Source: Cytophagales bacterium
GTDB lineage: Bacteria; Bacteroidota; Bacteroidia; Cytophagales; Microscillaceae
DNA: 64,000 nt
Assembly: GCA_013298075.1 (NCBI GenBank)
Contig: JAAFJG010000001.1
Coordinates: forward strand, 1-64,000
Direction: 5' to 3'
Shown one piece after another: positions 1 through 64,000 of this stretch. The position numbers and the translations under genes were made by a program. Numbering within the stretch: the stretch's first letter is position 1; the number at the start of each line of letters is the position of its first letter. The notes beneath the pieces were generated by a model that was not told the DNA's origin, searched no databases, and worked only from the letters and a program-made list of their open reading frames with translations.

Positions 1-68
1 ACTTTTAACGACTCAATTATTTTTAATAATTTACTACTACAAACCATAACTAATATAATATTTTTTTG

Positions 69-76
69 CAAAGATA
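69..76 (-). promoter_or_regulatory. Possible outward -7 promoter element
   Basis: On the minus strand this reads TATCTTTG, which fits the Bacteroidota -7 consensus TAnnTTTG. It points left, out of the window, so it may drive a gene before position 1. No TTG is seen at the expected -33 distance, so the call is weak. Confidence 0.35.
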
Positions 77-118
77 ATAAATTTTTGTAAATTATTTCGC
101 TTTTCTTAAGTTAATAGC

Positions 119-190
119 ATTGGGCTAAAGCCAATCGTTGGATTGTATATTATCCTCCAGATAAATCTGGAGGCAATTCAAAAAATATTT
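119..190. repeat. REP-like double-hairpin repeat, copy a
   Basis: First of three copies of a roughly 70-bp dispersed repeat; the others start near 30805 and 32444. It holds a small hairpin (TTGG(G)CT / AGCCAA, 120-134) and a stronger one, CCTCCAGATAAATCTGGAGG, at 154-173 (9-bp arms, 2-nt loop), followed by CAATTCAA. It lies about 34 bp beyond the stop codon of the minus-strand permease gene, so it would be in that transcript's 3' end. Confidence 0.8.
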
Positions 191-223
191 TTATTTTCCG
201 CACAAATTTCTAAGAGTTAAAAA

Positions 224-1117
224 TCATTCTTCAACATTTTCTGTTTCTATTTTTTCTTTCAAAATATATTTTGACCAAGATTTAAAAGTTACATTCAGTA
301 CAATTCCTATCAAAACAACAATCATTCCTAACAAAGTAAACATATCAAAACTTTCATTGAATAACCACCAACCAAAGAAAAACGCAAAAAATACTCCTGT
401 ATAATTCACACTCGCCACAATGCTTGCGTCTTCTATTTGATACGCTTTGGTCATCAAAGTTTGTCCTGCTAACGTAAAAATTCCCATACCCAAAATCAAT
501 AACCAATCATTTGGATTGGGCATTTTCCAAGTTTCGTTCCAACCTACCAGTAACGCAGTCGGAATAGTTACGCAAGCAAAATAAAAAACTACCAAAGTCG
601 GATTTTCTTTATTTTTCATAGAGCGAATAGAAATATACGCCAAACCCGCACAAAAAGAAGAAAATAAACCCAAACTAATGCCCGCCCAATCTACTCTCAC
701 ATCAAAACCTTTGACAATAAAAACACCAATCAAAGATAAAAATAAGAAAAACCATTGAAAAATATGTAACTTTTCTTTCAAAATCAAACCCGCTAAAATC
801 GCAGTAAATAAAGGTGATAAATATTGCAACATTGCCGCCGTTGCCAAAGGCATTTGTTGCAAAGTCATCATAAAACTTATCAAGGCAACCGAACCTAAAA
901 ATCCTCTTAAAAATAATATTTTTGGATTATATCCAATAAAAGTAGATTTTTCATACCACAAAATAAACGTGCATAAAATCAATACTACGAAAGCTCGCAT
1001 AAAAGCCAACTGAGTAGCCGATAAATGTTCTAAACTTTTGGCAGAAATATTCATCAAAGCAAAAAACAAAATCGCCCAAAACATCAATTTTACGCCTTTT
1101 GAAAAAATATTTTTCAT
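224..1117 (-). CDS. DMT-superfamily (EamA) inner-membrane permease
   Basis: A polytopic membrane protein of 297 residues with about ten hydrophobic segments, arranged as two EamA halves (roughly residues 8-135 and 145-280). The first half ends with the typical Leu-Lys-Glu-Lys-Leu segment after the fourth helix (around residue 113). The family exports or imports small metabolites such as amino acids, nucleotides or drugs; the substrate cannot be read from sequence. The ATG at 1117 is preferred over a TTG one codon upstream. The gene starts 13-16 bp after the stop of the large T9SS gene upstream on the same strand, so the two are probably co-transcribed, although no functional link is evident. 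A REP-like hairpin repeat lies just beyond the stop. Confidence 0.85.
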   Translation of the reverse strand: MKNIFSKGVKLMFWAILFFALMNISAKSLEHLSATQLAFMRAFVVLILCTFILWYEKSTFIGYNPKILFLRGFLGSVALISFMMTLQQMPLATAAMLQYLSPLFTAILAGLILKEKLHIFQWFFLFLSLIGVFIVKGFDVRVDWAGISLGLFSSFCAGLAYISIRSMKNKENPTLVVFYFACVTIPTALLVGWNETWKMPNPNDWLLILGMGIFTLAGQTLMTKAYQIEDASIVASVNYTGVFFAFFFGWWLFNESFDMFTLLGMIVVLIGIVLNVTFKSWSKYILKEKIETENVEE

Positions 1118-1133
1118 CAATGAGTCGTAAAAA

Positions 1134-4100
1134 TTATTTCAATACGTTTATCCAACCTTTACACTTCACGCCTTTGGGAGAAGTTAAAAGATAATAATAA
1201 ACGCCATTTTCAGCCTCTTCGCCCCAATCATTTTTATAGTTATCCGTTTTATACATCAAACCTCCCCAACGATTATAAATTTCTAATTGATAACCAATTC
1301 TATCAGGCAAAAAGAATACATCATTTTTTCCATCTTTATTGGGCGTAATCACGTTTGGTGGCGGAATTGCGTTATTTTCTATCTCAAATGTAATCGTTTT
1401 TGTATCTTGACAACTTCCATTTCTGACCAATAAAGTAAACGTATAAATTCCTGCTTGTGTAAATTCATAAGGTGGTGGATTTTGTTGATTGAATACCACA
1501 TTATTACTCAAAGTCCACGTAAAACTCGTTCCACCTCGTGATTTATTATTGATAACCATCAACATTGGCTTAGCACAATCTGTAGAAAAATCAACCTCAA
1601 AATCTGCTTTTACTTCTCCTAAAACTTCTACTAAAACCGTTTTTTGTGATTGACAACCATCGCCATCTGTCGCATTAACCGTATAGCTGGTTGTTCGGGT
1701 AGGATTTGCTATTGGATTAGGAATCGAATTATTACTTAATCCCAAAGAAGGAGTCCAGACTAAACCTGCTAAATTAGAATTTCCTGTTACGTTTAATTGC
1801 GTACTTTGTCCTTGGCATATTTGCACATTTGGACTAATTACTAATTCTAAATCTTTGATAATGAATGTTTTAGTTTTGGTTAATGTTTCAGTACATATTC
1901 CTGTGCGTGTAACCGTAAATGTAACCGTATATGTACCCAAAGGAGTTAAAGTTAAGTTTACAACAGGTTGATTATTAAAAGTTCCTACGCCATTATTCAC
2001 CGCAAAACTCCATGAACTCACACGCAAACCTGTTGTATCATATCGCATACGCACACTCGCAGGCGTGCAAAACGTTCCACTTGGTAAATTAGACGCATTC
2101 AAAATATCAAAATCATCACGCAAGGGCGGAACTACATTGACTAAAAAGTTTTTGCGCACTTCACAACCATTGTTATCTGTGGCTAATAATTGATAATTAG
2201 TGGTAACAGAAGGCGTAGCAATCGGATTAACAATATTAGCATTACTCAAACCTGTGGCAGGAGTCCATTGAAACGTAAACGGATTCGAAGAAGTCAAATT
2301 TGCATTTAGTTGAGTAGTTTGGCTGTTGCAAATCGTAACCGTTTCGTTTTGGTCTGACCTTATTTGAGATACTTTAAAAATCTTTGTAACGACTTGCGTT
2401 CCCAAACAACTCACTGGATTGGAGGCAGTTAATTCGACGGTATAATCGCCCGCAGAGGGGAAATTAAAACTCAAATTAGCGTTAGTGCTTACTATAACAT
2501 TATTGACTTTCCATTGAAAAGAAGTTGCACCAATGCCTTCATATCTTATATTGGTTAAATAAGGAAATTTACAGGCTTTGATAATTATCACATTGGTAGA
2601 GGCATCATAAATATTAAAATCAACAATTAAACGTCCTATATCAAATTTAAAAGCAGCATTGTTACAATTTGTACTATTATTAGTCGCAGAAAAAGCGTTG
2701 GTAGTTGTCGTAAAACCTGTTTGATTGCCACCACACGAAGCACAAGCGGCGTGATAAATAATTCCTCTTTTATCAAATCTACAAGTTCCTCCGTCTACGT
2801 GGTCACTATTGCTATTGGGAGAGCCAAAAAAAGTGGCGTACAATAAAAACTCTACATCTTTCCTTAAAATCATAATATAAAAATCTCCGCCATCAGTTGT
2901 TCTTCTAAATCCATCAGGAGTAGTAGGCAAACCCACTGTGGTTCTGCCCGGACTTAGGGGTGCGCCCCAACCTGCAATATAAATATTCCCACAATTATTA
3001 ACCATAAAAGCAGTAGGAGAAATGTCAGGCTGTCCACGTCCTGCACCTACAACGGTTGAAAAAATAGATGTTTGTAAATCTGCACTTAATTTATGGATAA
3101 ATTGTCCGCTATTGACATTTCTATAAATAGTGGCTGAACTAATTGGATATACTCCGTTGGTTTGCCCTAATATAATTGGATTATCATCACTATCAAAATC
3201 AACAAAAAAGGCTTGGTCTGATGAATTTGTACCAATATAAGTAATTTGTTTCATTATTCCATTGGGCGTTAATTCTGCTAAAAAACCATCTTCAGTTCCT
3301 CCTATCGTGTTTTTAAACGCATTGGGAATACTTGGGTCTAATCCAATTCTTACATCTGAACTTTGCGTTACGCCTGTAATATAAATATTTCCTACTGTAT
3401 TTACTTTCAATCCATAGACTGCATCAAAACTATTTCCCCCAAAATAAGTTGACCATATTATTTGTGTTAGATTGGGATTAAATTTAACAACTACGCCATC
3501 TTGTACGCCTTTTAAAGTACTTTGATAGGCATTTAATGTAGGGAAATTAGTAGATCGAGTAGTGCTAGCAATGATAATATTATCAGCATTATCAACAATT
3601 ACTTCTCCTCTAAATTCATCGCCATAATTGTCGATAGCCGTGATGGTTTGATTTTTGATGCCATCATTTCCTGTGCCACCTATATAGGTAGAATTTTTGA
3701 GTTGATTGCCTCCAAAACTTAATTTGGCAACGAAAATATCGACTCCATTGCTATATAAAACGCCATTAATGGGGTCAATATTTACTCCCCCATTAAAAGT
3801 GGCATCAAAAGCATTGGGCGTGATTGGAAAATTTGATGAGCCTGTTGTGCCGAAAATAATGAGTTCTTTTTGACTATTGACCACTAAACTATGTGGAAAT
3901 TCGCTACTATTTCCACCTAAATAAGTTACGTATTCTACCACATTGCCTGTAGGTGAAAATTTTAAAATTCCTACGTCATTGATTCCTCCAAAAGTAACCT
4001 GAAAAGCACCAATCGTAGTTGGAAAACCTGTCCCCACATCTCTTACAATTCCACCTGAATATAAAAAACCATCTAAATCGTATGTGGCTGTACTTCCCCA

Positions 4101-4913
4101 ATTATCCGCAGTAGCCCCTGAATAAGTAGAAAAAACAAGTTCGGGGTCAATAATAAGTGCTTCGTTTTTATCATAACCATTGGGAAATTCGAAGGAAAGA
4201 ATATTATTTTGGAGAATAAAATTACAAGTTACTTTTACTTCTTTTCCTTTTATAATTTGATAGGCATAAGGTTTATTTTCTTGAAATGTATTTAAAGAAG
4301 TTTTGATAATTAAATTACCTTTTTCATCAATTTTTAGATTATCTGCTCCTTTATATTCCATTTTTATATCATTTGTATTGGCGTTGGGTTGGACGTGAAA
4401 CTCATATTTAAACGATTTTTCTTTGCTAAAAAACTTCGCTTTGATGCCTCGATACATATTTTCTGCTTCTAATTGATAAAAACCTTTGACATCGTTTGCC
4501 CATTTTTTTGGATTATTTCCCAAAAAATAATTATAGTTTTGATGGGTAGGTTGTGTATTTTTCCAAATCATATTTTTATTGCTATTCAAAAAAACAACCT
4601 CTACAGAATGAGCATTTATTTTATCATTATCTATGTTTTTTTGTTTTTTGGTATCGTTTGGGTGATGCGAGTGTAAATCTTTGCCCTCATAAAAAGCATA
4701 CATTAAACTTTCTTTTTTGAAAAATAAAAAGCCATTAGGCACATCAGCCCTAAATAAAATATTTTTATCCCATTGATTTTTATTTTCGATAAAACATAAT
4801 CTTCCTATTTGGTCAGAAACAGGAAATGGAGAAGTGATAACAGCAGTTTGTGCAAGTATCAAATTTTTTGCACATAATAATAAAAAGACAAGAATATAAA
4901 ATATTTTTTTCAT
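1134..4913 (-). CDS. Large secreted SBBP-repeat/PKD protein with T9SS type B sorting domain
   Basis: This 1259-residue exported protein starts with a signal peptide (residues 1-21, ending Leu-Ala-Gln). Residues about 35-250 resemble the N-terminal domain that precedes SBBP beta-propeller repeats in Bacteroidota surface proteins (Asn-Lys-Asn-Gln-Trp near the start). Residues about 265-760 hold propeller-like repeats of the form 'YLGG...(D)...V...G..Y..G', and residues about 770-1170 hold several PKD/Ig-like segments. The C-terminal 80 residues are a gliding-motility-associated type B sorting domain: P-N-V-I-T-P-N-x-D-G-x-N-D, then Tyr-Asn-Arg-Trp-Gly and a final beta strand. That domain predicts export through T9SS and surface attachment or release. 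The role, adhesion or polymer binding, is unknown. It is divergently placed from the gene at 5211. Confidence 0.85.
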   Translation of the reverse strand: MKKIFYILVFLLLCAKNLILAQTAVITSPFPVSDQIGRLCFIENKNQWDKNILFRADVPNGFLFFKKESLMYAFYEGKDLHSHHPNDTKKQKNIDNDKINAHSVEVVFLNSNKNMIWKNTQPTHQNYNYFLGNNPKKWANDVKGFYQLEAENMYRGIKAKFFSKEKSFKYEFHVQPNANTNDIKMEYKGADNLKIDEKGNLIIKTSLNTFQENKPYAYQIIKGKEVKVTCNFILQNNILSFEFPNGYDKNEALIIDPELVFSTYSGATADNWGSTATYDLDGFLYSGGIVRDVGTGFPTTIGAFQVTFGGINDVGILKFSPTGNVVEYVTYLGGNSSEFPHSLVVNSQKELIIFGTTGSSNFPITPNAFDATFNGGVNIDPINGVLYSNGVDIFVAKLSFGGNQLKNSTYIGGTGNDGIKNQTITAIDNYGDEFRGEVIVDNADNIIIASTTRSTNFPTLNAYQSTLKGVQDGVVVKFNPNLTQIIWSTYFGGNSFDAVYGLKVNTVGNIYITGVTQSSDVRIGLDPSIPNAFKNTIGGTEDGFLAELTPNGIMKQITYIGTNSSDQAFFVDFDSDDNPIILGQTNGVYPISSATIYRNVNSGQFIHKLSADLQTSIFSTVVGAGRGQPDISPTAFMVNNCGNIYIAGWGAPLSPGRTTVGLPTTPDGFRRTTDGGDFYIMILRKDVEFLLYATFFGSPNSNSDHVDGGTCRFDKRGIIYHAACASCGGNQTGFTTTTNAFSATNNSTNCNNAAFKFDIGRLIVDFNIYDASTNVIIIKACKFPYLTNIRYEGIGATSFQWKVNNVIVSTNANLSFNFPSAGDYTVELTASNPVSCLGTQVVTKIFKVSQIRSDQNETVTICNSQTTQLNANLTSSNPFTFQWTPATGLSNANIVNPIATPSVTTNYQLLATDNNGCEVRKNFLVNVVPPLRDDFDILNASNLPSGTFCTPASVRMRYDTTGLRVSSWSFAVNNGVGTFNNQPVVNLTLTPLGTYTVTFTVTRTGICTETLTKTKTFIIKDLELVISPNVQICQGQSTQLNVTGNSNLAGLVWTPSLGLSNNSIPNPIANPTRTTSYTVNATDGDGCQSQKTVLVEVLGEVKADFEVDFSTDCAKPMLMVINNKSRGGTSFTWTLSNNVVFNQQNPPPYEFTQAGIYTFTLLVRNGSCQDTKTITFEIENNAIPPPNVITPNKDGKNDVFFLPDRIGYQLEIYNRWGGLMYKTDNYKNDWGEEAENGVYYYLLTSPKGVKCKGWINVLK

Positions 4914-5210
4914 AATTTAATCGAATATCTAAATCGTTATGTAAAGTTAATCTATATTTTTGAATAAAAGTAATTATTTTAATACATTTTTTTGATTGAA
5001 AGAAAAAATTGGTTTGTGAACGAAATAGATACTAAAAATAATTCCACAATAACTTCTTAAGAACGAGCAAATTTGAAGAAAAATATCAATCAAATCAAAA
5101 ACAAGTAAATAAAATTTTGTTATTTTTTATATAAATTAGCATAAAATTTAAAAAATATGCTATTTTTTGTATATTTTTGTAAAAAAATAATTTTTAAATG
5201 ATACAAAAAA
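4914..5210. other. Divergent intergenic region
   Basis: A 297-bp AT-rich gap between two divergently transcribed surface-protein genes. Apart from the TAnnTTTG element at 5172-5179, no gene, repeat or strong hairpin is apparent. Confidence 0.6.
5172..5179 (+). promoter_or_regulatory. Putative -7 element for the Asp-box protein gene
   Basis: TATTTTTG matches TAnnTTTG and lies 31 bp before the ATG at 5211. No convincing -33 TTG is present at 17-23 bp, so this is a partial promoter match. Confidence 0.45.
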
Positions 5211-7796
5211 ATGCAAAAATATATCTTGATATTTCTTTTTTTAAGTTTGATAAAATTCGTAAATGCACAAAATATTACTCCTTCTACCATAGAAGAACGA
5301 AAAGAGGCTTTTAAAAATAAACAAATCCTACAAAAAAACTCGTGGTTTAAAAAATATCCTATTCGAAATATCGGTCCTTGTGTGATGGGCGGGCGTGTGG
5401 TTGATATTGAAGTTAATCCAACCAATATAAACGAATTTTATGTGGCGTATGCGTCTAATGGCGTGTATAAAACCGACAATAATGGACAAAATTTTGTACC
5501 TATTTTTGATAATTTATCTCGAATAACAATTGGAGATATTGCTTTATCTAAATCAAATCCAAAAATTATTTGGGTAGGAACAGGCGAAAATAATGCAAGT
5601 CGTTCGAGTTATGCAGGAATGGGCGTTTATAAATCAAACAATTCAGGAAAAACTTGGGAATATTGTGGCTTGGAAAATACACAACATATTGGTCGAATTA
5701 TTACGCACCCAACCAACGAAAATATTGCTTTTGTGGCTTCTATGGGGGCTTTATATTCTAAAAATACAGAAAGAGGAGTATATAAAACGATAGATGGCGG
5801 CAAAAATTGGAAAAAAACTTTATTTATCAACGATAGCACAGGCATAATTGATATGACTATTCACCCAAAAAATCCAAATCTTGTGTGGGCGTGTGCGTGG
5901 GAACGAGCTCGAAAAGCAAATCAATTCAAAGAAAGTGGCGAAAGTTCAGGGCTTTATTTTTCTGACAATGGCGGAGAAACTTGGATAAAAATACAACAAG
6001 ATTTACCACAAGGAAAACAAGTCGGAAGAATGGGAATTGCTATCAGCGAGTCAAATCCTGATATTTTGTATTTGGTTTTGGATAACCAAGAAAAAATAAA
6101 AGAAGACAAAAAAAAGGAAAATACTGATGCCAATGCAGCCTTAATCGAAGCCAAAATAAAAGGTTGTGAGGTATATATTTCTACAAATACAGGCAAAAAT
6201 TGGAAAAAAATAAACCAAAAAGCACTCGAAGGCGTTTTTTATACGTATGGATATTATTTTGGACAAATTAGAATCAATCCAAGCAATTCTAATCATATTT
6301 ATATTTTTGGCGTACCTTTTTTGAAGTCTATCGATGGCGGAAAAACCTATAAATCTATCGCAAAATTTTCCAAAGTTCACCCCGACCACCACGCACTTTG
6401 GATAAATCCAAACAATGAAAATCATTTTATTTTGGGCAATGATGGCGGAATTTATACCACTTATGACGGTGGAAAAACATACACACATCTCAATAATACT
6501 CCTGCGGGACAATTTTATACGGTCAATACAGACAACGAAACGCCTTACAATGTCTATGGTGGTTTGCAAGATAATGGCACTTATAAAGGTTCATCAAAAG
6601 CAGAATCTGATGACACAAAAGCGTGGGAATTATTGAGTTGGGGAGATGGAATGTACGTGCAGATTGACCCAAATAACTCAAAAACTTATTATTCTGGGTA
6701 TCAATTTGGCACGTATTCTCGAACGATAGATGGTAAAAGTAAACGTATCACTCCGAAAAAAATAGAAGGAATAAATAATGTAAGATTTAATTGGAGAGCT
6801 CCACTTTTGATAAGTAAACATCAATCGAATACGTTATATTTATGTAGTCAAGTAGTTTTAAAAAGTAAGAATCAAGGGACAGATTGGGAAAAAATAAGTG
6901 ATGATTTGACGCAAAATTTACCACAAAGTAACGTTCCTTTTTCAACTATTTCAGCCTTTGCCGAATCACCTTTGGACAGCAATATGTTGTATGTAGGCAC
7001 AGATGATGGTTGGGTTTGGGTTACAAAAAATGGTGGAAAAAAATGGGAAAAAATCATTCAAAATCTCCCCAAAAAACGTTGGATAAGTAGTTTATTTGCT
7101 TCAAATATAGATAAAAATACAATTTTTTTAACTTTAAATGGCTATAGAAATGACGAAATAACGTCGTATATTTATAAAAGTACAGATGCAGGAACAAATT
7201 GGATAAGTATCAAAGGAAATATCCCAAATGAATCTGTGAATATTATCATTCAAGATAATCAAAACGAAAATTTTTTGTATTGCGGCACAGATGAAGGAGC
7301 GTATATAAGCATTGACGCAGGTAAAAATTGGCACGTTTTAACAGGTGATTTTCCAAATATTGCCACATACGATATGTACATACAAGCACGCGAAAAAGAA
7401 TTGGTGTTGGCAACTCATGGTAGAAGTATTTTTATCATGGATTTAAAACCTTTGTATGAATTAACGGAAAAAAATCTACAAAAAAATATTATTTTATTCA
7501 AAGTAAAGGCTATTCAATTTGATAAAGATTGGGGAAAGCAATACGATTATGAAGAAAAAAATGAACCACAAATTCAATTCAATTTTTTTATTCCTATCAA
7601 TAAAGAAAAAATAAATATCAATATCAGAAACAAAGAAAATAAAATTATTTATCAAACTGACATCAACACAAAAATTGGTTTTGATAATTTTGTTTGGAAT
7701 GGACAAATAACAGACAAAGGCGAAAAAACATATATTCAAAAAGGAGAATATACGCTGGAAGGTGAAGGCGAAAAAATAAGTTTTGTAGTCGAATAA
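5211..7796 (+). CDS. Secreted Asp-box (BNR/sortilin-like) beta-propeller protein
   Basis: An 861-residue protein with a signal peptide (about residues 1-19, ending Asn-Ala-Gln). At least ten Asp-box motifs of the form S-x-D-x-G-x-T/N-W are spread over residues 80-730, for example T-I-D-G-G-K-N-W, S-D-N-G-G-E-T-W and S-T-D-A-G-T-N-W. This is the hallmark of the VPS10/sortilin and BNR-type propeller superfamily. The C-terminal ~110 residues look like an FlgD-type Ig domain (Trp-Asn-Gly followed by a G-E-Y-T-L strand). No T9SS sorting domain is visible, so it probably stays periplasmic or uses another route. Related Bacteroidota proteins are annotated as glycosyl hydrolase-like or sortilin-like, but no catalytic residues can be assigned. 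The nested repeat region follows immediately. Confidence 0.8.
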   Translation: MQKYILIFLFLSLIKFVNAQNITPSTIEERKEAFKNKQILQKNSWFKKYPIRNIGPCVMGGRVVDIEVNPTNINEFYVAYASNGVYKTDNNGQNFVPIFDNLSRITIGDIALSKSNPKIIWVGTGENNASRSSYAGMGVYKSNNSGKTWEYCGLENTQHIGRIITHPTNENIAFVASMGALYSKNTERGVYKTIDGGKNWKKTLFINDSTGIIDMTIHPKNPNLVWACAWERARKANQFKESGESSGLYFSDNGGETWIKIQQDLPQGKQVGRMGIAISESNPDILYLVLDNQEKIKEDKKKENTDANAALIEAKIKGCEVYISTNTGKNWKKINQKALEGVFYTYGYYFGQIRINPSNSNHIYIFGVPFLKSIDGGKTYKSIAKFSKVHPDHHALWINPNNENHFILGNDGGIYTTYDGGKTYTHLNNTPAGQFYTVNTDNETPYNVYGGLQDNGTYKGSSKAESDDTKAWELLSWGDGMYVQIDPNNSKTYYSGYQFGTYSRTIDGKSKRITPKKIEGINNVRFNWRAPLLISKHQSNTLYLCSQVVLKSKNQGTDWEKISDDLTQNLPQSNVPFSTISAFAESPLDSNMLYVGTDDGWVWVTKNGGKKWEKIIQNLPKKRWISSLFASNIDKNTIFLTLNGYRNDEITSYIYKSTDAGTNWISIKGNIPNESVNIIIQDNQNENFLYCGTDEGAYISIDAGKNWHVLTGDFPNIATYDMYIQAREKELVLATHGRSIFIMDLKPLYELTEKNLQKNIILFKVKAIQFDKDWGKQYDYEEKNEPQIQFNFFIPINKEKININIRNKENKIIYQTDINTKIGFDNFVWNGQITDKGEKTYIQKGEYTLEGEGEKISFVVE

Positions 7797-7820
7797 TCTT
7801 TACTAAAATATTAAAAAAAA

Positions 7821-8160
7821 TAAGGGACTAAATAAAAAATAATATACCTAAAAAAACTCCCTCACCTTCGGGGAGGGCTGGGGTCAGTGTTGTTAAATTC
7901 TTTTTTTTAACAAATAAAATAGAAATTAACTTGTATAATATTCTGTAAAAAATCTATAATTTTTTGAAAATCTTATAGATTTGGCAAATTATATTTTGAT
8001 TTGTAAAATAATTTACCTGACAAATATTAGAACTTAACAACACTGGGGCTGGGGTGGGGCATAATTTTATCAAAAAGCCCCACCCTAACCCTCCCCAGCG
8101 GTGAGGGAACTAAAAATAAGTTTTTTTGAGTGGGTAATTTATTTTTTAGATGTTCCCTAA
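7821..8160. repeat. Composite palindromic repeat, copy 1 (occupied by a MITE-like insert)
   Basis: The two ends form imperfect long inverted arms: TAAGGGAC...TACC...AAAAAAACTCCCTCACC at the left, and the complementary form ending GTTCCCTAA at the right. The core is GC-rich, unlike the surrounding DNA (GGGGAGGGCTGGGG and CCCTAACCCTCCCC). The unit recurs at 63584-63888 in the same orientation, almost identical, and at 52347-52510 in reverse orientation without the internal insert. A partial degenerate arm follows at about 8172-8215. It is interrupted at 7885-8045 by the element described separately. Confidence 0.85.
7885..8045. mobile_element. 161-bp MITE-like element with perfect 12-bp TIRs and 10-bp target duplication
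   Basis: The ends are CAGTGTTGTTAA and TTAACAACACTG, a perfect 12-bp inverted pair; over 16 bp, 15 positions pair. The 10 bp before it (7875-7884) and after it (8046-8055) are both GGGCTGGGGT, as expected for a target-site duplication. The interior is AT-rich, has no open reading frame, and shows no homology to a transposase. The related repeat at 52.4 kb has the matching uninterrupted sequence, so it serves as an empty site. A nearly identical copy lies at 63648-63809. A 10-bp duplication suits IS4-like transposases, but that assignment is inference. Confidence 0.85.
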
Positions 8161-8265
8161 GGACTTATTTTTATGGACTAAGAAATAATACGTCTAAAAA
8201 ACTCTCACCTTTGGCTACTCTTGTAGGTGTTATTTGAATAGTTATACTTTTATTATTTTACTTAC

Positions 8266-8403
8266 TTACTTACTTCTGCTGCCAATTTCATAAAATCTTT
8301 CTAATGCACTTGCTAAGAGTTTTACGGCGGGCAATGGTTATTTTTTGGAGGGAGCAAAATCAATAAATTTAACTAATGCTAAAATAATTTCTTTATTTTT
8401 CAT
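8266..8403 (-). pseudogene. Possible 46-codon gene remnant with one in-frame stop
   Basis: Starting at the minus-strand ATG at 8403, a 21-codon peptide (MKNKEIILALVK...) ends at TAA (8338-8340). The same frame then continues for 23 codons (PLPAVKLLASALERF...) to a second TAA at 8266. The composition looks protein-like on both sides of the stop. No family is recognised, and chance cannot be excluded for so short a frame. Confidence 0.25.
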
Positions 8404-8464
8404 TCTAAAAATATTACTATTATTTTTAATTTTTTGTTGATAAATAGAATAAATTAAAAAAATA

Positions 8465-8495
8465 TTGCAAAGTTAAAAAAAATGTTTTATTTTTG
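8465..8495 (+). promoter_or_regulatory. Promoter with both -33 and -7 elements
   Basis: TTG at 8465-8467, a 20-bp spacer and TATTTTTG at 8488-8495 match the Bacteroidota consensus TTG-N17-23-TAnnTTTG. It points to the gene at 8576 and predicts a leader of about 75 nt. Confidence 0.65.
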
Positions 8496-8575
8496 TGGAA
8501 AATAATTTGAGTTAATACATTTTTGGCAAAGAATTTTCTAATAGATGTATACAATCAAAATAATATAAAAAGAGT

Positions 8576-9622
8576 ATGAAAAAGATAAAACTATTGTTGT
8601 TATGTATTTTTGCAACCAGCATCATATATGCACAAACTACTAAAAAAACGACTATTACACCTAAAAAACCATCAGTTGTAGCCAAAAACAATATGGCTGC
8701 TGCCAAAAATAATGGTTTTAAAATAGAATCGAAAGTTTCTGAACCTATCAAAAAAGAAATTGTTAAAAAACCTATTTGGAATATGATTGCTTTGAGATTG
8801 ATTACTTATCATCAAATTTTATTGGAAAATGCCAAAAAAGAAATGAAAGTAAATACAGAAAATTTAACAAGTTTGAGACAACAACATTATCAATATAGAG
8901 TTTTTTTGACGGCAAAACAATGGGAAGGAAAAAATTTATACCACGATTTTGGTTGGGCTGATAAAGAAAAAAATGATGAAGATAATACTTGTGTGAACGG
9001 TTGGTGTCAAGTAATGGCAGGAACAGGCCTCGAGACTTTTAAAGATTTGGTCGAAGAACCTATCAAATTAAGAGAAGGAACTATCAACATCGAAAAAAGA
9101 AAAGCAAAACCAAATCTTTGGCAAAGAAAACCAAAATATTTGCACGTAGCACAAATTTTGAAACGAGCAGAAGAATTTGGCTTTACAAAAATTGATTTAG
9201 ATATGACGCAAAGAGGCGATTTTGCTATTCAATATTATCGTAAAAAAAGAGGAAATATTGATTCTTATACCGCACAACACATCAGTATTGTGGATAAAAT
9301 CATAATGAATGATAATAATAGTGAAAATTTTGAGTTGAGAGATTGGCACGAGGGCGTAGAAGACGAACCTTTTATTTATAGAACAGGTTATAACAAACCA
9401 AGCAGCCATAATAATTTGTTTAGACCCGAAAATGTATATTATGGTTTTCAAAATGAACTCGGAAAAGAAAGAAAATTAGCAGGAAAAAATCCAAATGTAT
9501 CACAAGGCTATGCTTATTTTGGTGAAAATGTGGATAAGGCAAAAAATATTATAGAAAGTATCAATGCTTTGAGAGGTCAAATTTATATGTTGGAACAAAT
9601 TCAAAAAAATTATAAATTTTAA
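8576..9622 (+). CDS. Secreted protein of unknown function with possible CHAP/NlpC-like Cys-His core
   Basis: A 348-residue protein with a signal peptide (residues 1-19, cleavage before Gln-Thr-Thr). A Lys/Thr-rich linker (20-65) follows, then a folded region. The region from 125 to 245 has Cys139 and Cys144 (C-V-N-G-W-C), then R-G-D-F-A-I-Q-Y-Y (213-221) and Q-H-I-S-I-V-D (234-240). The order Cys, then Gly-Asp-hydrophobic strand, then His-hydrophobic strand resembles the core of CHAP and NlpC/P60 amidases. That resemblance is an inference from motif order only. A C-terminal segment (290-348) ends in a coiled-coil-like helix. No neighbour suggests a role. It has its own promoter at 8465-8495. 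Confidence 0.7.
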   Translation: MKKIKLLLLCIFATSIIYAQTTKKTTITPKKPSVVAKNNMAAAKNNGFKIESKVSEPIKKEIVKKPIWNMIALRLITYHQILLENAKKEMKVNTENLTSLRQQHYQYRVFLTAKQWEGKNLYHDFGWADKEKNDEDNTCVNGWCQVMAGTGLETFKDLVEEPIKLREGTINIEKRKAKPNLWQRKPKYLHVAQILKRAEEFGFTKIDLDMTQRGDFAIQYYRKKRGNIDSYTAQHISIVDKIIMNDNNSENFELRDWHEGVEDEPFIYRTGYNKPSSHNNLFRPENVYYGFQNELGKERKLAGKNPNVSQGYAYFGENVDKAKNIIESINALRGQIYMLEQIQKNYKF

Positions 9623-9738
9623 TTTTTGGTGTGTCTATTCTAAAATTAAAATAGACAACATCAACCTAAAAATAGATAAAATTTTGAAAAATATGATAAA
9701 AAAATGCAAATAAATTAGATTAAATATTTTTTTTTATT

Positions 9739-9746
9739 TAACTTTG
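9739..9746 (+). promoter_or_regulatory. Putative -7 element for the 7TMR-DISM kinase gene
   Basis: TAACTTTG fits TAnnTTTG and lies 20 bp before the ATG at 9767, implying a very short leader. No -33 TTG is found at the expected distance. Confidence 0.5.
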
Positions 9747-9766
9747 CTTGCACAAATATTACTATT

Positions 9767-12700
9767 ATGAAAATTTTTATCTGTTTTTTTATTTTTTTAG
9801 TATTCTATCAAACCTTAAAAGCAAACGATACGATTGTCTTACATCATACCAAAAAAGAGTATGAAATAGGACAACAAATGCAGTATTTAGAAGATAAAAC
9901 GAATCAACTTACTTTTAATCAATTATTGACAGATAAATATATTACGAAATTTAAACCCTTAAATCAACAAAAATATACTTCTTCTACTCCTAATTCGGGG
10001 GCGGTTTGGTTTAAATTTATTCTTAAAAATAATAGCAGTGATGGCTTAAATTTTGTTTTAAATTTTATTAAAACTAGTATTTATGAAGCTGATTTATATT
10101 TTATAGATAGGCAAAATCTTATCAATCATCTCAAAACAGGTATTCGTTTTCCACTCGAAAAACGTGCTTATAAGAGTCTGTCGCCTGCTTTTCGTATTGA
10201 ATTATTGCCACAGGAAACAAAAATATATTATTTACGAATTTATAGTGTCTCTTTTCATCATATTATTCCAAATTTGATAGAAGAAGAACATTTTGAAGAA
10301 ATTTCTCATGATAAATTTGCTTTTTGGGGTTTATTTTATGGGCTTGTTTTTTTTATGTTTTGTTTTAATATCGTTTTATATATATTTTATAGAGAAAAAA
10401 AGATACTATATTTTGTAATTCATTGCTTTTTTATGGCAATTTTTACCAGTAGCATTGATGGTTTTTTATTTGTATATGCCCATATATTAATTGCCTGGAC
10501 AAATGGTTTTCAAACCTTAGTAACGAGTGGCATATTTATTTGTTTTGTTTGGTTATTTATCAAAGAATCTTTACAATTACGAACAGTATCAAGGTTTGCC
10601 AATCGTTTGGTAATGTTTTTTGCTGTTTTTGCATTGACAATTACGTTTTCAGGTTTATTAGAACAATCTTGGGGTTTTTGGTTAGGAATAATGAATATTC
10701 CGCCTGCTTTTGTGTTATTATTATATATTTCTTATTTGATTTATAAAAAAAATATCAGTCATGGCTATTCGCTGTTGGGAGTTTTATGGGCTTTTTTAAT
10801 TTTAGGAAGTTTAAATATTTTATCTTTGTTAAATATTTTACCTTTAAATATCTTTACAAGATGGAATTTTCATATCGCTTTTGTGATTGAAATTATTATT
10901 TTAACGATTGGATTTATTTATGATTTTCGTAAGTTACAATTACGATTTATCAAAAATGAAAAAGAAAAACATTCTAAAATAAATAATAGAAATACTGATT
11001 TAGAGCAAAAAATTTCTGCAAGTGATAAAGTATTAGAAATGAAAACTCAACAATTAGAAAGTATTCTAGAAAGTAGCCCTGATTATATTTATTCTTTTGA
11101 CAAAGATTTGAATTTATTAACTGCCAATAGTGCTGCTTTGGAAAGAATGAAAACATACGGATATTCTTTTGTATTGGGCGTAAATCTCAAAAAAATATTT
11201 CCTAAACAAATATATAATTTTCTAGAACCTTTATTGATTGAAACTCTCAACACTAAAAAAACAATCGTCAAAGAAACACAAGGTAGAAAAACACAAAATA
11301 AACGTGCAAATTCTTATGTGATGACTTTTAATCCTATTTTTTCTAAAACAAATGAAGTTATAGGCGTTTCATTATTTATCAGAGATATTTCTGAAGAAGT
11401 CAAAATGAAAAAAAAATTGATAGATAATGAAAATTTTTTATTGACAATTTTTGATGGCGCTCCTGATGCTTTATTTCTTATCGATAAAGATGATCTTTCG
11501 ATTCAAAGATGCAATGCAACGGCTATGAAAATGTTCGAATTTGAAACCCTAGATATTTTATCAGCCTTCGAAAATAATATTCCCTTCAGTAAAGAAAAAT
11601 TAAAAGAAATCTCTCAAATTATTATCAAACAAAAAGAATGGGCAACCGAAATGAGGTATATCAATAGAAGCGGTCATAATTTTTGGGGAGAAATTAAATG
11701 TTCTCATTTGATAATTCAAAAAGAAGCGTATTTATTGGTCAGAATTACAGATATTGACCATCGTAAAAAAGCAGAAGAACACGTAAAATATTTGAATAGA
11801 CAAATGAAAGCAATTTTAGAAAATGCTAATGACCCTATTTTTGCGATTGACACTAATTATAGATACACTGTTTTTAATGAAATTCATAAAGAAAGAATGA
11901 AATATGTTTATGGTAAATCTATTAAATTGGGGGATAGTATTCTTGAACATTTGAACATAGAAGAAGATGAATTACAATTTAAAATGGATGTCGATAAGGC
12001 TATGTTAGGTCAACAATTTTTTGCGGAAAGATGTTATGGAGATAATAAAACCAGAAATAGAATTTTTGAAGCTACTTATAATCCTATCAAAAATGAAAAT
12101 AATGAGATAACAGGCGTAGCCATTTTTGCTCGAGAAATTACGCAAAGAAAAAAACAAGAAGCAATTATTATCCAAAAAGAAACCAATTTAAGAGCAATTT
12201 TAGAAACCAATGATTTTGCTATTTGGATGGTGAACATGGATTTGAATTTGATAGATTTTAATAAATCATTTGCACACTTTTTTAAATTTTTTTATGATAT
12301 TGATGTAAAAATTGGTAATAATTTTTTTACAAAAGAGTTAAAAGAAAATTATACAAAAGAAACTTCTGAAAGAATGGCATATATTTTAGCAGGAAATATA
12401 GGAGATTATACAGATACATATATCTTAAAAGAACGAAAATATATTTTTAATTTAAAAGGATTTCCTATTTTTGAAAACGGTAAAATTGTGGGCGCAGTTT
12501 GTTTTTCTCAAAATATAACTCAAATCAAAAAAAATGAGGTAATGTTAAAAAAGAAAAATAAAGCACTCAAAAAAGTAAATAATGAATTAGATAAATTTGT
12601 ATATAGTGCCTCACACGACTTGAGAGCGCCCCTTTCTTCTATTTTAGGACTGATTAGTCTGTTAAATTCGGATAGCTCTGAAGAAGAAAAACAAATGTAT

Positions 12701-13267
12701 TATAATTTAATGAAAAAAAGTATCAAAAAATTAGATGATTTTATTCAGCAAATTGTTCATTATTCTCGAAATGCAAGAATAGGCGTTATTCCCGAAAAAA
12801 TTGATTTGAACGAACTCATCGATTATAGCATTGAAAATTTGCAATATATGACCAATAGCCAAAAAATAAAAACTCATATAGATAATAATCCACAAATTGA
12901 TGTCGTTACGGATAAATTTAGGTTAGGAGTTATTCTCAATAATCTGATTTCGAATGCATTCAGATATGCGGATATGAGGAAAGAACAACCTTTTATTAAC
13001 ATAACTATCGAGGCGAATGAAACAAATATCAAACTTAAAATAGAGGATAATGGACAAGGAATAGACGAAAAATATTTACCAAAAATATTTGATATGTTTT
13101 ATAGAGCAAACGAAACAAATACAGGTTCTGGATTGGGTTTGTATATTCTAAAAGAAACATTAAGCATATTAAAAGGAACTATTAAAGTAGATTCTAAGTA
13201 TGGTTTCGGAACAACTTTTGAAATCAATATTCCAAATCTTTTAAATCATAAAAAAGAGCAAAATTAA
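9767..13267 (+). CDS. 7TMR-DISM multi-PAS sensor histidine kinase
   Basis: A 1166-residue membrane sensor. After a signal peptide (1-19) comes an extracellular 7TMR-DISMED2-like carbohydrate-binding-type domain (about 40-175). A seven-helix 7TMR-DISM membrane region (about 185-400) and a short coiled coil follow. Four PAS domains come next (about 425-545, 548-670, 675-805, 808-935), then HisKA and an HATPase with D-N-G-Q-G-I and G-S-G-L-G-L-Y boxes. The phospho-acceptor is His950 in S-A-S-H-D-L-R-A-P. It should sense an external ligand plus cytoplasmic cues and pass phosphate to a separate response regulator. It has no receiver domain and none is encoded nearby, so it is an orphan kinase. An AAGATT-rich repeat starts right after its stop codon. 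Confidence 0.92.
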   Translation: MKIFICFFIFLVFYQTLKANDTIVLHHTKKEYEIGQQMQYLEDKTNQLTFNQLLTDKYITKFKPLNQQKYTSSTPNSGAVWFKFILKNNSSDGLNFVLNFIKTSIYEADLYFIDRQNLINHLKTGIRFPLEKRAYKSLSPAFRIELLPQETKIYYLRIYSVSFHHIIPNLIEEEHFEEISHDKFAFWGLFYGLVFFMFCFNIVLYIFYREKKILYFVIHCFFMAIFTSSIDGFLFVYAHILIAWTNGFQTLVTSGIFICFVWLFIKESLQLRTVSRFANRLVMFFAVFALTITFSGLLEQSWGFWLGIMNIPPAFVLLLYISYLIYKKNISHGYSLLGVLWAFLILGSLNILSLLNILPLNIFTRWNFHIAFVIEIIILTIGFIYDFRKLQLRFIKNEKEKHSKINNRNTDLEQKISASDKVLEMKTQQLESILESSPDYIYSFDKDLNLLTANSAALERMKTYGYSFVLGVNLKKIFPKQIYNFLEPLLIETLNTKKTIVKETQGRKTQNKRANSYVMTFNPIFSKTNEVIGVSLFIRDISEEVKMKKKLIDNENFLLTIFDGAPDALFLIDKDDLSIQRCNATAMKMFEFETLDILSAFENNIPFSKEKLKEISQIIIKQKEWATEMRYINRSGHNFWGEIKCSHLIIQKEAYLLVRITDIDHRKKAEEHVKYLNRQMKAILENANDPIFAIDTNYRYTVFNEIHKERMKYVYGKSIKLGDSILEHLNIEEDELQFKMDVDKAMLGQQFFAERCYGDNKTRNRIFEATYNPIKNENNEITGVAIFAREITQRKKQEAIIIQKETNLRAILETNDFAIWMVNMDLNLIDFNKSFAHFFKFFYDIDVKIGNNFFTKELKENYTKETSERMAYILAGNIGDYTDTYILKERKYIFNLKGFPIFENGKIVGAVCFSQNITQIKKNEVMLKKKNKALKKVNNELDKFVYSASHDLRAPLSSILGLISLLNSDSSEEEKQMYYNLMKKSIKKLDDFIQQIVHYSRNARIGVIPEKIDLNELIDYSIENLQYMTNSQKIKTHIDNNPQIDVVTDKFRLGVILNNLISNAFRYADMRKEQPFINITIEANETNIKLKIEDNGQGIDEKYLPKIFDMFYRANETNTGSGLGLYILKETLSILKGTIKVDSKYGFGTTFEINIPNLLNHKKEQN

Positions 13268-13350
13268 ACCAAGATTTATATGATTTTGATGATTTACAAG
13301 ATTGATTTACTTGATTTTCAATGATTTATATCTTAAAAAAACATACAACT
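13268..13350. repeat. AAGATT-rich dispersed repeat, copy A
   Basis: It begins at the stop codon of the kinase gene and aligns over about 80 bp with 48069-48150. Shared blocks are GTGATTT/ATGATTT, AAGATTGATT(T/A)ACTTGATT and ATCTT..AAAAAAA. Both copies start directly after the stop of a plus-strand gene. Confidence 0.65.
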
Positions 13351-13405
13351 AATTACTTTTGAGTATAAATAAATCAATAAAAAAAGAAAAAACAATCTAA
13401 AAACT

Positions 13406-14095
13406 ATGCACAAATATTATTATATCAAAAATGAAGAAATGTATTTTCCACCTGTGAATACAGCAGATAGACAAGGAATTGTGGCTATTGGGGGAGATTT
13501 ATCGATAGAACGAATTTTATTGGCATATAATTCAGGAATTTTTCCTTGGTTTTCGGAGGGAGAACCAATCTTATGGTGGTCGCCTAATCCTCGTTTTGTG
13601 TTATATCCTCAAAATATCAAAATTTCTAAAAGTATGAAACCAATTTTGAAAAATAATAAATTCAAAATTACTTTTGATACTGATTTTAGAACGGTCATTT
13701 CTCATTGTCAAAATACATTTAGAGAAGGACAAATTGGCACTTGGTTGAGCGATGAAATGTTAGAAAAATATTGTGAATTGCATCAATTAGGTTTTGCTCA
13801 CTCAGTAGAAGTTTGGCAAGATAATATAATTGTGGGCGGTTTGTATGGTTTGGCGTTAGGAAGTTGTTTTTTTGGGGAATCTATGTTTGCGCACGTGAGC
13901 AATGCGTCTAAGGCTGGTTTTATTACTTTGGTGCAAAAATTAGTAGAAAAAAAATTTGAAATCATTGATTGTCAAGTACATACAGAACATTTAGAAAGTT
14001 TGGGAGCAGAAGGAATTATGAGAAATAAATTTATCAATCAATTACAAAAATGTTTAGAAAAACCAACATTGAAAGGAAATTTTTTGAATGAATAA
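13406..14095 (+). CDS. aat: Leucyl/phenylalanyl-tRNA--protein transferase
   Basis: The 229-residue protein transfers Leu or Phe from aminoacyl-tRNA to N-terminal Arg or Lys of target proteins. This creates an N-degron for ClpS/ClpAP. It shows the family signatures G-G-D-L-S-x-E-R-I-L-L-A-Y, then S-G-I-F-P-W-F (residues about 28-48) and W-W-S-P-N-P-R (about 58-64). G-L-Y-G-L-A-L-G-x-x-F-F-G-E-S-M-F lies around 150-166, and D-C-Q-V-H-T-x-H-L-x-S-L-G-A around 190-205. The length is normal for the family. It converges on the thioredoxin-like gene with only 22 bp between the stops. Confidence 0.96.
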   Translation: MHKYYYIKNEEMYFPPVNTADRQGIVAIGGDLSIERILLAYNSGIFPWFSEGEPILWWSPNPRFVLYPQNIKISKSMKPILKNNKFKITFDTDFRTVISHCQNTFREGQIGTWLSDEMLEKYCELHQLGFAHSVEVWQDNIIVGGLYGLALGSCFFGESMFAHVSNASKAGFITLVQKLVEKKFEIIDCQVHTEHLESLGAEGIMRNKFINQLQKCLEKPTLKGNFLNE

Positions 14096-14117
14096 GTAAA
14101 TAATATTTTTTTCTTTT

Positions 14118-14714
14118 TTATTCTAATTCATCAGAAGGCAAAATACAGCCATAAGATTTTTCTGCGATAGGAGAAAAATAAGGTAATTTTTTGTTTTGGA
14201 TAATATTTTCTAACGCAATTCGGGCAAATTCTGTATTTTTATCAGTGCAATATCTCGAAATATTATAATTTCCTTTGTAATAAATTTTTTGATTTTTATC
14301 CAAAATAACTGCCTGTGGTGTAGCATATACGCCACAACTATCTGCCAATTTTCCATCCCAATCTATCATATAATCTATTTCTAAACTACATTTTAGATTT
14401 TTTTTATCTTGCTTATATTTTTTATCGGTTTGTAAAACGGCAATAAAATTCACTTCATTTTTATATTTTTTAATCAAAGAAGTTAAATGTTCGAGATTGA
14501 ATCGGGAGCAAGGACAATCAGGATTATAAAAATGTAATAAAGTACTTTTATTATTTTTAGGTAAATTTTGCCAAGTAATTTTTTCACCTTTTTTGACTGC
14601 TAAATGATTTTTAGGAATAGGCGTAGGAAGTCTATATTGCCATTCTTGATACCAAAAAATAGCTATAATACCTGAAAACAAACAAAATATAAGTAAAAAA
14701 ACAAACTTTTGCAT
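14118..14714 (-). CDS. Membrane-anchored thioredoxin-fold protein (AhpC/TSA-like)
   Basis: The 198-residue protein has an N-terminal membrane anchor (residues about 5-21) and a periplasmic thioredoxin-like domain. The region Y-N-P-D-C-P-C-S-R-F-N (63-73) carries Cys67 and Cys69 as a C-P-C pair. This sits where thioredoxins have C-x-x-C, and several Bacteroidota redoxin-like families show the same C-x-C. A downstream Y-A-T-P-Q-A-V-I-L-D segment supplies the cis-proline loop. It probably handles thiol redox chemistry in the periplasm. No partner is nearby, and the substrate is unknown. Confidence 0.75.
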   Translation of the reverse strand: MQKFVFLLIFCLFSGIIAIFWYQEWQYRLPTPIPKNHLAVKKGEKITWQNLPKNNKSTLLHFYNPDCPCSRFNLEHLTSLIKKYKNEVNFIAVLQTDKKYKQDKKNLKCSLEIDYMIDWDGKLADSCGVYATPQAVILDKNQKIYYKGNYNISRYCTDKNTEFARIALENIIQNKKLPYFSPIAEKSYGCILPSDELE

Positions 14715-14872
14715 TTTATTTTAATCTTTAAAAACATAAAATATCACCAAAAAATAATCATCAAAATTAGTAACAAATCAACAATAAAAATGTATTATTT
14801 TCGCTATGATATACTTACAGCAAATTTAATATAAATAAATCAAAAATATAAAGAAAAGTAAAAAAAAATTAT

Positions 14873-14880
14873 TATTTTTG
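14873..14880 (+). promoter_or_regulatory. Putative -7 element
   Basis: TATTTTTG matches TAnnTTTG, 38 bp before the ATG at 14919. No clear -33 partner was found. Confidence 0.45.
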
Positions 14881-14918
14881 CAGAATAAAACTACTTTTCT
14901 TATAAAAATCCTAAAAAA

Positions 14919-15653
14919 ATGAAAAAAACGTTTATTTTATACTATCTATTTTTATTGACACAAACTTTATTTTCTCAAAACAGTCTTACTTTTAGAGAAA
15001 AAAAAATCAATCGTCAACAATTAATTTTTGGAACACTTAGCATTGGTTATGCAAATACAAATCTAATGAAATATAGAAATTGGGCAAAACAAGTCAATTT
15101 ACAGTCAGTAGAAGCCAGTGAAGATTATTTAACTTTTGGTGCAGAAATTGGTGCATTATTCGATGGACATCATTTTCAATTTGAGTTTATGACTTCAGGG
15201 CGCACTTTAAAATCTATTTCTCCTAACTTAACTCAATTTGGTTTGAGATATGGACAAATTATTCATAGTTATAAAAGAATTGATTTTGTTGCTTCGGGAG
15301 GTTTAGGTTATTGTGGTTATGCGATACGTTTTGCAGGTAATCCTCCACCCTATTTGGCTGCTTTACCATATAATCCTGTCAATGCTTATGCTCAACAAAG
15401 TTCTTTCTTGTTTTCTCCTGAGATAGCTATGTTTGTAAGACCTGCCAGTGAAGGTAACTTTTTCTTTGCTTTGAGAGTTGGTTATAACATTGATATAGCA
15501 AGAAGTGTGTGGAAATATGGAACAGACGTGCGAGTAAGAAGTAGCAGAAATGGCTCAAGTACACGATTTATAGGGCAAGAAGTGAGTGGTATTCCAAGTG
15601 GAATAATGCAACAATTTTTATATACAAAATTATCATTTGGATTTGCATTTTAG
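14919..15653 (+). CDS. Putative outer-membrane beta-barrel protein
   Basis: A 244-residue protein with a signal peptide (1-19, ending Leu-Phe-Ser-Gln). The mature part alternates hydrophobic and polar residues in roughly 10-residue strands, for example L-I-F-G-T-L-S-I-G-Y-A and F-F-F-A-L-R-V-G-Y-N-I-D-I. It ends in Leu-Ser-Phe-Gly-Phe-Ala-Phe, a terminal aromatic typical of outer-membrane barrels recognised by BamA. No specific family was recognised. It is a single-gene unit with a large hairpin between its end and convergent prmA. Confidence 0.6.
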   Translation: MKKTFILYYLFLLTQTLFSQNSLTFREKKINRQQLIFGTLSIGYANTNLMKYRNWAKQVNLQSVEASEDYLTFGAEIGALFDGHHFQFEFMTSGRTLKSISPNLTQFGLRYGQIIHSYKRIDFVASGGLGYCGYAIRFAGNPPPYLAALPYNPVNAYAQQSSFLFSPEIAMFVRPASEGNFFFALRVGYNIDIARSVWKYGTDVRVRSSRNGSSTRFIGQEVSGIPSGIMQQFLYTKLSFGFAF

Positions 15654-15693
15654 TAATTGAAATAACACATAAAAATTGAAAATATGATAAAAA

Positions 15694-15763
15694 AAATATT
15701 TTTTGAGCTATTATAAACAAACTTTTAGGAATAATTATTTGTTTTGATGCTCAAAAAATATTT
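15694..15763. terminator. Bidirectional terminator-like long hairpin
   Basis: AAATATTTTTTGAGC (15694-15708) pairs perfectly with GCTCAAAAAATATTT (15749-15763), a 15-bp stem. The 40-nt loop itself contains AAACAAA and TTTGTTT, which can pair. It sits between two convergent genes (stops at 15653 and 15771) and can act in both directions. Confidence 0.7.
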
Positions 15764-15770
15764 CCTATTT

Positions 15771-16607
15771 CTATTTTTTACGAAGTGTCAAAGCACACCA
15801 ATCGCCATTAAAATAACATTTTTTAAAATCAAGCCCAAATTCTGCTCCTTTATCTGTTAAACTTTTTTGATTTTCTGTATAAAAACCGCTCATAATCAAA
15901 AGTCCGTTTTGTTTTAAAATTTTGGCGTACATTTCCATTTCTTTATGCAAAACACTTGATTGAATATTGGCAGTCAATATATCTACCTCAGTCAAAAATC
16001 CAAAATCAGCAATCGTTCCTTTTTCTACTTTGATATGTTTACAATTATTCAATTCAGCATTTTCTCTCGCATTGATAACCGCCCATTCTTCCACATCAAA
16101 AGCAAAAATATCTTCTGCTCCTAATTTTTCAGCTAAAATTGCCAAAATCCCTGTGCCTGTTCCTGCATCAACTATTTTTTTGGGCAATGGACGATCCAAC
16201 TCTAACAAAAAATTACAAACCATAGTCGTAGTTTGGTGATGACCTGTTCCAAATGACATTTTAGGCGTAATTATAATTTCGTAAGGTAGATTTTTAGGCG
16301 TATGAAAATGAGCGATAATTCTACATTCCTTAGAAATTTCGACAGGCGAATAATCTGCTTCCCAAAGTTCATTCCAATTTTTATCTATCATTGTTTCAAA
16401 TTTATATTTTAATTTGAACAATTTAGTATATTGTTTTTGAATTTCTTTGATTTTTGTTTCATCAAAAAGGGTTTCTTCGATATAGGCTTCGATTCCTCTA
16501 TTTTCGGTTTGCAAAAAACTATCATAACCAATCTCTGATAATTCTGCTATCAGAATTTCATTGTATTCATCATCTAATTTGCTAATTTTAAGTTTTATAT
16601 AAGGCAT
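15771..16607 (-). CDS. prmA: Ribosomal protein L11 methyltransferase
   Basis: A 278-residue SAM-dependent methyltransferase that trimethylates ribosomal protein L11. The N-terminal substrate-recruiting domain spans about 1-95. The catalytic domain has M-S-F-G-T-G-H-H-Q-T-T (about 118-128), which is diagnostic of PrmA. Motif I is V-D-A-G-T-G-T-G-I-L-A-I-L-A, followed by A-F-D-V-E-x-W-A-V and by the N-I-Q-S-S-V-L segment that replaces the usual NPPY-like motif IV. The length is normal for Bacteroidota. A 12-bp hairpin (16624-16650) lies just upstream, between it and the preceding gene. Confidence 0.93.
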   Translation of the reverse strand: MPYIKLKISKLDDEYNEILIAELSEIGYDSFLQTENRGIEAYIEETLFDETKIKEIQKQYTKLFKLKYKFETMIDKNWNELWEADYSPVEISKECRIIAHFHTPKNLPYEIIITPKMSFGTGHHQTTTMVCNFLLELDRPLPKKIVDAGTGTGILAILAEKLGAEDIFAFDVEEWAVINARENAELNNCKHIKVEKGTIADFGFLTEVDILTANIQSSVLHKEMEMYAKILKQNGLLIMSGFYTENQKSLTDKGAEFGLDFKKCYFNGDWCALTLRKK

Positions 16608-16623
16608 ATTAAAAAAATTTAAT

Positions 16624-16650
16624 CCTTGGTCTGTGTGCCACAGACCAAGG
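16624..16650. terminator. Perfect 12-bp hairpin with triloop
   Basis: CCTTGGTCTGTG, loop TGC, CACAGACCAAGG. It lies 28 bp after the stop of the gene ending at 16678 and 17 bp before prmA's start. It has no long T-run, so it may work as a transcript-processing or attenuation hairpin rather than a classical terminator. Confidence 0.55.
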
Positions 16651-16677
16651 AGAAGGCTTTTGTGTATATTTATTTTA

Positions 16678-17148
16678 CTAAATCATTTGTAATTCTTCTG
16701 CAAAATCGGGCAATTCGATAGATTCCAACAACAACTCTTCCTCTAAAAAATCAGCAAAAGTATTCATATAAACCACCACATCATGTCTAACATTGTGCGA
16801 AAGATAACGTTTTTCTCTCGGCAAACGAGCCAATACATTTTTATCGCTCAATTTTTCTAAGTTTTGCAAATCGGTTGTGGTCAAACCTGCTTCCAACATT
16901 TTGGTTATCATCACGTCCATCGGCAATTTGCTAATGCCACAATATTCTGCGGTTTGTTCAGACCAATCGCCCTCGCGCGTCATCACTGCGTGTGCGTGAA
17001 TTTCGTTTTCAGACATTTGGGTTATTTCTTGCGCCAAATTTCCGCAGTTACATTGCCCCATGTGTCCCCATTGATATTTTGCACCACTATTTAATTTTTC
17101 GGCAGTTTTACGCAATGCCGTAATTAGTTTTATACTCGGAGTTGCCAT
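16678..17148 (-). CDS. Conserved small protein of unknown function
   Basis: A soluble, acidic, mostly helical protein of 156 residues. A run H-M-G-Q-C-N-C-G-N-L-A-Q (about 29-40) contains a Cys-x-Cys pair and one His, a possible metal or redox site. A further Cys and His follow (A-E-Y-C-G-I; H-N-V-R-H-D). The ATG at 17148 precedes a natural-looking start (Met-Ala-Thr-Pro-Ser-Ile); an in-frame ATG at 17184 would add twelve polar residues. The sequence looks like a conserved Bacteroidota family, but I cannot name a function. It may be co-transcribed with prmA, separated by a hairpin. Confidence 0.75.
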   Translation of the reverse strand: MATPSIKLITALRKTAEKLNSGAKYQWGHMGQCNCGNLAQEITQMSENEIHAHAVMTREGDWSEQTAEYCGISKLPMDVMITKMLEAGLTTTDLQNLEKLSDKNVLARLPREKRYLSHNVRHDVVVYMNTFADFLEEELLLESIELPDFAEELQMI

Positions 17149-17223
17149 ATTTTTATTTTCTTTTTTATGTTTTATTGATAACATAATGTTTTTTATAAAG
17201 GTTTTATTTTTTGATAAAAAATA

Positions 17224-17874
17224 TTATTCTATTGGTTTTACGATAAAAAAATCTTCTACTTCATCAGGAACGACTTCCAAAAGTCCTCCCAAAGTCAATA
17301 TAATCAATGTTTTTGAGGCTGTATTTGGATTGATAGTTACTAATTGTGTAAATTTTTGGACAGTAATCGATTTATTTTCATCTAAATATTGCATCAATTT
17401 TTTTTCATTTTCTCTGAAATAAAACTTTATATTTTTTTCATTTTTTTTACCTTTCATAATTTGGTGAACTTCTTTGCTTGCTTTCACACATTTATCATTG
17501 ACTCTTACGTATGCTTTTCCATTCTTTTTTTGCAAAGGATCTTCTAATAAATAATGAATTTTTGGACTTTGTGGCACGTGATAAATCAATATTTCTCTAT
17601 CATTTTCCAAAATTGTTTTTTCTAATTCATATTCTATGGGCGGAAAAGCATATTCTTCAAAAGCCTTTTTTAGAACAAATTCATCTTCATCAGGAAATTT
17701 TAAGCCTTTTATATTCTTGTCATCATCTACACCTATTAAAATTATTCCACCTTCAGCATTCGCAAATGCCACTGCTTCTTTGGTTATTTTGTCAGGATGA
17801 GTTGCTTTGAGTTTAAATTCGAGGTGCAAATGTTCTCCTTGTCTGACAAGTTTTTTGAGTGTTTGTAAGTCCAT
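17224..17874 (-). CDS. AlbA_2 (Schlafen-type) domain protein with C-terminal winged helix
   Basis: The 216-residue protein has an N-terminal AlbA_2 domain (about 5-125). Landmarks are the H-L-E-F-K-L-K segment, A-N-A-E-G-G-I-I-L-I-G-V-D-D and Y-V-R-V-N-D-K-C-V-K-A-S. The C-terminal part (about 145-205) looks like a winged helix that could bind DNA. Prokaryotic proteins with this domain are usually called ATP-binding or divergent AAA-4 proteins and act as regulators or nucleic-acid factors; some family members are nucleases. The ATG at 17874 matches the domain start, while an upstream GTG at 17988 would overlap the next gene and add an unlikely hydrophobic leader. It lies downstream of a GAF kinase. 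Confidence 0.75.
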   Translation of the reverse strand: MDLQTLKKLVRQGEHLHLEFKLKATHPDKITKEAVAFANAEGGIILIGVDDDKNIKGLKFPDEDEFVLKKAFEEYAFPPIEYELEKTILENDREILIYHVPQSPKIHYLLEDPLQKKNGKAYVRVNDKCVKASKEVHQIMKGKKNEKNIKFYFRENEKKLMQYLDENKSITVQKFTQLVTINPNTASKTLIILTLGGLLEVVPDEVEDFFIVKPIE

Positions 17875-17974
17875 TTTGAAAAAAAGAATAACAATGATTA
17901 TTCTTATATTAACATAACGATAAAAAACTAAAAAACGTTTAAAATTAAATCTTTTATTTGTTTGATAGATATTT

Positions 17975-19528
17975 TTACAACGTAGCACAAGGCAAATAAA
18001 TGGTAAAAGTTGTACCTTTATCTTCCTCGCTTTCGATGTTTATTTTGCCGCCCATCGATTCTATTTGCGTTCTAACCAAATACAAACCCATTCCTTTTCC
18101 TTCCACGTGTGAGTGAAATCTTTGGTATAATCCAAAAACTTTCTGCTTATATTTTTCTAAGTTGATACCAATTCCATTGTCTTTGAATATCAATTTAATT
18201 TTATCTTCCTTGAGTTCAGCCGTAAAATTAATTTCTAAATTTCTTTCTTTGTGTTGATATTTAATAGCATTGCTCAATAAATTATGCAAAACACTTTCTA
18301 AATAAGGTTTGATAGTAATTATTTCGTTTACTTGTTTAAAATCATTATTGATGATAACATCTTTGAGTTCTATATCAAATTCTTTACACAAACTTCCCCA
18401 AATTTCTGTTATTTTAATTTTTTCTAATGGTTTTTGTTGTCCTTTTTTAACCTCTAAAATTTGGTTCAAATCATTGATAACTCTATCTAATTCTGTGGTA
18501 CAATTTAGAATATGTTGTAAAATTTCGATATTTTCGTCATCTAAATTTTCGTGATTTAATAAACTCACCAAACCCAAAATTCGTGCGACAGGTGAACGTA
18601 AATTATGCGCGGTAATATAAGCAAATTGCTCTAATTGATGATTATGCGTAATTAATTCTTCATTGGTTTCGGCTAATTCTTTGGTGCGTAAAAATATTTT
18701 GTCTTCGAGAATAATATTATGATTTGATAATTGTTCGTTTTGAGCATTGATAATATTTTGCGCCCTTTGTAATTCCATATTTTGCTCTGCCAACAAATTA
18801 GCTTGCGTTTCCATTTCTTCTTGTTGTTGTCTTAATTCTTCATTTTGGGAAATAATTTCAGCTTGTTGTTCTTGTAAAACAAAGGTTTGCGTTTGGATTT
18901 TTGATTTTTGTTCTTTTAATTTTGTATTATGAATTTGAGAATCAGTATATAAATCTTGAATTTGTCTATAACATATTTTTAGTCTAATTTTTTCATATAC
19001 CAAAGAAATAATCATTCCCATACAATTTGTGTACATTATTTCTTCATTTGACCAAGGTCTCGAAACGTGTAAATGTTCATAACAAATAATACCTTTCAAA
19101 ACTCCATCGTCATAAAAAGGTACATCAAGCATCGATTTTATGTCGTGTTCTTTAAAATAACTATCTACAAATTCACGCGTAAATGGATGTCTTTCTACTT
19201 CGTTTGCTTTGATGATATTATTATTGACAATCGCATTAAAATATCTTGGATACATTTCTGCTTTCAAAATTTGCCCTTGTGTATGTATATTTTCGGCTAA
19301 ATGATAGGCATCTAAACAAACAACACAAGATTTATTGTCAGATAATTCCCAGATACTTACTCTTGATACTTGTAAATTTTTGGCTAATGTTTCTGTAAGA
19401 ATGGGCAATATTTTATCTAAATTTCCTTCGCTTACGTCTGGTAATTGTTTAAAATTCACTAACCATTCTGAAGAATTAGCCAATGAAGGAGGAGAAATAC
19501 CTGTATGTTTGTTTGGTTCGAAATCCAT
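17975..19528 (-). CDS. GAF-domain sensor histidine kinase
   Basis: A 517-residue cytoplasmic kinase. A GAF domain (about 35-180) is followed by a long Gln/Glu-rich coiled coil (about 190-285). HisKA follows with His308 in I-T-A-H-N-L-R-S-P, then an HATPase with D-N-G-I-G-I and G-K-G-M-G-L-Y boxes. The acceptor motif has Asn after His instead of the usual Asp or Glu, a variant common in this Bacteroidota subgroup. There is no membrane segment and no receiver, so it must sense an internal signal and act on a regulator elsewhere. The ATG at 19528 is preferred to the TTG at 19540. A complete promoter is present upstream (19666-19696). Confidence 0.9.
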   Translation of the reverse strand: MDFEPNKHTGISPPSLANSSEWLVNFKQLPDVSEGNLDKILPILTETLAKNLQVSRVSIWELSDNKSCVVCLDAYHLAENIHTQGQILKAEMYPRYFNAIVNNNIIKANEVERHPFTREFVDSYFKEHDIKSMLDVPFYDDGVLKGIICYEHLHVSRPWSNEEIMYTNCMGMIISLVYEKIRLKICYRQIQDLYTDSQIHNTKLKEQKSKIQTQTFVLQEQQAEIISQNEELRQQQEEMETQANLLAEQNMELQRAQNIINAQNEQLSNHNIILEDKIFLRTKELAETNEELITHNHQLEQFAYITAHNLRSPVARILGLVSLLNHENLDDENIEILQHILNCTTELDRVINDLNQILEVKKGQQKPLEKIKITEIWGSLCKEFDIELKDVIINNDFKQVNEIITIKPYLESVLHNLLSNAIKYQHKERNLEINFTAELKEDKIKLIFKDNGIGINLEKYKQKVFGLYQRFHSHVEGKGMGLYLVRTQIESMGGKINIESEEDKGTTFTIYLPCATL

Positions 19529-19665
19529 AACTTTTATCAAAAAATTTTATTCAATCAAAATAATATATTGCCCTATATAAACGTAATTTCCACTAAAAAG
19601 TTATAAAATAAATTAGTTTCTTATTCGTAAAAAAACTAATTTTTTGATGTATGTAATTCTATTCG

Positions 19666-19696
19666 CAAATATATATAAATATCAAACAAAAAACAA
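19666..19696 (-). promoter_or_regulatory. Promoter for the GAF kinase gene
   Basis: On the minus strand TTG (19694-19696), a 20-bp spacer and TATATTTG (19666-19673) match the consensus fully. Transcription should start near 19659, giving a leader of about 130 nt. Confidence 0.65.
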
Positions 19697-19697
19697 A

Positions 19698-19731
19698 AAA
19701 AGTACAAGTTTTTTTTGAAACTTGTACTTTT
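19698..19731. terminator. Intrinsic terminator of the starch locus
   Basis: AAAAGTACAAGTTT (19698-19711) pairs with AAACTTGTACTTTT (19718-19731) over a 6-nt loop. On the minus strand the stem is followed by a T-run. It lies 25 bp beyond the amylase stop codon and separates that gene from the GAF kinase promoter. Confidence 0.8.
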
Positions 19732-19755
19732 AATTTTTATTAGAGAATATTTTTT

Positions 19756-22700
19756 TTATTTTCTAATCATTTTTTTAACTGCATTTCCTTTGTCAGTATT
19801 GAAATAGAAGAAATAAGTCCCTTGTGGTAATTTACTTACATCAAAATTAGTTTCAATTTCATTTTCAGGAATTTGCAAAGTAGTAATAGATTTACCCATT
19901 ACATCTCTCACTTCTACGCTTACATTTCTAAATACTTGCGGGAAACGTATTTTTACGGTTTCACTCGCAGGATTTGGAAATAGTGTAATCGCTTGTGCTA
20001 TGGCATTGGTTTCTAAAGCTAATACACTTGGAGTTGTTTGCTCATTAGAACAAACTTGTAATTGTGAAGGTGCAGTACCCCTAATCGCACAAACCTGATA
20101 AGTATAAGCACTTCCTAATGGAGCAGCAGCATCGCTATAAGAAGTAATATTGCTAGCAGTTGTGAAAATAGTCGTGTAAGTTCCTGTAGGTGATGCTTTT
20201 CTTTTTATAATAAATCCATCTTCATTATTTGATAAATCTAACCAACTTAAATTCGCAGTAACATCCACTATATTCAAAGAATTAAGCGTTGGAGCAATAG
20301 GTGCTATCATTAAAGTTGTTGTATTAGCAGCTAATGATGTATTATTACCAAATAAATTAAAATTCTGAATTTGATAAAAATATTGAGTTAATTCATTTAA
20401 GCCAGAATCAGTATAATTAAGAGTATTGGCTGATAATGTAGCAATAACAGAAAATGTTCCTGTTGAGGTTAAAGACCTTAATACTCTAACACCTGTTTCA
20501 TTAGTAGCAGCATCAACCCAATTCAAAATAATAGAAGTTCCATTAGATTGTGCTGTGGCAGTTAATGTATTTGGAGTAGCATTTGGTACCATTGTTGAAA
20601 CAGATATTTCATTTGAGTATGTTCTTACTTCAGCCATACCACTTCCTTTAATAGAAGCTACTTTATAAAAATAAGTATTTCCTGATACTATTGTAGCATC
20701 ATTGGTAGTAATAACATTAGCCGCTAAATTGCTTGCGCCTAAATCTACGTATGTGCCTGCTACTCCAGTTTTTCTTTGTACTCTAAAACCAACTTCGTCT
20801 GTAGAATTATCAGTCCATTGCAAAGTAACAGATGAAATCGTTAAATTCGAAGAAATTAGATTTGAAGGTGCTATTGGTGGAAATATACCTGTTGTAATAG
20901 TAGTAGTATTAGAAGATACAACTCCATTCAAATTAAATGATTCTACGATATATTCATAAGTTGTACTTTCTGATAAACCTGTATCCACAAAATTAACAGC
21001 ATTGGCTGGCAAAGTTCCTACAATTACATAAGCATTAGTACCTATTCTACGTTTTACTCTTACTCCTGTACCATTTGTAACTGTATTTGTCCAATTTAAT
21101 GATACATTAACGGTAGATTGTATCGCAGATGTTAAACTTGAAACTAATCCGTTAGGTGCTACTGCCAAATTAACCATTTGTACGTCTGTAAATAATCTAT
21201 ATTCACCAGGTCCGAGAGTAACTGCTTGATAAGCTGGAGGATTAATATTATTTACATTAAAAGTATTATTATTTTGAAAATAACTATACCAAGTTCCTGT
21301 ATGATTAAATCTTACGGCTATTGTTTGAGAAACTACATCAAAATTAGCCACAATAATAATATTAGATTGATTAGGATTTGTTGGACTAGCATTAAAAGGT
21401 GTTGGTTCAATCCGAATTTGCTTTACTTGTCCTGAAAAATCACCTTCATAAATCTGTACATTTGTTGACATAAATGCGTCATATTTTAATTTTAGTTGAT
21501 TGACAGTAGCATAAAATTTATACAAATCCATTCTATTAGTATTGGACTGATAATTTTGAGGAGGTGAAAAAGGAAGCGGTTTTGAGTCTGTTCTACATTG
21601 GTCACCAGTTCCTATTGTACCATTAGGACATCTACTTAATGAAAAATCATACCCTATTTCTCCAAATTGCCAAATCATTTTTGGACCTGTAATTGGTATT
21701 TGCATCAATATAGCAGGCTCGATTCTTTTCAGAGCAGTATTTAAGGTTCTAACATTATGCCCTGCTTGTGAATTATTACCATCTTTTAATGCTTTATACA
21801 TTACTCTTTCCTCATCATGGCTTTCCATATAACTTACCACACGTGGTTGTTGGAAAGCATTTGAGCCTTGGTCAAAATCAGCAGAGGCAACAGAGTTATT
21901 ACTACTAAAGCCCATGATATTTTGAGCATATCTTTGCTCCATATTTCGCCATACCATCATACCCCCTTGTCCATTACCTCCCAAAGCAGCATCATTTAAT
22001 CTATAGTCAGCATATTCTTTTTCTTCTGCACCACCTTCTGCCAAAAATTCTAAAATCATGTAAGAAGTACCATCTGCCTGCCATTGCCAATCAGCAATAC
22101 GTTTGATATTCGCTACACGTGAGGCATCATAATTATTCCAAGCACCAACATTATTTGTATTAGTTTGTGTAAATCCTTTGGCTAAATCATAACGATACCC
22201 ATCAACTTTGTATTCGTTTATCCAATATTTTACGACTCTTTCGACAAATTGTCTTGTGTAAGGAGAATCATGATTAAAGTCTTGGAAAACATTAAAAGGA
22301 TGTGTTCCTTCTACGTTAAACCAAGGATTATTAGCAGTAGGTTTGTTGGTAGCACTATTCCAATACATTTTACAACCTGGAAATTCATATTCAGCTTGAT
22401 TAAGTACTATATCTAACACAACCGCAATACCTCTTTGGTGGCATTTATCAATTAATTCTTTTAATTTTTCTCTTGTGCCATACATTTTATCTACGGCAGT
22501 ATAAAAAATAGGAGAATAGCCCCAGCCAATATTACCTGTAAATTCGGCTACAGGCATTAATTGCAAAACGTTCACACCAAGATTTTGAATATAATCTAAT
22601 TTATCAATTACATCTTGATAATTTCTATTAGCCTCAAAATCATGTACCCATAGTTCATAAATATTCAGGCGTTTTTTATCAGGTTTTACAAAATTTAAAG

Positions 22701-23925
22701 TAGCATTTGACCACGGATAGGCTGCTTGCCCTGTTTGTAATACAGATACAAAGCCTTGTTGTCCAGCAGGATAACCTATAGGATTAGGATAACTAACAGC
22801 AGAAATAAAAGAATCATTATTAGGGTCTAATACCTTTTCAGAATAAGTGTCGGCTATTTTTACCAAATTTTCACTTAGGTCATATACCCAATATTGAAAG
22901 CGATATTCTCTACCAGGTGTAAGTCCTTGTACTTCAAGCCAAAAACGATTATTAGCAGGATTTGAGCCAGCACCGCCTCCACTATATCCTGGAGTTTGTC
23001 TCATTAAATAATTAGCGTCTAATTGCCAATTATTAAAATCACCTACTATATATACAAATTTTTTCTCTGGTGCAGTAATTGCTAAAGTAACTTTACTTGC
23101 ATCAGTTGTATTATAAGTAATTCCATCTAAAAGTCCCGATGGTACTGCTTGAACTGATGGATTTTGTCGTAAAATAAAATTAGCATTTTTTGTAATTGGT
23201 GCGCCTACGCCTTGCACTCCTGATGCTTCTACTTGATATGAATTGGTGGTAGAAACTATTGGCAATACATAACTAAGTGTTGTTGCACTATTCTGATTTG
23301 CTACTTGTACGCCATTTACTTTAATTGTTAAATTACCCGCAATATTAGAAGTTACACTAATATTTACATTATTCCCAGTATTTACAAAAGAATTTGTAGG
23401 CACGTTTGTAGATAAAGAAATATCAAATGTTCCCTGATTAACATCTAAAAATATATCTTGCCCTAAATTTGATTTACCTTCTTTACAGGCTGTAGTATTA
23501 CCACCAAAATTACCACAAGGTCCATTCTCACGAAATACCATTCCTACTCTAAACAAAGTAGCACTCACAGGCAAAGCAGGAAACATACTTCTCACGCCAC
23601 TGGGTAAACTCAATGTATAAATATTGGTTGAACCTGTACGAGTAAACTTAGGTGCTGCTGCTGGATCACCCCAAGTACCCGGTGTACTTGTCCAAGTAGT
23701 GTTGTTAGGTGTCAATGCAATTACCGCACCCACATGAGCTGTAATAGTCGTAACAGTATTAGGTAAACCTTGTAAAGCCGCTCCCTGACTTTGTGAGGCA
23801 TCGTATGTAATTGTAACAGCCTGTGTTGCCGTAAAAATGGCAGGGCTAACGGTTACTTGGGCTTTTACCCAAGAAATACTTAGGATAAATGCACATAAAA
23901 AACTTAATAAATAAGGTCTTTTCAT
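19756..23925 (-). CDS. T9SS-exported GH13 alpha-amylase with fibronectin type III repeats
   Basis: A 1389-residue enzyme for cutting alpha-1,4-glucans outside the cell. A signal peptide (1-22) precedes beta-sandwich domains, including a CBM48-like F-V-Y-I-V-G-D-F-N-N-W near 290. The GH13 barrel (about 410-890) has nucleophile Asp580 (Y-R-Y-D-L-A-K-G-F), acid/base Glu626 (M-I-L-E-F) and Asp704 (M-E-S-H-D-E-E-R-V). Region I reads L-D-I-V-L-N-Q (504-510), so the usual His after Asn is Gln510. About four fibronectin III repeats (920-1300) lead to a type A T9SS domain (1311-1389, L-F-P-N-P-A-S-E...). The exact specificity (amylase, pullulanase-like or neopullulanase) is not certain. It follows susE after a terminator and has its own -7 element. 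Confidence 0.93.
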   Translation of the reverse strand: MKRPYLLSFLCAFILSISWVKAQVTVSPAIFTATQAVTITYDASQSQGAALQGLPNTVTTITAHVGAVIALTPNNTTWTSTPGTWGDPAAAPKFTRTGSTNIYTLSLPSGVRSMFPALPVSATLFRVGMVFRENGPCGNFGGNTTACKEGKSNLGQDIFLDVNQGTFDISLSTNVPTNSFVNTGNNVNISVTSNIAGNLTIKVNGVQVANQNSATTLSYVLPIVSTTNSYQVEASGVQGVGAPITKNANFILRQNPSVQAVPSGLLDGITYNTTDASKVTLAITAPEKKFVYIVGDFNNWQLDANYLMRQTPGYSGGGAGSNPANNRFWLEVQGLTPGREYRFQYWVYDLSENLVKIADTYSEKVLDPNNDSFISAVSYPNPIGYPAGQQGFVSVLQTGQAAYPWSNATLNFVKPDKKRLNIYELWVHDFEANRNYQDVIDKLDYIQNLGVNVLQLMPVAEFTGNIGWGYSPIFYTAVDKMYGTREKLKELIDKCHQRGIAVVLDIVLNQAEYEFPGCKMYWNSATNKPTANNPWFNVEGTHPFNVFQDFNHDSPYTRQFVERVVKYWINEYKVDGYRYDLAKGFTQTNTNNVGAWNNYDASRVANIKRIADWQWQADGTSYMILEFLAEGGAEEKEYADYRLNDAALGGNGQGGMMVWRNMEQRYAQNIMGFSSNNSVASADFDQGSNAFQQPRVVSYMESHDEERVMYKALKDGNNSQAGHNVRTLNTALKRIEPAILMQIPITGPKMIWQFGEIGYDFSLSRCPNGTIGTGDQCRTDSKPLPFSPPQNYQSNTNRMDLYKFYATVNQLKLKYDAFMSTNVQIYEGDFSGQVKQIRIEPTPFNASPTNPNQSNIIIVANFDVVSQTIAVRFNHTGTWYSYFQNNNTFNVNNINPPAYQAVTLGPGEYRLFTDVQMVNLAVAPNGLVSSLTSAIQSTVNVSLNWTNTVTNGTGVRVKRRIGTNAYVIVGTLPANAVNFVDTGLSESTTYEYIVESFNLNGVVSSNTTTITTGIFPPIAPSNLISSNLTISSVTLQWTDNSTDEVGFRVQRKTGVAGTYVDLGASNLAANVITTNDATIVSGNTYFYKVASIKGSGMAEVRTYSNEISVSTMVPNATPNTLTATAQSNGTSIILNWVDAATNETGVRVLRSLTSTGTFSVIATLSANTLNYTDSGLNELTQYFYQIQNFNLFGNNTSLAANTTTLMIAPIAPTLNSLNIVDVTANLSWLDLSNNEDGFIIKRKASPTGTYTTIFTTASNITSYSDAAAPLGSAYTYQVCAIRGTAPSQLQVCSNEQTTPSVLALETNAIAQAITLFPNPASETVKIRFPQVFRNVSVEVRDVMGKSITTLQIPENEIETNFDVSKLPQGTYFFYFNTDKGNAVKKMIRK

Positions 23926-23977
23926 TGTTCTAAAAAAGGTTTAAATTATAATAATATTTATATTTGTTTATACTTTT

Positions 23978-23985
23978 CAAAGTTA
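23978..23985 (-). promoter_or_regulatory. Putative -7 element for the amylase gene
   Basis: The minus strand reads TAACTTTG, 53 bp before the amylase ATG and downstream of the terminator at 24046-24091. That placement suggests separate transcription of the amylase. No -33 TTG was found. Confidence 0.45.
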
Positions 23986-24045
23986 TATAGTAAACTAAAT
24001 ATGAAAGAAAATGTTTTAAATGTAGTAAAACTTTTCTTTAAATTT

Positions 24046-24091
24046 AAAAAAATAACGTAAGATATTGTTTTTTTTCTTACGTTATTTTTTT
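24046..24091. terminator. Terminator between susE and the amylase gene
   Basis: A 17-bp stem pairs 24046-24062 with 24075-24091; its core is ATAACGTAAGA / TCTTACGTTAT flanked by A and T runs. It forms a typical intrinsic terminator on either strand, 25 bp after the susE stop. Confidence 0.8.
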
Positions 24092-24115
24092 TATATTTCA
24101 TTTAAACAAAGAAAA

Positions 24116-25588
24116 TTATAACCTTGTAAAAGTATAAGTTCCTAATGTAAAATCCACTACAATTCTATACGTTCCACTAACCGACGGACCTTTAATGTTG
24201 CCTCCTTCGGGGACAACATCTCCTGTAGTAGTAGCTCCTGCAGGTGCAGAACCAGATGCACCATATTTAGCAGCCCAAGATCCATTTAGAGGGAGAAGTA
24301 ATATTTCGTTTGCACCTGTAATTGCTATAGTTGCTATTTGGAATTTACCTGGTGAAACTAATGTGAATTGTTGAGAAGGGACTGGAACTGGATTATTCCA
24401 ACCACCCGGTGTGGCACCTCCAACCATAAACAATGATGTAGGAACAGCACTAGGGGTAAATTGCATTTTGAAACCACTTACAACGCCATTCACAGGATTT
24501 GTCATGCCATCAATAGCAAATACCTTGTCATAACCATAAGCATTTTGTCCTGTAGTGGTTATTGCATTTCTTACGACTAAATAATTAGCGCCCGCTTCTT
24601 TTGGCACAGCTGCCGCAATTCTATTAGTCCCAACTACTCTTAAACCAGGAATTGCACCCGTCAATGAAGTAGCACCTTGTTTTACGAAGTAATAAGGTTG
24701 AGTATCGTCATTACTATTTACGTCTACTACCAAAGTAATTTTTCCAGTTTGAATAGCACCTGATGGAATAGTAATTGCCGCAGGAGTAAATCTATCTTTC
24801 CAATTCAAAATTGTTACCTCTTGTATGGCTTGATTATTCCAAGTAATATTACTAATACCATTATTATTAGCATCTGTTGGTTCTCTTTCCCACGCAGTTG
24901 AGCTTTGACGTATAACTTTAAAATTAGAAGTTGCATCTAAATTTAACTGAATATAATAACAATTATTACTTCCTGTTACTTTTGTTAGTTTTAAACCTGC
25001 ACAACCACCAGTACCTGACCAGTTACTACAACCCGAATAAGTACCTTCAAAACTACCACTTATAAAAAGGTCATCACCATTGGTATTCGCAGGAGCAATT
25101 ACTCTCAAAAGTACATTATTTGCACCTGTTAAAGCAACATTTGGAAATACGCAAGGATCTACCGTAAGAGATGTATAATTTAAGATACTTAATTTATACG
25201 TTTTTGTAGTTTTATTACCATTAGTGTCCGTAATCACTAATGTGGCTACGTATCTTCCTGATGGAGCAACCGAAGGAAGTGGAAAAGGAACATTGACGAC
25301 GAAACCGTTTAATGAACTTGCGCTCATATTGCGTATTGTATTCGTTGCTACTACCGTTGCTGCTGTGTTATCAGTAGCAATAGAAGCTTCAATTGTACTA
25401 ATTCCTTTGTTATCACTAGCTGTCAATCTAATTGGCACAAACTTATTTGCGTTTGTTACCTGAATTAAATCATTATCTTCTATAGCGAGACCTCTTAACT
25501 CAGGTTCTGCTGTATCTTTTTTACAACTCCACATCGTTAGGGAGAACAATAAAAAAGCGAGTGTTGTTAAATTAAATATTTTTTTCAT
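24116..25588 (-). CDS. SusE/SusF-like starch-binding outer-membrane lipoprotein
   Basis: A 490-residue lipoprotein; the signal peptide ends at Cys22 (S-L-T-M-W-S-C-K-K-D). An N-terminal Ig-like domain (about 35-135) is followed by beta-sandwich domains of the SusE/SusF type, with Trp-rich surface segments (G-C-S-N-W-S-G-T-G-G; S-S-T-A-W-E-R-E-P; P-G-G-W-N-N-P-V-P). The protein ends in G-T-Y-R-I-V-V-D-F-T-L-G-T-Y-T-F, the typical last strand of SusE/F starch-binding domains. It should hold starch at the cell surface next to SusD. It lies 94 bp after susD, with a hairpin between. The sequence identity of this group is low, so the name rests on domain style and context. Confidence 0.75.
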   Translation of the reverse strand: MKKIFNLTTLAFLLFSLTMWSCKKDTAEPELRGLAIEDNDLIQVTNANKFVPIRLTASDNKGISTIEASIATDNTAATVVATNTIRNMSASSLNGFVVNVPFPLPSVAPSGRYVATLVITDTNGNKTTKTYKLSILNYTSLTVDPCVFPNVALTGANNVLLRVIAPANTNGDDLFISGSFEGTYSGCSNWSGTGGCAGLKLTKVTGSNNCYYIQLNLDATSNFKVIRQSSTAWEREPTDANNNGISNITWNNQAIQEVTILNWKDRFTPAAITIPSGAIQTGKITLVVDVNSNDDTQPYYFVKQGATSLTGAIPGLRVVGTNRIAAAVPKEAGANYLVVRNAITTTGQNAYGYDKVFAIDGMTNPVNGVVSGFKMQFTPSAVPTSLFMVGGATPGGWNNPVPVPSQQFTLVSPGKFQIATIAITGANEILLLPLNGSWAAKYGASGSAPAGATTTGDVVPEGGNIKGPSVSGTYRIVVDFTLGTYTFTRL

Positions 25589-25637
25589 ATTTTTATTTAA
25601 AAATTTTTATAAACTAATTTTACTTTTTTTTAAGATA

Positions 25638-25670
25638 TAAAACACTTGATTTTTTTAATCAAATGTTTTA
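25638..25670. terminator. Hairpin between susD and susE
   Basis: TAAAACACTTGATT (25638-25651) pairs with AATCAAATGTTTTA (25657-25670) at 13 of 14 positions, over a 5-nt loop. On the minus strand it lies 13 bp after the susD stop. It may attenuate or protect transcript ends. Confidence 0.6.
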
Positions 25671-25682
25671 TACTTTTGATTT

Positions 25683-27155
25683 TTAATAACCCGGATTTTG
25701 CACTAAATTTGGATTAGTTGCCAAAGCAGGAACTGGAATAGGAAATATTTTGTATTTGTTATCAGTAGCAGGTTTGAAATCATGTGCTAATGTAAACTTA
25801 TCAAAACGTATCATATCTTGACGACGGTGTCCCTCCCAGCATAATTCACGGCCTCTTTCATCGTAAATATCATCAGCAGTAGGATTAGCCGCTAAAGGAG
25901 CTGCTCCCGCTCTTACCCTTACTTGATCTACTAATGTTTTTGCTGCTCCTGCGTTGCCCAATCTAAATTGCGCTTCTGCTTTCATCAATAATATATCGGC
26001 ATAACGAATGACAGGAAAATGATTAGAAGCACCACCCCCATCACGAGGCATAACAGGTGAGAATTTAGCATTTCTTGCTCCTTCAGAAGGTCCTGCAGCA
26101 TCAAGGGAAGCAATAGGCAATGTATAAGTTACTACTCCTCCTGATTGGGATCCCACCAACCACTGATCTTTACGAATATCCGTACCTGTGTATTTATTGA
26201 CAAAACTTTGATGCACAGTCGCCCCATTCCACGTACTTATGTTAAATAATGCCAGTCCATGAGCTCCTTGCAATGTGCGAATACCAATGATATTTCTACC
26301 ACTTGTTCCTAATTTCAAGAATATACCTAATAATACTTCTCTATCATCACAACGCACTCCAAATAATTTAGAATAATAATCAGCCGCAGGCACTAATGAA
26401 AATCTTCCACTATTGATAATCAAATCAGCCATTGCACTTGCTTCAGCCCATCTTGTTGTACCTGTATATACGCCAGCGTTAGTGTATATTCTTGCTAACA
26501 AACCATAACCAGCCCATTTATTAAAACGATTGTAATATGTGTCACCTATTGTATTAGACAATAAAGGCACATTAGTTGTCAATTCACTTACTACAAAATT
26601 ATACACTGTAGTACGACTTGCTTGTGGAATTTTATCTACTGTCAATGAATTATCAGTATAAAAAGGCACACTACCATACGCATCCATCAACATATAATAA
26701 AAATAAGCACGCAACACTTTTGCTTCTGCTACAGAAGCAGGGTCAGCATTCGCTTTTGTCAATAATTCTACTGCTAAGTTTGCTTGAAAAACGGCACGAT
26801 ACAACCAAACCCAAGTAACATTCATAAATTCATGGGCAGGAGTCCAAGTATGGCGATACATTTGTCTCCATACTCCGCCATCATCCCAAGCACCATCACT
26901 ACGGCGTGGAATCATCATTTCATCAGTACAAGTTTCATTCAAATCGTACCAACCTCTATCACCACCTGCTACACCTTTTCCATCAAAACCACCTGTCATT
27001 TCTGCATAGATGTTCGCTAAAGCGGCATTTGCACCTTCAGGGGTAGCATAAAAACGGTCTGCATCAAGTTTATCATATATACCCTCGTCAAGTTTTGTAC
27101 AGCTGCTAAAAAAAGCAACCGAGAGAGCAATGGCAAATAAAAAGATTTTTTTCAT
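25683..27155 (-). CDS. SusD/RagB-family starch-binding outer-membrane lipoprotein
   Basis: A 490-residue lipoprotein with lipobox A-F-F-S-S-C (Cys19), followed by the usual T-K-L-D-E start. It has the SusD/RagB fold: N-terminal helices with F-Y-A-T-P-E-G-A-N-A-A-L, a TPR-rich core with V-L-R-A-Y-F-Y-Y-M-L-M-D-A-Y-G-S-V-P, and a C-terminal lobe with R-Y-A-D-I-L-L-M-K-A-E-A. E-R-G-R-E-L-C-W-E-G-H-R-R-Q-D-M-I-R-F marks the conserved end. SusD sits as a lid on SusC and passes oligosaccharide to it. It lies 90 bp downstream of susC. The homolog-level name is sure; the starch substrate is inferred from the amylase in the locus. Confidence 0.94.
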   Translation of the reverse strand: MKKIFLFAIALSVAFFSSCTKLDEGIYDKLDADRFYATPEGANAALANIYAEMTGGFDGKGVAGGDRGWYDLNETCTDEMMIPRRSDGAWDDGGVWRQMYRHTWTPAHEFMNVTWVWLYRAVFQANLAVELLTKANADPASVAEAKVLRAYFYYMLMDAYGSVPFYTDNSLTVDKIPQASRTTVYNFVVSELTTNVPLLSNTIGDTYYNRFNKWAGYGLLARIYTNAGVYTGTTRWAEASAMADLIINSGRFSLVPAADYYSKLFGVRCDDREVLLGIFLKLGTSGRNIIGIRTLQGAHGLALFNISTWNGATVHQSFVNKYTGTDIRKDQWLVGSQSGGVVTYTLPIASLDAAGPSEGARNAKFSPVMPRDGGGASNHFPVIRYADILLMKAEAQFRLGNAGAAKTLVDQVRVRAGAAPLAANPTADDIYDERGRELCWEGHRRQDMIRFDKFTLAHDFKPATDNKYKIFPIPVPALATNPNLVQNPGY

Positions 27156-27178
27156 ATATTTAATGATTTTTTATAATT

Positions 27179-27227
27179 TATATAATTCGAAAATGATTTG
27201 TATTTAAAAAAGTTTTCGAATTATATA
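27179..27227. terminator. Hairpin between susC and susD
   Basis: A 15-bp perfect stem (27179-27193 with 27213-27227; core ATAATTCGAAAA / TTTTCGAATTAT) has a 19-nt loop. It lies 19 bp after the susC stop and 24 bp before the susD start. It may tune susD relative to susC rather than end transcription. Confidence 0.65.
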
Positions 27228-27245
27228 AAAAATTTATGTTAAATT

Positions 27246-30200
27246 TTATTTAAAAGAAACTTGTAAACCAAAAGCAAAACTACGTACACGTGGATAAATA
27301 CCATTATCAATACCAAAACCGTTTCCACCACTCACGCTTTGTTCTGGGTCAATACCTTTATATCCTGTTAATACGAATAAGTTGTTAGCGGTAAACGATA
27401 CTCTCACAGATTGTACATAATTAGACATGTAAGCACCTACTTTTTTCACGTTCCAACCGATTGTTAAGTTTTCTAAACGAGCAAAATCACCTCTTTCTAA
27501 CCAGAAATTAGACGCGTAAGTAATTTGTTTAATATTATTATTAGGGGCATCAGCCAATACATTTGCTTGTCCCATTTGTGACATCGCACTCAAAGTAGAA
27601 CGACGGCTATTATATACATGATGTCCACCTGCCCCACGTAATACTAAACTTAAATCAAAATCTTTGTATCTTACTGAAGGCGTGAAACCCCAAGTAAATT
27701 TAGGCAACGCTTGTCCAGCAATATATCTATCAGCATTTTTACGATTACCATCATCTACTACGCCATTACCATTCAAATCATCAATAATTTGATTGCCTTG
27801 GTCATCGACCCCTGCATGTTTGAATAAATAGAAAGTTCCGATTTGTTGTCCTTTGATAAGGTAAGAAACACCATTATTAGATGACTGTCCTGTTGTACTA
27901 CTTGAACCCCATTGCACATAATCAGTATTCAAAGGCACTCCATTCAAACTACCACTTAATTCTGTAACTTTATTGGTCATATACGTAAAATTACCACCTA
28001 AACTCACTGTTAAATCTTTTGTATCTACCAAAGTATAACGTAAAGTTGCTTCAATACCTGCATTGCGTACAGAACCTACGTTAGCTAAAATAGAAGTATT
28101 AGGATATGGAGGACTTGGTACCTCGTAATTGAACAATAGATTTTTTGAGTTTCCTACAAAATAATCTAATGTACCTGTTAATTTATTATCCAATAAACCA
28201 AAATCTACTCCAAAATTAACCATTTCTCTTGTTTCCCATCTTAAATCTGCATTAACATTTTGAGAGATAGCAAAGTTTGGAATTTGTCCACCTTGGAAAA
28301 ACGCTGTTCCTGATGGATTTACTAAACGAAGAGAGTTTTGAGGTCCGATACCCGCCAAACTACCTGTAACTCCGTACCCTGCACGTACTTTCAAATTACT
28401 TACAATTTTATTGTCTTTTAAGAAAGCTTCTTCAGAAACTCTCCATGCTAAAGATACAGAAGGAAAATTTGCCCATCTATTATTTTTTCCAAATAAAGAC
28501 GAACCATCACGTCTGAAATTGACAGTGGCTAAATATTTGCCTTGGTATGCATAATTAAGACGACCTAAAACAGAAACTAAAGTTCTATCATTGCGATAAG
28601 AAAAAACATCTCCTTGTCTTACATCAGCAATACTGCCTGACTGTAAAGCATTCATTGTTAATAAATCATTGATAAAACCTCTTGCACTTGCTCCAAAACC
28701 TTCATAATCTTGTTTTTGCCATTCATATACCGCAGTTGCTCCAAATGAATGATCCCCTACTACTTTGTTATAATTTAAGATAAAGTTAAAGATTTTTTCA
28801 TCAGCAATATTGGTATTACGGCTTGCCACCCCTTTTTGATTGATAGCAAATTGTTGTGTAGTCAATCTTGAATCATAACGACCATAAAACTCATCTCTTT
28901 TTCTCCAAGAACCAAAAACACTTGCCGTTAAACCTTCCATTATTTCATAATCTGCTTTCATAGACGCAAAATAACTATTGGTTTTATTACCATTCAAAAT
29001 TTCTTTTGTTCTTGCCAATGGATTTGTATAATCAAATACATCAACAGTAGTAAAATAATTACCATTAGGAAAATAAACAGGGTCTGTTGGTCTTCTTGAT
29101 AATGCCAAACCAACTACTTCGCCATTGTTAAAGTTATTTTGACCAATAGATGCATTTAAGTTATAAGTCAAAGTCAAACGATTGTTTAATGCTTTTTGAG
29201 TAGCCATAAATCTACCCATAAAAGTTTTTGAATTTGAGTTCAAAATTATACCATCTTGCAAAATTGCACCCGCCGAAGCACGATAAGTAAAATTTTTAGT
29301 ACCACCACCAAAAGCCAAGTTATGATTTTGCGTCAAACCATTGCGTGTGATTTGTTTGAACCAATCTGTATTACCACCAAAATCTGCACTTGATGCAATT
29401 CCTCTTCTGGTTGCTTCTGCTCTCCACTGTTCTGCACTTAACATATCATATTTTTTAGCAATCACATCAAAAGAAATTGTACCAGAATATTCCATCGTAG
29501 TTTTTCCTTCTTGTCCTTTTTTAGTAGTGATAATTACAACACCTGCTGCACCTCTTGCACCATAAATAGCAGTCGCAGAGGCATCTTTTAAAATATCAAA
29601 AGTTTCAATTTCAGAAGGATTGATAGCATTGTATAATTCTGAACCACCTTGAATACCATCTATTACAAATAATGGATCGCTACTACCTGCCAAAGATGCA
29701 ATACCACGAATACGAATATTAGGAGCAGTTCCCGGCTCACTTCCTACTTGATTGATAGTTACCCCAGCCACACGTCCATTGATTTGTTGTAATGGATTTG
29801 TAATCGGACCTTGATTGAAACTACCAGAATCCAAAGTAGCAATCGAACCTGTTACGTCTTTTTTCTGTTGCGTACCATAACCCACAATTACAACTTGTGT
29901 CAATTCTTTTACGTCTTCCAACATCGTTACATTGATAGAAGTTTGGTTATTGACAGCAATTTCTTGTTTTGTCAATTCAACGCCTTCGAATACAATAGTT
30001 GCATCAGAAGGTGCTTTTAAGGTATATTTTCCATCTACATCTGTAGTAGTACCGTTGACAGTACCTTTGATATACACGCTTATACCGGGTAAAGTTTCTC
30101 CTTTTTTATCAGAAACCACCCCTGATATTTGGACTTCTTGCTGGGCAAAAGCTAAGTTTGCACAAAACCACAACATCAATATTAAAAACCCAGAAAACCA

Positions 30201-30305
30201 AGCAGATGCTCGCTTTTGATGGGCGTTTATTGTGGTGGCAATAATTTTTACTTCCTTCTCAGCTTGAGAGGTGCGAAAGCTCGCTATGTAATTATTGTTC
30301 ATCAT
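27246..30305 (-). CDS. SusC/RagA-family TonB-dependent outer-membrane transporter
   Basis: A 1019-residue transporter, the import pore of the locus. A long N-terminal leader (signal peptide about 30-54, ending L-A-F-A-Q-Q) precedes a carboxypeptidase-like CarbopepD_reg_2 domain (about 57-140, G-V-V-S-D-K-K-G-E-T-L-P-G-I-S-V). The plug follows, with V-V-I-V-G-Y-G-T-Q-Q-K-K-D-V-T-G-S (about 139-155), R-I-R-G and the A-T-A-I-Y-G-A-R-G-A-A-G-V-V-I-I-T-T-K-K-G signature (about 243-263). A 22-stranded barrel ends in Gln-Val-Ser-Phe-Lys. The length is normal for SusC proteins. It is the first gene of the starch locus; a LacI-type palindrome and weak promoters lie upstream. Confidence 0.96.
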   Translation of the reverse strand: MMNNNYIASFRTSQAEKEVKIIATTINAHQKRASAWFSGFLILMLWFCANLAFAQQEVQISGVVSDKKGETLPGISVYIKGTVNGTTTDVDGKYTLKAPSDATIVFEGVELTKQEIAVNNQTSINVTMLEDVKELTQVVIVGYGTQQKKDVTGSIATLDSGSFNQGPITNPLQQINGRVAGVTINQVGSEPGTAPNIRIRGIASLAGSSDPLFVIDGIQGGSELYNAINPSEIETFDILKDASATAIYGARGAAGVVIITTKKGQEGKTTMEYSGTISFDVIAKKYDMLSAEQWRAEATRRGIASSADFGGNTDWFKQITRNGLTQNHNLAFGGGTKNFTYRASAGAILQDGIILNSNSKTFMGRFMATQKALNNRLTLTYNLNASIGQNNFNNGEVVGLALSRRPTDPVYFPNGNYFTTVDVFDYTNPLARTKEILNGNKTNSYFASMKADYEIMEGLTASVFGSWRKRDEFYGRYDSRLTTQQFAINQKGVASRNTNIADEKIFNFILNYNKVVGDHSFGATAVYEWQKQDYEGFGASARGFINDLLTMNALQSGSIADVRQGDVFSYRNDRTLVSVLGRLNYAYQGKYLATVNFRRDGSSLFGKNNRWANFPSVSLAWRVSEEAFLKDNKIVSNLKVRAGYGVTGSLAGIGPQNSLRLVNPSGTAFFQGGQIPNFAISQNVNADLRWETREMVNFGVDFGLLDNKLTGTLDYFVGNSKNLLFNYEVPSPPYPNTSILANVGSVRNAGIEATLRYTLVDTKDLTVSLGGNFTYMTNKVTELSGSLNGVPLNTDYVQWGSSSTTGQSSNNGVSYLIKGQQIGTFYLFKHAGVDDQGNQIIDDLNGNGVVDDGNRKNADRYIAGQALPKFTWGFTPSVRYKDFDLSLVLRGAGGHHVYNSRRSTLSAMSQMGQANVLADAPNNNIKQITYASNFWLERGDFARLENLTIGWNVKKVGAYMSNYVQSVRVSFTANNLFVLTGYKGIDPEQSVSGGNGFGIDNGIYPRVRSFAFGLQVSFK

Positions 30306-30498
30306 GAATTAAATAAATTAAAAATAGTGTTAAATTAAATTTCAAGTAAAAATTAAATAAAAATTTCATTGAAAAAATACAATAAATTATAAAGAAAGTA
30401 TAATTTATTGGCTTTAAACGTTCAATATTAGTAAATCTTTTTTTAAATAATCTAATTTTTTCTAAAAAAAATTAAACTTTTTTTTTGATAACGTTTTC

Positions 30499-30510
30499 GC
30501 AAACGTTTGC
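30499..30510. promoter_or_regulatory. LacI-type operator palindrome upstream of susC
   Basis: GCAAACGTTTGC is a perfect 12-bp palindrome with the central A-A-A-C-G-T-T-T typical of LacI/GalR-family operators, and it is flanked by a further TTTT/AAAA pairing. It lies about 195 bp before the susC start. In several Bacteroidota, maltodextrin loci are under LacI-type regulators. No regulator gene is in the window, so the link is inferred. Confidence 0.6.
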
Positions 30511-30545
30511 AAAAATTATCAACTTTAAAAAAATTCATTTTTATA

Positions 30546-30553
30546 CAAAAATA
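30546..30553 (-). promoter_or_regulatory. Candidate -7 element for susC
   Basis: The minus strand reads TATTTTTG. Transcription would start near 30539 and run straight into the palindrome at 30499-30510, which would suit a repressor roadblock. No -33 TTG is visible, and such motifs arise often in AT-rich DNA. Confidence 0.3.
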
Positions 30554-30804
30554 GTCCATTTTATTCTTTAAAAAATTATAATTAGAAAATCTTTGATAAG
30601 TACAAAACTAAATGAGATTGTTTTTGTTTTGATAATCATAATTTTTTTTCGCAATCAAAAATAACCTTTTATTCACAAAAAAAATACGTACAAAAAATTA
30701 GTTTTTTAGTTCTTAGGAAATTATTGCGGAGCTAATTTTGGGTATGTATAAATAGCCTTTTATTTTGAATACGTAGAAAAATATCTATTTGAGAAACATA
30801 AAAA

Positions 30805-30873
30805 TTTGGTTAAAGCCAACGATTGAATTGTATATTATCCTCCAGATAAATCTGGAGGCAATTCAAGAAATAC
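30805..30873. repeat. REP-like double-hairpin repeat, copy b
   Basis: It has the same order as copy a: TTGGTT/AGCCAA, then a longer stem in which TTGAATTG and CAATTCAA also pair around CCTCCAGATAAATCTGGAGG. It ends about 30 bp beyond the stop of the tryptophan dioxygenase gene (minus strand). Confidence 0.8.
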
Positions 30874-30902
30874 ATTTCAAAAAAATATTTTCATTTTCAA
30901 TA

Positions 30903-31877
30903 TCAATTCTCAAAACTATTTATTGTTTTTTCGACCCATTTTTTTCCCCAATTTTCTTTTTCTTCACTCGTCCATAATTCAGGATAAAAAATAATTTTTT
31001 GAAATCTTGGAGGAAGATATTTTTGCCAATTTGTACCACCTGTTGCTTCTACGGCTTCTCCTTTTGGATTTTTGAGATATTTTACGGCGGATTTAAAATG
31101 TGCCAAACGCCAATCTATATTTATCAACGCATCAATATTTTTCAATAATTCGATTGCTTCTTTGGGTCTATCCAATTCTAAAAATATTTGCCAAAGATTT
31201 TTTTGTCTATATTTTTCTGCCAATTCCACAAAATCATTCCTATATTTTTGTTGAAAATGAATCGAAGTAATCGTTTCTTCGCCTGTTTTTTGGTCGCTTG
31301 CTCCTTGTTTCCAATATAAAAAATCAAAAATATTATCAATAGGCTCAGAAAAATCCGCTTTTTCGTGATGTGTATGGGCGAGAATATGCGCAAAATCAGT
31401 CATACAAATTTCTATTTTTCTAAATTGAGCCGACTGAAAACCACTCGAAGGCAACAAAGACATTCTAAATTGTCTAAATTGTTCATATTCCATGCCTTCG
31501 GTCATCACATCAAAAGAAAATATTAGATTTTGTAAATATCTATCAATTCTTTTGATTCTTTCCGTATAAAATTTGGTATTGATAGATTGATGCGTAGCCA
31601 TTTGTTCTAATTCCCATAAAATCAATTTAAAATAAAGTTCTGTAATTTGATGATAAGTAATAAAAATTTTTTCATCAGCAAAATCAGTTTTTGGATTTTG
31701 TAGGCTCAATAAAGTATCCAAATGAATGTAATCCCAATATTTGAGATAATTGGCGTACAAAAGACCTTCCAAATTAGAAATCAAATCTTGTCCTGTGAGG
31801 CTATATTTATCTCGTAATTCTTGTAATTTTCCGACTAATTCAGGCGTGAGTGCCAGCGGTTCGAGTTCATTTTTCAT
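30903..31877 (-). CDS. kynA: Tryptophan 2,3-dioxygenase family protein
   Basis: A 324-residue haem enzyme that opens the indole ring of L-tryptophan to N-formylkynurenine. Diagnostic motifs are Y-H-Q-I-T-E-L-Y-F-K (distal His near residue 76), S-S-G-F-Q-S-A-Q-F-R-K-I-E, W-R-L-A-H-F (likely proximal haem His) and T-G-G-T-N-W-Q-K-Y-L-P-P. The sequence belongs to the Bacteroidota branch, which is longer than the Proteobacterial enzyme. No other kynurenine-pathway gene is nearby. It starts 3 bp after the Hpt gene, so the two form a tight unit behind the TPR kinase. Confidence 0.92.
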   Translation of the reverse strand: MKNELEPLALTPELVGKLQELRDKYSLTGQDLISNLEGLLYANYLKYWDYIHLDTLLSLQNPKTDFADEKIFITYHQITELYFKLILWELEQMATHQSINTKFYTERIKRIDRYLQNLIFSFDVMTEGMEYEQFRQFRMSLLPSSGFQSAQFRKIEICMTDFAHILAHTHHEKADFSEPIDNIFDFLYWKQGASDQKTGEETITSIHFQQKYRNDFVELAEKYRQKNLWQIFLELDRPKEAIELLKNIDALINIDWRLAHFKSAVKYLKNPKGEAVEATGGTNWQKYLPPRFQKIIFYPELWTSEEKENWGKKWVEKTINSFEN

Positions 31878-31880
31878 ACT

Positions 31881-32213
31881 TTATGATTGAAGTTCTTTTT
31901 GCAAAGATATTAGTTCTTTTTCGGATTTTTCGTTTAAATTATTTAATAATTGACTAATTTTTGAAAAATCATTATTTTTACAATTGTCTTGAATTTGTTT
32001 GATAAGTTCTGCCAATTCTACCATTCCTACGGTCAAAAATGACGTTTTTAATTTATGTGCAATAAAAATTATTTCTTCAATATTTTTAATTTGATATGCT
32101 TCGGTTATATTTTTTAGTTGTTCGGGAACGGTTCTAAAAAAAACTTTCAACAAATTTTTCAAAGTTTCTTCATTGTTGCCCAATGTTTTTCTTAAATTAT
32201 CTAAATTATACAT
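31881..32213 (-). CDS. Hpt (histidine phosphotransfer) domain protein
   Basis: A 110-residue single-domain protein, all helical, with the phospho-acceptor His53 in I-A-H-K-L-K-T-S-F. It would relay phosphate between a receiver domain and a final response regulator. No receiver protein is encoded in the window. The TPR kinase upstream also lacks a receiver, so the relay must use partners elsewhere. It overlaps nothing and is followed 3 bp later by the tryptophan dioxygenase gene. Confidence 0.88.
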   Translation of the reverse strand: MYNLDNLRKTLGNNEETLKNLLKVFFRTVPEQLKNITEAYQIKNIEEIIFIAHKLKTSFLTVGMVELAELIKQIQDNCKNNDFSKISQLLNNLNEKSEKELISLQKELQS

Positions 32214-32561
32214 TTTTTATGATTTTGTTTTAGGTTATTTATTTAAAAAATAAATTTTCGCAAAAATAATAAAAACTATTGAAATAAACTTAATTAAGTA
32301 AGTTTTTGTAATAAAAAAAATCAAATTTAAAATATGGACTATTTTAAATTTGAAATCTAATTTTGTGATATTACCAATAAAAATGATATTTATACCATTT
32401 ATTTTAAAATATTGAAAAATATAAATTTGAAAAATATAAAAATTTTGGCTAGAGCCAACAATCGGATTTTATATTATCCTCCAGATAAATTTGGAGGCAA
32501 TTCAAAAAATATAATTCGAGAAAAGTAATTTTATTTTTTCTAAATATTGCTATCAAAAACA
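32214..32561. other. Intergenic region with REP-like copy c
   Basis: A 348-bp AT-rich gap between the TPR kinase stop and the Hpt start. It carries a minus-strand -7-like TATTTTTG (32261-32268) and the REP-like repeat (32444-32510). No gene is seen. Confidence 0.5.
32444..32510. repeat. REP-like double-hairpin repeat, copy c
   Basis: The first stem is perfect here (TTGGCTAGAGCCAA). The second is CCTCCAGATAAATTTGGAGG with one G-T pair, followed by CAATTCAA. It lies about 52 bp beyond the stop of the TPR histidine kinase gene, in the same orientation as the other two copies. Confidence 0.8.
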
Positions 32562-34532
32562 TCAAACAGGAATGGTAAAATAAAAATTAGAGCCTTTGCC
32601 CAATGCACTTTCTACCCATATTTTTCCGCCATTCAAACTAACAAAATCTTTACACAATAACATTCCAAAACCTGTTCCTTTTTCGCCTTTTGTACCTTTG
32701 GTCGTAAAAATAGTTCCTTTAAATATTTTCTCCACATTTTCGGCAGAAATTCCCACGCCTGTATCACTGATGCAACATATCACAAATTTTCCATCTTCAC
32801 TTAATTGTGTGGAAATGGTAATTGAATCCTCTTCATTTGAAAATTTAATGGCATTATTGATTAAATTTCGTATAATGGCTTGTAACATATTTTCATCGGC
32901 TGAGACATTTTTTGCTTTTTGATCAAGTTTTGCTTTAATATCAAGTTTTTTTATTTTATCTAAAAAATTTAATTTTTTGACTTTATCTTTAATAAATTCA
33001 TTGATATTTATCTTTTGAGTTTGTAATATCACTCCTTCTAATTGCGATTTTCCCCAAAACAATAAATCTTCTGTTAGTTTTAGTGTTTTATCAACATTAT
33101 TATTTAATAAAGGAGCCATCATTTTCATTTCTTCAAGAGATAAATTATCACTATTTAACAAGGTTAAAATGCCTTTCAAAGAAATCAAAGGAGAGCGTAA
33201 ATCATGAGAAATCAAAGAAAATAATTTATTTTTAATTTGATTTAGCGTTTGTAAATTATCATTTTGTAATTTTATTTTCATATTTTGTTTGGATAAAATT
33301 TGTGTTTGCGCAGTTATTTTTTGTTTTTGAATCATTAAAAGATTAGTATTTTTTCGATTGACAATATATTTTTGAAATATGATGGCAGCCAATAAAATAA
33401 AAATCAACAAAATTGAAATAACTAAATAAAGATAGGTTTGTTGGTTTTGATTTTGTTTTGTTAATTCATCTAATTCCAAGAGTTCATTTTTATGTTGATA
33501 TTGAAATTTTAATTTTTCTAAATTTTTATTTTTAAACAAATTTTCATATTCTTTTATGGTTATTTCTTTCATTTCACTGTATTCTAATGCTTTTTGGTAT
33601 TGTTTTTTAGTTTTATAAAACAGTGAAGCACAATCATATAACAAGAAAAAAGCACGTAAATTATCAATTTTTTTGTCTAATTTTGATAATAAAATTATTC
33701 CTTCTTCAAGTTTTTCTTTTGCTTTTTCTAACTCATTTTGTTCGATATGAATATTGATAATATCAACCAAAGAAATGATAGCATTTTCTTCTTTTTTAAA
33801 TCTACGACTTATATTTATATCCATTTCGAGTAGTTTTAAAGCTTGTAAATATTTTTTTTGCTTATAATATAACGTTCCTAAATTTCCATTTATCAATCCT
33901 ATCCAAATGGTGTCTTTTTCTACTATTGCATTTTGAAGTGCTTTTTGATAATATTTTTCTGATTTTTCGTAGCCATTTGTCTTAAAAAAAGACATCGCTA
34001 AAGTATTATAAAAATTGGTTATCCATCTTTTATTAGTCATAAATAAATCATTATATTGTTCAGACTTTAACAAATATTTTTTTGTTTCATTAAAATCATC
34101 CACTTTATAAAACATTTGAGCCATATTTACTTGGGCTTTTGCCAAACAATATAAATCGTTATTGATTTCTTTGGTTTGTAAAGCTTTAAAAAAATATTCA
34201 ATCGATAAATCTGTGCCTAATTCATTATACATATATTGAATGCCTAAAGCCAAATATAATTTATAAGATATTTTACTATCATTTTTGTGTGCATATTTTA
34301 AAAAATACAATAACATTTCTTCATTATCTTCTGAACTAATTTGATGACGAACGGCACTATCGCAAGCCATCTCTACTATTTTATCTTTATCAGAAGATTG
34401 ATTAAAACTATTGATGATGTTGGTAAAATATTCTTTTTTATCATATTTTGGTTGCGCAAAACAAGGATAAATAGAAAAACAAGTAAAAATAACCAGCAAA
34501 ATAAGTGTTTTAAAAGTAGAGAATAAATTCAT
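32562..34532 (-). CDS. TPR-containing sensor histidine kinase
   Basis: A 656-residue kinase. A signal peptide (about 1-26) is followed by a periplasmic tetratricopeptide region (about 85-345). One membrane helix (about 371-390) and a coiled coil (about 395-435) come next. HisKA follows with His443 in I-S-H-D-L-R-S-P, then an HATPase with D-T-G-V-G-I and K-G-T-G-F-G-M-L-L boxes. This architecture, TPR sensor then TM then kinase without a receiver, is common in Bacteroidota. It should sense a periplasmic signal through the TPR array. The Hpt and tryptophan dioxygenase genes follow on the same strand after 348 bp. Confidence 0.92.
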   Translation of the reverse strand: MNLFSTFKTLILLVIFTCFSIYPCFAQPKYDKKEYFTNIINSFNQSSDKDKIVEMACDSAVRHQISSEDNEEMLLYFLKYAHKNDSKISYKLYLALGIQYMYNELGTDLSIEYFFKALQTKEINNDLYCLAKAQVNMAQMFYKVDDFNETKKYLLKSEQYNDLFMTNKRWITNFYNTLAMSFFKTNGYEKSEKYYQKALQNAIVEKDTIWIGLINGNLGTLYYKQKKYLQALKLLEMDINISRRFKKEENAIISLVDIINIHIEQNELEKAKEKLEEGIILLSKLDKKIDNLRAFFLLYDCASLFYKTKKQYQKALEYSEMKEITIKEYENLFKNKNLEKLKFQYQHKNELLELDELTKQNQNQQTYLYLVISILLIFILLAAIIFQKYIVNRKNTNLLMIQKQKITAQTQILSKQNMKIKLQNDNLQTLNQIKNKLFSLISHDLRSPLISLKGILTLLNSDNLSLEEMKMMAPLLNNNVDKTLKLTEDLLFWGKSQLEGVILQTQKININEFIKDKVKKLNFLDKIKKLDIKAKLDQKAKNVSADENMLQAIIRNLINNAIKFSNEEDSITISTQLSEDGKFVICCISDTGVGISAENVEKIFKGTIFTTKGTKGEKGTGFGMLLCKDFVSLNGGKIWVESALGKGSNFYFTIPV

Positions 34533-34721
34533 TTTTTATTAAAGAAAATAGTTGTAATATACTTCTAAAACGAATACAATATAAGTGCTGTTTGCAGTTT
34601 TCGATAAATGGCAAAGAAATATAGATAAGTATATGAAAAAAATAGACTAAATACAAAATTTTATTTTGTTGTTTTATATTGGTGTGATTTGATGTAAAAA
34701 TAATTTTGCATGATTTTAAAC

Positions 34722-34770
34722 AAAAAAAATAACCTCCCAAAATTAAAAATTTTGAGAAGTTATTTTTTTA
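34722..34770. terminator. Terminator after htpG
   Basis: A long imperfect stem (AAAAAATAACCTCCCAAAATT with AATTTTGAGAAGTTATTTTT) around a 2-nt loop, flanked by A and T runs. It lies about 36 bp beyond the htpG stop. Confidence 0.75.
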
Positions 34771-34805
34771 TTCAATACATTGAAAATCAATGCGTTATTT
34801 TTTAT

Positions 34806-36620
34806 TTATTTTACTAAATTCACACTTCTTTGTACGAATTTTGTCAAAGCCTCGCCATTTAACATATTTTGAGAAAGCAAAGCCAAATCATATACTTGTT
34901 TGATTAAATCAATTTGAGTGGCTTCATCGCTTTCCAAAATCTTATGCGTAATCGTGTGATTGGCATTTACTGCTACATTCAACATCATAAAATTACCCAT
35001 TCCCATCATTCCTCCACCTCTCGACATTTCTTGCATACGACGAATAAATTCAGGTTGGGTAATAATCACAGGCATTTCGTCTTGTGCCAAACTCTCAATT
35101 TGAATACTCAACGTTTTGTTTGCTAACACAGTTTCGAACAATTCTTTCAATTTATTGCTTTGTTCTTCGTTCAGAACGCTTTCTGCATTGATTCCTGTGT
35201 CTATCAATTTTTCGCTTGTATCAGAATCGACTCTTTTTAGTTGAATATTTTCTGTTTTTTGTTCGAAAGCCGAAATAAAATGTGGGTCAATAAATTTATC
35301 ATCAAGTTTCAATACATCATATCCTTTTTTCTTAGCCGATTGGATATAAGAATCTTGTTTGGCAGCATCATTAGTATAAATAAAAGTAACTTTACCATTT
35401 TTATCAGTTTGAACCGCTTGTACTTTTTCACGATATTCTTCGATAGTACTAAATTTATCTTCTGTATTTTGAACTAAGGCAAATTTTTGTGCTTTTTCTT
35501 GGAATTTTTCGTCAGTTACATAGCCATATTTTACAAAAACGCCTATACTTTCCCATTTTGCTTCAAAATCAGGTCGGTGGTCAGTGAATAATTCTTGTAA
35601 TTTTTCTGCTACTTTTTTGGTAATGTATCCATTTATTTTTTTCACATTGCTATCTGCTTGCAAGAAACTTCTCGAAACATTCAAAGGAATATCAGGAGAA
35701 TCAATCACGCCACGCAATAAAGTTAAAAATTCGGGTACAATATTTTTAATTTCATCAGTAATAAATACTTGACGAGAATATAATTGAATTTTATCTTTTC
35801 CTAAATCTAATCCTTCACGAATTTTTGGAAAATACAAAATTCCTGTCAAATTAAACGGATAATCTACGTTCAAATGTATCCAAAACAAAGGTTCTTCAGA
35901 CATTGGATACAATTCACTATAGAAATTTTTGTAGTCTTCGTCTGTTAAATCTTGTGGCGATTTTGTCCAAATTGGATTGGTATTATTGATAATATCTTCT
36001 CCAAATTGAATTTCGATGGGTAGAAAACGGCAATATTTATTTAAAATCTCACGCAAACGATTTTCTTCTAAAAATTCAACGGCATCATCAGCAATATGTA
36101 AAATAATATCAGAGCCTCTTTCTGCTTTTTCTGTGGCATCAATACTAAAAGAAGTCGAGCCATCACATTCCCAACGCACTGCTTGCTCTCCCTCTCTAAA
36201 AGATTTTGTGATAATTTCTACTTTTTGTGAAACCATAAAAGCCGAATAAAATCCTAAGCCAAAATGTCCGATAATTTCTTTGGTGTCTTGTTTATCTTTG
36301 TATTTTTCTACAAATTCAGTTGCTCCTGAAAACGCCACTTGATTGATATATTTTTTGACTTCTTCGGCATTCATTCCAATTCCATTGTCAGAAATTGTAA
36401 TGGTTTTTGCTTCTGCGTTCAAAGCAATTTTTACTTTTAATTCACCAATTTCGCCATTAAATTCTCCCATTATGCTCAATTTTTTGAGTTTTTGAGAAGC
36501 ATCAATCGCATTTGAAACTAATTCACGTAAAAAAATTTCGTGGTCAGAGTATAGAAATTTTTTAATAATTGGAAAAATATTTTCGGTATTGACCGATATT
36601 GTACCTTGTTCTTGTACCAT
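34806..36620 (-). CDS. htpG: Molecular chaperone HtpG (bacterial Hsp90)
   Basis: A 604-residue ATP-dependent chaperone. The N-terminal GHKL ATPase domain has the typical motifs E-L-V-S-N-A-I-D-A-S (N box), I-S-D-N-G-I-G-M and G-H-F-G-L-G-F-Y-S-A-F-M-V (about 118-130). The middle domain carries the catalytic-loop Arg in L-N-V-S-R-S-F-L-Q, and a C-terminal dimerisation domain follows. The length matches other Cytophagales HtpG proteins. It is a single-gene unit with a terminator downstream. A small palindrome, TGACAAATTGTCA (36704-36716), lies about 85 bp upstream and could be an operator; no CIRCE element is present. Confidence 0.96.
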   Translation of the reverse strand: MVQEQGTISVNTENIFPIIKKFLYSDHEIFLRELVSNAIDASQKLKKLSIMGEFNGEIGELKVKIALNAEAKTITISDNGIGMNAEEVKKYINQVAFSGATEFVEKYKDKQDTKEIIGHFGLGFYSAFMVSQKVEIITKSFREGEQAVRWECDGSTSFSIDATEKAERGSDIILHIADDAVEFLEENRLREILNKYCRFLPIEIQFGEDIINNTNPIWTKSPQDLTDEDYKNFYSELYPMSEEPLFWIHLNVDYPFNLTGILYFPKIREGLDLGKDKIQLYSRQVFITDEIKNIVPEFLTLLRGVIDSPDIPLNVSRSFLQADSNVKKINGYITKKVAEKLQELFTDHRPDFEAKWESIGVFVKYGYVTDEKFQEKAQKFALVQNTEDKFSTIEEYREKVQAVQTDKNGKVTFIYTNDAAKQDSYIQSAKKKGYDVLKLDDKFIDPHFISAFEQKTENIQLKRVDSDTSEKLIDTGINAESVLNEEQSNKLKELFETVLANKTLSIQIESLAQDEMPVIITQPEFIRRMQEMSRGGGMMGMGNFMMLNVAVNANHTITHKILESDEATQIDLIKQVYDLALLSQNMLNGEALTKFVQRSVNLVK

Positions 36621-36762
36621 ATTTTTTATTTTTTTGATGGATTAATTTTTTAATTTTTTTGTACTTATACAAAATTTCAAAAGTTATTCCAAATGAATAG
36701 AAATGACAAATTGTCAGTTTTTTTATGTAATAGGAAATCAAAATAATCGAAAATATATGAAT

Positions 36763-37716
36763 TTACTTCCACCAACTTTTTAATTTTAGTTTTACAGCCC
36801 ACCAAAATTTGCCTTTCCAAACATTTCTATTTATTTTTTTTCGAGCATATTTTTCCATTTCTATAAAAATATTATCATTAAATATTTTTTGAGATTTTTG
36901 GGCTAATCCAAGTGCATATCCATATTCTTCTGTGATAATTCCGATGCTATACGCCAATAAATAATCTCGTTTGGAAAAAATTTGTTCATTTTTACATTCA
37001 TTTAAGTAAGTCATTTCGCCCCAGCCAGCCATTTTTGGCAAAGAAAACATCACTAATTTTCGCCAAAATTTATGATTAGAAAAAGAATTTATATTTTTTT
37101 CTTCTATTTTTTGTGAGCCTTTAATAATCAAACGAGCCAACCAAAAATCTTTTTTTTCTTGCATATACGCCAACACAGACCACATTTTGTCTTCGCCTTG
37201 ATAACAATCCAAAATACCGGGCTCAAACTCAGCAATTTTTATTTTTTGGATAATATTTTCGGGCAAACTTTTAAAAAGTCTTAAATCTATGCCTTGCGAA
37301 TCAGTTTTAAACCAATCTATATAAGAAATATTTAACTTTTCTAATACAATCGGCAAAGTAGTTGTGGGTAATTGCACAATTTTATCTACCTCAAAACGAC
37401 TTGCCCAAGCTGTATCTTTTAAATTTTCAATATCAGGCACTAATAAACTCGAACAATGCGGTGATTTTGTGAGATAAAAATTGGCTGATTTTTCTTCTTT
37501 ATCTGATACCAAACTATTATAAACGTATAATTTTTTATACGCATTAGTTTGTTCTCCTTGCGGATTAAAATCTCTTTTGTCTGCATCAAAAGCAATACAA
37601 ATCGAATATTTGGCAATTTTTTTCCAAAAAGAATGAATTTCACCTGACGCACCAATATCTATCAAAACAGGCGGTTGCGATTGTAATTCGGGAAGGGAAA
37701 ATATTTTTTCAAGCAC
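36763..37716 (-). CDS. FkbM-family methyltransferase
   Basis: The 317-residue protein has a Rossmann SAM-binding start (V-L-I-D-I-G-A-S-G, residues about 17-25) and A-F-D-A-D-K-R. It also has the FkbM-type W-F-K-T-D-S-Q-G-I-D-L-R-L motif (about 175-187). Such enzymes O-methylate sugars or polyketides, often in glycan clusters. No glycan cluster is adjacent. The start codon is GTG at 37716; no ATG fits the conserved N-terminus. A C-terminal extension (about 240-317) is rich in Trp and Lys, which may indicate membrane contact. Confidence 0.8.
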   Translation of the reverse strand: MLEKIFSLPELQSQPPVLIDIGASGEIHSFWKKIAKYSICIAFDADKRDFNPQGEQTNAYKKLYVYNSLVSDKEEKSANFYLTKSPHCSSLLVPDIENLKDTAWASRFEVDKIVQLPTTTLPIVLEKLNISYIDWFKTDSQGIDLRLFKSLPENIIQKIKIAEFEPGILDCYQGEDKMWSVLAYMQEKKDFWLARLIIKGSQKIEEKNINSFSNHKFWRKLVMFSLPKMAGWGEMTYLNECKNEQIFSKRDYLLAYSIGIITEEYGYALGLAQKSQKIFNDNIFIEMEKYARKKINRNVWKGKFWWAVKLKLKSWWK

Positions 37717-37856
37717 GTTTTTTTAAAGAAAATATGAATAATAATTTATAAAATATGATTATAAAATAAGTTGGTTAATTTTTTTACAAAATTACAAAAA
37801 AAAAGAATATTTACAAAAAAACTAAAATATTTTTTATTTATTTTTTACTTTTAAAA

Positions 37857-38663
37857 TTATTTTAGTGGAGAATTAGGTTCTTTTTTCATCAAATTATAAA
37901 CCATTTTATCCATCATTTTTGGAAACCATTTATTCAAAAAAACAGCTAATTTTCCTTGCCTTGTCAATATCAAATCTCGTTTTCTTTTCTGAATAGCTTT
38001 TACAATATGTGTGGCTACTTCTTCAGAGGTCATCATTTTAGTTTCTTCTCTTGGACTTTCTCCCTGTGCATTTCCATCTTGGTCTAAGGCGTATTTTCTA
38101 ATATTTGACTCCGTAAAACCCGGACAGGCAACCAAAATATGTACTCCTCTTGTCATCACTTCTGTTCTTAATGCTTCCAAAAAGCCATTCATAGCAAATT
38201 TTGAGGCAGTGTAGCCTGTGCGTGCAGGCGTGCCACGATAACCATTGATAGAAGAAATTCCGACAATACTTCCTTTGCTTTCCAAAATATAAGGCAAGGC
38301 AAATTTTGTGGCATAGACAGTTCCATAAAAATTAATATCCATTACTTTTTTGATAACGTCCAGATTAGTATCTTCAAATAAAGCCCGCATCGAAATACCT
38401 GCATTATTGATTAAAATATCAATTTTTTTAAATTTTTGAATAGTTTCAGAGATTATTCTTCGATTATCTTCTTCCAAAGATGAATCTGCTACAATGCTCA
38501 AAAATTCAACATTTTTATTGTGTAGTTCTTTTTCTACCAAGGCTAATGTATCTTGTTTACGACCTGTGATGACTAATTTTGCCCCCAAATGTCCTAAATT
38601 AAATGCCAATGCTTTCCCAATACCCGAAGAAGCACCTGTGATAATGACAACTTTATCTTTCAT
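37857..38663 (-). CDS. SDR-family NAD(P)-dependent oxidoreductase
   Basis: A 268-residue short-chain dehydrogenase. The cofactor motif is T-G-A-S-S-G-I-G (residues 9-16). I-N-N-A-G-I-S follows, then the catalytic Ser in V-G-I-S-S-I-N-G and Y-T-A-S-K-F-A (catalytic Tyr and Lys). P-G-F-T-E-S follows the active site. The C-terminal ~35 residues are basic and hydrophobic, as in membrane-associated classical SDRs of the DltE/YqjQ type. The substrate is unknown. The minus-strand TATTTTTG at 38668-38675 is so close that, if used, the mRNA would be leaderless. Confidence 0.9.
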   Translation of the reverse strand: MKDKVVIITGASSGIGKALAFNLGHLGAKLVITGRKQDTLALVEKELHNKNVEFLSIVADSSLEEDNRRIISETIQKFKKIDILINNAGISMRALFEDTNLDVIKKVMDINFYGTVYATKFALPYILESKGSIVGISSINGYRGTPARTGYTASKFAMNGFLEALRTEVMTRGVHILVACPGFTESNIRKYALDQDGNAQGESPREETKMMTSEEVATHIVKAIQKRKRDLILTRQGKLAVFLNKWFPKMMDKMVYNLMKKEPNSPLK

Positions 38664-38725
38664 CTTGCAAAAATAGTGTTTTTTTTAAACTAATCATCTT
38701 AAATATCGTATAAAGTATAAAATGA

Positions 38726-38758
38726 TTGAAATGTAGCAAAGTTTTTGCAATATTTTTG
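38726..38758 (+). promoter_or_regulatory. Promoter for the 2161-residue protein gene
   Basis: TTG (38726-38728), a 22-bp spacer and TATTTTTG (38751-38758) match the consensus. It points to the gene at 38923 and predicts a leader of about 155 nt. Confidence 0.5.
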
Positions 38759-38922
38759 AGTAGAATTTTAGTACATCTTTTCGTTTTTTTTAGTTAAATT
38801 AAAGCCTATAACTTACATCAATTATATTATTTTAAATATTTATTAAAAATTACACTTACTATTTATCAATTATTGTATTAAAATAAACAACAACAAAACT
38901 TATATTTTTCTTTATACAGATT

Positions 38923-41900
38923 ATGAATCAAAAAAAAAAATATGTATTTTTACTAATACCTTTCTTCTATGTATTAGTATTTAATCTTTTTGGGCAAATT
39001 CCTGCCTCCGAAACCTGTGCTACAAGTACAACAGTAAATTTGGGAGCAGGGGCAAATTATGAAAATCAAACGTTTGATTTCTCTAATCAAAATTCTGGAC
39101 TTGCCCCATTGGTGAATTGTCCTTCTGTAGCTTTGCCTGACAATACAGATGGTTGGGTAACATTACAAGCAGCTGCCAGTGGTACGTTGTTAGTACAATA
39201 TACTCCTTTTGTGGACAAAGACATTGCCATTGCTGTTTATAGTGGTACATGTGGGAGTTTAACTTCTATGCAATGTGTTAATACTTTTGGAAGTGGCGTT
39301 ACAGAAAGCCTATCTTTTAATGTAGTGGCAAGCTCACTTTATAGAATTAGAGTGGTCAATACGACTGATAATACTGGTGTTACGGGTATGATTTCTGCCT
39401 ATATGGGACCTCGTGCTGTGGGTGATTTGTGTACAGATGCGCAAGAAGTAGGTATCGGTACGTGTGATTATCCTTTCAATGTGATGGGTAATTTTATCCA
39501 AAATGAAGGAACAGATAATTCTTGTGGTGTTAATCGAGTAGCAGATGGTTGGTTAAAAGTAAGAGTAGGAAATAATAAAAGAGTGCGTATATCTTATGGA
39601 AGTGTTACCAAAGATGCTATGATTACGATTTATGGTGCAACCACTCTTACAGGTTTTTCTACGTTTACCCCTAATAATTGTAAAAGTGTAAGTTTAGCAC
39701 AAGTAGCGTGTGCAAATAATATAACAGGTGTAGGCACAGAAGCGCTAGAATTTAATGGAAACTTAACTAATCAAGAATACTATATCAGAATTAGTAATAT
39801 TACAGACGGCAATACAATGGACGGTACGTTGTGTGTAACAGAAGTATTAGCAAGAGATAATTGTACAGATGCTTTATCATCTAACGGTAACTTTATTAAG
39901 GTAGGTGATTGCAATGTTAAATTTGACGTGCTTCGTACTTATACAGCTTCAATCTTACCTATTATTAATCGACCTACGTGTGTAACTAATGGTAATTTGA
40001 TACAAGATGCTTGGGTAGTTTTAGATTATACAAATGCGTTAGCATCTTCTAATTTGACCTTAGAATATGCTTCTTCAGAACCTCCAAATTTAGTAGTTTA
40101 TCAAAAAACAGGAGGACAAACTTGTGCTAATATTACAGGTGACGACCACATATCGTGTGAAAGTGCAAGCTCTGTAAATTTTTTGAGCGTAAATTTTACA
40201 GCAGTTCCGGGTAATTATTATTTTATTCGTGTCTTACGTAATGCCAATAGTGCTGTTACAGATATGACAGGTTTGATGTGTTTGTATAATAATAGCAAAA
40301 GAGCAGAAGATAATTTTTTCTCTGCCCCTACTTTTGATAATAGTGGAGCGGATTGTGGTAAAATTTTTAATTTACGAGCAAGTTTTAATAATGCAGGTAG
40401 CTTTGTAGCAGAACAAAATCCATATATTATTAACTGCCCTACCGCCACTGATACAAAAAATGATGCATGGGGAAGATTTGATGTAGGTGCTTTGGGAGCA
40501 GTAAGTAGCATTTATGTAGAATATAATAACGATAATCGAGACCCATCTCCTGCCAATGATGTGGCTTTATCTGTCTATAGATTACCCTTAATTACTTCTG
40601 TGGCAACTGGTGGAACTTGTGGAACTGCCAATACTGTAGCACTTAATACTACCCTAGATATGAACATTTCAGGTGCAAATTATGGAGGTACTGATCTCGC
40701 AACAACGACTTGTGTTGGAGGGATACCAAATCTTGGTTTTGGTCAAGATGAATGGTACACTATTACTACCACCTCTAAATTTGTCGTAACTTTTGAAACC
40801 ACTGTAGGTGATGCCGCTTTGTATGTATATTCAAATTCTTGTCTATCTTTGTCAGATGTTGGATGTGATGATGGACCTATTGGTGTGGGTATATCTTCTG
40901 TTGCAGTTAATGCAGGAGGTACTTATTTTATTAGAATTGTCAATAAGATTTTAAATACATCTTTAATAGGCAAGTTCAGTATTTTTCAACAAACTCCTGC
41001 TTCTGCCTCTTTAATTTTAGTAGGTTGTGCCAATAATATCGTAGAAGGAACAGAACAAATTATTTTAACAGGAGCTACTTTGGTAGCCAATAGTATTTAT
41101 TTTGTGAGAGTAGCTAATGTGTTATCAACTGGCACTCTTACCACACAAGGAACTTTATGTATTCGCAATGACCAAGTGCCTGTGGGTGATTTATGTGTGA
41201 ATGCTTTTACACAATTAGTAGGGGATTGTGATTTGAGTTTTGACATACCTCTTAATTATGCAAATACGCCACCTATTGGTATTCCAAATTGTGCTAATTC
41301 GCCTTCTACAGCTATTCCACAAATTCATAGAGATGCTTGGGCAACTTTTACTGCCACTAATACACAAACTACGGTGGAATATTTATCGAGTAAAAATGCA
41401 GCCATTGCTTTATATCGTGGTAGTTGTACAGGTTTAGTATTAGTTTCGTGTACCAATGAACTACCTACCACTCCTAATGGTATAGAACGTTTGAAGGGAA
41501 ATACTATTATTGGTTTACAATATTTTGTCAGAATTATGGATATTGATAACAATACTTCAGGTATGACAGGACAATTATGTATTTATAATACTACCGAAAG
41601 AGATATTTGTGATGATGATGATTTAGTAACTAATACCGTAGGTATGTGTAACATTCCTTTTGATATTCCTAAGGCTTTCACCAATAGTGATTTAAAATTA
41701 AGAAATTTCATACCAACGGAAGGCTCTCCAACTGCTGGGCGTTTTCCTGTAGTAGAATCAGGAGGTTCATTAAGCCAATTGGTACAATCTTCTTGTGAAA
41801 ATGCTGCTATAGAAAATGGAACTGCTGCTTTACCTTTTTTACTTGCAAATAATAATCCAGATGCTGCCTCAGTTTTACCTAATCTTTTGACAGACTTTAG

Positions 41901-44900
41901 AGATGGTTGGACAAGATTGATTGGGAATGGTAATATTGTAACTTTATCTTATCAAAATAAAGAAGCTACTACTAATCCTTCTATTGTGGTTTATACAGCA
42001 TTAAAATCCAGAGGTCCTGTCAATTGTAGTGCAGGTTTAGATGGGGCAGGCTTGACCCAACTCGTGAATGAAGGCGTAAATCAGTTGGCGTGTGTCAATA
42101 AATTTAATACCAATAGTGTACAAACTGAAACAGTTACTTTTCAAACCAATAGCGGTCAAAATTATTTAATTAGAATTATTGATTTAAACTCAGTTAGTTC
42201 TGGTAAAAGTATGACAGGAAATTTATGTTTTGCCGATGGAAGACAAGATTATGAAGACCCATGTGCTAACACAATCGTACCAGGTAATGGTGGTCCAAGA
42301 AATATAGCCATTGGAGATTGTAGCGTACCTTTAAACGTTATCAATGGACTAAATTCTTGTACTGATCCCACAGGAACAAGTACTAATTATGTAGGTACTA
42401 CTGCAGGAGCTGGTGGTTGTACAGCGGATTGCATAGGAACACAAGATACCTGGGCAAGAATTAGAAGAAATTTTATTTGTAATGATGTAGTGGCTGCTGC
42501 TATTACTTCGCCAAGTATAGCAGTTTGTAACGCCGCTGCCATAGCCGCAACAGGTGACGCAACTTTTTATAAATACAATGCCACTACTAATAAATGTCAA
42601 TGTGGAGACAATACTGTAAGCCCCACAATAGGTGGTAATTTTACAGTGCAATATGATAATCGAGATGGTTTATTAGGTATTCCTGCTGATGTTAAAATCA
42701 CAGTATATCGAGAAAATACGGGATTTAATTGTAATGATGAAGGTACTTATACATTTTTATCATGTGCCGATGCAGTAGTAGAAGGATTAGAAAATATTAA
42801 CATTGCCAATAGCGTTGCTCCAGCGAATCTTATGCCTACGACACACGGAGCAGGTGGAGAATATTATTTGGTAAGAGTAATGAATAAAGATGCCACTCGT
42901 TCTGCTTATGGTACAATTTGTACTTATTTTGGAACATCATTAGCAGATATTTCTTGCCCACCAACCAATGATTATGGAGCATTAGATGGAAATTATAGAG
43001 GTTTTACGATACCGGGTGGTACTTATAGTGCTACTGAAGTAGCTTTAGGTGTTCCTAATCGTCCTACTTCTGATATTCCTTTGAATGGTTGTGTATTAGC
43101 AGGTGGAAGTAATCCAACATCACTCAATCCACCTATTCGCTCTAATGCTTGGATGAGATTTAGTGTGCCAAGTCCTTCGGCTTATACCGCTGTTTCAGTT
43201 CAATTTGATAACTCAGGCGGATCAGGAACAATACAAAATGCAGCACTTGCTATTTATAGAATGCCTAACTCAATGACAGGTACGGGCGGAAATTGTAATA
43301 CATTTTCAACAGGAAATACACAAGGTTTAGAACTATTAGATTGTGCTAATACAGTATATGTAGGAACAGAATCATCAACCTTTACTATTACACCAGGTTG
43401 GACTTATTTTGTTAGGGTTATGAATGTTCATAGTTCTACTGACCCTGCTGCTATGCCAGGTCGTGTGAGAATATTTCCTTACGCACAATGCACACCAGGT
43501 CCCGAATTAGTAACAGATGGTAGTTTTTCTATGTGGCCTGCTATGACAGGCACACAACCTAATAGTGCAAGCGGAGGACAAGCCACTAATACTCTTTTTG
43601 ATATAGCACAAAACAATTTGAATGTAGCAATTCCAAGAATTACAAGTACGCATCCATACAATCCAACTTATGCAAGCAACACATTTAACGCTACTGCTAA
43701 TGCCTTAGATTATAATACGAATACAGGTTTGGTACGTTTTGCTACAGATTATGGCTGGGTACGAGATGGTGGTGGATATGATGGTACAGGAGCAGTGACA
43801 GGCACAGGAGCAATTACAACTACTACTAATACCACTGTTAATTATGGTGGATTACTATCTGATCAAGGTGAGTTAAACCCAGAAGGATTATATTATATTA
43901 GACATACCCCATGGACTGTAAAAGGAGATTGGTTTTCTTATGGCAATGGGTATTCTGGCTATGGAGGACGTACAGGTGGAGGTTTTCCACAAGCATCTTA
44001 TTGTTTAACAGGGGCAGGAGCAAATTTAGAGCCTTGTGTTACGCGTACAAGAACCCCTTATCCAAATACTATAGGGGTATATAATACTACTGCTTATGAT
44101 AGACCACAAGGAACTCCTATCACTTCAGATGCTAACTTTATGATTATTAATGGTTCTTTTGATCCTGCAGGTGGTCTACCTCCCGGAAAAGTTTGGTGCC
44201 AAACCATTGATAGAGCAGGAGGCTCTGTGGGATATTATGTCTTTTCTATTTGGGTACAAAATATGATTTCTGCAGGTAGAAATTTAGATGTCCCTATGAT
44301 GAGAATGTCTATTTGTGATATGGAAAACCCTACTAATGGTTCACTCCCTACTAAAACAAGTGGAGTAGGAAGTTATGGCTCACCTGCCATAGAAGCAAAT
44401 GGTTTAGTATCAGGACGCTCATTACCCGGTATTACTACGCCCAACGTGATTCCTATACGTCACGTGCCTGCTCCACCAGTCAATAGACTACGAGCCCCAA
44501 GGGTACAGTTCTCTTATGGGGCTGCTCGTTCTTGTAATATCCCTACAGGTTCTCCTAATGCAGAAGCAAGAGATACCAGATTGAAAATATTAGGTTCTTC
44601 ATTTTTGGTAACAGAAAATCCAGACCAATGGGTTTTAGTACGGTGTATTTATCGCGCACCAAGAGATGTTACCGAATTTAATGCTTGTATCGAAAATTTA
44701 TCACTAACAAAAAATGGAAATGACTTTGCTATTGATGATATTAGTATCAGAGAATGTTTAAATCCAGATACACAATCTTTTGACAGAATGTTAAGAGGTG
44801 ATGCTTGTCAACTAACCGCTGACCCAAAAATAATCGGTTTGCCATTGGGGGCTGAAATGATTGACTTTACAGGAAAATTAATAGGCGATAGAGTTTTATT

Positions 44901-45408
44901 AAATTGGGCGGTTGCCAATGAATTTCAAGTAGCAAAATACGAAATACAAAGAAGTTTAGACGGAAATAGCTACCAAAAAATAGGCGAAGTTGATGCCAAA
45001 GGAACTCAATTTGGAAACGTAGATTATAATTATACTGATTATAATTTGCCTACCAACGTACAAGGTTCTGTTTATTATAGATTGAATATGGTCGATAGAA
45101 ATGGTACTGAAAAATCAGGAGCAATTGTTTCGGTTACTTTAAAAGCCTTAGATACTTTTGATTTAAGATTAGTACCAAATCCAATAGCAAGTGGTGAAGA
45201 AGTAGAATTGCGTTATAATGTCAATGAAGGCAAAACTTTTGTTACTGTCAATGATATGATAGGCAATAAATTAGCAGAAAATTCATTTTCATCTAATAAT
45301 GGCGAAAATCGTATTCAACTCAGTACAAAAGGATTGAAAAGTGGATTATATATTATCAAAATGATTCACAACGGAAAATCTGTATCTAAAAAATTGGTTG
45401 TTAAATAA
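38923..45408 (+). CDS. Giant repeat-built secreted protein with T9SS type A sorting domain
   Basis: A 2161-residue surface protein with a signal peptide (about 1-25). Residues 25 to about 1520 consist of about nine related blocks starting near 25, 167, 311, 460, 563, 755, 893, 1111 and 1341. Many open with D-x-C-x-D-A and G-x-C-x-x-x-F-D, and continue with D-A-W, V-E-Y and Y-R-G-x-C. They end with Y-F-x-R-I-x-N...G-x-L-C. The pattern is like PPC-type beta-sandwich domains with paired cysteines. Residues about 1522-2000 form a different Gly/Thr-rich domain. A fibronectin-like segment and a type A sorting domain (about 2076-2161, L-V-P-N-P...S-K-K-L-V-V-K) finish it. It is probably an adhesin or matrix protein. 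It stands alone, with its own promoter and terminator. Confidence 0.88.
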   Translation: MNQKKKYVFLLIPFFYVLVFNLFGQIPASETCATSTTVNLGAGANYENQTFDFSNQNSGLAPLVNCPSVALPDNTDGWVTLQAAASGTLLVQYTPFVDKDIAIAVYSGTCGSLTSMQCVNTFGSGVTESLSFNVVASSLYRIRVVNTTDNTGVTGMISAYMGPRAVGDLCTDAQEVGIGTCDYPFNVMGNFIQNEGTDNSCGVNRVADGWLKVRVGNNKRVRISYGSVTKDAMITIYGATTLTGFSTFTPNNCKSVSLAQVACANNITGVGTEALEFNGNLTNQEYYIRISNITDGNTMDGTLCVTEVLARDNCTDALSSNGNFIKVGDCNVKFDVLRTYTASILPIINRPTCVTNGNLIQDAWVVLDYTNALASSNLTLEYASSEPPNLVVYQKTGGQTCANITGDDHISCESASSVNFLSVNFTAVPGNYYFIRVLRNANSAVTDMTGLMCLYNNSKRAEDNFFSAPTFDNSGADCGKIFNLRASFNNAGSFVAEQNPYIINCPTATDTKNDAWGRFDVGALGAVSSIYVEYNNDNRDPSPANDVALSVYRLPLITSVATGGTCGTANTVALNTTLDMNISGANYGGTDLATTTCVGGIPNLGFGQDEWYTITTTSKFVVTFETTVGDAALYVYSNSCLSLSDVGCDDGPIGVGISSVAVNAGGTYFIRIVNKILNTSLIGKFSIFQQTPASASLILVGCANNIVEGTEQIILTGATLVANSIYFVRVANVLSTGTLTTQGTLCIRNDQVPVGDLCVNAFTQLVGDCDLSFDIPLNYANTPPIGIPNCANSPSTAIPQIHRDAWATFTATNTQTTVEYLSSKNAAIALYRGSCTGLVLVSCTNELPTTPNGIERLKGNTIIGLQYFVRIMDIDNNTSGMTGQLCIYNTTERDICDDDDLVTNTVGMCNIPFDIPKAFTNSDLKLRNFIPTEGSPTAGRFPVVESGGSLSQLVQSSCENAAIENGTAALPFLLANNNPDAASVLPNLLTDFRDGWTRLIGNGNIVTLSYQNKEATTNPSIVVYTALKSRGPVNCSAGLDGAGLTQLVNEGVNQLACVNKFNTNSVQTETVTFQTNSGQNYLIRIIDLNSVSSGKSMTGNLCFADGRQDYEDPCANTIVPGNGGPRNIAIGDCSVPLNVINGLNSCTDPTGTSTNYVGTTAGAGGCTADCIGTQDTWARIRRNFICNDVVAAAITSPSIAVCNAAAIAATGDATFYKYNATTNKCQCGDNTVSPTIGGNFTVQYDNRDGLLGIPADVKITVYRENTGFNCNDEGTYTFLSCADAVVEGLENINIANSVAPANLMPTTHGAGGEYYLVRVMNKDATRSAYGTICTYFGTSLADISCPPTNDYGALDGNYRGFTIPGGTYSATEVALGVPNRPTSDIPLNGCVLAGGSNPTSLNPPIRSNAWMRFSVPSPSAYTAVSVQFDNSGGSGTIQNAALAIYRMPNSMTGTGGNCNTFSTGNTQGLELLDCANTVYVGTESSTFTITPGWTYFVRVMNVHSSTDPAAMPGRVRIFPYAQCTPGPELVTDGSFSMWPAMTGTQPNSASGGQATNTLFDIAQNNLNVAIPRITSTHPYNPTYASNTFNATANALDYNTNTGLVRFATDYGWVRDGGGYDGTGAVTGTGAITTTTNTTVNYGGLLSDQGELNPEGLYYIRHTPWTVKGDWFSYGNGYSGYGGRTGGGFPQASYCLTGAGANLEPCVTRTRTPYPNTIGVYNTTAYDRPQGTPITSDANFMIINGSFDPAGGLPPGKVWCQTIDRAGGSVGYYVFSIWVQNMISAGRNLDVPMMRMSICDMENPTNGSLPTKTSGVGSYGSPAIEANGLVSGRSLPGITTPNVIPIRHVPAPPVNRLRAPRVQFSYGAARSCNIPTGSPNAEARDTRLKILGSSFLVTENPDQWVLVRCIYRAPRDVTEFNACIENLSLTKNGNDFAIDDISIRECLNPDTQSFDRMLRGDACQLTADPKIIGLPLGAEMIDFTGKLIGDRVLLNWAVANEFQVAKYEIQRSLDGNSYQKIGEVDAKGTQFGNVDYNYTDYNLPTNVQGSVYYRLNMVDRNGTEKSGAIVSVTLKALDTFDLRLVPNPIASGEEVELRYNVNEGKTFVTVNDMIGNKLAENSFSSNNGENRIQLSTKGLKSGLYIIKMIHNGKSVSKKLVVK

Positions 45409-45431
45409 TAATCAATTTCATTTCAAATAAA

Positions 45432-45475
45432 AAATAAAAAAGGTTTGGAGTAATTACTTCGATCCTTTTTTTTAT
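45432..45475 (+). terminator. Terminator-like hairpin after the giant gene
   Basis: An imperfect stem, AAAAAAGG...AGTAATTACT...CCTTTTTTTT, with the palindrome AGTAATTACT at its tip and a T-run after it. It lies about 25 bp beyond the stop at 45408. Confidence 0.6.
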
Positions 45476-45674
45476 TTCTATTTTTTTGCAATTTTATAAT
45501 TTATTTCATAATTTCAAGAAATATAATTAAATTTGTAAAAGATAAAAAAAACAAATTTTATTTGCCAATCTAAAAAAACTAACAAAAATTAAAAATATTT
45601 TATCATTTTTAAGACAAAATCAATTAAAAAATGTTATACTTACAGAGATTTCAGATATTAACATTTTTTCAAAT

Positions 45675-46229
45675 ATGAAAACATTTTTTTTAACTAGTAT
45701 TATTTATTTTTTTGTCATATATACAAATTATGCACAAGAACAAAAAGCAGGAAGCGGCAACGAAACAAGAGATACCACCTCAACTCCTCCACCTAAACAA
45801 GAAGATGATATAAAACGTTTCTTGGTGTTAGAAAAAAATGGAGCGGAAAAAAGGTTGCGGTTTTATGAAAAACAAGAAATTCAATTCAAACTCAAAGGAG
45901 ATAAAGTTAAGAATAAACTAAAAATTCAAAAAATTAAAGAGAAAAGTTTAATTATACAAGAAGTAGAAATTCCGTTGGAAAGTATCGAAAGTATTCGTAT
46001 CAATACTTCTTCTTTTTATCCTAATTTATTCAAATTTGCCACTTTGGCAGGTGGCGTAGGGTATTTGGGTTTAGATTTAGTCAATAACGGACCCGAAATG
46101 ACAAGGCAAAGCATCATTACTCCCGCTATTTTTTTGGGGACACACGTATTGCTAAGAATTTTGTATCCTAATAATAAAACCTATAAACTCAACTCTAAAA
46201 AATACCTGAAAACACTCATCATATTTTAA
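45675..46229 (+). CDS. Small membrane-associated protein of unknown function
   Basis: The 184-residue protein has a signal peptide (about 1-20), an acidic Pro/Thr linker (25-48) and a basic soluble part (50-115). Near the C-terminus are two hydrophobic stretches (about 122-135 and 146-160). It ends in L-N-S-K-K-Y-L-K-T-L-I-I-F. No family is recognised. It is 9 bp from the following methyltransferase gene, so the two are probably co-transcribed. Confidence 0.65.
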   Translation: MKTFFLTSIIYFFVIYTNYAQEQKAGSGNETRDTTSTPPPKQEDDIKRFLVLEKNGAEKRLRFYEKQEIQFKLKGDKVKNKLKIQKIKEKSLIIQEVEIPLESIESIRINTSSFYPNLFKFATLAGGVGYLGLDLVNNGPEMTRQSIITPAIFLGTHVLLRILYPNNKTYKLNSKKYLKTLIIF

Positions 46230-46238
46230 AAAAATAAT

Positions 46239-46928
46239 ATGAAAAACCGTAGCAATGAACTCGAATTAATGGACGATTTGAATTTGGCAACAGATGAATT
46301 AAGACAAAATTTAGAGGAATTAGAAACTGTCAATCGTTGGTTGGGCGGTTATTCGCCTGTGATAAATGCACTCAATAAAAATTGGAATACCGCTAAAAAA
46401 ATATCGATTGCAGATATAGGAAGTGGCGGTGGAGATACTTTGAGGATAATTAGTGAATGGGCAAAACGAAAAAAATTAGATTGGGAAGGAGTTGGTATTG
46501 ATGCCAATCAGTTTATGATAGATTTTTCTCGCCAAAAGGCAAAAGATTTTCCTGAAATTAGTTTTGAAAAAGTAGATATATTTGATACCTCATTTCAAGA
46601 AAAAAAGTTTGATTTTGTGGTTTGTAGTTTATTTTGTCATCATTTTTCTGAAGAAGATTTAGTGAAAATGTTTGCGCAACTCAATCAACAAGCAAATATT
46701 TGTTTGATAATCAATGATTTACACCGAAATTGGTTGGCTTATTATGGCATTTATATCTTGACAAGACTTTTTAATGGTTCGAGATTAGTCAAAAATGATG
46801 CACCTTTGTCAGTAAAAAGGGCTTTTAGTTATCAAAATTTAAAAAATATTGCACAAAAAGCAAACCTTTCAAATTATACAATTCGTTGGCGTTGGGCATT
46901 TCGTTGGCAAATGATTATCAAAAAATAA
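46239..46928 (+). CDS. Class I SAM-dependent methyltransferase
   Basis: The 229-residue protein has a SAM-binding motif I, I-A-D-I-G-S-G-G-G-D-T-L (residues about 51-62), G-V-G-I-D-A-N (acidic loop) and V-C-S-L-F-C-H-H-F (motif post-II, about 127-135). The N-terminal M-D-D-L-N-L-A-T-D-E-L-R-Q-N-L-E-E-L-E resembles a group of Bacteroidota small-molecule methyltransferases. The substrate is unknown. It lies 9 bp after the preceding gene. Confidence 0.82.
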   Translation: MKNRSNELELMDDLNLATDELRQNLEELETVNRWLGGYSPVINALNKNWNTAKKISIADIGSGGGDTLRIISEWAKRKKLDWEGVGIDANQFMIDFSRQKAKDFPEISFEKVDIFDTSFQEKKFDFVVCSLFCHHFSEEDLVKMFAQLNQQANICLIINDLHRNWLAYYGIYILTRLFNGSRLVKNDAPLSVKRAFSYQNLKNIAQKANLSNYTIRWRWAFRWQMIIKK

Positions 46929-46964
46929 TGGTTTGATAAAACTCAAAATCTCAAAAAAATAAAC

Positions 46965-46972
46965 TAAATTTG
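46965..46972 (+). promoter_or_regulatory. Putative -7 element for the GNAT gene
   Basis: TAAATTTG matches the consensus and lies 28 bp before the ATG at 47001. No -33 partner was found at the normal distance. Confidence 0.4.
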
Positions 46973-47000
46973 CAAAAAAATTCTATCAAAAAACTCAAAA

Positions 47001-47453
47001 ATGACTAATTTCAGTATCAAAAAATTTGAAAAAAATCATATTCCTGATGTGTTAAATCTTATCAAAGAATTAGCAGAATACGAAAAAGCACCTCGCGAAG
47101 TTACGAATACAACCGAAAAAATGTTAGAAGATGGGTTTGGAGAAACGCCTATTTTTGGTGGATATATAACAGAAATCGAAGGAAAAATAATTGGAATGGC
47201 AATTTATTATTATAGATATTCGACTTGGAAAGGACGAGTTTTATATTTAGAAGATTTGTATATTATGCCTGAATATAGGCGTTTGGGAATAGGAGAAGCG
47301 TTTTTTGAAGAACTAATCAATCACGCTAAAAATACAAATTGTGCCAGAATTACTTGGCAAGTTTTAGATTGGAATACGCCCGCAGTCAAATTTTATGAAA
47401 AATTAGGAGCGAAAATTGATAAAGGTTGGTGGAATGGTTCTATTGATTTATAA
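47001..47453 (+). CDS. GNAT-family N-acetyltransferase (diamine acetyltransferase-like)
   Basis: A 150-residue acetyltransferase with the acetyl-CoA loop Y-R-R-L-G-I-G-E-A-F-F (about 92-102) after the L-Y-L-E-D-L-Y-I strand. The C-terminal W-Q-V-L-D-W-N-T-P-A-V-K-F-Y-E-K-L-G-A is typical of the spermidine/spermine N1-acetyltransferase-like group. It may acetylate polyamines or thialysine-like amines. Its length is normal. It is followed 35 bp later by a thioredoxin-like gene on the same strand. Confidence 0.88.
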   Translation: MTNFSIKKFEKNHIPDVLNLIKELAEYEKAPREVTNTTEKMLEDGFGETPIFGGYITEIEGKIIGMAIYYYRYSTWKGRVLYLEDLYIMPEYRRLGIGEAFFEELINHAKNTNCARITWQVLDWNTPAVKFYEKLGAKIDKGWWNGSIDL

Positions 47454-47488
47454 CCAAAAAAATAAAAATTAAACTAAAAAAATAAAAA

Positions 47489-48070
47489 ATGTTTACAAAA
47501 GAATTTATCGAAAAGGCATATATTTATCAAGAATATAGAAATTTCACCGACAAATTATTAGCCGAAGGAAAAACCACAGGCTTAGAACAAACTCCCGAAC
47601 TCACAGAATATACACGTTTAAACGTGCAAAGAATGAATAGATGGGACAAAACGGCTGTTATCAATCCAACATTAAGTGAAAAATTAACTCAATATTCGAA
47701 AAAAGAGTTTTGGTTAGTTTTGACAGAATCTTGGTGCGGAGATGCGGCTCAAAATATTCCTTTTTTGGTAAAAATGGCTGAATATTCTCCTAATATTACA
47801 CTGAAATTTTTATTGCGAGATGAAAATCCATCAATTATGGAAGCATTTTTAACAAATCGCTCAAAATCTATCCCAAAACTCATTCGATTAGATGAAAATT
47901 TGAATGTAATAGGCACTTGGGGACCTCGCCCACAAACTTTACAAGCACAATTTATTGAGTTCAAAAATCAAAATATGGTGAAAGAACAAATGATTGAAAT
48001 CGTACATAAATGGTATTTTGATAACAAAGGAATAGATTTGCAAGCAGAATTTTTAACACTTTTGTACTAA
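47489..48070 (+). CDS. Thioredoxin-fold protein with a single active-site cysteine
   Basis: A 193-residue cytoplasmic protein. The active-site region reads E-S-W-C-G-D-A-A-Q (about 78-86), so the second cysteine of a C-x-x-C pair is replaced by Ala. The cis-Pro loop S-I-P-K-L-I-R-L-D (about 127-135) and G-P-R-P follow. This sequence type is common in Bacteroidota and cannot do ordinary dithiol exchange; it may use monothiol chemistry or bind a partner. There is no signal peptide. An AAGATT-rich repeat starts right at its stop codon. Confidence 0.8.
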   Translation: MFTKEFIEKAYIYQEYRNFTDKLLAEGKTTGLEQTPELTEYTRLNVQRMNRWDKTAVINPTLSEKLTQYSKKEFWLVLTESWCGDAAQNIPFLVKMAEYSPNITLKFLLRDENPSIMEAFLTNRSKSIPKLIRLDENLNVIGTWGPRPQTLQAQFIEFKNQNMVKEQMIEIVHKWYFDNKGIDLQAEFLTLLY

Positions 48071-48150
48071 GATTTTCAAGATTTTCGTGATTTGTAAGAT
48101 TGATTAACTTGATTCTCAAGATTTTATCTTTTAAAAAAATATAAAATCAA
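48069..48150. repeat. AAGATT-rich dispersed repeat, copy B
   Basis: It starts at the stop codon of the thioredoxin-like gene and aligns with 13268-13350 over about 80 bp. It has the same series of GATTT and AAGATT units and the same end (ATCTT, then an A-run). It separates that gene from the peroxidase gene. Confidence 0.65.
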
Positions 48151-48185
48151 TTATCTATGAACATAAAAAATATATTTGAAATAAA

Positions 48186-49262
48186 ATGAAAAAAATCGTT
48201 ATTTTTTGTTTCTCTTTATTTTGTTTTACTTTATTTTTTAATTCTTGCCAACCTTCATTCCTAAAAAAATGGCAATTACCTGAACATTTTGGAGAGCAAT
48301 TTATTATTCCAAAAGATAATCCAATGAACGAAAACGCCGTTTTTTTAGGAAAAATGTTGTTTTTTGATGTACGTTTGTCTGCTGATAATTCTATTTCTTG
48401 TGCAACTTGTCATCAACCTGAAAAGGCTTTTAGTGATAGCAACAAAATTGCGATAGGCATCAATCAACAAATAAATGAACGAAATTCGATGAGTTTGGTG
48501 AATTTATTATGGAATAAAAACTTTTTTTGGGACGGAAGAAGTTATAGTTTGGAGCATCAATCTTTGCACCCCTTGACAAATCCGAACGAAATGGGAATGA
48601 ATATTGAAGTTTTAGAAAAAAAATTACAAAATATTTCTACTTATCCGCCATTATTTAAAAAAGCCTTTTCTACTTCGACAATAAATATAGATTTGATTGC
48701 GAAGGCTTTGGCACAATTTGAAAGAACTTTGATTTCTGCTAATTCTCGATATGATAAAATTATAAGAGGAGAAAGTGAGCCGACAGAAAGTGAAAAAAGA
48801 GCCATAAAACTTTTTTTTACGCACCCGATTGCGGAGTCAGGCATACGAGGTGGAAATTGTGGTGATTGTCATGGCAGTCATCTCACTACTTTGCAAACTT
48901 TTCATAACAATGGTTTAGATAAAAATTATACAGATATTGGCTTAGAAAAAATTACTAAAAAACGTACAGATAAAGGGAAAATGAAAGCTCCATCTTTGAG
49001 AAATATTGCCTTGACCGCACCTTATATGCACGATGGACGTTTTCAAAATTTGGAGCAAGTTTTAGACCATTACAACGAACACATACAATATTCTGATGCG
49101 TTGGATATTTTGATTATTGAAGGTACAAATGTTCCAAATGGCAAAAATTTAGGATTAACTAAACAAGAAAAACAAGATATTATTTTGTTTTTAAATATGC
49201 TTACAGATTCGAGTTTCGTTCAAAATCCTGCTTTTCAAAATCCGTTTTTAAAGAAAAAATAA
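48186..49262 (+). CDS. Di-haem cytochrome c peroxidase
   Basis: A 358-residue periplasmic lipoprotein (lipobox L-F-F-N-S-C, Cys21) that reduces hydrogen peroxide. It has two haem c sites: C-A-T-C-H (72-76) and C-G-D-C-H (225-229). The A-P-Y-M-H-D-G-R-F motif (about 279-287) supplies the distal Met ligand of the high-potential haem. W-D-G-R-S, N-P-x-E-M-G-M and L-x-A-F-E-R-T-L family segments are present. It belongs to the CcpA/MauG superfamily; the spacing fits a peroxidase rather than MauG. It converges on the GT2 gene with 24 bp between the stops. Confidence 0.92.
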   Translation: MKKIVIFCFSLFCFTLFFNSCQPSFLKKWQLPEHFGEQFIIPKDNPMNENAVFLGKMLFFDVRLSADNSISCATCHQPEKAFSDSNKIAIGINQQINERNSMSLVNLLWNKNFFWDGRSYSLEHQSLHPLTNPNEMGMNIEVLEKKLQNISTYPPLFKKAFSTSTINIDLIAKALAQFERTLISANSRYDKIIRGESEPTESEKRAIKLFFTHPIAESGIRGGNCGDCHGSHLTTLQTFHNNGLDKNYTDIGLEKITKKRTDKGKMKAPSLRNIALTAPYMHDGRFQNLEQVLDHYNEHIQYSDALDILIIEGTNVPNGKNLGLTKQEKQDIILFLNMLTDSSFVQNPAFQNPFLKKK

Positions 49263-49286
49263 TTATTTTTATGCGTATAAATTGTA

Positions 49287-50009
49287 TTACTTTGAAAATA
49301 AATTATATTTCAAAATACAATAAATGGCTCTAAATCCATCTTTCCAATTTATTTTTTTGCCTTCTTGATAAGTTCGACCATAATAAGAAATTCCTACTTC
49401 ATAAATTCTTACATTTTTGATGCGTGCTATTTTGGCAGTAATTTCGGGTTCAAAACCAAATCTATTTTCTTTTAATTTGATTTTTTGAATCATTTCAGTA
49501 GGAAACATTTTGTAGCAAGTTTCCATATCTGTCAAATTCAAATCACTAAATAAATTAGACAAAAAAGTTAAAAATTTATTGCCAATCGTATGCCAAAAAA
49601 ACAAAATTCGATGTGGTTTTCCACCTATAAATCTCGAACCATACACCACATCAGCAAATCCATCAAGAATTGGTTTTAATAATAAATTATATTCTTGTGG
49701 GTCATATTCTAAATCTGCATCTTGAATAATTAAAAAATCACCTGTGGCATTAAAAATTCCTGTATGCAAAGCGGCACCTTTTCCTTTATTTTTTTCGTGT
49801 TTAACGTATTGAATATTGAGTTCAGGATTTTGTTTTTGATAATTTTCGATGGCTTCTTCTGTATTATCTTTTGAAAAATCATTGATGATAATAATTTCCT
49901 TTTCAATATTTTGAATCAACTGAGTTGCTTTAATTTTATCCAATATAAAATGTATCGTTCTGCCTTCATTATACGCAGGAATTACGATAGATAGTTTTTT
50001 TATTTCCAT
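49287..50009 (-). CDS. GT2 glycosyltransferase, polyprenyl-phosphate mannose/glucose synthase-like
   Basis: A 240-residue GT-A enzyme. [10 protein letters not shown] (about 5-14), [17 protein letters not shown] and D-A-D-L-E-Y-D-P (D-x-D metal motif) are typical of DPM1/DPMS-type transferases, which charge polyprenyl phosphate. A C-terminal F-G-F-E-P-E-I-T-A segment is also conserved. The ATG at 50009 gives a 4-bp gap from the preceding HAD gene; a TTG at 50021 would overlap it. It may supply lipid-linked sugar to the GT-C proteins encoded at 50.8 and 58.0 kb. Confidence 0.9.
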
Positions 50010-50013
50010 TTTT

Positions 50014-50556
50014 TTATGCAATTTGACAAATAATTTTAGTTGCTTCTAACAAACTATTGACCGAAAAATCAATGATTTCAGAAGGTTTTTCGTGGCTTGC
50101 TTTTGTGCCTAATACTTGAATTGTTTTGACACCTACTTTATTTCCAGCCTCAATATCTCTTTGACTATCGCCCACCAACCACGAATTTTTTACGTCAATT
50201 TTATACTTTGCGATGGCTTTTTCTAATAACAAACTATCAGGTTTTCGACTCAAAGATTCAGACGTATATTTGGGATGATGTGGTGCAAAATAATGGTCAT
50301 CAATCAAAAAATTACACTTTTGTTGCAAATATTCCCAACATTTTTCTACTTCAATTTCCGAATAAATACCTTTCGCAATACCCGATTGATTTGTAATTAC
50401 AATCAATAAAAAACCATTTTTTTTAAGCATTTCTATTGCCTCTATTACGCCATCTAAAATATGAAAATATTCGATTTGATAGACATAATCAACTTTATCT
50501 TTGTTTAAAACGCCATCTCTATCCAAAAAAACGGCTTTATTTTCAATCGGAAACAT
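50014..50556 (-). CDS. gmhB: HAD-family phosphatase, D,D-heptose 1,7-bisphosphate phosphatase-like
   Basis: The 180-residue protein has the GmhB-type catalytic start F-L-D-R-D-G-V-L-N (nucleophile and acid-base Asp, about 10-18). T-N-Q-S-G-I-A-K-G (motif II) follows, then Lys in R-K-P-D (motif III) and [10 protein letters not shown] (motif IV). Histidinol-phosphate phosphatases are very similar, so heptose versus histidinol specificity is not certain. Of the zinc-loop Cys residues of classical GmhB only a partial His pair (Y-F-A-P-H-H-P) is visible. It is the first gene of a pair with the GT2 enzyme, and a full promoter lies upstream. Confidence 0.8.
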
Positions 50557-50638
50557 TTTTGATACGGAATAAAATTATCAATTAAAATGATTTTTTTAGC
50601 AAACTTTTTTTATATTGATAATGTTTGTAATTTTTTTG

Positions 50639-50671
50639 CAAAGATAAGATAAATTATGTTTATTTTCTCAA
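50639..50671 (-). promoter_or_regulatory. Promoter for the HAD-GT2 pair
   Basis: On the minus strand TTG (50669-50671), a 22-bp spacer and TATCTTTG (50639-50646) match the consensus. The predicted leader is about 75 nt. Confidence 0.6.
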
Positions 50672-50811
50672 AATGTTAGGTATTTATTTTTTGGTGAATT
50701 ACTAACGAACATCTATTTGTATCATTTTAAATAGATAATTTGAAAATAATAAAATAGCAATATTTAAAAAAAGTAGCTGTGGTTTTTAACATAAACTCCT
50801 TAAAATCTTAT

Positions 50812-52068
50812 TTATGAATCAAACATATTCTTTCTATAAAACTTATCTTTTAATAATAATATAAACTGCCACGCAAAAATTATCATAAAAGGTTCTGCAT
50901 AATATCGCCACCTATAACCAACAAAAAAAATGATAGATAAGAGTATTGATGCAGCAATTGGAGCAAAAATAATAAAATCATCTAACTTAATCACCATTTT
51001 GAAAAGTTTAATTAGAATAAAACATAAAAAAAATACATGAACAAAAAAATTAATTGGGTTAAGAAAGTTTGATCCATATAACACTTCATAATTTTTTGGT
51101 AAAAAATAAATGGCTATCTTTCTTAAAATAAGTTTAATCTCACTTATAGGATTTTCTTTTATCCATTTGACTGCAACTTTTTGTCTTGCTTTACTTTCTT
51201 CCAATTCATTTAATTTGCTAATATTTTTTATTTGAGAATGAGAATATTGATAAAGTTGATTTGTAGAGTCTTGCCAATTCCCCATCCAGCTTCCTCTTGC
51301 GGTCGGATTATGTCCTTGGAGAAGTTCAAATCCTGTTTGAGTACTTAAAATATACTCTCCAAACATTTTTTTATTTTTTAATAGTAAAGGAATATGGAAA
51401 AGAAAGGTAATAGAAAATGTCAATAGAAGTAGTGGAATTAGTGAATATGACTTTTTTATTAAAACTATACACACATAAACAAAAAATACTACAAAATAAA
51501 TAGCTATGGACTGTGGTCTAAATAGACAGCTTAAACTAACAGAAATAGGTATTAGTAAATAATCCCATTTTATAAAACCATCTCTGAAAGAATATAGCAA
51601 CTTATAAGTAATTATTACTAAAAGTGGTAGAACAAGATTTTCGTAAGAAAACAAAATTCCAATGTAGATTAAAATTGATGGATAAAAACAATAAGTCAGA
51701 GTAGCGTATAATGCGTATTTTTCATTATTTAAAAAATGTAAACATAATTTATAAAAGTAATTGATTGATAAGCCAAATAAAATAATCCAAAATACTTGTA
51801 TAAAGATAATCCATATTTCTTTTTTTATTTTATTTTTTAAAAGAAATTCATAAACAAGAACAGTAAAAGAACCATGAAAAGCACTTTGTATAAATGATTT
51901 ATTTTCAGTATTGTATACGGTATAGCCATTTCCATTTTGGTTATTAAATGCAATTTGATAGTTACGTTCCTCGTCTGGATTCATCATAAAATCATTAAAA
52001 ACGAGAAAAGTTAAAATTACTTTGATCGTTATTGTTAGAATAATAATTATAGTTAACTTACATTTCAT
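50812..52068 (-). CDS. GT39-like (GT-C) membrane glycosyltransferase
   Basis: A 418-residue membrane protein with about ten or eleven hydrophobic helices. The first extracytoplasmic loop has M-N-P-D-E-E-R-N-Y (about 29-37), where GT-C enzymes such as ArnT/PMT carry their catalytic Asp/Glu. A loop with L-L-Q-G-H-N-P-T-A-R-G-S-W (about 246-258) is likely substrate-facing. It would move a sugar from a polyprenyl carrier onto a lipid or protein. It is not in a glycan cluster. It has a complete promoter upstream (52118-52148). Confidence 0.75.
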   Translation of the reverse strand: MKCKLTIIIILTITIKVILTFLVFNDFMMNPDEERNYQIAFNNQNGNGYTVYNTENKSFIQSAFHGSFTVLVYEFLLKNKIKKEIWIIFIQVFWIILFGLSINYFYKLCLHFLNNEKYALYATLTYCFYPSILIYIGILFSYENLVLPLLVIITYKLLYSFRDGFIKWDYLLIPISVSLSCLFRPQSIAIYFVVFFVYVCIVLIKKSYSLIPLLLLTFSITFLFHIPLLLKNKKMFGEYILSTQTGFELLQGHNPTARGSWMGNWQDSTNQLYQYSHSQIKNISKLNELEESKARQKVAVKWIKENPISEIKLILRKIAIYFLPKNYEVLYGSNFLNPINFFVHVFFLCFILIKLFKMVIKLDDFIIFAPIAASILLSIIFFVGYRWRYYAEPFMIIFAWQFILLLKDKFYRKNMFDS

Positions 52069-52346
52069 ACTAATATTTTATTTGTTTATAGTATTTAGAT
52101 TACACTAAAAATATTTGCAAATATAAGTATTAATCTACAATTTTGCAAATATATGTTATCAAGAGATTTTATTTCTCTTTGTAAAACATTGATTATCAAT
52201 TATTTATTTTACAAAATTAATTATCTAAATACATGAAAGGAATTATACAATATCTTTCCTATAAATATTCATAAATGTTAGTTCCACAAAGAAATTGGTT
52301 ACATTACTTTGATACTGACATTTCTTTTATGTTTAGAATAATGTTA
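52069..52346. other. AT-rich intergenic segment
   Basis: It contains the promoter at 52118-52148. The rest, up to the inverted palindromic repeat, is AT-rich with no gene or clear hairpin. Confidence 0.5.
52118..52148 (-). promoter_or_regulatory. Promoter for the GT39-like gene
   Basis: On the minus strand TTG (52146-52148), a 20-bp spacer and TATATTTG (52118-52125) form a full consensus promoter about 50 bp before the ATG. Confidence 0.65.
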
Positions 52347-52510
52347 TAAGGGAGCATATAAAAAATAAACTACCCACTCAAAAAAACCTATTTTTAGTTC
52401 CCTCACACCTGGGGAGGGTTAGGGTCTTTCCGCTAAAATTATGCCCCACCCCAGCCATCTCCAAAGGTGATGGAGTTTTTTTGGGTATAATATTTTCTAC
52501 TTAGTCCCTA
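52347..52510. repeat. Palindromic repeat, copy 2, inverted and without the insert (empty site)
   Basis: Its reverse complement reads TAGGGACTAAG...AAAAAAACTCC...GGCTGGGGTGGGGCATAA..., then ACCCTAACCCTCCCC and the second arm. It is the same unit as at 7821 but lacks the 161-bp element and the duplicated 10 bp. It is about 164 bp long and more diverged than the other two copies. A small hairpin, TCAAGGTTTTTAAAACCTTGA (52519-52539), follows. Confidence 0.8.
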
Positions 52511-52624
52511 AAATCCCCTCAAGGTTTTTAAAACCTTGAAAGAATAATAAAATAAATATTTATTTACAAAATTAAAAAGTCGCTATCAAACTTTCTCATT
52601 TTTTGTAGATATATACAAAACAAA

Positions 52625-52657
52625 AATTTCCCTTTTTCAATCAAAAAAGGGAAAATT
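52625..52657 (-). terminator. Terminator after the lipoprotein OmpA gene
   Basis: TTTCCCTTTTT pairs with AAAAAAGGGAAA across a 5-nt loop. On the minus strand it is followed by Ts. It lies 24 bp beyond the stop at 52681. Confidence 0.7.
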
Positions 52658-52680
52658 AATCACACTAAAAATATCTTTTT

Positions 52681-54261
52681 TTATTCTAATACAGAAATTT
52701 CTACACGACGATTAGCCCGCGCTTGGTCTTGATTTGTTTCTTGAAAATAAATGGGTTCGGTACGACCTGCATTTTGCGTCATCAATCTATATTCAGGAAC
52801 GCCTTTTGAAATCAAATATTGTTTTGCTAATTCTGCTCTTTTTTGAGAAATAATTAAACAACCTTTTGAAGAACCTTGCAAATCAGAATGACCTACAATT
52901 TTTACGACAGAAGAAGGATGTTTGCTCAAAAAATAAAGGACTTTATCCAAATCTTCATAATAAGTATCTTTAATTTTTTCACTAAAAAAATCAAAATTAA
53001 TAGCAATTTTTTCGAATCCTGTTACTAATTGTGGCTCATTTTCCACGTCATACATATAACTATGCTCGATGCTTTCTGCTCCTTTGAGATGATAACCAAC
53101 CGAATTTTTTTTCTCATTTTTACCATTATTTCCACTTGATAAGCCAATTTTATTCCTTTTAACAATTGTATGCGAATAAGAATTATTGTGGTGAGCAAAT
53201 TCGACCTTGATATTAAAAACATTTTTATCGTCTTCAGGACTTACTTGCAAGTTTCCTTCTGTGCTTAAATTATCTTTGATGATAACCGTTTGCCCATTTT
53301 TTTCTTGCGTAATATAAATTCTTTTTGCTCCTTCTGCTACTCGCCAAGTTAAAGTTGCTTTTTCGTTAGGCATTACAAATCTTTGTCCTGTAAAAAAAGC
53401 ATCAACTACTTCAACTTTATGCTTACATCTCGTTTGAGCGTGTTCACCTACTAAAGCCAAAATATATTCAGTAGTGATTTTAGGTTTTACTTTCAAATTT
53501 CCTGCATATTTCAAATTCGTTTGTAACACGATTGTAGTATAATTATTTTCCTTTTCTTCCAATAAAACATCTTTCAAATTTGGAAATACTTGCCAAATCA
53601 AAACTGCTTCTTCTCCACGCAAGAGTGTACGCGTGCCTGTAAAAAAGCCATGCCCAACTTTTACAGAATGGTTATAACGAATGGTATCATTTTTGACCAA
53701 TACGTTCAATTCATATCTTGTATTTTTGACAGGATTTACTCGATAACTTCCTTTTGTAGGCAATTTTTCCCAAACCAAATGTTCTTTTTCTTCTATCAAT
53801 TCACGAATCCAAACCTCGTTAGCATCAGGATTGACAGACCATTCTATATGAGCATCATCTCCAATAATAACAGTATCTTCTCCTCTAAAATAAGGATTTT
53901 CGACCAATACATTTATTTTTTTTCGAATTGCTTCGATTTTATCTTTTTGTTGATAATAAACGCTCAATTCATACTCTTGAGATTGTTGTGGAATGATTTT
54001 TTGACTTCCTTTTATTTCATTCGAATCTCGAATAGATTTTCCATTTACTTCAATTTTTTTGATAGAAGTAGAAGGACTAATTTCCCACTGCAAAAAACTT
54101 TGTTGTCCTTGTATTAGTTTTTGTGGTACAACTTCGAAACGCAAAATTTCAGGGGCTATTACTTCTGAAAGATTATTTTTAGATAATGGTTCACGTTTAC
54201 AACCAAATAGAGCAAATATGATAAGAAGAAGAATCTTCTCTTTTGAAATTTTAAAGTGCAT
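52681..54261 (-). CDS. OmpA-family lipoprotein with four Ig-like repeats
   Basis: A 526-residue lipoprotein (lipobox F-A-L-F-G-C, Cys21). Four related units of about 83 residues (around 40-120, 125-205, 206-287, 288-370) follow. Each has a form like F-F-T-G-x-R-x-L...L-x-W-x-V and looks like an Ig or beta-sandwich domain. After a Gly/Asn/Lys linker comes an OmpA-like peptidoglycan-binding domain (about 410-526) with G-H-S-D-L-Q-G (Asp ligand) and A-N-R-R-V-E-I-S-V (Arg). It probably anchors a surface structure to peptidoglycan. A two-branch terminator and a repeat lie downstream. Confidence 0.88.
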   Translation of the reverse strand: MHFKISKEKILLLIIFALFGCKREPLSKNNLSEVIAPEILRFEVVPQKLIQGQQSFLQWEISPSTSIKKIEVNGKSIRDSNEIKGSQKIIPQQSQEYELSVYYQQKDKIEAIRKKINVLVENPYFRGEDTVIIGDDAHIEWSVNPDANEVWIRELIEEKEHLVWEKLPTKGSYRVNPVKNTRYELNVLVKNDTIRYNHSVKVGHGFFTGTRTLLRGEEAVLIWQVFPNLKDVLLEEKENNYTTIVLQTNLKYAGNLKVKPKITTEYILALVGEHAQTRCKHKVEVVDAFFTGQRFVMPNEKATLTWRVAEGAKRIYITQEKNGQTVIIKDNLSTEGNLQVSPEDDKNVFNIKVEFAHHNNSYSHTIVKRNKIGLSSGNNGKNEKKNSVGYHLKGAESIEHSYMYDVENEPQLVTGFEKIAINFDFFSEKIKDTYYEDLDKVLYFLSKHPSSVVKIVGHSDLQGSSKGCLIISQKRAELAKQYLISKGVPEYRLMTQNAGRTEPIYFQETNQDQARANRRVEISVLE

Positions 54262-54573
54262 AGAATTAAATGTTGCTATAATTTATTTTATATTATTAAT
54301 AATAAAAAATATGGTATCTTTTGAGAAAACTCACACGTGTCAGATGCAGGTCTTTGATAATAATATTATGTTTTTTTGGTACTTTTTCGCATTGTTGTTG
54401 CAAACATAACGTTTTTTTATAAAAAAATTGTATTTTATTTTATTTTTTTCTAAAAAAAATAATTTTTTTTTAAAAAATATACTTCTTTTAAATTTATTGC
54501 GTTAGTTAAATGGCATATTCTATCATTTTATATGCTTATAAAATTATATTTATTTACATTTAAAAAAAGAATT
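54262..54573. other. AT-rich divergent intergenic region
   Basis: A 312-bp gap between divergent genes. The only notable feature is a minus-strand -7-like TATGTTTG (54401-54408), about 140 bp before the lipoprotein gene. Long A and T runs occupy 54410-54490. No gene is visible. Confidence 0.5.
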
Positions 54574-55431
54574 ATGAAAAAAATTGTTTACACTTGCTTG
54601 TTTTTGACAAGTTTTATTTTGTTTAGTTCATCAAAAAAAAGTTATTCTCCACCTACTTTGGAAGAGTTAAAAGAAAATCTATTGTATGCGAATACTTGTA
54701 CTTGGTATGATGCTCAAAGAGACGGAAAACCTGAAATTATTTTTGATAGAGAAGATAAAAAATCAGGAGAAAAATATCAAAATTATCCTATCAATCAATG
54801 TAGTAATTCTTCTTCTTTAGGTTTCAAATATTTTGAGGCAATAGGGTCAATTACTCAAAGTACAAATTGGTATGAACCTCAAACATATTTTTCGGAAAAT
54901 AATTTTAACCAAAGTTTTAAAGATATTTTTGGTGTCAATCCGATTGATAAAGTTATTCCTGATGCCAACGGAAGCAAAGAAAAAGGTTTTAGATTTTTTA
55001 ATAACAAATCTATAGAAACGATTTTTAATAAATTATATGTGAAACCTTCCACAAAATTTCAAAGTGTTACTTATCAAAAAGTTTATGATATTAGTTTGAA
55101 AGAATATTTTGCTGATGTAGCCAATGTAATTTCAATTATTCTAAAAGATAAGAAAAATTTTGATAAAATTGCCAAAGAATATTTTAAAAAAGCCACAAAA
55201 GACAAAGATTTTAATGGCATCACTGCTACCGATGAATATAGAAAAAAACATTTTCCAAACCTTGGTTTTGCTTGCAAAAATTATGATAACGCATCAAGCG
55301 TAAACAGATTATTAGGAATTATGCTAAGAAGACAAACCGATGGCACACTCAAAATTGCTTTAAATTCTTTCAAAAATATGTTGAAAGATTATGATAATAC
55401 TACCTTTGAAAAATACAAAAATGCGTTTTAA
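54574..55431 (+). CDS. Secreted protein of unknown function
   Basis: A 285-residue protein starting at the ATG at 54574 (a typical M-K-K-I-V-Y-T-C-L-F signal peptide, residues about 1-19); an in-frame ATG at 54532 adds an unlikely leader. The mature part is soluble and rich in Lys, Asn and Asp. Notable pieces are Y-A-N-T-C-T-W-Y-D-A-Q-R-D-G (about 37-50), a Cys at about 75 (N-Q-C-S-N-S) and one near 238 (G-F-A-C-K-N-Y). No domain family is recognised. It has its own terminator. Confidence 0.7.
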   Translation: MKKIVYTCLFLTSFILFSSSKKSYSPPTLEELKENLLYANTCTWYDAQRDGKPEIIFDREDKKSGEKYQNYPINQCSNSSSLGFKYFEAIGSITQSTNWYEPQTYFSENNFNQSFKDIFGVNPIDKVIPDANGSKEKGFRFFNNKSIETIFNKLYVKPSTKFQSVTYQKVYDISLKEYFADVANVISIILKDKKNFDKIAKEYFKKATKDKDFNGITATDEYRKKHFPNLGFACKNYDNASSVNRLLGIMLRRQTDGTLKIALNSFKNMLKDYDNTTFEKYKNAF

Positions 55432-55482
55432 TAATTTGTGGTAGTATATGCACAGATATACACATACATATATAAAAAATAG

Positions 55483-55520
55483 AAATGCAAGCACAAATTT
55501 TTATGTTTGTTTGCATTTTT
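55483..55520 (+). terminator. Terminator between the unknown secreted gene and feoA
   Basis: AAATGCAA (55483-55490) with ACAAA pairs to TTTGTTTGCATTT (ending 55518), with a two-base bulge, followed by T-rich DNA. Its position rules out the upstream start codon at 55507 for the following gene. Confidence 0.7.
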
Positions 55521-55548
55521 ATTATTTAAAATTTATACCTATAAAAAA

Positions 55549-55788
55549 ATGATAACACAAAATAATATTTTATTATCTGCCCTAAAAAAAGGAGAAAAAG
55601 GAATAATCATTGGTTTTGATGACGATGATATTGCACTGAAATTATTAGAAATGGGCTGTTTGCCACAGATGGAATTTTATTTATCGACCTTAGCACCTTT
55701 TGGCTGTCCGATTTGTATTGATATTGAAAATACACAAATTGCGATTCGATTATCAGAAGCACAACATATTTTAGTACAAAAAATTTAA
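55549..55788 (+). CDS. feoA: FeoA-family protein (ferrous iron transport)
   Basis: A 79-residue SH3-like protein. It shows the FeoA pattern: L-K-K-G-E-K-G-I-I-I-G-F at the start, L-L-E-M-G-C-L-P-Q-M-E-F (family R/E-L-x-E-M-G-hydrophobic) in the middle, and a strand I-A-I-R-L-S-E-A-Q-H near the end. FeoA normally partners FeoB in the cytosol to take up Fe2+. No feoB is in this window; the next gene, 66 bp on, is a DoxX-like protein with its own -7 element. The ATG at 55549 fits the conserved start; an upstream ATG at 55507 lies in a terminator. Confidence 0.85.
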   Translation: MITQNNILLSALKKGEKGIIIGFDDDDIALKLLEMGCLPQMEFYLSTLAPFGCPICIDIENTQIAIRLSEAQHILVQKI

Positions 55789-55821
55789 TTGTTTTTTTAT
55801 TTTTTTGTTTACCTTTTTGTT

Positions 55822-55829
55822 TATCTTTG
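55822..55829 (+). promoter_or_regulatory. Putative -7 element for the BT_3928-type gene
   Basis: TATCTTTG fits the consensus, 26 bp before the ATG at 55855. A TTG at 55805-55807 is only 14 bp upstream, shorter than normal. Confidence 0.45.
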
Positions 55830-55854
55830 CAATCAATTTTATACATTTATTTTT

Positions 55855-56994
55855 ATGCAATATTTACGTTTATTGAGCATTATTTTTGTGGGCGGTTTGT
55901 TTGTTTTTTCAGGACTTATCAAATTGAATGATCCCGTAGGCACACAAATAAAATTAGAAGAATATTTTGAGGTTTTTTCTGCGGACAAAACCGAATTAGG
56001 TTTGTCTGTTTTGTCAAGTTTTTGGCATTTTTTAGTACCTTTTGCTTTGAGTTTGTCGATTATTTTGAGTAGTTTGGAAGTAGTTTTAGGTGTCAGTTTA
56101 TTATTGCGTTATAAAGTAAAAAGTACGCTTTGGTGGCTTTTAGGCACGATTATTTTCTTTACCTTTCTTACTTTTTATTCTGCTTATTTCAATAAAGTTA
56201 CAGATTGTGGTTGTTTTGGTGATTTTATAAAACTCACGCCTTGGACATCATTTACCAAAGATATAGTTTTATTGTTTTTTATTGGATTTTTATTTTTTCA
56301 ACGTGGGCAGATTGTGCCTAATGACACAAAATTGACAAGTTGGTCAGTTTTTGGCACATCACTTTTTACGTTTTTTGTAGGAATGTGGGCGGTTTGGTAT
56401 TTGCCTTGGGTTGATTTTTTACCTTATAAAATTGGTGATAATATTCCTAAAAATATGCAACCTGCAGCACCTTTAAAATATGGGGCAGAAGAATATTGGT
56501 ATAAAAGTTTGAAAGATAATAAAGATATAAAACTTTCAAAAGATGAATTTGGGACAGAATGGGAAAAATATTCAGATAGTCTGAAATATAAATTTGTAGA
56601 AATGAAAAAACCTTTGTTAAATCCAGAAGCAAAAGCAAAAATCAGTAGTTTTGCAGATAGTTTGGTGATGAAACAAATTTTTTCGGGAAATAAATTTATT
56701 ATTGTCATTCCAACTGCCAATCGTACCAGCGTAAAATATATCAAAGAAGTAAATTTATTGGTGAAAGAATTAGAAAAAAAGAAAATTCAATCTTATGTTT
56801 TGTCGGGTGATGAAGAAAAGATTTTTGAGGCTTTTAGACATCAATATCAATTAGCAGTGCCTTATTTTCTGTTGGATAAAACGATTTTAAAAACAATGAT
56901 TCGTTCAAATCCAGGGTTTCTTTGGTTGGATAATGGTACTGTAAAAAATAAATGGTCAGAAGCAAAATTACCAAATATAAGTCAATTTAACTAA
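55855..56994 (+). CDS. BT_3928-type DoxX/MauE-like membrane protein
   Basis: A 379-residue protein. About four to five N-terminal helices (about 5-190) form a DoxX/MauE-like unit with F-S-G-L-I-K-L-N-D-P-V-G-T-x-I-K-L-E-E-Y-F (about 18-38) and D-C-G-C-F-G-D (about 122-128), the conserved C-x-C site. The C-terminal part (about 205-379) is extracytoplasmic, with a thioredoxin-like strand pattern near I-F-S-G-N-K-F-I-I-V-I-P but no C-x-x-C. Members of this Bacteroidota family are linked to redox or sulfur handling in the envelope; the exact role is unknown. It is followed 15 bp later by the Rpn-like nuclease gene. Confidence 0.83.
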   Translation: MQYLRLLSIIFVGGLFVFSGLIKLNDPVGTQIKLEEYFEVFSADKTELGLSVLSSFWHFLVPFALSLSIILSSLEVVLGVSLLLRYKVKSTLWWLLGTIIFFTFLTFYSAYFNKVTDCGCFGDFIKLTPWTSFTKDIVLLFFIGFLFFQRGQIVPNDTKLTSWSVFGTSLFTFFVGMWAVWYLPWVDFLPYKIGDNIPKNMQPAAPLKYGAEEYWYKSLKDNKDIKLSKDEFGTEWEKYSDSLKYKFVEMKKPLLNPEAKAKISSFADSLVMKQIFSGNKFIIVIPTANRTSVKYIKEVNLLVKELEKKKIQSYVLSGDEEKIFEAFRHQYQLAVPYFLLDKTILKTMIRSNPGFLWLDNGTVKNKWSEAKLPNISQFN

Positions 56995-57009
56995 AAAAAG
57001 AAAATAAAA

Positions 57010-57912
57010 ATGGCAAAAAAGCGAAGAATTTATGATAATGAGTATGACAAATTACTCAAAGAAAATATTGAACTTATTTCAAAAACATTGATAAATCTTT
57101 TATTGGGCATTAAAATAAACAGCAAAAATAGTGAAATTTTGCCTACGAAAAAGCAAAAAACATTAGAACGTGAGCCTGATTTTTTAATGAAAATAAAGCA
57201 TAAAAATAAAAAGTTAGACTACATTTTGCATATAGAATTTCAAGTAGCGGATAATTCTAAAATGCACAATCGAATGAATTTTTATCAAGCATTTTTGAGG
57301 TCTGAATACAATATTGATATATTGCAATACGTTTTCTATTTAGGTAAAGGAAAATCAACTATGAAAAACTTTATCAAACAAACAAATATAGATTTTAAAT
57401 ATAATTTGCTTAATTTTGAGGATTATGATTATGAATTATTTGTTAATTCTAAACAACCTGAAGAAATTATATTGGCAATTTTAGCAAACTATAAAGGCAA
57501 AAATCCTGATGATATTGTAGATATTATTTTAGAAAAAATAGTTGCTATGAATATTGCAGTGGATAGAAAAGAAAAATGTGCAGTACATTTAGAAGTTTTA
57601 TCAAAATTAAGAAACATTCAAGAAATCACTAAACAAAAAAGTAATAATATGGCATTCATTTATGATTTAGAAACTGATATTCGATACATCGAAGGCATCG
57701 AAATTGGTGAGAAAAAAGGCATCGAAATTGGTGAGAAAAAAGGCATCGAAATTGGTGAGAAAAAAGGCATCGAAATTGGTGAGAATCGCACTGAAGAGTT
57801 TTTTTACGCTGTTATTTCCCTATATAAACAAAAAATTTCTATAGAAGAAATAGCAAAAAAATTAAACACAACGATTGATAAAGTAAATAAAATTATTGCA
57901 ATGATTTCATAA
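57010..57912 (+). CDS. Rpn/PD-(D/E)XK nuclease-family protein with tandem-repeat segment
   Basis: The 300-residue protein belongs to the Rpn/YhgA-like family of putative recombination-promoting nucleases, often labelled transposase-like. A PD-(D/E)xK-type site is visible: E-R-E-P-D-F-L-M-K-I (Asp near residue 58) and I-L-H-I-E-F-Q-V-A (E-x-Q form, about 76-84). Residues about 229-260 consist of G-I-E-I-G-E-K-K repeated four times; the corresponding DNA is a 24-bp tandem repeat. A C-terminal helix-turn-helix-like part (about 275-300) ends the protein. Such repeats commonly vary in copy number in this family. No inverted repeats flank the gene, so it is not inside a recognisable IS. Confidence 0.85.
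   Translation: MAKKRRIYDNEYDKLLKENIELISKTLINLLLGIKINSKNSEILPTKKQKTLEREPDFLMKIKHKNKKLDYILHIEFQVADNSKMHNRMNFYQAFLRSEYNIDILQYVFYLGKGKSTMKNFIKQTNIDFKYNLLNFEDYDYELFVNSKQPEEIILAILANYKGKNPDDIVDIILEKIVAMNIAVDRKEKCAVHLEVLSKLRNIQEITKQKSNNMAFIYDLETDIRYIEGIEIGEKKGIEIGEKKGIEIGEKKGIEIGENRTEEFFYAVISLYKQKISIEEIAKKLNTTIDKVNKIIAMIS
57694..57789 (+). repeat. 24-bp coding tandem repeat, four units
   Basis: The unit GGCATCGAAATTGGTGAGAA (first 20 bases) plus AAAA repeats perfectly three times; the fourth copy changes only at its end. It encodes G-I-E-I-G-E-K-K. The length is a multiple of three, so copy-number change would lengthen the protein without a frameshift. Confidence 0.95.
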
Positions 57913-57926
57913 ATTGAAAATTATAG

Positions 57927-57981
57927 ATTAAGCTCTTAACTTTGCTTATTTTTTTAAGTAATACAAAGTTAAAGGCTTAAT
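57927..57981. terminator. Bidirectional terminator between convergent genes
   Basis: ATTAAGCTCTTAACTTTG (57927-57944) pairs with CAAAGTTAAAGGCTTAAT (57964-57981), with one small internal loop, across a T-rich 19-nt loop. It lies between the stops at 57912 and 58006. Confidence 0.75.
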
Positions 57982-58005
57982 TATCAATAATTTATAAAAA
58001 AATAT

Positions 58006-59151
58006 TTATACTTTTTCTGTTTTTTGAACGCCGACTAATAAATCATACATCAAATATAACCAAACCAAGATACAAGGCAACGCTTTCAAAACCAAAGGTT
58101 TTACGTACATATCTCTCACAAATGCGGGAAATAAATCACTTGGAGATAATGAAGTAAGAATAAATACAAATACTATCAAAAATATTCTAGCATAATGAGT
58201 AGAATTGTTGGCTACATACCAAATCGCTACGCCATACACCGCAATCACATAAGTAGAAGATTCAGAGGCAGGGCTAAATAATATTACCCACAATAAAATA
58301 TTAGCTAAATAAAGTAGTCTAAAACGAAATTCATCATACATTTTATAACGAACATAAGCAGTACAAAAGGTAATTATTCCTGCCACAATCAAATATTTAT
58401 CTGGAATATTATAGATATTTACTTGCACAAAAGATAGCAAAGAAACATCTAAAGCAATATCTACTTGTGTTTCTAACACTAACGCTTTGTACCATTCCAC
58501 ATATAAATACATGAGTTGATGGTAAGAAACAAAAACCAAAGGCAACAAACCAAAAGCAATTACCCAAAAAATAAAATACAACGTAAATTTTAATTTTCCT
58601 CTATACAATAAAAAAAGTGCAGCACCTAACACGCCATAAATTTTGATATAAAAACCAAAAACTATCATACAAGTTGCCCAAAATATTTGCTTGCGTTCAA
58701 AAAAAACAAAAGTAAAAATAATCAATCCTGTTATCATCACATTGGGTTGTGTGCGTTGTAAAGCCGTTAAAGCTTCGTGCAAACCAAACCACCAAATCAA
58801 TACTTTTTTATCATCAGCCATAGAAATATATTTGATAGCATAATATAAAATCAAAGTATTGAATAAATTCCAAAAAATAATGCCTAAAAAAGTGGGAAAT
58901 ATAGCGAAAAACGCCATCAAAACCGCAAAAGTTGGACTATATAAAAATACATCAATATATTCTTTGGGATATTCGGGATACAAATTTTTATTTTGTATCA
59001 AATGATAAAAAGAATATTCATACATTATATAAAAATTAATCTCAGGAATAAAATATAAATGTATCGTTGAGCCAACGGACACAAGAATATAAACCCACAA
59101 AATAAAAGTATGATTGGAAAAAATGGCTTTGAGTTTTTGTAAATTCATCAT
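58006..59151 (-). CDS. GT87-like (DUF2029) membrane glycosyltransferase
   Basis: A 381-residue membrane protein with about ten hydrophobic helices. The pattern resembles GT87/DUF2029 polyprenol-phosphate-mannose-dependent transferases: Y-P-E-Y-P-K-E-Y-I-D-V-F-L-Y-S-P-T-F-A in the first large loop (about 39-57), then Q-R-T-Q-P-N-V-M (about 128-135). Such enzymes add mannose or arabinose to lipid or glycan acceptors. ATGs at 59151/59148 (M-M-N-L-Q-K) are preferred; the longer TTG start at 59205 would overlap likely promoter DNA (TAAATTTG at 59203-59210 and 59214-59221, minus strand). Confidence 0.72.
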   Translation of the reverse strand: MMNLQKLKAIFSNHTFILWVYILVSVGSTIHLYFIPEINFYIMYEYSFYHLIQNKNLYPEYPKEYIDVFLYSPTFAVLMAFFAIFPTFLGIIFWNLFNTLILYYAIKYISMADDKKVLIWWFGLHEALTALQRTQPNVMITGLIIFTFVFFERKQIFWATCMIVFGFYIKIYGVLGAALFLLYRGKLKFTLYFIFWVIAFGLLPLVFVSYHQLMYLYVEWYKALVLETQVDIALDVSLLSFVQVNIYNIPDKYLIVAGIITFCTAYVRYKMYDEFRFRLLYLANILLWVILFSPASESSTYVIAVYGVAIWYVANNSTHYARIFLIVFVFILTSLSPSDLFPAFVRDMYVKPLVLKALPCILVWLYLMYDLLVGVQKTEKV

Positions 59152-59253
59152 TAAAATAATAGAATAAAAAATAAATTTGGTTGCAAAAATAATTATTTTT
59201 TTCAAATTTATATCAAATTTATTAATTTTGTCTATTTTATTTTATTTTTTTAT

Positions 59254-59283
59254 TTGAATACTAAAAAAATATTCATAATTTTG
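59254..59283 (+). promoter_or_regulatory. Promoter for the PD40/OmpA gene
   Basis: TTG (59254-59256), a 19-bp spacer and TAATTTTG (59276-59283) match the consensus. Transcription would begin near 59290, giving a leader of about 85 nt. Confidence 0.65.
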
Positions 59284-59373
59284 TACGTTTTTTGCAAAAT
59301 AACGTACAAAGTAATAAGACCTAAAAATATTTATACACAACAACTAACAAAAATCGTATTTTAAACTATTTAT

Positions 59374-61431
59374 ATGAAAAATTTATTTTTCTTTTTTATT
59401 CTTTTTAACTTTCAATTCGTTTTTTTAACTGCACAACAACCAAAAATCGCGAATGTGCAGTGGGCAAATAGAGTAATTGCGGTTTCGTCTGAATATAGTA
59501 ATCCTGATAAACCTTTTACGGATCAATTTCGTGCCTCACAAATAACAGGAAAACCGAATAAACTTCCCGCTTTTGGAGATAGTCCTTGTGCATGGTCGCC
59601 CTCGAAACAAAATAATATCAATGGCGAATTTATCAAAGTTGGTTTTGCAACTCCTATGAAAATAGAGCAAATTGCGATTGCTGAAAACTACAATCCAGGT
59701 GCCATTACGCATATATACGTATATGATGCGAATGACCAAGAAACTTTATTATTTAAAAATGTAAACGTTGCTCCTTTGGGCGTGAAAGGAAGAATGAATC
59801 GTATTTTTCAAAAGGTCGATTTTGATGTTTTTGCTATTAAATTAGTCTTGGCAACTTCTAAAATTTCTGGCTATAATCAAATTGATGCCATCGGAATTTC
59901 AGATTCTTCTGACCCTATCGAAGCACCGATTATGATGACCGATAAAGAAAAAGAATTATTTGAGTTCAAATCAAAACCTCAAAATCTAGGCCCAAACATC
60001 AATTCTGTCTATCAAGAAATCGCTCCAATGATTACTCCTGATGGAAATACAATTTATTTTACACGTGGAAAACACCCAAAAAATACGGATAATGCAGACA
60101 AACAAGACGTTTGGTTTGCCAAAATAAATAAAGATGGAAGTTTTGAAGCATCCGAAAATATCGGACCTCCTATCAATAATAAATATCATAATTCGTCATT
60201 TTCTATCACGCCTGATGGCAATACAATGCTCATCAATAATGTTTACAATGAAGATGGCTCGTTAGAAAAAGGTTTGTCTATGACTCGAAAAAATAGCAAT
60301 AATGAATGGGAAAAATCAAAAACAGTAACGATTGAAGATTTTTATAATACCAATGATTATGCAGAATATTGTCTATCACAAGATGGAAAAATTTTGTTGA
60401 TGACCATACAAAGAAAAGATAGTTATGGTGGAAAAGATATTTATTTTTCAAGATTAAAAGATGATAATACTTGGTCTGTTCCCGAAAATGTAGGAAAAAA
60501 TGTCAATACAGCCGCCAGCGAAACGTCTCCTTTTTTAGCCTCTGATAACAAAAGTTTGTATTATTCTACAGGTGGATTTAGTGGATATGGTGCCAATGAT
60601 ATTTATGTATCAAGAAGACTTGATGATACTTGGAAAAATTGGAGTGAACCACAAAACTTAGGTCCCGAAATAAATACGCCTGATTGGGATGCATATTTTA
60701 CGATTTCAGCCAAAGGAGATTATGCTTATTATACTTCTTATCATAATTCGATTGGTGATAGTGATATTTTTAGAGTGAAATTATCAGAAAAAAACAGACC
60801 CGAACCTGTCGCACTTATCAAAGGACGAGTATTCAACAAAAAAACAGGACAACCAATTGCTGCCAATATTATTTATGATTTTTTACCCGAAGGTAAAAAT
60901 GCAGGAAAAGCAAATTCTGCCCCCAAAACAGGCGATTATAAAGTAGTATTGCCTTTGAAAAAAAAATATGATTTGTTAGCAGAAGCAAAAGGTTTTTTAT
61001 CTATTGATGAAATTATTGACTTGTCTGATAGCACCAATTATACAGAAATAAATAAAGATTTGTATTTAGTGCCTATCGAAAAAGATGCAATGGTACGATT
61101 AAATAACATATTTTTTGCCCCAAATTTGGCTACTTTATTACCTGAATCAGCCCCAGAATTAGGAAGATTGATTAAAACAATGCAAGATAATCCGACTATG
61201 GCGATTCGTTTGGAAGGACATACCGAGATTTTTGGAGCAAAAAGAAAACAAATGAAACTTTCTGAAAATCGCGTCAAAGCGGTTAGAAAATATTTAGTAG
61301 AGAAAGGAAGTATTGAAGAAGCAAAAATAAAAATTATTGCATACGGTGGAAAATATCCAATCTCTCAAGGAAAAACTGATGAAGATAGAGCCAAAAATAG
61401 ACGTGTGGAAGTACGTATATTAAAGGAATGA
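59374..61431 (+). CDS. OmpA-family protein with discoidin-like, PD40 and carboxypeptidase-regulatory domains
   Basis: A 685-residue envelope protein. The signal peptide spans 1-20. Residues about 25-180 resemble an F5/8-type (discoidin-like) beta-sandwich. Residues about 200-470 hold PD40/WD40-like propeller repeats (P-M-I-T-P-D-G-N-T-I-Y-F; S-I-T-P-D-G-N-T-M; L-S-Q-D-G-K-I-L-L). A carboxypeptidase-regulatory-like fold (about 482-565) leads to an OmpA domain (about 575-685) ending A-K-N-R-R-V-E-V-R-I. The usual G-H-T-D of OmpA is G-H-T-E here (Asp to Glu). Proteins of this form in Bacteroidota include T9SS-associated PorE-like factors, but that is not proven here. It has its own promoter and terminator. 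Confidence 0.88.
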   Translation: MKNLFFFFILFNFQFVFLTAQQPKIANVQWANRVIAVSSEYSNPDKPFTDQFRASQITGKPNKLPAFGDSPCAWSPSKQNNINGEFIKVGFATPMKIEQIAIAENYNPGAITHIYVYDANDQETLLFKNVNVAPLGVKGRMNRIFQKVDFDVFAIKLVLATSKISGYNQIDAIGISDSSDPIEAPIMMTDKEKELFEFKSKPQNLGPNINSVYQEIAPMITPDGNTIYFTRGKHPKNTDNADKQDVWFAKINKDGSFEASENIGPPINNKYHNSSFSITPDGNTMLINNVYNEDGSLEKGLSMTRKNSNNEWEKSKTVTIEDFYNTNDYAEYCLSQDGKILLMTIQRKDSYGGKDIYFSRLKDDNTWSVPENVGKNVNTAASETSPFLASDNKSLYYSTGGFSGYGANDIYVSRRLDDTWKNWSEPQNLGPEINTPDWDAYFTISAKGDYAYYTSYHNSIGDSDIFRVKLSEKNRPEPVALIKGRVFNKKTGQPIAANIIYDFLPEGKNAGKANSAPKTGDYKVVLPLKKKYDLLAEAKGFLSIDEIIDLSDSTNYTEINKDLYLVPIEKDAMVRLNNIFFAPNLATLLPESAPELGRLIKTMQDNPTMAIRLEGHTEIFGAKRKQMKLSENRVKAVRKYLVEKGSIEEAKIKIIAYGGKYPISQGKTDEDRAKNRRVEVRILKE

Positions 61432-61464
61432 TTTTTATTATTTTATTATTTTATTATTCAAAAG

Positions 61465-61500
61465 AAAATACAAACTCAAAAATTTGGGTTTGTATTTTTT
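61465..61500 (+). terminator. Intrinsic terminator after the PD40/OmpA gene
   Basis: AAAATACAAACTC pairs with GGGTTTGTATTTT around an 8-nt loop, with a T-run after it. Confidence 0.8.
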
Positions 61501-61608
61501 ATTTCTTTCAAAAAGTACCAAAACCAAAAATATAACAATTATTTTATCTCAAAAACATCAATTTTACAATTTTTTTTAAGACTTTTGCAGAAAAATAATT
61601 CAATTTTT

Positions 61609-63495
61609 ATGAAAAACCTTTTCATTCTTTTATATTTTTTTAGTTTGATAGCTATCACTAAAAATATTTCAGCACAAACCACTTTACAAGCAGGCGATAT
61701 TGCTATTGTTGGTTATAATACAAATTTAGGTACAATTTGCAGTCCAACTCACCAATCCGATGATTTAATTGCTTTTTTGACTTTCAAAGATATTACGACT
61801 AACACAGAAATTATTTTAACAGACGAAGCCTATCTTCCTATCACAGGAACAAACCATATATTTAGAACTGGCGGAGAAGGATTAGTCAAATTCACACGTA
61901 CAGGCGGAACTATTCCCGCAGGAACAATTTTTTATGTGGCTTTTGGTGGTGCAACCGATATTTGTGGCACAGGGACAAATGTGTGTGCGTCAGGTTGGAG
62001 TACGACTGCTTTGTTAGGAAGTAACATTAGTGGGTTAGATTTTAATTCGAGTATGGGTGATCAATTATTTATTTTGCAAGGCACTTTTACAAATAGTGGA
62101 ACGAATTACAATTTTGTAGGTAATTTTATTTATGCCATTACAACTACAGGAGTTTGGACTTCGGGAGGAAATACTTCAAGTTCGAATCTTCCTAGTTTAT
62201 TAAATTGCCTTAATTTTAATACCACTAATCGTTTGCAGGCTCGTTATATAAGTGTAATTACTACTAATACGCGTTCTGGGCATTTGACTAATATTTATGA
62301 TACAGGTAATTGGGCAAGTATGGTAACTATTATGCCTGCCTGCCCAACAAATCTTAATTTTACGTTTCAAGGTTTGCCAGCTTCTATTGTTATCAATCCA
62401 GAACCAACCAACGGCAATGCAGGAGCAGACCAAAATATTTGCCAAACCACGACTACTATGGCTGCTATGGGAACAGGAACTTGGTCATTGATATCAGGAA
62501 CAGGAACTTTATCAAGCAATACAAATCGAAATGCAAGCGTTTCAGGATTGAGTTCAGGCGTAAATATTTTTAGATGGACAGCCTCAAATTGTGCTATATC
62601 AGAAGTAAAAATAAACGTGGGAAGTACGGTAACTCCTAGCGTCAGCATTACTTCTTCGCCTGTTCCTACATCTTCTATTTGTCAAGGAAATTCTGTTACA
62701 TTTACCGCCACAGCCATCAATGGAGGTACTAATCCAAGTTATCAATGGCAAGTCAATAATGTGAATCTAAGCACAAATTCACCTACATTTACGACTACAA
62801 CTTTGAATAATAATGACCAAATAAAAGTTATTTTGACTTCTAATAATGCGTGTGCAGTGCCAAATACTGCTACTTCTAACGTTATTTCGTTTACGGTTAG
62901 TCCTTTGGTTATTCCCACGATAAATGTTACTTCGAATGCCAATAATAACACGATTTGTCAAGGCGAAAATGTTACTTTTATAGCCGTTTCGACCAGTGGC
63001 GGAACTGCTCCAATTTATCAATGGTTTGTCAATAATGTAAGCGTTGGCACAAATTCGACTACTTATACAAGTAATAATATAATGAATACTATTGATGTAA
63101 AAGTGCGTTTGACGAGTAATGCACCTTGTTTGCAAACCACCAATGTTATTGATTCGAGTGTGGTACGTATTGTGGTGCGAGATTGCAATGTATATTCTTT
63201 GTTTATTCCTGATTTATTTTCTCCTAATCAAGATAACGCAAACGATAAATTTAAAATAGAAGGCGATAATAGCGTCATCAAAGACTTTGAAATCAAAATT
63301 TTTGATAGATTTGGGAATATGGTTTATCAATCTAATAATTTTTTAGAAACTAAAACAAATGGCTGGGACGGAACATCTGGAGGTACTTCGCAGCCCACGG
63401 GTACGTATTCGTGGCAAATAAAAGGTAGTTTTATCAATAATCAAACGTTAGATTATAAACAAAAAACTAAAGGAAATATATTTTTGATTCGATAA
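61609..63495 (+). CDS. Secreted protein with Ig-like repeats and T9SS type B sorting domain
   Basis: A 628-residue exported protein; the ATG at 61609 gives a good signal peptide (1-25, ending I-S-A-Q), whereas the frame can extend only to a TTG. An N-terminal domain (about 27-260) starts A-G-D-I-A-I-V-G-Y-N and has F-L-T-F-K-D-I...E-I-I-L-T-D, as in lamin-tail-like modules of Bacteroidota surface proteins. Ig-like segments follow (about 270-520), two of which are close repeats (S-I-C-Q-G-N-S-V-T-F-T-A and T-I-C-Q-G-E-N-V-T-F-I-A). The end is a type B domain (about 545-628; S-P-N-Q-D-N-A-N-D-x-F, I-F-D-R-F-G-N-M-V-Y). It is likely a surface or gliding-related cargo protein. Confidence 0.87.
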   Translation: MKNLFILLYFFSLIAITKNISAQTTLQAGDIAIVGYNTNLGTICSPTHQSDDLIAFLTFKDITTNTEIILTDEAYLPITGTNHIFRTGGEGLVKFTRTGGTIPAGTIFYVAFGGATDICGTGTNVCASGWSTTALLGSNISGLDFNSSMGDQLFILQGTFTNSGTNYNFVGNFIYAITTTGVWTSGGNTSSSNLPSLLNCLNFNTTNRLQARYISVITTNTRSGHLTNIYDTGNWASMVTIMPACPTNLNFTFQGLPASIVINPEPTNGNAGADQNICQTTTTMAAMGTGTWSLISGTGTLSSNTNRNASVSGLSSGVNIFRWTASNCAISEVKINVGSTVTPSVSITSSPVPTSSICQGNSVTFTATAINGGTNPSYQWQVNNVNLSTNSPTFTTTTLNNNDQIKVILTSNNACAVPNTATSNVISFTVSPLVIPTINVTSNANNNTICQGENVTFIAVSTSGGTAPIYQWFVNNVSVGTNSTTYTSNNIMNTIDVKVRLTSNAPCLQTTNVIDSSVVRIVVRDCNVYSLFIPDLFSPNQDNANDKFKIEGDNSVIKDFEIKIFDRFGNMVYQSNNFLETKTNGWDGTSGGTSQPTGTYSWQIKGSFINNQTLDYKQKTKGNIFLIR

Positions 63496-63583
63496 ATGAT
63501 TTAATTCTTAGGAATTTTGTACAGAAAAATGAAAATATTTTTTCTTGAAATATTTTTTATTACCCTAATTTTTGTGTGATAAA

Positions 63584-63888
63584 TAAGGGACTAAATAAAA
63601 AATAATATACCTAAAAAAACTCCCTCACCTTCGGGGAGGGCTGGGGTCAGTGTTGTTAAATTCTTTTTTTTTAACAAATAAAATAGAAATTAACTTGTAT
63701 AATATTCTGTAAAAAATCTATAATTTTTTGAAAATGTTATAGATTTGGCAAATTATATTTTGATTTGTAAAATAATTTACCTGACAAATATTAGAACTTA
63801 ACAACACTGACCCTAACCCTCCCCAGCGGTGAGGGAACTAAAAATAAGTTTTTTTGAGTGGGTAATTTATTTTTTAGATGTTCCCTAA
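63584..63888. repeat. Composite palindromic repeat, copy 3 (with insert, 36 bp shorter inside)
   Basis: It is nearly identical to 7821-8160, including the nested element at 63648-63809. The 36 bp corresponding to 8046-8081 (second target copy plus a GGGGC...GCCCC hairpin) are missing. The right junction therefore reads CACTG followed directly by ACCCTAACCC. Confidence 0.85.
63648..63809. mobile_element. 162-bp MITE-like element, second copy
   Basis: It has the same CAGTGTTGTTAA / TTAACAACACTG ends as 7885-8045. It differs at one base (C to G in the centre) and by one extra T in a T-run. The flanking GGGT and ACCC extend the inverted ends to 16 bp. No target duplication remains on the right side. 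The near identity to copy 1 suggests recent duplication of the whole composite. Confidence 0.85.
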
Positions 63889-63914
63889 CATCTAAAACAC
63901 AAGTGTTTTAGATG
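63889..63914. terminator. Hairpin after the composite repeat
   Basis: CATCTAAAACAC and GTGTTTTAGATG form a perfect 12-bp stem with a 2-base centre. It abuts the repeat end. It has no long T-run and could belong to a further repeat family. Confidence 0.5.
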
Positions 63915-64000
63915 TATGTATATTTCCAAAAATAAAAGATGAATTTTTAACTCTTGGGTCATTTATTTTTGGTTATTGGGAAATTTTTTGGAGCTAATTT
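63915..64000. other. Right-edge intergenic DNA
   Basis: AT-rich, no gene. The last 24 bases (GGGAAATTTTTTGGAGCTAATTT) resemble 30717-30740 (AGGAAATTATTGCGGAGCTAATTTT) and may begin another repeat cut by the window edge. Confidence 0.35.

Follow-up and report, generated by a model that had tools for sequence, protein, structure and literature searches.

Three double hairpins in a Cytophagales genome, each standing just beyond the stop codon of a minus-strand gene, raised a question: are they REP-like elements whose RNA structure is under selection, as the first-pass annotation of this DNA proposed, or parts of something else? The stretch analyzed (64,000 nucleotides, hereafter the window) opens contig 1 of a draft genome of 4.71 Mb (153 contigs, 97.9% complete; G+C of 29.5% in an 852.5-kb sample). 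The hairpins had been placed at 119–190, 30805–30873 and 32444–32510, and we verified these coordinates, the stems and the shared CAATTCAA end. The stop codons of the minus-strand genes start at 224, 30903 and 32562, and the distances of about 34, about 30 and about 52 bp agree with those reported earlier. All three copies read on the + strand. Copy a (119–190) has hairpin 1 at 120–134, hairpin 2 at 154–173 and CAATTCAA at 174–181. Copy b (30805–30873) has hairpin 1 at 30805–30819 and hairpin 2 at 30839–30858, with a basal stem formed on the + strand by TTGAATTG (30823–30830) and CAATTCAA (30859–30866). Copy c (32444–32510) has hairpin 1 at 32444–32458, hairpin 2 at 32478–32497 and CAATTCAA at 32498–32505. 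None of 100 shuffled versions of the window contained the 20-bp core. Contig starts lie less than 200 bp from copies in the window (1–190) and at C118:46, C76:192, C80:100 and C23:40; the breaks in the assembly are probably caused by the repeat itself or by a neighboring element.

The 28-mer core, allowed up to three mismatches, was found at 282 places in the genome, and its backwards control at none. A strict between-genus pattern occurred at 209 places here, and none of 394 other Bacteroidota had more than 11; it was present in 11 of the 395 genomes, this one included. The own-type core (at most one mismatch) was found at 266 places here and at one place in one of 34 other relatives. Both same-genus genomes (91% and 79% complete), neither with a match to the Y1 enzyme described below, had none.

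How did the hairpins come to occupy so many places? The answer lies outside them. The sequence TTCTTAGGAAATTTGTGCGGA recurs in inverted orientation on both sides of the core, at fixed offsets. At up to six mismatches, the left end was recognized in 52 and the right end in 97 of 134 copies (8 and 2 of 134 in wrong-orientation controls). Both ends were present in 55 of these copies vs. 2 of 1230 random windows, and at the threshold used in that comparison one or both were missing in 79. Intact copies have imperfect terminal inverted repeats of about 23 bp (GGTTCWTRGGAAATTATTGCGGA ... TCCGCACAAATTTCCTAAGAACC); the distance between the ends was 180–223 bp in 53 copies (GG/CC tips uncounted), and the consensus measures 212 bp. 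Exact 8-bp duplications flanked 17 of 53 copies, where mismatched partners gave an expectation of 0.33; 9-bp duplications were not in excess among the same 53 copies. Under a second definition, exact 8-bp duplications were present at 16 of 55 copies (0.61 when shuffled), and duplications agreeing at 7 or more of 8 positions at 24 of 55 (2.5 when shuffled). The A+T content of the duplications was 94%. Among 79 distinct elements ascertained by their ends, a set that includes many loci fetched by the core, 78 held the core (at most 7 mismatches in 28), 54 of them without a mismatch; the alignment omits 4 of the 79 (260 bp or longer).

These elements are short and without a transposase gene, end in terminal inverted repeats and are flanked by a target-site duplication of fixed length, all of which characterize MITEs. 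Inverted ends together with 8-bp duplications are the mark of insertion as a unit in a DDE-type reaction. The double hairpin of about 70 bp, taken at first as the unit, was therefore drawn too small: it is part of an element of about 210 bp. We conclude that the hairpins are very probably carried as cargo by one family of miniature, non-autonomous transposons (MITEs) of this length, with ISL3-like ends and a Y1-derived interior.

The window's three copies are worn fragments of this larger mobile element. Copy a is without the element's left part and retains a degenerate right terminal inverted repeat at 197–219 (TAACTCTTAGAAATTTGTGCGGA on the − strand, with 8 mismatches ungapped). Copy b retains the left one at 30708–30730 on the + strand (AGTTCTTAGGAAATTATTGCGGA, one mismatch to the consensus), and no right inverted repeat was found for it at up to 9 mismatches. 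Terminal inverted repeats were not recognizable on either side of copy c. On the + strand at 32414–32452, this copy has a relic of the C-terminus of a Y1 transposase, EKYKFEKYKNFG followed by TAG, a stop codon that lies within hairpin 1.

Two candidates for an autonomous element were discarded. A 2.1-kb end pair on C123 is actually two separate MITE copies, and a 1407-bp element bounded by terminal inverted repeats (L263:118–1524, G000 C67) holds a BRO-N gene and no transposase. The latter has the same ends as the MITE and, by eye, a duplication matching at 7 of 8 positions. Lone left ends were seen at window position 5065 (−), L060:18918, L066:5516 and L290:4535, with a different interior in common, TTTTTAGTATCTATATTTTTGATG-like; they are perhaps a second element family or the remnants of an autonomous element. 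At L305:451–982, about 320 bp interrupts a MITE copy immediately before hairpin 2. A plasmid search with one element returned one record (30% covered, 79% identity, E 1e-3).

Which enzyme might have moved the element? The end pattern (at most two mismatches) was found 212 times here, 108 times in the sister-genus genome G004, 4 times in the same-genus genome G001, never in G002, and a single time in each of 4 of the 33 remaining relatives; its backwards control occurred once each in 2 of 37. In G001, which has neither the core nor a Y1 match, an end lies 30 bp upstream of the ATG of a truncated ORF that runs into the contig end. The 69 residues of this ORF matched Zn_ribbon_ISL3 partially (20.2 bits vs. 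a cut-off of 25.5; E 7.8e-4) and the NCBIfam ISL3 transposase model weakly (E 0.017; 14.2 vs. a cut-off of 180). Among plasmids, the fragment had 30% and 34% identity to genes of Gloeocapsopsis and Bernardetia, annotated as a helix-turn-helix protein and an ISL3 family transposase, respectively. A search of the draft genome that contains the window (97.9% complete) turned up no ISL3 transposase (PF01610). The search for an autonomous partner thus gave none in this genome and, in G001, an ISL3-like fragment with related ends whose match is below the cut-off. Other ISL3 genes in G001 and G004, partial or running into contig ends, had only distant versions of the end nearby (8 mismatches in L343, 6 in L344 and none nearer than 7 in L345). 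We observed that GGTACTCTGACAATTTTAGTGGG (L343 ~1457–1479, G001 C54) and GGTTGTCTGACAATTTTTGTGGA (L344 ~1456–1478, G004 C287) adjoin ISL3 matches and share with the MITE ends the layout GGT-CT--G--AATTTT-GTGG.

The published ISL3-family transposon Tn7546 has the ends GGGTCTTCGGA and an 8-bp AT-rich duplication, according to the available portion of its description (PMC9782665). As far as that portion goes, the MITE resembles ISL3 elements in its 8-bp duplication and in its GG-tipped ends. Judged from these likenesses in sequence, an ISL3-family transposase is the likely engine that moved the MITE. Because a similar end stands so close to the start of an ISL3-like gene in G001, we infer that the transposase came in trans from an ISL3-family insertion sequence. 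The element would then have spread in this genome until the ISL3 transposase vanished or fell into an assembly gap.

At the G004 loci that we read, related ends bound mostly MITEs of about 121 bp, many of which enclose another cargo, namely two ACAGGCTTCCAGCCTGT-type hairpins in inverted arrangement. Exact 8-bp duplications were present in 11 of 24 rows (some of which overlap), where 0.04 were expected. The same kind of shell thus appears to have captured hairpins in parallel in the sister genus. Exact 11- and 15-mers of the G004 hairpin were absent from the 2.1-kb locus of that genome's own Y1 gene. At the G004 loci L312–L342, the related-end shells enclosed other REP-like hairpins, often as an inverted pair.

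The cargo has a different origin from the ends. We found a single Y1 transposase gene in the window's genome. Its 157-residue product has the ISHp608 transposase as its nearest solved relative (E 7e-5); it exceeds the IS200 cut-off (60.8 vs. 55) and falls far under that of the REP transposase model, REP_Tyr_transpos (30.8 vs. 80). Three inverted copies lie upstream of the gene and two direct copies downstream, and its TAA falls inside the GGCTAAAGCC of the first downstream copy; the locus is without a clear bounding pair of MITE ends. The left flank of dispersed copies resembles the C-terminus of this protein (consensus EKYQFEK..DFG or NFG, then a stop). Over the last 11 codons, 4.8 of 11 residues matched the resident transposase vs. 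0.69 when shuffled (n = 124, those of 136 copies with a recognizable hairpin 1). A stop lies within these codons in 46 of the 124 copies and is absent from 78, and the final glycine codon of the relic belongs to the hairpin itself. The order of the cargo is therefore about 11 last codons, GGCTAAAGCC holding the stop codon, and then TTGAATT-bulge-CCTCCAGATAAATCTGGAGG-CAATTCAA. By this comparison, the interior of the MITE matches the 3′ end of an IS200-like Y1 gene plus its two downstream hairpins.

The same arrangement was sought at 79 named Bacteroidota loci and the resident locus, which together gave 77 readable genes of Y1 relatives. GGC[TC]AAAGCC lies between −8 and +40 of the stop in 51 of the 77, with the stop inside it in 9 of these 51. 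A CCTCC-type hairpin lies within 130 nt in 42 of the 77, and CAATTCA follows that hairpin in 22 of the 42. The proteins are 142–157 residues long; 76 of 77 have Y---Q--HH and 73 have WQ[DE], the HuH motif is DHCH in 68 (with no DH.H match in 9), and none of the 77 has the Y...NP signature. Across genera, the CCTCC-type hairpin beside the transposase gene covaries: 17 cells were changed on both sides, vs. 5.3 when shuffled and 0–7 in slid controls, and in 27 distinct rows the covariation was 0.198 vs. 0.056, a value reached by 0 of 500 shuffles. The number of further pair types was unexceptional in this hairpin (101 of 500 shuffles as high), and the percentage of pairing among these hairpins is inflated, as they were preselected at 7 or more of 9 paired positions. 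The between-genus covariation points to recognition of a DNA hairpin by the Y1 enzyme family.

The association with a Y1 gene invites an alternative explanation: the hairpins could be a canonical REP/BIME family, spread by its own Y1 enzyme (RAYT/TnpAREP) through cut-and-paste of single-stranded hairpins, with copies on either side of the enzyme's gene forming a REPtron. The resident gene with its three inverted and two direct copies is what such a system would look like, and the two same-genus genomes without an enzyme match have no cores. Of the 10 other genomes in which the strict motif occurs, 6 contain a close relative of this enzyme (E < 1e-45; two are broken); the figure is 0 of 17 for motif-free control genomes, which were hand-picked from the listing (best 2.9e-25). 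Moreover, the 79 of 134 copies without one or both ends leave room for Y1 movement of bare hairpins. However, the terminal inverted repeats and 8-bp duplications sit outside the hairpins, and they overturn canonical REP/RAYT transposition as the main engine of spread. The Y1 protein scores as an IS200 rather than as a REP transposase, no GTAG/GTGG guide is visible by eye on either strand at the foot of the consensus hairpin, and the nearest subclass is listed without REPs in the portion of a 2018 survey available to us (PMC6006769). We thus consider this explanation unlikely.

If the hairpins are MITE cargo, why do they lie behind stop codons? We called genes by our own ORF and codon-usage criteria in two sets of sequence. 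The first, 852.5 kb after trimming of overlaps, consists of the window and 40 stretches of 20 kb each; it holds 653 genes, which cover 81.5% of it. The second comprises 55 additional stretches, each centered on copies. The sampled contigs were picked non-randomly from the core-match listing, and the stretch on C82 was chosen for its Y1 gene; placement statistics are based on gap counts and on available base pairs. Only 1 of 137 copies lies inside a called ORF, a doubtful one of 41 codons. Of the 71 copies in the 852.5 kb, convergent gaps hold 18, divergent gaps 4 and tandem gaps 47, and 2 are unclassed; the three kinds of gap make up 17.2, 28.4 and 87.2 kb, respectively. The excess of convergent over divergent placement in this sample has p 3e-5 by base pairs and p 1.3e-4 by gaps of at least 100 bp. 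In the tandem gaps occupied by the 137 copies, CAATTCAA points toward the upstream stop in 55 and toward the downstream start in 33 (p 0.025); the 852.5-kb set alone gave 31 vs. 18 (74 copies, at a looser cut-off). In all, 95 of 135 copies have their CAATTCAA end turned toward a stop. Thus, copies stay out of genes and promoters, and their orientation shows a weak bias and no rule. The constant orientation noticed earlier is true of the window's three copies and does not extend to the 137 copies genome-wide.

This avoidance of genes and promoters would account for the position of the copies behind stop codons. Insertions into genes or promoters would have been purged by selection, so that the survivors lie in convergent gaps and beyond the 3′ ends of genes; their distribution would then reflect survival rather than a rule of targeting.

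The competing explanation is that the repeat acts at transcript 3′ ends, as a terminator, an mRNA stabilizer or a barrier to decay, with its fold under selection. The preference for convergent gaps and the avoidance of divergent ones would suit it, as would the predicted folds of the three copies, which are stable on both strands (z −2.7 to −5.2), and the conservation of the core over the remaining element (see below). On the + strand, the outer stem (TTGAATTG-like with CAATTCAA) closes across an 8-nt bulge in copies a and b and not in copy c; at an ungapped offset, 113 of 137 copies have at least 6 of its 8 pairs. Against this explanation stands, first, the mixed orientation in tandem gaps. 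The pattern of substitutions also fails to support it. Of 136 copies, 119 have a perfect hairpin 2, which shows just one compensatory state overall; its imperfections on the + strand are 12 G-T, 10 A-C and 9 other non-pairs. Hairpin 1, in 124 copies, likewise has one compensatory state, with 12 G-T, 67 A-C and 38 other. Since A-C on the + strand is G-T on the − strand, the imbalance of 67 to 12 in hairpin 1 would favor an RNA, but 59 of the 67 sit in one polymorphic column, which is probably one inherited variant. On the transcribed strand of tandem copies, hairpin 2 shows 6 G-U vs. 8 A-C, no bias in a comparison of few events and low power. Terminator-like sites, defined by a GC stem with a T run immediately after it on the transcribed strand, in the tested 2.4 kb (30600–33000) numbered one, at hairpin 1 of copy c, vs. 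a mean of 0.8 in shuffles, and no Rfam family reached its gathering score within the window. Taking these points together, we regard an RNA element as quite improbable.

These results bear directly on the first-pass annotation. Its argument that variation preserves pairing was not confirmed: the G-T pairs of copies b and c on the + strand are A-C mismatches in the mRNA of the minus-strand genes. The data do not support the view that an RNA structure with a fixed orientation is under selection behind stops, given the mixed orientation, the near-absence of compensatory changes and the lack of a wobble bias on the transcribed strand. The term "REP-like" is apt insofar as the repeats are dispersed, extragenic, linked to a Y1 gene and near gene 3′ ends. 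That annotation had named random orientation, copies inside coding regions and missing covariation as the observations that would speak against it. Orientation and covariation largely came out that way, and the copies nevertheless kept out of coding regions.

One feature exceeds what MITE decay would produce. Among elements recognized by their ends, 22 come from stretches that had not been centered on cores. In these, hairpin 2 plus CAATTCAA diverges from the consensus by 3.9% vs. 14.9% for the interior (paired p 1.6e-4); in G/C columns, the values are 7.6% for the core and 30% for the interior. Hairpin 1 diverges by 9.1% and the two ends by 14.0% and 10.9% in the same elements. A wider set of 47 elements that were not core-directed gave 5.1% for the core and 14.4% for the interior. 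A neutrally decaying MITE does not predict this conservation of core over interior. Possible sources are upkeep or homogenization by the Y1 enzyme, host selection or use, or a young core in old shells. Of the 51 exact cores in the 852.5 kb, 7 also show tandem expansions of 21–22 bp, in which half a hairpin is joined to CAATTCA (e.g., L049:4894–4975, 13901–13992 and 15431–15507); by eye, tandem arrays of a similar kind adjoin the Y1 gene in other genera (L085, L087 and L135).

Could two enzymes have been at work? An ISL3 transposase might have moved the shell, with the resident Y1 enzyme still rewriting or homogenizing the hairpin within existing copies. The slow divergence of the core, also in G/C columns, the expansions ending in CAATTCA, here and beside the gene in other genera, and the between-genus covariation all argue in this direction. 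Yet the action of the enzyme shows no direct sign, host selection or subfamily structure of the shells may explain the conservation, and replication slippage can produce the tandem units. A hybrid of this kind is a tentative possibility, doubtful on present evidence. The same degree of doubt applies to its central element, that the Y1-born cargo is a live substrate, copied or corrected by the resident Y1 enzyme inside hundreds of dispersed, ISL3-moved shells. The conservation of a hairpin inside decaying shells in any case poses a choice between upkeep by an enzyme and use by the host.

How does the MITE family, as we prefer to read these hairpins, compare with known systems? Like REP/RAYT, it has high-copy, dispersed, extragenic hairpins and one Y1 gene with flanking inverted copies; unlike REP/RAYT, it has inverted ends, target duplications and an IS200-like enzyme, and no GT[AG]G guide was seen at the hairpin foot. 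Its ends, which start GGTTCTT, and its 8-bp AT-rich duplications recall the ISL3 family of insertion sequences and their non-autonomous derivatives, whereas its cargo is foreign to ISL3 and no ISL3 transposase was found in this genome. The accessible text of PMC3733652 describes REPs overlapping the 3′ end of Y1 genes ("3′ov"), GTAG REPs that give TAG stops to flanking ORFs, and TIRYT/TIRtron arrangements, i.e., Y1 genes flanked by terminal inverted repeats, some of them as repeat families. With TIRYT/TIRtron as described there, our system has in common the combination of a Y1 gene with inverted repeats within a single mobile system; it differs in that its ends bound scattered copies with 8-bp duplications and the resident Y1 gene is without a clear end pair. 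In the sections at hand of PMC5896051 and PMC10969869, QMITE2 of Coxiella burnetii is a MITE of 150–190 bp containing a REP, with terminal inverted repeats and 7–11-nt direct repeats, located mostly in 3′ untranslated and intergenic regions, and its truncated copies resemble bare REPs. The likeness, to the extent of those sections, is close: a short MITE bounded by terminal inverted repeats, direct repeats, a REP inside, a position at gene 3′ ends and truncated look-alikes of bare hairpins. By the same sources, the REP of QMITE2 belongs to the GTAG type and serves IS1111 as an insertion target, whereas the hairpins here are those of a Y1 3′ end without GTAG; moreover, the ends here are ISL3-like and the phylum is different.

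REP-containing MITEs behind genes, REPs overlapping Y1 3′ ends and Y1 genes flanked by terminal inverted repeats are therefore already known, as far as the available texts describe them. Among the open-access journal papers listed, judged by listing and abstract, there was no match for stop-codon hairpins in this Y1 subclass and none for ISL3-type MITEs carrying such hairpins. The present case shows how a REP-like family can be a MITE in disguise, its worn copies without ends mistaken for bare hairpins behind stops. The 2018 TnpAY1 survey (Quentin et al., PMC6006769), in its available part, lists subclass 1.2 without REPs. To judge from sequence signatures, the Y1 transposase here is nearest to that subclass, and we do not assign it as a proven member: like subclass 1.2, the 77 relatives belong to Bacteroidota, are 142–157 residues long and, with few exceptions, have Y---Q--HH and WQ signatures, whereas their HuH motif is mostly DHCH vs. 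DH[IV]H in the survey's table. Unlike the subclass as described there, 51 of the 77 relatives have a hairpin at the stop codon. Y1 transposases near a supposedly repeat-less subclass are in this way linked, in many Bacteroidota, to a double hairpin, conserved and covarying, at the stop codon of their own genes, which makes substrate binding and cutting by the enzyme directly testable. Were the two-enzyme reading true, the IS200-like subclass described as REP-less would gain its missing substrate across Bacteroidota.
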